From a virus, in the IMG/VR virus record IMGVR_UViG_3300021371_000095, positions 1 to 25,283 of that record: a stretch of DNA of 25,283 bases; one strand, written 5' to 3'. A program made the translations under genes and the position numbers. The notes under the pieces were generated by a model, which was not told the origin of the DNA, did not search any database, and saw only the letters and a program-made list of their open reading frames with translations. This document shows positions 1 through 25,283 of this stretch, in pieces (the first letter of the stretch is position 1; each line of letters opens with the position of its first letter).

Positions 1-110
1 CCAGAATCAATCTAAACCTAATTACAGGTAGTGTATATGAATATGTTTACCATCAAGTAAAAGAATATTATATAAGTAAATATGGTATAAATAATGTAAA
101 CAACAATTAA
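1..110 (+). CDS. 3' end of an unknown gene (partial)
   Basis: An open frame enters from the left edge (codon phase starts at base 3) and ends at a TAA at 108-110, giving about 35 residues ending in YGINNVNNN. It is rich in Tyr, Asn and Val. The stop lies two bases before the next ATG, so the two genes are probably translated together. Position next to a fibre-like gene suggests a structural protein, but nothing in this tail identifies it. A late-promoter-like TATAAATA lies inside its last codons. Confidence 0.55.
   Translation, partial: RINLNLITGSVYEYVYHQVKEYYISKYGINNVNNN
86..93 (+). promoter_or_regulatory. Late-promoter-like TATAAATA
   Basis: Exact match to the T4 late promoter core TATAAATA, 19 bases before the ATG at 113. 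A second related element, TATAAGTAAATAT, lies just upstream at 71-83 and recurs exactly at 4357-4369. In this AT-rich DNA a single match is weak evidence; the repeated placement just before structural genes is what supports it. Confidence 0.4.
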
Positions 111-112
111 TT

Positions 113-1000
113 ATGATAACAGGTAGATTTGGTACATGTAATTTATGCCTAGGTGGTAACCAGTCTGGAAATAATCTATGGACTTCTTGTGCGTATAATG
201 GTTTTTTTACAAGAACCTTTATGAATTGTAGTAATTTATGTCTTTTTTATTATAATTGTAATTATGAATTAAGAGACGCAATTAATCCATCTTCCTACCC
301 CAAGTATAATACTGGCCACGCTTCACTCTCTAATTTCTCATTTAGTGAAGTTTATAATGATGTCAGCCCTTTCAATTGGAATTTTAGAGCAACGACTGGA
401 ATTTCTGTTTTAACAATGACCTCCCCTTTTTCTATAACTAGAACTGGGAGTGGGACTCAGGTAATTTATGGATGTGAAGCTGTACAATTTTCCGGCATAA
501 GCTTCACTAATACTGTTAGTGCAACCGCTGCATCTGGTTATGTTTTTGCTTCTTGGAGAGTTAATAGTAGTAGTGGTACTGTTGCCTCAACTAATGCTTC
601 CTTTAGCCCAAATTATACTACTAGTTATGGATCTGATCACTATTTAAATATCTGGCAATTTTATGCTACAGCAACACTTGCAGCTTCATCACCTTCAGTA
701 AGTACAACTAGTACAGCTTATATACCTAAAGGTAGTCGACTTTTTGGTTATGGTGATGTTACCTCTGATGGTGGTGCAACTGTTACATCACGAGGATTTG
801 TTGTTGGTAGTAGTACCAACATCTCCCCAACCCTTACAAATTACCAATATATAATTGATGGTGGTTCAGGTACAGGTACATACAACAACTATACAACTGT
901 CTTGGTGCCTATAGGTGGAACAACATTTTATGTGAGAGCATATGCAACAAACTCATCAGGTACTGGGTATGGTCTTTCAATTAGTCAGTATGCTTCTTAA
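113..1000 (+). CDS. Surface or tail-fibre-like protein with Bacteroidota Fn3-like repeat
   Basis: A 295-residue protein rich in Ser, Thr, Gly, Asn and Tyr. The first 50 residues hold several cysteines (CNLCLGG, CAYNG, NCSNLC, YYNCNY). Residues about 120-190 look like a Listeria-Bacteroides type repeat (ATAASGYVFASWRVN). Residues about 210-293 form an Fn3-like module with the signature GDVTSDGGATVTSRGFV followed by YVRAYATNSSGTGYG. This signature is very common in secreted and surface proteins of Bacteroidota. I infer a virion appendage that touches the host surface, perhaps assembled from host-derived adhesin modules. No signal peptide is visible, which fits a virion protein better than an exported one. 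The start two bases after the previous stop suggests coupling. Cargo or adhesin roles cannot be separated from sequence alone. Confidence 0.7.
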   Translation: MITGRFGTCNLCLGGNQSGNNLWTSCAYNGFFTRTFMNCSNLCLFYYNCNYELRDAINPSSYPKYNTGHASLSNFSFSEVYNDVSPFNWNFRATTGISVLTMTSPFSITRTGSGTQVIYGCEAVQFSGISFTNTVSATAASGYVFASWRVNSSSGTVASTNASFSPNYTTSYGSDHYLNIWQFYATATLAASSPSVSTTSTAYIPKGSRLFGYGDVTSDGGATVTSRGFVVGSSTNISPTLTNYQYIIDGGSGTGTYNNYTTVLVPIGGTTFYVRAYATNSSGTGYGLSISQYAS

Positions 1001-1051
1001 TAGAGATTCTAGAGTATTTTAGGTTAGTATTGATTAAATAAAAAATAATAA

Positions 1052-1059
1052 TATAAATA
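1052..1059 (+). promoter_or_regulatory. Late-promoter-like TATAAATA before the glycan cassette
   Basis: Exact TATAAATA in the 96-base gap between the fibre-like gene and the glycosyltransferase gene, 37 bases before its ATG. The gap contains no clear terminator hairpin. The start codon is preceded by AAGGTT (1091-1096), a motif shared with the genes at 7147, 7368 and 7694. Confidence 0.4.
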
Positions 1060-1096
1060 ATTAGGATAAGTAAAAATTAGTTATTATATTAAGGTT

Positions 1097-1966
1097 ATGA
1101 AAGCAAAAATATTCTGGGCTACAGGTGGGATGGGCAAAGTTATAGCATCAACTGCTATAATTGAGTTATTAAAAAAGGAGAATCCTAATGATAAGTTAAT
1201 AGTAATAACACCACACCCCTTAGTATTTAAAAATAACCCTTATATAGACGAAATATTTAATATAAAGGATGTTAACAAAGCTTACCAAAAATATTTTAAT
1301 AAGGATTCCCAAATATTAGTCCGTGAACCTTATAATGAACCTTCATTTATATCAGGTGAGGAAAATTTATTAAAAACTTGGAGTAAAATGTATGGTTTAG
1401 ACTTAAACAATACATCCCCCCAATTATTTTTTGAAGTAGGTGAATTAGATAAATACGAAAAATTATTTAAAAGTGATAAACCCATATTTGTAATCCATCC
1501 TTTTGGTGGAGGTACAAAAGAATATAATTGGGTAAGAGATATCCACCCTAATTCTGCCCAAAACCTAGTAGATTTTATTTCTAAATCCCACACTGTATAT
1601 CAAATAAAAAGTAGAGAACAAAGGTTATTAAAAGGAGCAATTCCTGCAGAACAAAATGTAAGAAAAATAGCAGCACTATTAAAAATGGCTGATAAAAGGT
1701 TATTAATAGACTCATTTTCACAACATTTATCCGCTTCATTAAGGTTAAAATCTAGTGTATGTTGGTACATGACCCAACCTTTATCTTATGGTTATCCTAT
1801 AAATAATAATATAGTAATAAATCATTCTCAAACTAGAAAATATAAACCTTTTACATTTACAGTACCACAAGGTGTAAATCTATCAGAACCATTAGAACTA
1901 TGTCCTTATGATTCACCCCAAAATTTACATTCATTAGATAAAATTATAAAAGAATTAAACAGGTGA
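1097..1966 (+). CDS. GT9-like (heptosyltransferase-type) glycosyltransferase
   Basis: A 289-residue protein resembling the ADP-heptose:LPS heptosyltransferase family (GT9, GT-B fold). The N-terminus has the family's typical glycine turn, ATGGMGKVIASTAIIE (residues 8-23), followed by a strand of the form KLIVITPHP. The C-terminal half opens with FVIHPFGGG (residues about 131-139), similar to the sugar-nucleotide binding half, and later has the DSFSQHLSASL stretch where GT9 enzymes carry a D..S.H element. The family transfers heptose or related sugars to lipid or glycan acceptors. Here it overlaps the next gene by 4 bases (GTGA) and heads a three-gene cassette with a propeller/methyltransferase fusion and a TPR protein. 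I infer glycosylation of virion or host glycan; the sugar and acceptor are unknown. The length is slightly shorter than typical bacterial members. Confidence 0.7.
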   Translation: MKAKIFWATGGMGKVIASTAIIELLKKENPNDKLIVITPHPLVFKNNPYIDEIFNIKDVNKAYQKYFNKDSQILVREPYNEPSFISGEENLLKTWSKMYGLDLNNTSPQLFFEVGELDKYEKLFKSDKPIFVIHPFGGGTKEYNWVRDIHPNSAQNLVDFISKSHTVYQIKSREQRLLKGAIPAEQNVRKIAALLKMADKRLLIDSFSQHLSASLRLKSSVCWYMTQPLSYGYPINNNIVINHSQTRKYKPFTFTVPQGVNLSEPLELCPYDSPQNLHSLDKIIKELNR

Positions 1967-3711
1967 TAGATAACTTAGCAAAATTAGCCTTAAACAATGG
2001 AGGATCAATAACCCCACTTATAATCCCAGGAGAATTAATTGATGGTACAGGTTTATGTAATGTATCCCTCTTTCAAGAAAAAAATGGAGATATCATTGCT
2101 AATATTAGACACGTTCATTATACTTTATATCATAGTGAATTTGACCAAAAATTTAATTGTAAGTGGGGGTGTTTATCATATTTAAACCCTGAAGATGATA
2201 TCCATCTAATTACAGGAAATTATTTATGTAGATTAAATCCTGATACTTTAGAAGTAGATACTTATCAAAAAATAGATACTTTAAAAAACGATATAACACC
2301 TATTTGGGATTTTCATGGTTTAGAAGATGTAAGAGTTTTTAGATGGGAAGATAAATTATATGTCTGTGGTGTAAGAAGGGATGTAAAACCCAATGGGGAA
2401 GGAAGAATGGAACTTTGTGAGGTTGAATGGGGTAAAAATATTTGTATAGAACAAACCCGTGATAGAATCGAAGTAGAACCTCATACTTACTTAGAAAAAA
2501 ATTGGATGCCTATATTTGATATGCCTTACCATTTTGTAAAGTGGGCTAACCCATTAGAAATTGTAAAAGTAAATCCAAAAGATAAATCTACAGAAACTGT
2601 ACAAAAAGGAATACTTAATATAATATCTAGTGAAACAGTTATATCAAAAGATGAAAAACTAAAATTACCATTAGGGTTAAGGGGAAGTTCACCTGTAATA
2701 TTATTTGGAGATGAAGGAGATAGAATGTGTATAACACATGAAACTGATTTCTTCCATCACCCAGGTATGAAAAAGGACGCACATTATTATCATAGATTTT
2801 TAATTTGGGATAAAGATTGGAATGTTAAAAGTTTATCTAAACCCTTTAAATTTATGGGGGCTATGATTGAATTTTGTTGTGGTTTATTAGTTAAAGATAA
2901 TAATTTAATTATGAGTTATGGCTACCAAGATAATGCAGCTTATGCTTTAAAAATGCCTATTGAAACTTTAAATGATTTAGAATGGGAAGATTTTTCTTCC
3001 AAATTAATTTTACCTAAAACTCAACCTACTAAATTAGTTACATGGCATGAACCTTTAACATATCTTACACTTGTGGATAAGTTAAAATCTCCTTTTATAG
3101 GTTTAGAAAATATTATAAAAAATTATTCTCAATGTTATCAAGATATGTTTGTTTTATCTTGTTTAAATGGTAAAAAAAACGGAACCTATTTAGAAATAGG
3201 AGCAGGAGACCCATTTTATGGTAACAACACAGCTTTACTTTCAGAATTGGGTTGGAAAGGGGTTTCATTGGATGTACTTCCGGAAGCACAACAAAAATGG
3301 GAAGAATTAAGACCAAATGATACTTTTTTACTTCAAAATGCTCTAACTACTGATTATATACAATTATGCCAAACTAATGGTTTACCACGTTATATAGATT
3401 ATTTACAGTTAGACATCGACCCCGCTTATAATACTTTACAAGCATTAAAAAATATACCGCTTGACGTATTAGAATTTGGGGTAATAACCTACGAACATGA
3501 TTTTTATATTGATATGGATGAAACCTGTCGTAAAGAATCAAGAAAAATATTACAAGATGCAGGATATGTTTTAATAGCAGCTAATATTTCACCTGATAAA
3601 AATAGCCCTTATGAGGATTGGTATATTAATCCTAAATATGTTAAGGAATATAAAAGAAAAGAAATAGATAAAAAAATACTATTCGCAAAAGATTATATGA
3701 TAGATGGATAA
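1963..3711 (+). CDS. Beta-propeller glycosidase-like domain fused to FkbM-type methyltransferase
   Basis: A 582-residue protein that starts with GTG inside the stop of the previous gene. Residues about 1-380 look like a five-bladed propeller of the GH43/GH130-like type: HGLEDVRVFRW (residues 118-128) and RGSSPVILFGDE are typical of blades that carry acidic catalytic or binding residues. Residues about 385-575 form a second domain similar to FkbM-family SAM-dependent methyltransferases. It has GTYLEIGAGDP (residues 407-417) as the SAM-binding loop, GVSLDVLPE as the acidic strand, and YLQLDIDPAYNTLQALKNIP, where FkbM proteins have a conserved LDxD-type motif. Known FkbM enzymes O-methylate sugars and other small molecules. 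The fusion suggests recognition or trimming of a glycan together with capping by methylation. This is inference; I do not know a characterised protein with this layout. Confidence 0.65.
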   Translation: MIDNLAKLALNNGGSITPLIIPGELIDGTGLCNVSLFQEKNGDIIANIRHVHYTLYHSEFDQKFNCKWGCLSYLNPEDDIHLITGNYLCRLNPDTLEVDTYQKIDTLKNDITPIWDFHGLEDVRVFRWEDKLYVCGVRRDVKPNGEGRMELCEVEWGKNICIEQTRDRIEVEPHTYLEKNWMPIFDMPYHFVKWANPLEIVKVNPKDKSTETVQKGILNIISSETVISKDEKLKLPLGLRGSSPVILFGDEGDRMCITHETDFFHHPGMKKDAHYYHRFLIWDKDWNVKSLSKPFKFMGAMIEFCCGLLVKDNNLIMSYGYQDNAAYALKMPIETLNDLEWEDFSSKLILPKTQPTKLVTWHEPLTYLTLVDKLKSPFIGLENIIKNYSQCYQDMFVLSCLNGKKNGTYLEIGAGDPFYGNNTALLSELGWKGVSLDVLPEAQQKWEELRPNDTFLLQNALTTDYIQLCQTNGLPRYIDYLQLDIDPAYNTLQALKNIPLDVLEFGVITYEHDFYIDMDETCRKESRKILQDAGYVLIAANISPDKNSPYEDWYINPKYVKEYKRKEIDKKILFAKDYMIDG

Positions 3712-4345
3712 GTTAAAAAAATATTTAAATGCTTATGTAAATGATCCTTTAGATCCTTATATTAATGCCCAATTAGGGGAAGAATATGAATTAATAGGTC
3801 AGGGAGCAGCGGCCCATTCATACTTTTTAAGAGCAGCTGAACTATTACATGATAAGGATCCGGAAATGACTTATTGTTGTTTATTGAAAACTTGGAAACA
3901 ATTACATAATACAACTAGAAGACTTGAATGGGAAAAGGGACAATTACAAACAGCTGTGGCTTATTTCCCACAACGCCCAGAAGCTTACTTACATTTAAGT
4001 TTACACTATAGTAAAAAAGAAGAATGGAAAGATTCTTATATGTATGCTTGTTTAGGACTTTTACACCAAAATAAAACACCTTTACCCTATGATATAGGAT
4101 ATCCCGGGGATTATATGTTAATTTTTCAAAAGGCATTTACTAGTTGGTATATAGGCCAAAGACAAGAATCTAAGGAATTATGGACACAATTAGGAAATAT
4201 GAAAGGTATTTTACCTGAACATATGGAAATAATTCAATACAATATTAAGACATTAGGCGATAATTCACCTACATTAAATAAAATTAATTTTAAGATTATT
4301 TCAGGCAAAAATGTAATACTTGAAAATTATTTAACCAGTACATAA
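3704..4345 (+). CDS. TPR-like helical repeat protein of the glycan cassette
   Basis: A 213-residue protein made of paired helices with a tetratricopeptide rhythm: PYINAQLGEEYELIGQGAAA, then PEAYLHLSLHYSKKEEW, and then a third pair near residues 140-170. The small-large residue spacing of TPR units (A/G, L, Y, A) is visible in the first two units. It overlaps the previous gene by 8 bases, so it is co-translated. TPR proteins bind partner proteins, and in glycan clusters they often sit beside or within glycosyltransferases. A scaffold for the two enzymes upstream is plausible but not shown. The last 30 residues (NKINFKIISGKNVILENYL) do not look helical and may be a small beta element. Confidence 0.55.
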   Translation: MDKLKKYLNAYVNDPLDPYINAQLGEEYELIGQGAAAHSYFLRAAELLHDKDPEMTYCCLLKTWKQLHNTTRRLEWEKGQLQTAVAYFPQRPEAYLHLSLHYSKKEEWKDSYMYACLGLLHQNKTPLPYDIGYPGDYMLIFQKAFTSWYIGQRQESKELWTQLGNMKGILPEHMEIIQYNIKTLGDNSPTLNKINFKIISGKNVILENYLTST

Positions 4346-4356
4346 AATTTTATATG

Positions 4357-4369
4357 TATAAGTAAATAT
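4357..4369 (+). promoter_or_regulatory. TATAAGTAAATAT element, exact repeat of 71-83
   Basis: The 13-base element ends 7 bases before the ATG at 4377 and is identical to the one at 71-83. It resembles the T4 late core TATAAATA with one changed base. It follows a 12-base palindrome ATAAAATTTTAT at 4342-4353. Role is inferred from repetition and placement only. Confidence 0.3.
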
Positions 4370-4376
4370 AAAACAT

Positions 4377-4859
4377 ATGAGTTGGACTTATAGAACAACA
4401 CCTATTGAAGATATTACCCAGTTCCCAAACAACACTTTCGGCTTTGTCTACATGACAACCCACAAACCAACGGGGAAATCTTACATTGGAAAAAAAGTAT
4501 TATTCCATAATAAAAAACAAAAGTTAGGTAAAAAAGACCTAGAAAAACTTCAAGGTGTAGTTGGGAGACGACCTTCATATAAATTAATAGTTAAAGAATC
4601 TGATTGGAAAACATATTACGGTTCTCAAACAGATATTAAAAAGCTATTACTTGAGGGAAAAAAGGATGAATTTGAACGAATAATTTTAAAATGTGTAGAA
4701 ACTAAAAAACAACTTACATATTTTGAAATTAAATATCAAATGCTCTATGAAGTATTAGAAAAACCAGATGACTTTTTTAACGATAATATTCTGGGTAAAT
4801 TTTTCACTAAAGACTTATCAAGTTTAGAATTTGAAAGTCTCGTGTCAGATCAAATCTAA
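4377..4859 (+). CDS. GIY-YIG-like nuclease-domain protein
   Basis: A 160-residue protein. Residues about 21-41 (GFVYMTTH...GKSYIGKK) fit the GIY-YIG core, with FVY in place of GIY and YIG kept. The later SDWKTYYGSQTDIKKL stretch matches the pattern ESDWK.YYGS seen in a group of phage proteins with this domain. GIY-YIG domains cut DNA and occur in free-standing homing endonucleases and repair enzymes. No separate DNA-binding domain is evident beyond the C-terminal helices, so it may be a stand-alone endonuclease. It sits at the border between the glycan cassette and the replication genes, a common position for phage homing enzymes. The exact target cannot be told. Confidence 0.65.
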   Translation: MSWTYRTTPIEDITQFPNNTFGFVYMTTHKPTGKSYIGKKVLFHNKKQKLGKKDLEKLQGVVGRRPSYKLIVKESDWKTYYGSQTDIKKLLLEGKKDEFERIILKCVETKKQLTYFEIKYQMLYEVLEKPDDFFNDNILGKFFTKDLSSLEFESLVSDQI

Positions 4860-4860
4860 G

Positions 4861-4875
4861 TTCGTATATTACGAA
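4861..4875 (+). promoter_or_regulatory. TTCGTATATT promoter-like element forming an inverted repeat
   Basis: TTCGTA-TAT-TACGAA is a perfect inverted repeat with 6-base arms and a 3-base centre, directly before the ATG at 4878. It shares TTCGTATATT with the promoters at 7097, 7327 and 20947. Unlike those, no TTG lies exactly 20 bases upstream (GTG is there instead), and the ATG is only 2 bases after it. It may be an operator or a weak promoter. Confidence 0.4.
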
Positions 4876-4877
4876 TT

Positions 4878-5366
4878 ATGGGAGAAAAGTTATATAAAAT
4901 ATTTAAATTATTAGAAGAAAAATACCCTTGGGTTACACCCTTTTTATTATTTTATTATAACCATATACCCTTACATATTAATAACCCACAACTAGGAAAC
5001 TTTGAAATTTTTAAAAATGCTATATTATTTTTAAGGAATATTGATAAATTTAAAATAATTCCTCCTAAAGAATATACTACAGAATTTATATTAAACAACA
5101 TACATTTAGAAGAATATAATATTCCTAATCTTTCAAATTTAACTAAAAAAGATGTTCAAAATTTTGAACCTATACAATTTATAGTATGGAAAGATAAAGT
5201 AATGGGGTTAACGGATGGAGCGCATAGAGTGCAAATAGCACATGCTTTAAATGTTAAAATTAAAGCAGTACAATTTAAATCCCACAGTTATAATTCTCAC
5301 CCTAATAATAAAGAAATTATTAGGTTAGCAAACGAAATTTATACCGAAGTTAATTCGAATAAATAA
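4878..5366 (+). CDS. ParB/sulfiredoxin-fold protein
   Basis: A 162-residue protein. The C-terminal half contains PIQFIVWKDKVMGLTDGAHR followed by VQIAHALNVKIKAVQF (residues about 96-131). This matches the ParB N-terminal nuclease-like core, in which DGxHR marks the nucleotide- or phosphate-binding loop and a helix of the form AxxLGxxxIxA follows. ParB-like domains in phages act in DNA binding, CTP hydrolysis, nicking or phosphotransfer, so the exact activity is open. The N-terminal 80 residues (YPWVTPFLLFYYN) are hydrophobic and aromatic without a clear signal peptide. The stop is one base before the primase ATG, so it is probably translated with it. Confidence 0.55.
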   Translation: MGEKLYKIFKLLEEKYPWVTPFLLFYYNHIPLHINNPQLGNFEIFKNAILFLRNIDKFKIIPPKEYTTEFILNNIHLEEYNIPNLSNLTKKDVQNFEPIQFIVWKDKVMGLTDGAHRVQIAHALNVKIKAVQFKSHSYNSHPNNKEIIRLANEIYTEVNSNK

Positions 5367-5367
5367 A

Positions 5368-6297
5368 ATGGTAAACCAGTTATTAGTTACATTAGTAAAT
5401 TCAGTATTGGGTTCAGGCAAAGCTACTGCTAGGAACAATTATGCTTACCATTGTCCCTTATGTCACCACCATAAACCTAAATTAGAGGTTAATTTAACGG
5501 AAAACCGTGAAGGTAAAAACCAATGGCACTGTTGGGCTTGTGATGCTCGAGGTACTACAATATATAATCTATTTAAACAAGTTAAAGCATCATCAGATAA
5601 ATTTGTAGAACTAGGTAGTTTGGTCAAGTCATCCAAATCAATTAAGGAAACACAAGTTGTATCCACTGTTGTATTACCAAATGAATATATTAGCTTAAAT
5701 AACGTTAATACTAGCGATATCATGGCTAGACACGCGCTCGTGTACCTAAAAAATAGATTCGTGAGTAAATACGATATTATAAAGTATAATATAGGTTATT
5801 GTAAAGATGGTTTATATAAAAACATGATTATATTACCAACATATGATATAGATGGTAGATTAAATTATTTTACTGCTCGTTCATTCGAAAAAGAACCATA
5901 TGTTAAATATCGTAACCCCTCAGCAAGTAGAGATGTAATCCCAAATGAACATTTAATAAACTGGAATATACCAATTATTTTATGTGAAGGATTATTTGAT
6001 GCTATGGCTATAAAAAGAAACGTAATCCCCCTATTAGGGAAAAACATACAAAGTAGCTTAATGAAAAAAATAGTTACTTCTGTAGTAGATAAAATTTATA
6101 TTGCATTAGATAGGGATGCAATTAAACAAGCTTTAAAATTCTGTGAGAAATTAATGGCAGAAGGCAAAGAAGTCTATCTTGTAGATTTACAAGATAAGGA
6201 TCCGAGTGAGATGGGTTTCGAAAATTTCACTAAACTTATACAAAATACAGTTCCGTTAACCTACTATGATTTAATGGAACAAAAACTAGCTTTATGA
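5368..6297 (+). CDS. DNA primase (T4 gp61-like, CHC2 zinc finger plus Toprim)
   Basis: A 309-residue primase. The N-terminal zinc ribbon has C29-x2-C32 and C55-x2-C58 (HCPLCHHH and WHCWACD). The Toprim catalytic core shows the conserved glutamate in ILCEGLFDAMA (E207-G208, D211) and the paired acids in IALDRDA (D248, D250). Between them the NIGYCKDGLYKNMIILPTYD stretch is the usual primase linker leading into the core. The enzyme lays RNA primers on single-stranded DNA for lagging-strand synthesis. The length is close to T4 gp61 (about 340). It overlaps the next gene through ATGA, tying it to a RecB-like nuclease. No helicase domain is fused. Confidence 0.88.
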   Translation: MVNQLLVTLVNSVLGSGKATARNNYAYHCPLCHHHKPKLEVNLTENREGKNQWHCWACDARGTTIYNLFKQVKASSDKFVELGSLVKSSKSIKETQVVSTVVLPNEYISLNNVNTSDIMARHALVYLKNRFVSKYDIIKYNIGYCKDGLYKNMIILPTYDIDGRLNYFTARSFEKEPYVKYRNPSASRDVIPNEHLINWNIPIILCEGLFDAMAIKRNVIPLLGKNIQSSLMKKIVTSVVDKIYIALDRDAIKQALKFCEKLMAEGKEVYLVDLQDKDPSEMGFENFTKLIQNTVPLTYYDLMEQKLAL

Positions 6298-7073
6298 TAA
6301 AAAAATCATACAAAAGATTATTAGAAATTTCAGATGATTATCAACAAGTTACAATGCCTGATTCAAGGTATTATAGACGAAATGGTAAATACTACCCTTC
6401 AGTAACCCATGTTTTAGGTTCCTACCCAAAGGGTAAATATTTTGAAGACTGGCTTAAAAAAGTAGGTTATAGTGCTGAATGGATTGTCAAGAAAGCAGCT
6501 GAAGAAGGAACAATTGTCCATGAAATGATCGAAGATTGGTTAAATGGTAAAGAAATTACATTCTTATATAAAGATGGCAATCCTAAAATGCCAACCCATG
6601 TATGGCAAATGTTCCTTAGATTTGTAGATTTTTGGGAAACTTATAAACCAACATTAATCGAAGCGGAAGTGCATTTATTCTCAGATAAAATACAAGTAGC
6701 AGGTACCTGTGATTTGGTATGTGAGATTGAAATAGATGGTAAAATGGAACGTTGGATTATAGACTTTAAAACATCTAACCATTTACAAACAACTTATGAT
6801 TTACAAAGTGCAGTATATGCTCAATGTTATGAAGAATGTTTTGGTAAAAAGATTGACCGCATAGGTGTATTATGGTTAAAATCTAAATCTAGAGGTGAGG
6901 ATAAAACTGGCAAACGTTTAAAAGGTAAAAATTGGGAAGTGTATGAGTCACCTCGAACACAAGAGGAAAATATAGAAATATTTACTCATGTTAAAGCCTT
7001 ATTTGATATCGAAAACCCAAAACCTAAACCATATACAAATACATTTAAAACCACTTCAAAGAGAACCGTGTAA
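6294..7073 (+). CDS. RecB/Cas4-like PD-(D/E)XK nuclease
   Basis: A 259-residue nuclease. The motifs run in the RecB-family order: EEGTIVHEMIEDWL (H76), EVHLFSDKIQVAGTCDLV (D140), WIIDFKTS (D157, K159) and the helix YDLQSAVYAQCYEE with the family's Q/Y residues. Together these form the metal-binding active site of single-domain exonucleases related to RecB and Cas4. The N-terminal part (YYRRNGKYYPSVTHVLGSYP) is the short beta lead-in common in phage versions. It is coupled to the primase by a 4-base overlap and probably works in recombination, end processing or host DNA degradation. No iron-sulphur cysteine cluster of the Cas4 type is seen. Confidence 0.85.
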   Translation: MIKKSYKRLLEISDDYQQVTMPDSRYYRRNGKYYPSVTHVLGSYPKGKYFEDWLKKVGYSAEWIVKKAAEEGTIVHEMIEDWLNGKEITFLYKDGNPKMPTHVWQMFLRFVDFWETYKPTLIEAEVHLFSDKIQVAGTCDLVCEIEIDGKMERWIIDFKTSNHLQTTYDLQSAVYAQCYEECFGKKIDRIGVLWLKSKSRGEDKTGKRLKGKNWEVYESPRTQEENIEIFTHVKALFDIENPKPKPYTNTFKTTSKRTV

Positions 7074-7076
7074 AAA

Positions 7077-7108
7077 TTTGGCTACCCGGGCTATCCTTCG
7101 TATATTTA
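7077..7108 (+). promoter_or_regulatory. Host-type promoter TTTG-N20-TATATTTA
   Basis: TTTG at 7077-7080 and TATATTTA at 7101-7108 are separated by 20 bases, matching the Bacteroidetes sigma-A pattern (TTTG near -33, TAnnTTTG near -7). The TTCGTATATT string at 7097-7106 is shared with the promoters at 7327 and 20947. It lies 38 bases before the start of the small gene at 7147. The segment between the boxes is locally GC-rich (GGCTACCCGGGCTATCC). Confidence 0.65.
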
Positions 7109-7135
7109 CCATGTTGATAATTAAGTCAACGCGTT

Positions 7136-7149
7136 AAATAAAGGTTATG
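7136..7149 (+). promoter_or_regulatory. Repeated ribosome-binding context AAATAAAGGTTATG
   Basis: This exact 14-base string covers the start codon here and again at 7357-7370 and 7683-7696. The shorter form AAGGTTATG also precedes the gene at 1097. AAAGG can pair with the anti-Shine-Dalgarno end of 16S rRNA, although Bacteroidota genes usually lack strong sites. It decides the starts of the genes at 7147, 7368 and 7694. Confidence 0.55.
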
Positions 7150-7314
7150 CAAGTATTAAGATTTTTCACAGATGAGTTAAGTGGTGATGAATGTGCTATT
7201 GTTTGGAATGGTACAGAAGAAGTTTGTATTACAGCAGATGAAGCTTGGGATATAGAAGCTATTGCTCAATCCCAACAAGATGCATATGAACTTAGATGCG
7301 AGAGAGGTTGGTAA
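7147..7314 (+). CDS. Small acidic protein, 55 residues, unknown
   Basis: A short open frame reading MQVLRFFTDELSGDECAI and ending in LRCERGW, stop TAA at 7312-7314. Support for a real gene is a host-type promoter ending 38 bases upstream, the repeated AAATAAAGGTTATG start context, and a second promoter directly after it. It is acidic (many Asp and Glu), has three cysteines (residues 16, 27 and 51) and no membrane segment. Small acidic genes behind host-type promoters are typical phage takeover genes, but I do not recognise this one and assign no function. Confidence 0.7.
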   Translation: MQVLRFFTDELSGDECAIVWNGTEEVCITADEAWDIEAIAQSQQDAYELRCERGW

Positions 7315-7338
7315 TCCGATCTTTCTTTCGTATATTCA
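7307..7338 (+). promoter_or_regulatory. Host-type promoter GTTG-N20-TATATTCA
   Basis: GTTG at 7307-7310 and TATATTCA at 7331-7338, again exactly 20 bases apart, with TTCGTATATT at 7327-7336. The TTG lies in the last codons of the 55-residue gene. The element drives the gene at 7368, 29 bases downstream, and probably the genes after it. Confidence 0.65.
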
Positions 7339-7367
7339 CCACGTATTAATGATTAAAAATAAAGGTT

Positions 7368-7688
7368 ATGTCAAACGTATTAAAAACAATCAAAAACTTA
7401 AAACCAGAAGAAAAAATTAATATTTTTTATAATGATAAAGAATATGAATTAAGAGCATATCCTGGTTATAAAGATAAAGTAGAATATTCTATTTGGTCTG
7501 CTCAAGGATTCCAAGGTATGAATGTTGAAAAAATCACATCTAAGTATATTACCTTATATGATTATAATATGATGTCTCAACGTTCATCTTATAAAATGTC
7601 TATAAATAAAATTACCATTAAAACTAAAGACATTCCAGGTTTTGAAGGAACATTAGAAGCATTAGATGAACTTACAATTATAAAATAA
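7368..7688 (+). CDS. Hypothetical protein, 106 residues
   Basis: I do not recognise this protein. It is lysine- and tyrosine-rich with alternating hydrophobic residues (KINIFYNDKEYELRAYPGYKDK) that suggest a small beta-sheet fold with little helix. No signal peptide, cysteine or known motif is visible. It has its own host-type promoter and the AAATAAAGGTTATG start context. The next gene begins 6 bases after its stop with the same context, so the two are likely expressed together, perhaps early in infection. Confidence 0.7.
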   Translation: MSNVLKTIKNLKPEEKINIFYNDKEYELRAYPGYKDKVEYSIWSAQGFQGMNVEKITSKYITLYDYNMMSQRSSYKMSINKITIKTKDIPGFEGTLEALDELTIIK

Positions 7689-7693
7689 AGGTT

Positions 7694-8149
7694 ATGAAAA
7701 AAATAGTATATTTACACGGTTTAGAAAGTGAACCAGGAGGAACAAAAGTGTCTTTCCTTGCTGAAAAAGGTATGGTTTATGCACCTGAAATGAATTATGA
7801 AAGCTTAAACTTACATGAATTTATCCTTACTTTAGGTATGCCTGATTTGATTATTGGCTCTAGTATGGGTGGTTATGTTGCTGATATTATTGGTTCAAGA
7901 TTAGGAGTTGATGTTTTATTATTTAATCCGGCATTACATAATAGATCAATCCCAGTAAACCATGAATATTATGGTGAAACTTATAAACGTACAATTGTTT
8001 TAGGTACTGAAGATAATGTTATTAATCCTGAAATAACTAAAAAGTTATGGCCTGTTCACCATAATTATGCTAAATTTGATGAAATAGAAGGTATGGGTCA
8101 TAGAACGCCACTTGATGTTTTTATCAATATGTATAATAAACATGCTTAA
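7694..8149 (+). CDS. Alpha/beta-hydrolase, YqiA-like esterase
   Basis: A 151-residue single-domain hydrolase close in layout to the YqiA/UPF0227 esterases. It has the oxyanion loop YLHGLES (H8-G9), the nucleophile elbow GSSMGG (S57), an acid in LGTEDNVI (D107) and the catalytic histidine in EGMGHR (H136). All three triad members are present in the expected order and spacing, so it is probably active. The family cleaves small esters and thioesters; the physiological substrate is unknown. It is preceded by the AAATAAAGGTTATG context and followed 3 bases later by the first gene of the head-protein block. It could act in host takeover or lysis, but no export signal is present. Confidence 0.8.
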   Translation: MKKIVYLHGLESEPGGTKVSFLAEKGMVYAPEMNYESLNLHEFILTLGMPDLIIGSSMGGYVADIIGSRLGVDVLLFNPALHNRSIPVNHEYYGETYKRTIVLGTEDNVINPEITKKLWPVHHNYAKFDEIEGMGHRTPLDVFINMYNKHA

Positions 8150-8151
8150 TT

Positions 8152-8697
8152 ATGATCAAATTAATAGATCTATTAAATGAAATAGATATACCCAAGAATA
8201 AATGGGTTACTATACCTGCTTCCGAATTAAAGGATTATAGTGAAGAAATTTATAAGTTAATTGATAACGCTTATGCTCAAATAGGCGGTCATCCTAACTA
8301 TAAATCAGCGGATAATGTAACTGGTAGGGAAGCAGATGCAGAATATGAAATAATTGATTTAGACGATGACCCTGAAATTGATGCTGTATCAGCTGCTAAA
8401 CCTAAATCAGCAGGTAAAAAATTTACAGCAACAGGACATGATGGTTCTAGTGCAGCTAAATCTAAAGTAGTAAATTATAAAGCTGATAAATTAAAATCAG
8501 GAGGATATTTTGTTGAAGTATCAGGTAAAATAAAAGATATCTTTAAAGCTAAAGGTGTAGAACCTATTAACGATGAAGAATTAGTACGTAAAGTACTTAA
8601 AGATAAAGAAATTGAGTGGTTAGGTAATGGCGAATATAAAAGAACAATTGGTGGTAAAGTATTTACCAAAGCATTAATGGGAAAACCAAAAGTATGA
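8152..8697 (+). CDS. Phage GNAT-like protein with N-terminal LxE capsid-targeting-like peptide
   Basis: A 181-residue protein. The first 11 residues, MIKLIDLLNEI, form a short amphipathic helix ending in LNE, like T4 capsid-targeting peptides that the prohead protease removes after LxE. After it, IPASELKDYSEEIYKLIDNA and YAQIGGHPNYKSADNV resemble the start of acetyltransferase-like proteins common in marine phages. The C-terminal part (FVEVSGKIKDIFKAKGVEP, then EWLGNGEYKRTIGG) completes that pattern. Acetyl-CoA binding is not proven: I see no clear (R/Q)xxGxG/A loop. It overlaps the next gene by ATGA. The likely route is packing in the head and delivery with the DNA, which is inference. Confidence 0.6.
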   Translation: MIKLIDLLNEIDIPKNKWVTIPASELKDYSEEIYKLIDNAYAQIGGHPNYKSADNVTGREADAEYEIIDLDDDPEIDAVSAAKPKSAGKKFTATGHDGSSAAKSKVVNYKADKLKSGGYFVEVSGKIKDIFKAKGVEPINDEELVRKVLKDKEIEWLGNGEYKRTIGGKVFTKALMGKPKV

Positions 8698-9491
8698 TAA
8701 GTTTAGTACAATTATTAAGAGAAGCACAAGGTAGTCCAAAAGCGATTATTTTAGCAGGAGCACCTGGAGCAGGTAAAGGATACATTTTACGTGGTTTAGA
8801 CTTAGGAGGTCTAAAAGTAATGAATGTAGATGATATTTATGTTCCTTTATTAAAAAAAGCTAACGTTAGTTTAGATTTAAAAAACGCTACACCTGAAGAA
8901 AGAAGTGAGCAAGCCAAACAAATGGCAGCAGCTAATAAACAATTCAAAGGTGAAATGGAACAAATAATAGCTGGTAAAGAATCATTTATATTAGATGGTA
9001 CAGCTGCCTCATATAATTCTACAGCTAAACTAAAAGCTGAGTTAGATGAAGCAGGATATGATACATTTATGCTATATGTGTATACTGATTTAGAACGTTC
9101 GTTAAGCCAAAACCAAGACAGATATGTAAAATCAGGAGGTGAAGATAGAAGTTTAGCACCTGCAATTGTAATGCGTACTTGGAAAAGTGTAACAGACAAT
9201 TTACCTAAATATGAAGAATTATTTGGTGATAATTTTGTAGCAGTAGCTAACACATTAGATAATAGAATGCAAGATATAGATAAGATTATAAATAAATATC
9301 TTAAACCATTTACACCTTCAGGAACAAAACCAAAAACACCAGCTCAGCAAAAGAAATCAGATGAGCGAAAAGAACAAGATAAAGCAGAAATTCAAGCTAT
9401 GTTGGATGACGATTTTATATATGATGTAATTGAATACACTATGTCTAAGGAAGAGGCACAAATGAGATTAAAACAATTCTTATCTAAATGA
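8694..9491 (+). CDS. Zeta-toxin-like P-loop kinase with N-terminal LRE|A peptide
   Basis: A 265-residue protein. MISLVQLLREA (cut predicted after E10) precedes a P-loop kinase domain: Walker A GAPGAGKG (residues 22-29), the substrate acid in VMNVDDIY (D46, D47), FILDGTAAS as the Walker B-like strand and the lid arginine region DRYVKSGGEDRS. The layout fits the zeta-toxin/AAA_33 group, whose members phosphorylate small molecules, nucleotides or sugars. In zeta toxins the target is UDP-N-acetylglucosamine. Residues about 205-265 form a charged helical tail. The start overlaps the previous stop by ATGA and the end overlaps the next start. I infer a kinase delivered from the head; the substrate is open. 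Confidence 0.72.
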   Translation: MISLVQLLREAQGSPKAIILAGAPGAGKGYILRGLDLGGLKVMNVDDIYVPLLKKANVSLDLKNATPEERSEQAKQMAAANKQFKGEMEQIIAGKESFILDGTAASYNSTAKLKAELDEAGYDTFMLYVYTDLERSLSQNQDRYVKSGGEDRSLAPAIVMRTWKSVTDNLPKYEELFGDNFVAVANTLDNRMQDIDKIINKYLKPFTPSGTKPKTPAQQKKSDERKEQDKAEIQAMLDDDFIYDVIEYTMSKEEAQMRLKQFLSK

Positions 9492-11149
9492 GTTTAGTAA
9501 ACGAATTAATTAAAGGGTTATTACCTGAAGAAGAAAAAAAGAAGGTAGTGGCAGTATATGGTGGTGGTTTTAAACCACCTACATCTGGTCATTTTGAAGT
9601 TGTAAAACAAGCACTTAAAGAAAATCCCGAAATAGATGAAATGATTATCTTAATAGGGGGTAAACCAAGAAATGGTATTACACCTGATGAATCTATACTA
9701 ATTTGGGATATCTATAAACAATATTTACCATTTAAAGTTGAGGTAAAATATACATCAGTACCTCCTATAAAAGGTATTTATAACTACGCTAAAGAACACC
9801 CAGATGAAGAAGTATTATTTGTTATAGGTGCTAGAGAAGGTAATGAAGATGATTTTGCCGATATAGCAACCAGAACAAAATCTTTAGATAAATACCCAAA
9901 TTTAAATTTACGTACTATTGTAACACAAGGTGGGGTATCAGGTACAGCAGCTAGAAATGCTTCTAAAATATCATTAGATAAATTTAAACCATTTGTTCCA
10001 TCTGAATTATCAGATGAAGAAGTTGAACAAGTATATAATATAGTAGCAGATAAAATACAAGAAGTATTAACTGAAAATGCCTCATACGGTCAACATATAG
10101 ATGTAATTGAAAAAATAGCTGAATTGACCAATTATATGATAGATAATGGTATGAATATTGAACCACTACCTAGTATGGAATTTATAGATGGTGATTCAGA
10201 AAATGCTAAAGACTTCTTTGGTAAAACAGCATATTATGATCCAAATAGACAGCATATTGTTTTATATACTGAAGGTAGACATCCAAAAGATATAGTACGT
10301 TCATATGCACATGAAATGATACACCATATTCAGTATCTAGAAGATAGATTAGGTGATGTTTCAACTACTAATACAATGGAAGATGATCATTTAGATAAAA
10401 TAGAACAAGAAGCTAATTTAAGGGGTACAATGACATTCAGAAATTGGACTGATAGCTTAAATGAAGCAATTGTAGGTGATAAAATCGAATGTGATAATTG
10501 TGACTGGAGTTGGAATATAAAAGATGGTGGTAATGATTTATTTATATGCCATAAATGTGGGCATGATAATACACCAGTAAGTGAAAAGAAAAATAAAGAC
10601 CCATTTGGTATAAATGCATATGCCAGAGAATTGGGTCGATTAAATGAAAAGGTTATGGATTATAAAATTTATGTAGATATGGACGGCGTTGTAGCCGATT
10701 TTGACCAACGTTTTATAGATTTAAGTGGTATGTTACCTAGAGAATTTGAAGCTAAATATGGTAAAAATGCCTTTTGGGATTTTATAGATGAAGGGGATAA
10801 TAAACTTAAATTTTGGGTTGGTATTCCTCAAATGTCAGATGCACAACAACTTATGGATTTTGTATCTAAATACGATTATGAAATGCTAACCGCACCCTCA
10901 CTAAAAAAACAATCCTTAATGGGTAAAGGTTTATGGATGATAAATCAAACTAAAAAAGGTTTATTTCCATCAAAACCTAAAGTAAACTATAAGAGTGCTA
11001 AAAATAAAAAAGATTTTGCAGCACCAAACCATATATTAATAGATGATAAAGCTTCTACTATAGATAGCTGGAATACCGCAGGAGGGATTGGTATATTACA
11101 TACTAGTGCAGCCAATACTATTAGTCAACTAAAAAAATTAGGTTTATAA
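9488..11149 (+). CDS. Four-domain head polyprotein: nucleotidyltransferase, zincin protease, zinc ribbon, HAD phosphatase
   Basis: A 553-residue modular protein. Residues about 19-190 form a nucleotidyltransferase: GGGFKPPTSGHF (T32-x-G-H35, a TxGH form of HxGH) and SGTAAR (151-156), as in NMN/cytidylyl transferases. Residues about 200-315 form a zincin metallopeptidase with HEMIH (275-279) and a likely third ligand in EQEAN (E306 or E308). Residues 334-360 are a zinc ribbon with C335, C338, C354 and C357. Residues 392-553 are a HAD phosphatase similar to 5'-nucleotidases, with DMDG (D397, D399) and LIDD (519-520). Boundaries carry protease-like sites: LTE|N (194-197), LNE|A (324-327) and LNE|K (385-388). 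I infer cleavage by the prohead protease into separate injected enzymes. Substrates are unknown. Confidence 0.75.
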   Translation: MSLVNELIKGLLPEEEKKKVVAVYGGGFKPPTSGHFEVVKQALKENPEIDEMIILIGGKPRNGITPDESILIWDIYKQYLPFKVEVKYTSVPPIKGIYNYAKEHPDEEVLFVIGAREGNEDDFADIATRTKSLDKYPNLNLRTIVTQGGVSGTAARNASKISLDKFKPFVPSELSDEEVEQVYNIVADKIQEVLTENASYGQHIDVIEKIAELTNYMIDNGMNIEPLPSMEFIDGDSENAKDFFGKTAYYDPNRQHIVLYTEGRHPKDIVRSYAHEMIHHIQYLEDRLGDVSTTNTMEDDHLDKIEQEANLRGTMTFRNWTDSLNEAIVGDKIECDNCDWSWNIKDGGNDLFICHKCGHDNTPVSEKKNKDPFGINAYARELGRLNEKVMDYKIYVDMDGVVADFDQRFIDLSGMLPREFEAKYGKNAFWDFIDEGDNKLKFWVGIPQMSDAQQLMDFVSKYDYEMLTAPSLKKQSLMGKGLWMINQTKKGLFPSKPKVNYKSAKNKKDFAAPNHILIDDKASTIDSWNTAGGIGILHTSAANTISQLKKLGL

Positions 11150-11724
11150 TGAGTCAAGATAATGTTTTAAAAAAAGAGTTTGCAAAAAAAGATGTAGAAC
11201 GTCTTAGAAATTTAATGAAAGGTAAATATGGTGAGAAAACAACAGTAGGTGTTGGTTATTCTAAACCTGATGAATTTCATAAAGAGGGTGATGTTTGGGA
11301 TTATGATGGTCGTACTTGGACTATTAAAGATGGTATTAAACAAAATATTACAAAACTAGATAAAGCTAAAAAAGCACATTTAATGCCTTTAATGTGCCCT
11401 AACTGTAAAAAGGTAATGAAAAATAAAAATGATAAACCTTATTATAAAATCCACAAAACTTGTTTTAAATGTGTTATTGTAAAGGAAGACAATTTAAAAC
11501 GAGAAGGTAAGTGGGAGGAATATCAACGCGAAATAAAAAATTCTGAAATTAATAATAAAATTATTGATTTTAAAGCTTATGTAGAAGATAAGTTAAAAGA
11601 AACAAACAATAGTTTTATATCAGAAGCAGGAGATAAAGAAACTTGGAAGGGTAAGATTAATAAAGAAAGGGTAGAAGAAAATGTTAAAGAAGTTATAGAA
11701 TATTTAGAGTCACTTAAACAGTAA
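11149..11724 (+). CDS. Zinc-ribbon phage protein with C-terminal ISE|A site
   Basis: A 191-residue protein. Residues about 40-75 carry EGDVWDYDGRTWTIKDGIKQ and NITKLDKAKK, a stretch I associate with a conserved phage protein family of unknown role. A zinc finger follows: CPNCKKVM then KIHKTCFKCV (two CxxC pairs 25 residues apart, with a nearby histidine). The tail has SFISEAGDKETW, an I-S-E|A protease-like site, then a charged helix. It starts with TAATG overlap to the polyprotein gene, so it is co-translated. Nucleic acid or protein binding is the usual role for such fingers; here it is probably a minor head-associated protein. The family name is not certain. Confidence 0.62.
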   Translation: MSQDNVLKKEFAKKDVERLRNLMKGKYGEKTTVGVGYSKPDEFHKEGDVWDYDGRTWTIKDGIKQNITKLDKAKKAHLMPLMCPNCKKVMKNKNDKPYYKIHKTCFKCVIVKEDNLKREGKWEEYQREIKNSEINNKIIDFKAYVEDKLKETNNSFISEAGDKETWKGKINKERVEENVKEVIEYLESLKQ

Positions 11725-11735
11725 CTTTACATATT

Positions 11736-11743
11736 TATAACAA
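11736..11743 (+). promoter_or_regulatory. Late-promoter-like TATAACAA in ACATATTTATAA
   Basis: In the 37-base gap before the gene at 11762. The string ACATATTTATAA (11729-11740) recurs exactly at 23128-23139, and the variant AATATTTATAA occurs at 14135-14145. All three end 17 to 23 bases before an ATG of a head-type gene. It resembles the T4 late core with one mismatch. Confidence 0.4.
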
Positions 11744-11761
11744 TATAATAATATTATAATT

Positions 11762-13132
11762 ATGAAGGACAATTTTGACGTACATGCTTGGAATCTTAAA
11801 AGATATCTAAATGAAAATGAAAATTATTTAGATCAATTAGCTAGTGATTTATCATTAAAATACCCTAATTTAGATTTTTATGTTAGAGATGAACCTTATT
11901 TTGATAGAATTGATGTAATAGGATCTGAGCAAGATAAATTCAATTTTGGAGATAAATTCCATGGTAAAAAGTTTGGTGAATATGAAGTATTTGCTATAGA
12001 TGATGATGATAGAGGAGAAGTTGTTCGTATCGTAAAATCTTCAAGCATAAAAAGAGGAGGCATAAACGAATATTCCAAATACGATAATATAGCTAGCTAC
12101 GGTCATAAAGGCTACAAAGATAAACACTTCGATATCTGCCCAGCAGCCGAAGGTTTAAGAGATAGATTATTAGCTGGAGAATTTAAAGATAATAAATGGG
12201 CTACAGGAACTGATTTTGAAAAAGAAGTAGGTGAATGGCTTTACAGACATGATATTTTATTTCAAATTGAAAAACAAGTATTAAGAGATAAAGAAGGTGA
12301 AGAAAGCGATGTAGAAGAAGCAGAACATGCTGTAAGTAAAATTGTTAATTTATCTCGTGATTTAGGTATTCCTGCTGCTGAAATTTCTTATTTAAAAGCT
12401 CATATTCAAAAAATTAAAGATATAGTTGAATATAGTTCATTAACTGAATCCACTTTATGTAAACGAGGACAAGATTATATTAAAGCTAGAAAAGCAGCAG
12501 GAGAAAAATCATCTGCTTATCTATCAGGACGTGCTGTAAAAGTTTGTAAAGGAGATATTAAATTTAAGGGCAAAAAACAAAAAGATTTCAAAAATGAATC
12601 TTTAGACGAATATGTAGACAATGGTCCCGAAGAAAAGTCATTTGATGTTGAAATGGAGAAAGCAGGTAAGGGCATAGCATCTGCTATTGAAAAAGAATTA
12701 AAAAATAAAAAACCTCAAGAATTAAACGAAGCCATAATAACCTCAGTAATAGCAGGTGTTTTAACAGGTAATTCCCTTATTAATTTTATTTCTAAACTTG
12801 CTAAACTCTTATTTAAAAAAATAGGATTTAAAAAAGGAGAAGATATAGCAGGAAAAATTCAACATTGGGCCCATGATAATGAAATAGCTTTTCAAAAACC
12901 TATTAAACGTGTGTTAGGTTTCTTTATTAAAGATACAAAAACATTAGATATAGTTACTAAGGGAATTTATGCCATTGTAGTAGGTAGTATGGCCGCTAAT
13001 TATGGTGCTGAAGCATTATCATCATTATCTAAATCAGATTGGTTCGCTTCATCTCTTAATGCTTTAAAAACATTAGCAAAATCTGATGAAACTATAGTTA
13101 ATGCTTATCCTGCAATAAGAGCTTTAATATAA
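11762..13132 (+). CDS. Modular head-associated protein with LNE|A site and hydrophobic C-terminal part
   Basis: A 456-residue protein. The N-terminus KDNFDVHAWNLKRYLNEN resembles that of the gene at 20644 (DNFDLRKYLAED) and ends in LNE|N (16-19). Residues about 230-275 form a basic segment, LCKRGQDYIKARKAAGEKSS, AYLSGRAVKVCKGDIKFKG, with two cysteines, similar to small basic modules in other phage head proteins. LNE|A occurs at 321-324. Directly after it the chain becomes hydrophobic (AIITSVIAGVLTGNSLINFI), and a second hydrophobic stretch lies at about 396-416 (IVTKGIYAIVVGSMAANYGA). Cleavage at 323 would free a 133-residue membrane-active-looking fragment. I infer a role in genome entry or membrane passage; this is speculative. 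The basic part may bind DNA. Confidence 0.6.
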   Translation: MKDNFDVHAWNLKRYLNENENYLDQLASDLSLKYPNLDFYVRDEPYFDRIDVIGSEQDKFNFGDKFHGKKFGEYEVFAIDDDDRGEVVRIVKSSSIKRGGINEYSKYDNIASYGHKGYKDKHFDICPAAEGLRDRLLAGEFKDNKWATGTDFEKEVGEWLYRHDILFQIEKQVLRDKEGEESDVEEAEHAVSKIVNLSRDLGIPAAEISYLKAHIQKIKDIVEYSSLTESTLCKRGQDYIKARKAAGEKSSAYLSGRAVKVCKGDIKFKGKKQKDFKNESLDEYVDNGPEEKSFDVEMEKAGKGIASAIEKELKNKKPQELNEAIITSVIAGVLTGNSLINFISKLAKLLFKKIGFKKGEDIAGKIQHWAHDNEIAFQKPIKRVLGFFIKDTKTLDIVTKGIYAIVVGSMAANYGAEALSSLSKSDWFASSLNALKTLAKSDETIVNAYPAIRALI

Positions 13133-13407
13133 TGACACAAGATAGGATAACAGAAATAATACGTGAATCTTTAAAAGATTGGTTTGGTAAAGAAGATTGG
13201 GTTAGAATCAATACCTCAGGTAACATTTCTGGTGATTGTGGTACAATGAAAAAAGGTAAACCTACAACTAGATGTTTACCTCGTAAAAAAGCTCAATCAC
13301 TAACTAAAGCAGAACGTAAAGCTACTGTAGCTAAAAAAGTACGTGGTAGTAAAAAAGGTAAACAATTTGTGAAAAACACAGATAAAGCCGAATTTAAAAA
13401 GAAATAA
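13132..13407 (+). CDS. Small basic phage protein (DUF5872-like)
   Basis: A 91-residue, strongly basic protein. The N-terminus MTQDRITEIIRESLKDWFG is an amphipathic helix with ITE and IRE steps. It is followed by WVRINTSGNISGDCGTMKKG and a Lys/Arg-rich tail (KAQSLTKAERKATVAKK, KGKQFVKN). The pattern GxISGxCGTxK...RCLPxxKAQSLTKAERxA is one I recall for small phage proteins named DUF5872, but I cannot verify the match. Two cysteines (SGDCG and RCLP) may bind metal or pair. The charge suggests DNA binding inside the head. It starts on the TAATG overlap of the previous gene. Confidence 0.6.
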   Translation: MTQDRITEIIRESLKDWFGKEDWVRINTSGNISGDCGTMKKGKPTTRCLPRKKAQSLTKAERKATVAKKVRGSKKGKQFVKNTDKAEFKKK

Positions 13408-14136
13408 ATGAGATTATTATATCTAGTATTTATACTACTTTTCACAAGTTGTGGAGTTGGATTTCAATACACAACATTAAATCATGCTGGTCACATTGAC
13501 GGTATTTATTCATCTAATAATCCTAAGGTTAACACTATAAATAGCTTTTCGGATCTTCAATGGAAGCTTAGAACAGATTTTAACTTCAGATACGATTTTG
13601 CTCAATATGCTTTATCTCAACCTAGATCCTTTGATTGGAATAATCGTATATTAGGTAATAGGTACAACTGGTATTACCCTTATTTAGGATATAACTACTA
13701 TTGGAATAGAGATCAAATGTGGAATGATTGGGTTTGGGGTTATCCATTTAATTATGGAATTGGATATACTTACAGTTGGAGGAATAGAAGATGGTCTTCA
13801 AATCAATGGGGATGGAATAATTACTATGGTTGGAACAACGGGTTCTATAATAGATACAGAGGTACTAACATAGCATACCATACAGGTAGAAGAGGTAATA
13901 CTCGTACTATTAACCGTAGAACAGTAAATAATAATAGAGTAGTTACTACTCTACGTACAAGAACTGTAATAAAAAATAAACCTAGAGTAATAAACAATAA
14001 ATCTAGAGTTAACCCTCCTAGAACAAGAGTTAATACTCCACTTAGACAACCTTCAACAATAAGAACAACTCCACGTACTTCCACTCGATCTACTAACAGT
14101 ACTACAGTAAGAAGCAATTCTAGGAGAAAAAATTAA
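13408..14136 (+). CDS. Predicted lipoprotein, Trp/Tyr/Asn-rich with basic tail
   Basis: A 242-residue protein starting directly after the previous stop. The first 17 residues (MRLLYLVFILLFTSCGV) are a lipoprotein signal: short basic end, hydrophobic core and lipobox FTSC, with C15 as the lipid site. The middle is very rich in Trp, Tyr and Asn (YYPYLGYNYYWNRDQMWNDW, and further NYYGWNN repeats). Residues about 150-242 are basic and low complexity (Arg, Thr, Asn). Bacteroidota hosts have lipoproteins of this style, so the gene may be captured. In phages, lipoproteins often block superinfection or act in lysis. It is odd to find one inside a head-protein block, since it must be made in the cell and exported. 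Function unknown. Confidence 0.7.
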   Translation: MRLLYLVFILLFTSCGVGFQYTTLNHAGHIDGIYSSNNPKVNTINSFSDLQWKLRTDFNFRYDFAQYALSQPRSFDWNNRILGNRYNWYYPYLGYNYYWNRDQMWNDWVWGYPFNYGIGYTYSWRNRRWSSNQWGWNNYYGWNNGFYNRYRGTNIAYHTGRRGNTRTINRRTVNNNRVVTTLRTRTVIKNKPRVINNKSRVNPPRTRVNTPLRQPSTIRTTPRTSTRSTNSTTVRSNSRRKN

Positions 14137-14140
14137 TATT

Positions 14141-14148
14141 TATAAATA
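14141..14148 (+). promoter_or_regulatory. Late-promoter-like TATAAATA before the core-like gene
   Basis: Exact T4-type late core in the 25-base gap between the lipoprotein gene and the scaffold-like gene, 13 bases before its ATG. It lies within the longer shared string ATATTTATAA. Confidence 0.5.
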
Positions 14149-14161
14149 AAAATATACTATA

Positions 14162-14827
14162 ATGAGCGATTTTAATTATCAAGAATACTTAAGAAACAAT
14201 CCTTTACTTAAAGAAGAAGTGAAGGATCAATTAATCACTGAATCTCAAGAAGTTGAAGAAGTAGAATTACCTGCCACTACTGTAAATAAAACTAATGCTG
14301 AGGTAACAAATATAAAAACTATGGCTCAAGCTATGTTAAATTATTTTGACCAAATCAAAGAAAAAGAAGCAGTAGATTTTGAAGCTAATGCTAATATGAA
14401 AGTAGCATTAGACAGACTTAAAAAATTAGCTAAAACAGAAGAAGAAGAAGCGGTAGCTGTAGCAGAAAATACAGAAGAAGTAACTGAAGAAGCTTCATCT
14501 AAAATGAAAGTATCTGAACTTAAAGCTAAAATTAAAGAAGACATATTGTCTGTTCTTTCAGAAGCTGAAGAAGAAGTAGATGTTGATGTAGATGTTGAAG
14601 ATGAAGTTGAAGTAGATGCAGAAGCAGATGATATTGAAATCGAAAGACCAGGAGTTAAAACAACAGTAGATGTTGGTTTATCTCCAGAAGAAGAAATTGT
14701 ACAAGATTCTTTAAAAGCTGCAATGGATGCTGCTAATGAATTAGGTAATCAAAAATTAGCTGATCAAATTGGTAATACAATTACTTTCTTTACAAGAGAA
14801 TTTGTAGTAGGTCAAAATACCGATTAA
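14162..14827 (+). CDS. Acidic prohead-core/scaffold-like protein
   Basis: A 221-residue, very acidic, mostly helical protein. The start YQEYLRNNPLLKEEVKDQL and the site LITES (I-T-E|S, residues 25-28) suggest a removable N-terminal piece. Helices with heptad-like spacing run over residues 48-92. A second site, LSE|A (132-135), precedes an acidic ribbon of alternating Val-Asp and Glu (139-160, VDVDVDVEDEV). The C-terminus LSPEEEIVQDSLKAAMDAAN with GNTITFFTREFV is a pattern I associate with phage structural proteins. Acidic, cuttable, helical proteins of this sort form the core of T4-like proheads. Assignment to a T4 gp22-like role is by character, not by clear similarity. The VDVDVDVEDEV string recurs in the protein encoded at 16813. 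Confidence 0.55.
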   Translation: MSDFNYQEYLRNNPLLKEEVKDQLITESQEVEEVELPATTVNKTNAEVTNIKTMAQAMLNYFDQIKEKEAVDFEANANMKVALDRLKKLAKTEEEEAVAVAENTEEVTEEASSKMKVSELKAKIKEDILSVLSEAEEEVDVDVDVEDEVEVDAEADDIEIERPGVKTTVDVGLSPEEEIVQDSLKAAMDAANELGNQKLADQIGNTITFFTREFVVGQNTD

Positions 14828-14830
14828 CAC

Positions 14831-16813
14831 ATGCTTAACGAACGTAAACTTACGGAAAGAGAACTAGATAAACGTGCGGAAGCAATTCAAGGTTTGTTGT
14901 CCAACAAACGCACACTAGTTAAAAAGTACGGTAAGGATGCGGAAAAAGTTATGTATGGAATCGCAACTAAACAAGCTAAATCTAAAATAGAAGGCATGAA
15001 CAAAGAAAAACTAAAAGAATTAATCCAATCCGCTTTACAAAAGGAAGCAGATTATGGTGAAGAAGATAAAGCACTAGGTCAAGAAGATAAACTCGAAATG
15101 AAAGGTTTAGAAGAAGATAAATTTAGTGATTCTTCAATGGAAGATGTATTTCAATCTATTAGAAATCTTGCTCATACCACGGGTATGTCAGAACAAGAAG
15201 CAGCTGAAAATGCAATAGATGAAATTAAATTTAAGTTTGGAGTTGATGCTATGTACGAGTCATTAAATGAAGCTCTCAACCCAGAAGTAACCCAAAAAGT
15301 AAACCAGTTTATTAAAGCAATGGCTAAACGATATAGCTATAGTGAACAAGATGCTGTATATGCTATTATGGCTGCTTTAAAACAAAGAAAATTTGATGGT
15401 TTAAATGAAGATCTAGACGTTGGACATCAAGACAACGAACCACAAATGTTAAAAGCAGATTTATATAGAATAGCCAAATATGCAGCTGAACTATATAAAA
15501 TGATGGACAAATACGATCAAGGTGGAGAAGTAGATTTTCCACACTGGTGGCAAGCTAAAGTTACTAAGGCAAAAGATATGATGGTAGCTGCTAAACACTA
15601 TTTAGATGGTGAAGAAAAAGTAGCACAAATCGATGCTATGTTAGATGAAAGAATTGACTACGATGAAGCTTTAACCTTAAGAGGTATGAAAGCTGAAATC
15701 GAGGATGAAATTGCTCAATTGTATAGAGATATGGAGCAAGAAGCTGAACCAGAAGGTGGGCCAATTGCAGATAGATATGGTAATGAATTAAATAAACTAG
15801 AAGATCGTTTATATAAAATCAACAAACAACTTGATGATTATGATATGAATGAATCCTTAAACGAAGCAATGGATGGTGGTCAATTATTTGATTACTTTGC
15901 TAGTAAAGGATATGTAGTAAAAGATCGTAGACCAGATGGATACCCACCAAAAGAAGGAGTAGAAGGATATATCGTTAAAGATAGCGATGATAGTGGTAAA
16001 AGAAGAAGTAATCCCGGTCAAATGGTAATTTTCCAATATAATAAAGACACTGACCAATTTACTATTAGTCAATTAGGTGGTTACAGCATTGATCAAAAAG
16101 AAGCTTATAAAGCTGGAATGAGAGAAGAAGGTGGATCAAGTGTAGCTGGAATGGATTATTACATAACAGATGGAAATTATACACCAGTAGATATTTCAGC
16201 TGAAGGTTTAAAAGATATAGTTGACCATGTAATGGGTGGTTTAAGCAGAGAAGCTAAAAGACAAAGAGATTTTTATGCTGCTAGAGGACGTACATCAGGT
16301 ACTATAGATGAAGAAACAGATTATAGTAAAATACATAATGTTGAATTAGTTGCTACCTATAAAGATAAATTTGGAATTGATTCCGCAAAGGGTTTAACTA
16401 GAGATGAACTTATTAAGGGATTAAAATCGGGTTCTATAGATGAATTAAAAGCTAAAATTTCTTCTGCAGTTAAAGAAGTAGTAGACAACAGAAAGAAAAA
16501 AGAATTCAAAGTAGGCGATAAAGTAACATACTTAGGACATCCAGGTGAAATTACTAAAGTTAATAAAGAAATGACTGGTGCTACTACCTATAATGTATCA
16601 TATGATAAAGGTACAGGTAAAACTAAAGCATCAAACATCTATAATAAAGGTGGTGAAATAAAAGCTGTAGAAGAAAAACTTACCAAAAAATCATCAGTAG
16701 AAAAACATATTGAAGATTTTAAAGATTCAGATGCACCCCAATTTAAAGGTAAATCTTTAGACAAAATTAAACAAATGGCATTAGCGTCATTTTTATCTAA
16801 ACAGAAAAAATAA
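14831..16813 (+). CDS. Large modular head polyprotein with several LNE|A/D sites
   Basis: A 660-residue protein. The N-terminal module (1-147) is charged and helical: [59 protein letters not shown] at 145-148 ends it. Module 2 (148-193) ends at LNE|D. Module 3 (194-345) contains [20 protein letters not shown] and [17 protein letters not shown], a stretch I recognise from T4-like marine phage virion proteins, and ends at LNE|A (343-346). Module 4 (346-500) is mixed alpha/beta ([40 protein letters not shown]). Near residues 558-600 is a small SH3/KOW-like barrel ([19 protein letters not shown]). The modules are of different character, as expected for a polyprotein cut during capsid maturation. 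Enzymatic activity is not evident. Confidence 0.6.
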
Positions 16814-17262
16814 TGACTAAAGCTGAATTAAGACAAAAAATTAAAACTCTAGCAGTTACTGTTATGGCTGAAAAATCTAAAACAGATGATGCTGCTTTAG
16901 CATATGATGAATTAACAAAATTCCCCGAATTAAAAGATGCTATTGTTAGTTTAATGACATATGAATTTGATTCATTTTTAGAACGAATCGATTGGGTATC
17001 CCCAAAACCTACAACATTTAGAATCGTATTGTTAAATGGTGAAACATTTTTATTAACTTATGGCCCTAGAAGTTGGATTGCTCAAATAGAAGGAAAAAAA
17101 TACTATTTGTTAAATTTAGATGAAGAAGAGTATGCTTGTCAAGCTATTAGTCGTATATTACAATATGGAACAGAAAGTGGGGCTGAAGTAGAAGGTGAAG
17201 CAACTGATACAGAAGTAGATGTAGATGTAGATGTAGAAGACGAAGTACCTGCAGAAGCATAA
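16813..17262 (+). CDS. Hypothetical head-block protein with acidic tail
   Basis: A 149-residue protein starting on TAATG overlap. The N-terminal helix TKAELRQKIKTLAVTVMAE resembles the leaders of its neighbours. The middle (about 45-118) appears globular, with beta strands FRIVLLNGETFLLTYG, SWIAQIEGKKYYLLNLDE and a helix QAISRILQYG. The last 25 residues are acidic and include VDVDVDVEDEV, the same string as in the protein encoded at 14162. I do not recognise the middle domain. The shared tail suggests that both proteins use the same acidic handle, for instance to join the prohead core. Confidence 0.55.
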   Translation: MTKAELRQKIKTLAVTVMAEKSKTDDAALAYDELTKFPELKDAIVSLMTYEFDSFLERIDWVSPKPTTFRIVLLNGETFLLTYGPRSWIAQIEGKKYYLLNLDEEEYACQAISRILQYGTESGAEVEGEATDTEVDVDVDVEDEVPAEA

Positions 17263-17266
17263 AAAT

Positions 17267-18694
17267 ATGGAAACATACGGAGATTTAAAAAAAGCAATAA
17301 AGTCCATTCAACTAAAACAAAAAGGTGAAAAAGTTGGAAAAGTTACTGTTGATGTTATTTTAGGGGCTATTCCTGGATTAGGGGCAGCAAAATCTACATT
17401 TGATGTTTTAAGTGCAGCTTTTAGAAAACCAGATACTAAAAAAAGTAATAGTTGGTTAGACAAACTAGATATAGATGATGAAATGGAAGCTATTGTCGAT
17501 GATACAGTAGAAAATGGATTTTTAAAGTTTCTATCTAAAGCCTTTGATTCCGAATCTGACGATAAACCTTTAGAACAAGATTTTAATATGAATGCTAAAA
17601 TGGTAGATTATCTTAAAAAAAATTATAAACAAAGAACTGTAACAGGTATATCAGAACAAAAATCTGTATTTGATAAATTTTTTACAAAATTTGCTTATAA
17701 ATTTGATAAAGGATATCCTGACATGAATAATGATCAGGATGTTTTGTTGTTAGAGTCGCTTATTAGTAAATTGGGTATTAATATTGGTGAAGACCAATTT
17801 ATACAACAAATAAATGAAGAAGTTAAAGGTAAAGCAACTTTGTTTGAAAGTGCACTAATAAAAGCTTGGTATGAATTAAAGGACCAAGAAGTACCTGATG
17901 GGAATGCTCCTGTAAAAGATTTAGCAGCATTAACTACCGAAATGATTGAAGATGCAAAAAATATTTTAAAACAGACTAAATTAACAGGTGGAACAGAGGC
18001 ATACCAACTTGGGTCGGCATCAGCAGGTTTGACACAGTTTTGGAAAGATCATGGAGCTACAAATACAACCCCAAAAACGGATATTGTAATAGATGGAAAA
18101 AAGATTTCATTAAAAGTAGGCCCATCCCAACTTATGTCAGGTGCGGGGAATGAATTAACAGCAACATTTTATGCTGCCCTTAAAAATATACCTAAAGTTC
18201 AAAAGGATATAGTAGATGATATAACTAAATCTATTAAAGATGTATTTGTTAGAGGAACAACTAAGCAAGGTAATGTAAGACAAGCTAAAAAAGCAGGTGA
18301 TGACCCTATTTTAAATAAAGCAGTAGATGAAATGGGTAAATTAAAAATAAAAATTGCTAATTTTTTAGAAAATAATAAGGAATTTCAAACAGCTTTTGCT
18401 TATGAAGCAGCAACTGGAGAAGAAAAATTTGGTGGTAACGATGGTACTGCGAATTACATTCTATCTATCTCATCTAACTATAAAAATGGGGTTCTTAAAC
18501 CTATAGATAAGGATTATGCTTCAAAAATAGCCAGTAAAATGAAATTAGATATTAATATGAAATCTGGTTCTCAAAAATTAAAAGGAATAAAAACTGGAAA
18601 ATATAATTACTACACAGTATTAAGAGCGGGATTAGAAGATCTATTTCAAGATGCTTCCGATAGTGTAAATGTAGATAATGAAATAACTTTATAA
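17267..18694 (+). CDS. Head-associated protein with PD-(D/E)XK-like nuclease domain
   Basis: A 475-residue protein with two parts. Residues 1-130 (METYGDLKKAIKSIQLKQKG, then AIPGLGAAKSTFDVLSAAF and WLDKLDIDDEMEAIVDDTVENG) form a helical module that I recall at the N-terminus of other phage proteins. It ends near VTGISE|Q. Between them, QINEE and TLFES give further LxE-like steps (182-196). Residues about 240-475 look like a restriction-type nuclease: GGTEAYQLGSASAGLTQFW, then TPKTDIVIDGKKISLKVGPS (D272, K283 as the D...xK pair) and YEAATGEEKFGGNDG (379-393). Similar SLKxG and EAxTGxxKFG patterns occur in proteins of T4-like cyanophages. I infer a virion nuclease that could cut host DNA on entry. 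Catalysis is unproven. Confidence 0.6.
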   Translation: METYGDLKKAIKSIQLKQKGEKVGKVTVDVILGAIPGLGAAKSTFDVLSAAFRKPDTKKSNSWLDKLDIDDEMEAIVDDTVENGFLKFLSKAFDSESDDKPLEQDFNMNAKMVDYLKKNYKQRTVTGISEQKSVFDKFFTKFAYKFDKGYPDMNNDQDVLLLESLISKLGINIGEDQFIQQINEEVKGKATLFESALIKAWYELKDQEVPDGNAPVKDLAALTTEMIEDAKNILKQTKLTGGTEAYQLGSASAGLTQFWKDHGATNTTPKTDIVIDGKKISLKVGPSQLMSGAGNELTATFYAALKNIPKVQKDIVDDITKSIKDVFVRGTTKQGNVRQAKKAGDDPILNKAVDEMGKLKIKIANFLENNKEFQTAFAYEAATGEEKFGGNDGTANYILSISSNYKNGVLKPIDKDYASKIASKMKLDINMKSGSQKLKGIKTGKYNYYTVLRAGLEDLFQDASDSVNVDNEITL

Positions 18695-18703
18695 TAAAAC
18701 AAT

Positions 18704-19474
18704 ATGTGTAACTGCGGATGTAATACTTGCGAAACAAAAATACAAGGTCCTTTATTAACAGAAGGTAAAGTTAAGTCTTTACTATCTGAAGGTCTTCAAT
18801 ATCATATAGATAAAAAAATACCTTTATTTGAAACAGTATATCGTATTGGTTCAGATAAACATTTAGCTTTAATTAAAGAAGCTAGAAAAATGTATTCTAG
18901 AAACGTAATCGATTTATGTGAAGAAGATGAAGCATTAATTGGTACACATTTAGGTGAATTTGCTTTATATGAAGGTGAATCTATACCTTTAGATTTACCT
19001 ATGTTAAATGAAGCTAAAGTTGATTATAATTTTTCAAAAGAAGAACTAATTAGAGTTATCAAGCAACTTAAAAGAGGAGCTAGTACTGAAATAGGAATGA
19101 TTAAAGCCTTTGAAAAAGCTTTAGGTAGAGAACTTACAGATGATGAAATTAGAGGATTCAAACTAAATGAAGCAGAATTAGATGAAGCTGAATTTAAAGG
19201 CAAAGACGTTCCACTAAACAAACCAAAACGTGGTGGTTCAAAAGCATATTATGTTTATGTAAGAGATCCTAAAACTAAAAAAATCAAAAAAGTATCATTT
19301 GGTTCAGGTGGTTTAAGAGCTAAAATTAAAAATAAAGAAGCTCGTAATGCATTCGCTAAACGTCATAGATGTAAAGATAAAAAAGATAGAACAAAAGCAG
19401 GATATTGGTCATGTAATTTACCAAGATATGCTTCAGCATTAGGATTAGGTGCTAATATGAATACTTTTTGGTAG
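18704..19474 (+). CDS. Cys-rich head protein with five LxE(A/G) sites and a YWSC domain
   Basis: A 256-residue protein. The start MCNCGCNTC packs four cysteines into nine residues. LTE|G (18-21) and LSE|G (27-30) follow. Residues 31-100 (LQYHIDKKIPLFETVYRIGS, HLGEFALYEGESIPLDLPM) match a module that occurs alone in cyanophage-like genomes. LNE|A (101-104), LNE|A (154-157) and LDE|A (159-162) cut out a helical segment. Residues 178-256 form a basic domain: YYVYVRDPKTKKIKKVSFG, RNAFAKRHRCKDKK, KAGYWSCNLPRYASALGLG. The KVxFG...RxxFxxRHxC...KTxAxYWSC pattern recurs in many phage structural proteins. The spacing of sites suggests three mature fragments. This is the densest run of candidate protease sites in the window. 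Confidence 0.65.
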   Translation: MCNCGCNTCETKIQGPLLTEGKVKSLLSEGLQYHIDKKIPLFETVYRIGSDKHLALIKEARKMYSRNVIDLCEEDEALIGTHLGEFALYEGESIPLDLPMLNEAKVDYNFSKEELIRVIKQLKRGASTEIGMIKAFEKALGRELTDDEIRGFKLNEAELDEAEFKGKDVPLNKPKRGGSKAYYVYVRDPKTKKIKKVSFGSGGLRAKIKNKEARNAFAKRHRCKDKKDRTKAGYWSCNLPRYASALGLGANMNTFW

Positions 19475-19475
19475 G

Positions 19476-19754
19476 ATGTTTAAATTTAAGGTTGACATAT
19501 TTAACGAAATTCCTTGGCAAAAATTTACACAATTGCCTGAGGTTTATTCTTTACCTTTAAATGAGCAGGTAAAAAAATATAATCTTTATATAAATGAACT
19601 TACGTATGAACGTAATGCTTATTTACATTGGTTAGAAGGACACAAAAAAGGTCCTAAAAAAACAACAATACAAGAAATATTTCTATTACAAGAAGATGGA
19701 AATTTCTTATTACAAGAAGATGGATTTAAAATAAAACTCCCAGCATATGCCTAA
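19476..19754 (+). CDS. Small structural protein with tandem FLLQEDG repeat
   Basis: A 92-residue protein starting one base after the previous stop. The first part is helical and aromatic (FNEIPWQKFTQLPEVYSLPL, then YERNAYLHWLEGH). Residues 69-75 and 77-83 are identical heptapeptides, FLLQEDG, in an N-spaced tandem (DNA 19680-19700 and 19704-19724). QEDG-type repeats are common near the ends of small tail and head-fibre proteins in phages of Bacteroidota, where they form beta ribbons. It overlaps the next gene by 8 bases. Function is inferred from position: a link or decoration protein. Confidence 0.55.
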   Translation: MFKFKVDIFNEIPWQKFTQLPEVYSLPLNEQVKKYNLYINELTYERNAYLHWLEGHKKGPKKTTIQEIFLLQEDGNFLLQEDGFKIKLPAYA

Positions 19755-20403
19755 TTTACCTATATCACAATTACAACAAGCAAACCCATTAGATGGTACT
19801 GAGTTGTTTGCAGTAGTACAAGATGGTGTTACTAAAAAAACTACAGCAGGTTCTATAAATTATGTTTCATCTAACAACTACGGTTTATTTAATCAAACAG
19901 GATCTAGTGCTATAATTTCAGGTAGTGCAAGTGATGTTCCTACTTCAGGAAGTTTACTAGATGGTGGAGTTGGAACTTTAACTGTTCCCGCTAATGGTTT
20001 TAAAATAGGAGATGCCTTTCACTCTAGATTAGCAGGAAAAATTAATATAGCAAATAGTCATACTTTAGATATACAATTTAAATCAAATGGTATTGCTCTA
20101 GTTGACACAGGAGAGGTCCCAATGGCAAAATCTACAGAAGGTCAAAATTGGAATTTAGATGTTACTTTTATAATCCAAAATACAGGTAGTGCAGGAACTG
20201 CTTCTATCCTATCTTCAGGGGAATTAAATGTTAGAAAAGATGCATCCGGTGAAGTAGTAACAGAAATTTTTAGTGATATAAATAATACAACTTTTGATAC
20301 TACTATAATTAACTCATTAACCGTAGAAGCTATATTAGATGCTTCTTGTATAGCTTCAGAAAATATATATTCTGAAATGTTTACTCTACATAAAATATTT
20401 TAA
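19747..20403 (+). CDS. Head-fibre/decoration-like protein
   Basis: A 218-residue beta-rich protein. The N-terminus NLPISQLQQANPLDGTELFA then VVQDGVTKKTTAGSI is the capsid-binding anchor seen on many phage fibre and decoration proteins (ISxLxxAxxLxGTEL..VxQxGVTKK). The remainder is Ser/Thr/Gly/Asn-rich with regular strands (GTLTVPANGFKIGDAFHSRL, SHTLDIQFKSNGIALVD, LTVEAILDAS), resembling a TNF-like or collagen-free trimer head used in receptor or carbohydrate binding. It starts 8 bases inside the previous gene. The likely place is the capsid surface, with the C-terminal domain outward. There is no chaperone or peptidase domain. Confidence 0.65.
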   Translation: MPNLPISQLQQANPLDGTELFAVVQDGVTKKTTAGSINYVSSNNYGLFNQTGSSAIISGSASDVPTSGSLLDGGVGTLTVPANGFKIGDAFHSRLAGKINIANSHTLDIQFKSNGIALVDTGEVPMAKSTEGQNWNLDVTFIIQNTGSAGTASILSSGELNVRKDASGEVVTEIFSDINNTTFDTTIINSLTVEAILDASCIASENIYSEMFTLHKIF

Positions 20404-20651
20404 TGAACCCATACAAAAATAAAGGTAATATAAGAACGTTTTCGAAAGATGTAAATAAACTAGAACTAGTTTGGCATCAAGATGCTGAAGATAGAGATAT
20501 CGAGATATTAGAAGGTAAAGGATGGGAATTACAAATGGATAATGAATTACCCTTTGCTATTAGAAAGGGAGATCGTATATTTATAACAGAAGGTAGAATA
20601 CACCGAATATTAAAAGGTACAACCGATTTAAAAATAAAAATAAATGGATAA
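20403..20651 (+). CDS. Small cupin-like phage protein
   Basis: An 82-residue protein starting on TAATG overlap. After a short basic start, VNKLELVWHQDAEDRDIEIL, EGKGWELQMDNELPFAIRKG and DRIFITEGRIHRILKGTTDL follow a pattern I associate with small beta-barrel (cupin-like) proteins near phage structural genes: WHxDxEDRxIxxxEGxxWxxQxDNELPF...G..HRxxKG. Histidines in WHQD and IHR could bind metal, but activity is unknown. Its stop overlaps the next ATG by eight bases. It may decorate or stabilise the virion. Confidence 0.5.
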   Translation: MNPYKNKGNIRTFSKDVNKLELVWHQDAEDRDIEILEGKGWELQMDNELPFAIRKGDRIFITEGRIHRILKGTTDLKIKING

Positions 20652-20856
20652 TTTCGATTTAAGAAAATATTTAGCTGAAGACAAGTTAAATGAAGAATAT
20701 AAAAATGACTATGCCAACAGTGAAGAAGATTTCACTGATGAGATGGTTATAGAAAAAATAAAAGATATAATTAAATATCACGAACTTGACCCATCAGATG
20801 TAATGGAAGAAGTAGGACAAGAATTTGGAATTGCTTTCGAATTCGGAAGAGGATAA
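20644..20856 (+). CDS. Small acidic protein with capsid-targeting-like leader
   Basis: A 70-residue acidic protein. MDNFDLRKYLAEDKLNEE contains LAE|D (10-13) and LNE|E (15-18), the same kind of leader as the head proteins upstream, and matches the start of the protein at 11762 (DNFD...KYLNE). The rest (EEDFTDEMVIEKIKDIIKYH, then SDVMEEVGQEFGIAFEFG) is helical without known motif. It is the last gene before the terminator at 20917, closing the block that starts at 8152. It could be a minimal cargo protein or a core component. Confidence 0.6.
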   Translation: MDNFDLRKYLAEDKLNEEYKNDYANSEEDFTDEMVIEKIKDIIKYHELDPSDVMEEVGQEFGIAFEFGRG

Positions 20857-20916
20857 AAATAAAAACATATAGACAGATTCATAGCCTGTCGCGATTAAAA
20901 AATAAACAGATATCTG

Positions 20917-20943
20917 TGGCGTCTCATTTGGAGACGCCATTTT
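20917..20943 (+). terminator. Rho-independent terminator closing the head-protein block
   Basis: Stem TGGCGTCTC (20917-20925) pairs with GAGACGCCA (20931-20939), a 9-base perfect stem with a 5-base loop ATTTG, followed by TTTT (20940-20943). It is by far the most GC-rich hairpin in the gaps. A 10-base palindrome CAGATATCTG lies just upstream (20907-20916), overlapping no stem base. The T-tract is short. Confidence 0.8.
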
Positions 20944-20958
20944 AAGTTCGTATATTAA
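20927..20958 (+). promoter_or_regulatory. Host-type promoter TTTG-N20-TATATTAA, starting in the terminator loop
   Basis: TTTG at 20927-20930 and TATATTAA at 20951-20958 with a 20-base spacer, and TTCGTATATT at 20947-20956. The -33 box is in the loop of the terminator hairpin. The ATG at 20981 follows 22 bases after the -7 box, behind AAATAAAGG (20966-20974). Confidence 0.7.
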
Positions 20959-20980
20959 CGCATTAAAATAAAGGACAAAT

Positions 20981-22294
20981 ATGAGTAAAAACGTAGTAAT
21001 GATTGGAGCAGGTGTAGCAAATGTAAATGCTGCTACTAAGCTAGTTGACAATGGATTTAAAGGTAAAATCACTATTATTGATATGGGTAAAGATCCATAT
21101 TTAAGACCATACGAAGAAGTAATGACGGGCTTTTTAGGAGCAGGAGGTTGGTCTGATGGTAAACTAACTTACCATACTTCAATTGGAGGACAATTATCTA
21201 AATATTGTGGTGAAGAAAAAGCAATGGAATTATTTGATCAAGTGATAGATAATTTTAAACGTTTCCACCCTAAACCAGAAGAAGTACAATGTTCTAACCC
21301 TGTAGCTGAGCCCGATTTTATTAAACCATATTTTGGATTAAGATTATTCCCAGTATGGCACGTTGGTACAGATTATTTACATGAAATAGGTAAAAATTGG
21401 TATGACTTTTTAGTAAAAGGTGGTGTTGAATTTATTTGGGAGACTAAAGTAACATCTATTAACTTTGATGATAATGAATTATTTATTGGTGAAGAAGAAT
21501 CTTTTGTAGATCCAAAAAATTGGCCTATTTCATACGACACTCTTATTTTTGGTGTAGGTAAATCAGGTATTGATTTTGGTAAACAATTAGCTGAACAATA
21601 TGACTTACCAACTGAACCAAAACCAGTTCAAATAGGTGTACGTTTTGAAGCACCCCAAAAACACTTCCAAAAATTAATTGATATCTCATATGATTTCAAA
21701 TTATATAGAAAATATGAAGACAAAGGAGTATCATTACGTTCTTTCTGTACAAACAACAATGCAGCATATGTTGCTGTAGAAGAAACGTATGGAGACCATT
21801 CGTACAACGGACACGCTAAAAAAGATGAAGCATTCCGAAATAATATGACTAATTTTGGTATATTAATGGAAGTTCAAGGTATTGAAAATCCATTTGAATG
21901 GTCTAGAGACGTAGTTAAAAACTTACAAATAGATGGTACAGGGTTATATTATAGCCCAACTCGTAAACCATCTACAACATCTGAAGGGGTAAATGTATCC
22001 GCTATTCAAGTAGATACGTTACATAAAATAGCAAAATCAATGCAACCATATTTTATGTATGTATATGATTTTATTGAGGACATGAAAAAAGTGTTCCCAA
22101 CACTTAAAGATGATTGGGGTATTTATGTACCTGAAGTAAAATATCTATCACCTGAGCCACTTGTCGATTATACCAATTTAGCACTCACCAAGTATCCTAA
22201 CGTTCACTTTGTAGGCGATGCTTTATCAGCTAGAGGTATAACGGTAAGTGGTGCACAAGGGACATATGTTGCTGAATCACTTTTGGAAAATTAA
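20981..22294 (+). CDS. FAD-dependent oxidoreductase, COG2509-like
   Basis: A 437-residue flavoprotein. The N-terminal Rossmann loop is VVMIGAGVANVNAATKL (G9-x-G11), followed by an acidic strand end IIDMG. MTGFLGAGGWSDGKLTYHTS (about 47-66) is the signature of the COG2509 group (GFGGAGxxSDGKLT). FGVGKSGID is a second family loop, and NVHFVGDALSARGITVSGAQ, GTYVAESLLEN closes the FAD site with the GD box. The length is near that of short bacterial members. Substrates of this family are not known to me. The gene has its own promoter, terminator upstream and no overlap with neighbours, so it is expressed independently. It is probably an auxiliary metabolic gene of redox or cofactor chemistry. Confidence 0.8.
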   Translation: MSKNVVMIGAGVANVNAATKLVDNGFKGKITIIDMGKDPYLRPYEEVMTGFLGAGGWSDGKLTYHTSIGGQLSKYCGEEKAMELFDQVIDNFKRFHPKPEEVQCSNPVAEPDFIKPYFGLRLFPVWHVGTDYLHEIGKNWYDFLVKGGVEFIWETKVTSINFDDNELFIGEEESFVDPKNWPISYDTLIFGVGKSGIDFGKQLAEQYDLPTEPKPVQIGVRFEAPQKHFQKLIDISYDFKLYRKYEDKGVSLRSFCTNNNAAYVAVEETYGDHSYNGHAKKDEAFRNNMTNFGILMEVQGIENPFEWSRDVVKNLQIDGTGLYYSPTRKPSTTSEGVNVSAIQVDTLHKIAKSMQPYFMYVYDFIEDMKKVFPTLKDDWGIYVPEVKYLSPEPLVDYTNLALTKYPNVHFVGDALSARGITVSGAQGTYVAESLLEN

Positions 22295-22313
22295 AATAAA
22301 TTTCATATATTTA
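22282..22313 (+). promoter_or_regulatory. Host-type promoter TTTG-N20-TATATTTA
   Basis: TTTG at 22282-22285, inside the last codons of the oxidoreductase gene, and TATATTTA at 22306-22313, exactly 20 bases apart. The -7 region reads TTCATATATT instead of TTCGTATATT. It precedes the gene at 22329 by 15 bases. Confidence 0.55.
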
Positions 22314-22314
22314 A

Positions 22315-22322
22315 TATAAATA
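22315..22322 (+). promoter_or_regulatory. Late-promoter-like TATAAATA next to a host-type promoter
   Basis: Exact TATAAATA, 6 bases before the ATG at 22329 and directly after the host-type promoter above. If both work, the gene could be read both early and late. The distance to the ATG would leave little or no leader from this element. Confidence 0.3.
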
Positions 22323-22328
22323 ATAATT

Positions 22329-22586
22329 ATGGTAGATAAAAAAACCCCATTCCCTAAATCAAGAAAATTAAAAAAAGCAGACGGTACTATTGCTTATGTA
22401 TGGGATGGTAAATTGCACAATTGGAGTGGACCTGCATTAATTCCTGAAGGTAATGAAAAAAAAAGAGAATATTACCTTTATGGTATTCAATATTCTGAAG
22501 AGGATCATAAAGAAGCAATTAGACAACAAACAGGCTTGCCTTGGTATAAACAACCGGCACCTAAAGGAGCTCAACATAGAAATTAA
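22329..22586 (+). CDS. Small protein with GPA/YYLYG motif
   Basis: An 85-residue basic protein. The segment DGTIAYVWDGKLHNWSGPAL then IPEGNEKKREYYLYGIQYSE matches a widespread small repeat in phage and bacterial proteins of the form HRxxGPAxxxxxGxxxYYxxGxxxxxxD, related in style to MORN-type strands. The C-terminus is PWYKQPAPKGAQHRN. Its function is not known; such proteins are often stand-alone. A different 60-residue frame overlapping the end of this gene and the next is not supported. Confidence 0.6.
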   Translation: MVDKKTPFPKSRKLKKADGTIAYVWDGKLHNWSGPALIPEGNEKKREYYLYGIQYSEEDHKEAIRQQTGLPWYKQPAPKGAQHRN

Positions 22587-22597
22587 AAAAACAAATT

Positions 22598-23128
22598 ATG
22601 AAAATAGGTTTATGTGGTACAATGAGTGTAGGTAAAACTACGTTAGTAAATGCTTTAAAAGAAACTCCTCAATTTAAAGATTATATGTTTAGAACAGAGC
22701 GTTCTAAATTTTTAATGGAGCAGGGTATTCCACTTAATACAGATTCTACATTAAAGGGCCAAACAGTATTTTTAGCAGAACGCTGTGCTGAATTAATTCA
22801 GGAGAATATCATTACAGATAGAACTGTAATTGATGTTATGGCTTTTACTTTAAATGCTAAATCAATAAATCATCAAGACAAAGAAGCATTTGAAACTTAT
22901 GCTAGTGAATTTGTCAGAGATTATGATTATATATTTTATATATCTCCCTACGGAATAGATATTGAAGATAATGGTGTAAGAGAAACAGATGAACATTATA
23001 GAGATTTAATTGATTTTACTATTACTACACTTATTAAAAGGCATGGTCATAAAGCGGGTAAAATAGAAAAAATATCTGGATCTACAGAGGAGCGAATTCA
23101 ACAAATATTGAATATTACTAACCTTTAA
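22598..23128 (+). CDS. NadR-kinase-like P-loop ATPase (AAA_28)
   Basis: A 176-residue P-loop protein. GTMSVGKTT (7-15) is the Walker A loop, in the form GxxSxGKTT used by the kinase half of NadR and relatives (AAA_28). FRTERSKFLMEQGIPLNTD follows as the substrate-binding part, then ENIITDRTVIDVMAF supplies the Walker B-like acid (D) and a nearby DR pair. The region YDYIFYISPYGIDIEDNGVR then ETDEHYRDLIDFTI resembles the lid. NadR kinase phosphorylates nicotinamide riboside; other members act on nucleosides. The window also encodes an NMN-type nucleotidyltransferase domain (9488), the partner activity in NAD salvage. Substrate cannot be proven from sequence. The gene starts 11 bases after the previous stop. 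Confidence 0.72.
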   Translation: MKIGLCGTMSVGKTTLVNALKETPQFKDYMFRTERSKFLMEQGIPLNTDSTLKGQTVFLAERCAELIQENIITDRTVIDVMAFTLNAKSINHQDKEAFETYASEFVRDYDYIFYISPYGIDIEDNGVRETDEHYRDLIDFTITTLIKRHGHKAGKIEKISGSTEERIQQILNITNL

Positions 23129-23134
23129 CATATT

Positions 23135-23142
23135 TATAATAA
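23135..23142 (+). promoter_or_regulatory. Late-promoter-like TATAATAA in ACATATTTATAA
   Basis: In the 33-base gap before the gene at 23162. The 12-base string at 23128-23139 is identical to 11729-11740. It would drive the coiled-coil gene, the overlapping membrane pair and perhaps the terminase, all expected late. Confidence 0.4.
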
Positions 23143-23161
23143 AATCTAATTATATTATACA

Positions 23162-23533
23162 ATGAAAAAATCTGAATTAACAGCCTTTATTAAGGAAGAA
23201 ATTAAATCAGCACTAACAAGTGAAGATACTCAACAAGATATTAAAGATACAGAAGAGTTGACTAAAGCAGTAGCTGATTTAGCTAAAGCAAAAGAAGAAG
23301 CAGGTTTAACAGAAGAAGATGATAAAGAACCAACTAAATCTGATATTAAAAAAACTAAGGGTTTAGCTAAAGCAAAAGAAGAATTAGCTTTATTAACTCG
23401 TGAAATGAAGTCATTAGCTAAAAAATATTCTAAAGCTGAAGGTGAAGAAAAAGAAGAATTAGTAAAAACCTTAAAGGCAAAAACTAAATTAAAAAAAGAA
23501 CTAGAAAGTATTCTAGATAAAAAGAAGATATAA
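23162..23533 (+). CDS. Coiled-coil head/scaffold-like protein
   Basis: A 123-residue, highly charged protein almost entirely of Lys, Glu, Leu and Ala. The leader MKKSELTAFIKEEIKSALTS resembles those of the head block (16813: [13 protein letters not shown]). Two similar segments, ELTKAVADLAKAKEEAGLTE and GLAKAKEELALLTREMKSLA, suggest an internal repeat and a long coiled coil. LTE|E (near residue 50) is a possible protease site. Position before the terminase raises the chance of a small terminase subunit, but no DNA-binding domain is seen, so a core or internal head protein is more likely. The stop overlaps the next ATG by one base. Confidence 0.55.
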   Translation: MKKSELTAFIKEEIKSALTSEDTQQDIKDTEELTKAVADLAKAKEEAGLTEEDDKEPTKSDIKKTKGLAKAKEELALLTREMKSLAKKYSKAEGEEKEELVKTLKAKTKLKKELESILDKKKI

Positions 23534-23907
23534 TGTCATCTAAAGAAAGGTTTTTATATATTGCTATAGTATTTTTTGGTGCCTATTATTTAATTAATAT
23601 GTACTCTTCAAATGAAGATGAATATATCAATAAATATAATGCTAAAATAGAAGCATTGGAGCAGAAAGTCGATTCGTTGCATCACATAAATGACGAATTG
23701 ACTTTTAAAATTGATACATTAAATGTACAAATAAGCAAATTAGATCAAGAAATTGGTCTTAAAGATAATAAAATAAATAATTTAAGGTATGAAATTAGTA
23801 CTAAAGTGGATGCTGTTGATAACTTTAATGATGATGAACTTGAAAGGTTTTTCACAGAACGTTATAAAAAAATCACCTCAAGACAGCGTCAAGATACAAT
23901 TAACTAA
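23533..23907 (+). CDS. Membrane-anchored coiled-coil protein, inner-spanin-like
   Basis: A 124-residue protein with one N-terminal membrane segment (residues about 7-24, FLYIAIVFFGAYYLINMY) and a long coiled coil (about 35-95, EALEQKVDSLHHINDELTFK with repeated KIDTLNVQISKLDQE units). Four positive or polar residues before the segment and an acidic stretch after it predict the C-terminus in the periplasm. This is the layout of inner-membrane spanins such as Rz. Its last 119 bases are shared with the next gene in another frame, as in many Rz/Rz1 pairs. It could instead be a structural or membrane protein of other function. Confidence 0.6.
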   Translation: MSSKERFLYIAIVFFGAYYLINMYSSNEDEYINKYNAKIEALEQKVDSLHHINDELTFKIDTLNVQISKLDQEIGLKDNKINNLRYEISTKVDAVDNFNDDELERFFTERYKKITSRQRQDTIN

Positions 23908-24217
23908 ACCCATTGCTAAATTAGTTATTAAAGACCTTATTACAGGTGATGGTCTAAAAAAAGAATTAAACCTCGTTGAGGATAAAATTGAAATTTTACA
24001 ACAAAAAATAGTTTTAAAAGATAGTATTATTTTTAGTTTAAATTCTCAAATTTATAATTTTAATTCTATTCTTTCCACTAAATCTAACCAATTACTTTTA
24101 TCACAAGATTTATCTAAAAAATTACAAGTTGATTTAAAAAAACAAAAATTTAAAAATAAATTAACCATAGGGGGAAGTGTAGTAGCAGTAATAATTACAG
24201 CATTAATAGTAAAATAA
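23789..24217 (+). CDS. Exported coiled-coil protein with C-terminal membrane segment, overlapping the spanin-like gene
   Basis: A 142-residue protein in a different frame from the previous gene. The ATG at 23789 is preceded by AAGGT. Residues 1-22 (MKLVLKWMLLITLMMMNLKG) are a strong signal peptide ending in FSQ, a cleavage style usual in Bacteroidota. KPIAKLVIKDLITGDGLKKE is a conserved-looking segment, then heptads (KIEILQQKIVLKDSIIFSLN) form a coiled coil, and the end (LTIGGSVVAVIITALIVK) is a membrane helix. Unlike classical Rz1 it has no lipobox cysteine, so an outer-membrane lipoprotein is not supported. It may pair with the preceding protein for lysis or envelope passage. Three bases separate its stop from the terminase ATG. 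Confidence 0.6.
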   Translation: MKLVLKWMLLITLMMMNLKGFSQNVIKKSPQDSVKIQLTKPIAKLVIKDLITGDGLKKELNLVEDKIEILQQKIVLKDSIIFSLNSQIYNFNSILSTKSNQLLLSQDLSKKLQVDLKKQKFKNKLTIGGSVVAVIITALIVK

Positions 24218-24220
24218 TAA

Positions 24221-25283
24221 ATGTCAGATTTAAAAATAGTAATACGTCAGGAATATTTAAAATGTGCTAAGGATCCGGTACATTTTATGCGTAAATACTG
24301 TTATATACAACATCCGCAACGTGGTCGCATACAATTTAATCTATACCCCTTTCAAGAAAAAGTACTAACGTTATTCCAAAATAACGATTATAGTGCTATA
24401 TTAAAATCTAGACAACTGGGTATATCCACACTAGCAGCAGGTTACTCTTTATGGTTAATGATATTTCATAAAGATCGAAATGTATTAGCATTAGCAACAA
24501 CTCAAGCAACAGCAAGAAACTTAGTAACAAAAGTTCAATTCATGTGGGAAAATTTACCTTCATGGCTTAAGGTAGATGCAGCAGAAAATAATAAATTATC
24601 TCTTAGATTAGTAAATGGTTCAAAAATACAAGCTAAATCTTCAAATGCAGATGCTGCAAGATCAGAAGCCGTTTCTTTACTAATAATTGATGAAGCTGCT
24701 TTTATTGATAATATTGCTGAAACATGGGCTTCTGCACAACAAACATTAGCAACGGGTGGTGGTGCAATTGTATTATCCACTCCTTATGGTACTGGTAACT
24801 GGTTCCACCAAACATGGGTTAGAGCTGAATCCGGGGAAAATGACTTTTTACCTATTAAATTACCTTGGTATGTACATCCCGAAAGAGACCAAGCATGGAG
24901 AGATGCCCAAGATGCATTATTAGGAGATCCTAGACTTGCAGCCCAAGAATGTGATTGTGATTTTAGCACTTCAGGTGATATTGTATTCTACAATGAATAT
25001 TTAGAATATTATGAAAAAACACATATTAAAGATCCTTTAGAAAGAAGAGGAGCAGATCAAAATTTATGGGTTTGGGAATCAGCAGATTATAGTAGAGACT
25101 ATTTAGTAGTAGCTGATGTTGCTCGTGGCGATGGTAAAGATTATTCTACATTTCATATAATAGATATTGAAAATAGCGTACAAGTAGCTGAATATAAAGG
25201 ACAAATTGGTACTAAAGAATTTGGACATTTATTAGTAGGTATAGCTACGGAATATAATAATGCCATGTTAGTAATAGAAAATG
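24221..25283 (+). CDS. Terminase large subunit (T4 gp17-like), 3' end outside window
   Basis: Starts with MSDLKIVIRQEYLKCAKDPV and stays open to the window edge (354 codons seen; T4 gp17 has about 610). The ATPase half shows the adenine/arginine-type loop KSRQLGIST (62-70), a deviant Walker A in which isoleucine replaces the lysine of T4 SRQLGKTT, as in many phage terminases. Walker B with catalytic glutamate is LLIIDEAAF (D157, E158), and the coupling motif is STPYGTGN. The nuclease half begins with VVADVARGDGKDYST (D299), an RNase H-fold acid cluster. It powers DNA packaging into the prohead and cuts concatemers. No separate small subunit is recognised just upstream. Confidence 0.93.
   Translation, partial: MSDLKIVIRQEYLKCAKDPVHFMRKYCYIQHPQRGRIQFNLYPFQEKVLTLFQNNDYSAILKSRQLGISTLAAGYSLWLMIFHKDRNVLALATTQATARNLVTKVQFMWENLPSWLKVDAAENNKLSLRLVNGSKIQAKSSNADAARSEAVSLLIIDEAAFIDNIAETWASAQQTLATGGGAIVLSTPYGTGNWFHQTWVRAESGENDFLPIKLPWYVHPERDQAWRDAQDALLGDPRLAAQECDCDFSTSGDIVFYNEYLEYYEKTHIKDPLERRGADQNLWVWESADYSRDYLVVADVARGDGKDYSTFHIIDIENSVQVAEYKGQIGTKEFGHLLVGIATEYNNAMLVIEN

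What the first reader, a model, noticed from the sequence alone, without database searches (positions are those of the whole stretch)
1097..4345. Three-gene glycan cassette with an unusual propeller-FkbM fusion
A GT9-like transferase, a GH43/GH130-like propeller fused to an FkbM-type methyltransferase, and a TPR protein are co-translated through overlaps. I do not know another protein with this domain order. It could decorate the fibre encoded just upstream, or remodel the host's surface glycan to exclude other phages.
Basis: partly seen in the sequence, partly recalled or inferred. Interest (0 to 1): 0.58.

Follow-up and report, generated by a model that had tools for sequence, protein, structure and literature searches.

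The report
Phage kit for modifying collagen-like fibres
A marine phage carries a small set of sugar-handling and methylating enzymes next to its tail fibre genes, and in related phages this set goes together with collagen-like fibres, which suggests that some phages chemically finish their fibres much as animals finish collagen.

Summary
At 1097-4345 three overlapping genes encode a GT9-fold glycosyltransferase, a GH130/GT108-fold propeller fused to an FkbM-like methyltransferase domain, and a TPR protein. The fusion is not unique: 13 contigs carry it, as one arrangement of a widespread virus-borne module (propeller + TPR, with movable methyltransferase, radical-SAM, GT or oxygenase domains). 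The propeller keeps GH130's mannose-site and catalytic residues. Only propeller and TPR are a fixed pair; GT9 comes and goes. New: in the window's phage lineage all 8 cassette loci with visible Gly-X-Y repeats have collagen-type fibres (Y = Thr/Gln/Lys), and all 18 loci without the cassette have Gly-X-Ser repeats. Across lineages a prolyl-hydroxylase-like 2OG oxygenase beside the cassette tracks fibre proline (7 of 8 against 1 of 36). Best reading: the cassette glycosylates and O-methyl-caps collagen-like fibres; host-glycan remodelling is the main rival. Limits: tests were post hoc, independent switches are few, 48 of 50 records with Gly-X-(Gln/Lys) collagen lack the propeller, the window itself shows no collagen, and nothing has been assayed.

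The parts
1097..1966 (+). GT9-fold glycosyltransferase-like protein (P0001, 289 aa); separable from the other two genes
   Evidence: fold; present or absent independently
1963..3711 (+). fusion protein P0002 (582 aa, GTG start): propeller + FkbM-like methyltransferase domain
   Evidence: same fusion in 12 other contigs
1963..3000 (+). propeller domain (NTD, residues 1-346), GH130/GT108 fold; N33, R49, E121, D122, Y275, F304, D323 match the GH130 active site; R240 lies where the BT3780 hydrolase has Glu268
   Evidence: reference residues from PMC4599007
3055..3711 (+). FkbM-like SAM methyltransferase domain (CTD, residues 365-582); in relatives it sits on the TPR gene, in a three-domain fusion, alone, or is missing
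3704..4345 (+). TPR protein (P0003, 213 aa), fixed partner of the propeller gene, 8-nt overlap
113..1000 (+). upstream ORF that looks fibre-like by eye (Ser/Thr/Gly-rich, no family match, no Gly-X-Y repeats); context
4377..4859 (+). SegE-like GIY-YIG gene marking the downstream edge of the variable site; context
   Evidence: PF19835, 1.1e-26; synteny

Best explanation
The cassette is a phage-encoded kit that modifies the phage's own collagen-like tail fibre in the infected cell before assembly. The propeller, a GH130/GT108-type enzyme, adds a beta-linked mannose-type sugar to the fibre or to a sugar already on it. The TPR partner holds the extended repeat chain or the enzymes together. In some relatives a 2OG oxygenase first hydroxylates fibre proline, and other swapped-in domains (radical SAM, GT25, WavE-like GT) do further steps. 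Shown by computation: folds, conserved active site, fixed propeller-TPR linkage with gene overlap, domain swapping, tail-fibre location, and the covariation with fibre repeat type and proline. Inferred: that the substrate is the fibre, the donor sugar, the order of steps, what TPR binds, and the methyl acceptor. In the window itself the collagen fibre is inferred from its nearest relative L002, because the record begins just upstream of the cassette.
For: Fold and active site. Propeller next to TPR in 75 of 80 TPR-seeded loci; of the other 5, 4 are cut off upstream and L250 has the CTD before TPR. segE lineage, 26 non-redundant loci with at least 8 Gly-X-Y triplets: cassette 8 of 8 collagen-type, no cassette 0 of 18 (Fisher 6.4e-7); without loci already inspected 4 of 4 against 0 of 13, p 4e-4. 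Five of the 18 cassette-less loci carry GT9, so GT9 does not track fibre type. Cassette presence switches at least 5 times on the segE tree, 2 forced by supported branches, and fibre type switches the same way in every independent pair. All lineages: 37 of 38 cassette loci with repeats are collagen-type, none Ser-type. PKHD 2OG oxygenase present: Pro at 20% or more in 7 of 8; absent: 1 of 36 (Fisher 1.6e-6; Lys shows no difference, p 0.95). Upstream neighbours: Collagen 14, 2OG_Oxy_3 10, Peptidase_S74 7 of 73 ORFs. Nearest relative L002 has a collagen-like ORF (57 triplets) 0.5 kb upstream of the same fusion. Precedents: PBCV-1 A064R, mimivirus L230 (PMC9614988, passages).
Against: Both covariation tests were framed after seeing composition. 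Phylogenetically independent pairs are few (2 supported, sign test p 0.5 for each trait). Neighbouring genes can be exchanged as one block without a functional tie. Presence of any Gly-X-Y run did not separate loci (34 of 49 against 11 of 21, p 0.19); only the split by repeat type did. Of 27 segE-lineage cassette loci with at least 3 kb upstream, 19 show no collagen-type repeat in view. Only 2 of 50 records with Gly-X-(Gln/Lys) collagen hold the propeller, against 0 of 50 with Gly-Thr-Ser repeats, no significant difference. Exceptions to the proline rule: L122 and L337. No activity is known for any member.
Confidence: 0.55

Rival explanations
1. Host surface remodelling: the enzymes add or methylate sugars on LPS or other envelope glycan during infection and so keep other phages out or alter adsorption.
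For: Glycosyltransferases in the tail-fibre region of pelagimyophages were read this way (PMC7029224, passages). The GT9 fold is that of LPS heptosyltransferases. Some fused or neighbouring proteins resemble LPS genes: WavE, GT25 and HldE-like families.
Against: It gives no reason for a link to fibre repeat type or for an oxygenase to follow fibre proline. No predicted membrane segment (highest 19-residue mean hydropathy 1.23). Radical SAM/SPASM and prolyl-hydroxylase-like partners suit peptide substrates (established knowledge of those families).
Confidence: 0.25
2. Linked cargo: fibre genes and cassette travel as one recombining block in a hot-spot, so the covariation is hitch-hiking and the cassette has some other role.
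For: The site between fibre genes and segE is highly variable. Independent contrasts are too few for significance.
Against: The pairing recurs in different lineages and architectures (37 of 38). GT9, equally close, does not follow fibre type.
Confidence: 0.12
3. The propeller breaks down or merely binds beta-mannosides (phosphorylase, hydrolase or lectin), for example as part of host recognition or sugar salvage.
For: Nearest solved folds are mannoside phosphorylases. The window's propeller alone is below Pfam's cut-off.
Against: Arg replaces the hydrolase Glu268 position and the -1 site is invariant in 32 of 32, against a hydrolase and against a dead lectin. Fusions with methyltransferases and GTs suit synthesis.
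Confidence: 0.08

Closest known systems
[quoted passage not shown] GT108 mannosyltransferase-phosphorylases of Leishmania
   Same: five-bladed propeller, GxED catalytic motif and -1 subsite residues (PMC4599007 and PMC8950772, passages)
   Different: 9-15% identity in structural alignment, below Pfam cut-off in the window, fused to or paired with TPR and methyltransferase, essentially virus-borne (6 contigs from bacterial or archaeal bins against at least 587 viral matches)
PBCV-1 A064R (chlorovirus)
   Same: virus-encoded fusion of transferase domains with a C-terminal SAM methyltransferase that caps a virion glycan (PMC9614988, passages)
   Different: other transferase folds, N-glycan on a capsid protein, alga virus
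Mimivirus L230 (GT25 + lysyl hydroxylase)
   Same: virus-encoded hydroxylation and glycosylation of collagen-like protein (PMC9614988, passages)
   Different: acts on lysine; here proline, not lysine, follows the oxygenase
TibC-type protein heptosyltransferases / GT9
   Same: fold of P0001 (TibC Z 19.7)
   Different: invariant GGxGK motif near the N-terminus; partner genes differ; not tied to fibre type
Host recognition cluster of pelagimyophages
   Same: tail fibres, glycosyltransferases and radical-SAM cassettes in one hypervariable region (PMC7029224, passages)
   Different: the passages I saw name no GH130-like/TPR module; the paper reads the genes as O-chain modification

Membership tests
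GH130/GT108 | five-bladed propeller of this subtype | tested here: met
   Z 22.3 GH130, 18.4 GT108, 17.7 or less GH43
GH130/GT108 | catalytic Asp and -1 subsite residues | tested here: met
   N33, R49, E121, D122, Y275, F304, D323 invariant in 32 of 32; mapping by profile alignment
GH130/GT108 | Pfam PF04041 gathering score | tested here: not met
   window propeller 13 bits against 26; 7 of 18 members match at E 0.1 or better, best 1.3e-4
GH130/GT108 | phosphorylase, hydrolase or transferase activity on mannosides | not testable with these tools
   needs biochemistry
FkbM methyltransferase (PF05050) | Pfam/NCBIfam cut-off | tested here: not met
   no match for P0002; 4 of 27 members, best E 0.031; profile comparison with true FkbM domains probability 10.7%
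FkbM methyltransferase (PF05050) | Rossmann SAM-methyltransferase fold | tested here: met
   Foldseek hits to SAM methyltransferases, best E 9e-7
GT9 | GT9 GT-B fold | tested here: met
   3tov Z 23.1, WaaF 20.7, WaaC 19.9
GT9 | catalytic Asp after the N-terminal glycine motif (recalled for WaaC) | tested here: inconclusive
   motif reads GGxGK with invariant Lys in 18 of 18; not mapped residue by residue
TPR | TPR repeats | tested here: met
   family profile hits consensus TPR proteins, best E 1.3e-12; 11 of 20 members hit TPR_17
collagen-modifying system | collagen-like substrate encoded nearby | tested here: inconclusive
   37 of 38 cassette loci with repeats are collagen-type; none visible in the window
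collagen-modifying system | modified residues on the fibre | not testable with these tools
   needs mass spectrometry

The most novel reading that the evidence does not exclude
Tailed phages have their own collagen-maturation pathway: a propeller enzyme of the GH130/GT108 fold acting as a fibre glycosyltransferase, a TPR scaffold, interchangeable capping enzymes and, where the fibre is proline-rich, a dedicated prolyl hydroxylase. The enzyme set is tuned to the amino-acid make-up of the fibre.
Probability: 0.38. Interest if true: 0.88.

Novelty: new variant of a known kind. Interest (0 to 1): 0.7.

Why it matters
A paper on phage-borne collagens states that bacteria and viruses lack prolyl hydroxylases (PMC3368898, passage); a 2OG oxygenase that follows fibre proline would contradict that for phages. 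It would give phages a chemical way to stabilise or disguise fibres, explain scattered 'beta-mannosyltransferase', FkbM and radical-SAM annotations near tail genes, and supply small soluble enzymes for making modified collagens. It can be tested with purified virions.

Tried and rejected
Uniqueness of the fusion: rejected. Three genes as one operon unit: rejected, GT9 is independent. Hydrolase reading of the propeller: lowered. Any Gly-X-Y repeat as the associated trait: not supported (2 of 5 cassette against 11 of 21 cassette-less loci; 34 of 49 against 11 of 21, p 0.19); repeat type was then examined and did separate them. Lysine as the hydroxylated residue: no difference (p 0.95). Collagen implying cassette: rejected (2 of 50 records; the GTS set rang in 0 of 50, and that call warns that an empty answer alone shows nothing). 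Only the first 50 of 73 collagen-pattern loci and 50 of 65 GTS loci were searched; 7 of 80 and 14 of 79 pattern loci had been dropped for composition. Canonical FkbM profile against the CTD: weak. NCBIfam: nothing for the three window proteins. P0004 has no relatives among phage records. Paper searches for prior reports showed no description of this module in the listings; that library lacks most subscription papers.

Full report
The three ORFs are real and overlap by 4 and 8 nt. The window is a whole IMG/VR record of 25,283 bases from a T4-like phage; its terminase is about 70% identical to that of Flavobacterium phage immuto. In immuto the last tail spike gene is followed directly by the SegE-like gene, so in the window the cassette occupies the site between fibre genes and segE.

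Anatomy. P0001 has a GT9 fold (model pLDDT 87.8; 3tov Z 23.1, WaaF 20.7, TibC 19.7, next GT-B group 11.2). P0002 was modelled with 36 aligned sequences (pLDDT 80.5, pTM 0.56). Its first 346 residues are a GH130/GT108-type propeller, and the rest a SAM-methyltransferase fold. A profile alignment with cellular GH130 proteins places N33, R49, E121, D122, Y275, F304 and D323 on the substrate and catalytic residues N74, R89, E141, D142, Y302, F344 and D363 of BT3780 (residue roles from PMC4599007, passages). All are invariant in 32 of 32 sequences. R240 falls where the hydrolase has Glu268. This argues for a working enzyme and against a hydrolase, but does not tell a phosphorylase from a transferase.

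A modular system. Of 108 propeller loci, 88 remain after clustering at 95%: 30 propeller | TPR-CTD, 19 propeller-TPR-CTD in one protein, 10 propeller | TPR, 8 of the window's type, and 21 in other forms, several with extra domains. Extra domains include true FkbM methyltransferases, radical SAM with SPASM, GT25, WavE and DUF6445. Seeded from TPR instead, 75 of 80 loci have the propeller adjacent, 4 are cut off upstream, and one has the CTD before TPR; many of these contigs are shared with the earlier scans. The fused CTDs of the window's type sit in one supported group with TPR-borne CTDs (15 rows: 8 and 7; SH-aLRT 96), so the domain has most likely moved between the two neighbouring genes. 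In L010, whose propeller is 88% identical, the CTD is missing but the 8-nt overlap is kept.

Distribution. Among 50,697 phage records 5 match P0002, of which 2 cyanophages carry propeller plus TPR. Foldseek finds the propeller in giant viruses, some annotated as fucosyltransferase or other glycan enzymes.

Link to the fibre. Upstream neighbours are rich in collagen, 2OG oxygenase and tail-fibre families. Any Gly-X-Y run did not distinguish loci with and without the cassette, but repeat type did. In the segE lineage (184 loci, 108 after removing near-copies) 26 have at least 8 triplets in view: 8 of 8 with the cassette have mostly Thr/Gln/Lys/Pro at Y, and 18 of 18 without it mostly Ser. With inspected loci left out, 4 of 4 against 0 of 13 (p 4e-4). 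The label changes at least 5 times on the segE tree, and independent pairs, though few, all agree. In all lineages 37 of 38 cassette loci with repeats are collagen-type; the exception is L124. A PKHD-type 2OG oxygenase, often directly upstream, goes with proline in the repeats: 7 of 8 against 1 of 36 in 44 loci kept of 61; with rows already seen left out on both sides 4 of 5 against 1 of 29; with the eight grouped by me into four lineages 3 of 4 against 1 of 36. On the tree only 2 supported independent pairs exist, and none goes the other way. The reverse does not hold: 48 of 50 records with Gly-X-(Gln/Lys) collagen lack the propeller.

Reading. The simplest account is that the propeller, TPR and capping enzymes act on collagen-like fibres, with hydroxylation added when the fibre has proline. 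Precedents for virus-made virion glycans with a methylating domain (PBCV-1 A064R) and for virus-made collagen hydroxylation and glycosylation (mimivirus L230) exist (PMC9614988, passages). The collagen-like spore protein BclA is known to be glycosylated, and a bacterial prolyl hydroxylase is known (PMC8968730, passages). Donor sugar, linkage, order of steps and the role of TPR are inference. The window's own collagen fibre is not in the record; it is inferred from L002, the nearest relative.

Noticed in passing
window 4377-4859: SegE-like GIY-YIG gene (PF19835, E 1.1e-26) that PHROGs and the immuto record call 'NAD synthetase'; probably a mistaken name.
   Followed up: partly
L033-L059: The methyltransferase domain also occurs alone as a gene of about 233-238 aa in these 27 loci, without collagen or 2OG genes nearby.
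   Followed up: partly
L021, L027, L028, L061, L088, L122, L127, L128: Radical SAM/SPASM-like domains fused to the propeller or TPR protein, sometimes together with a canonical FkbM domain.
   Followed up: partly
giant virus proteins in BFVD: The same propeller fold appears in Pithovirus, Solivirus, Satyrvirus, Indivirus and Ectocarpus virus proteins, several long and annotated as glycan enzymes.
   Followed up: no
window 4878-5366: A 162 aa ORF between segE and primase; a relative was seen in only one other locus (L231) among the primase-lineage loci printed.
   Followed up: no
L060:8971-10836: S-SCSM2R protein annotated as CcmH/NrfG is a TPR + methyltransferase + DUF6445 fusion; its neighbour 'MGP protein' is the propeller.
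   Followed up: yes
L137-L142: Six contigs from five bacterial or archaeal bins hold the cassette; they may be stray phage sequence.
   Followed up: no
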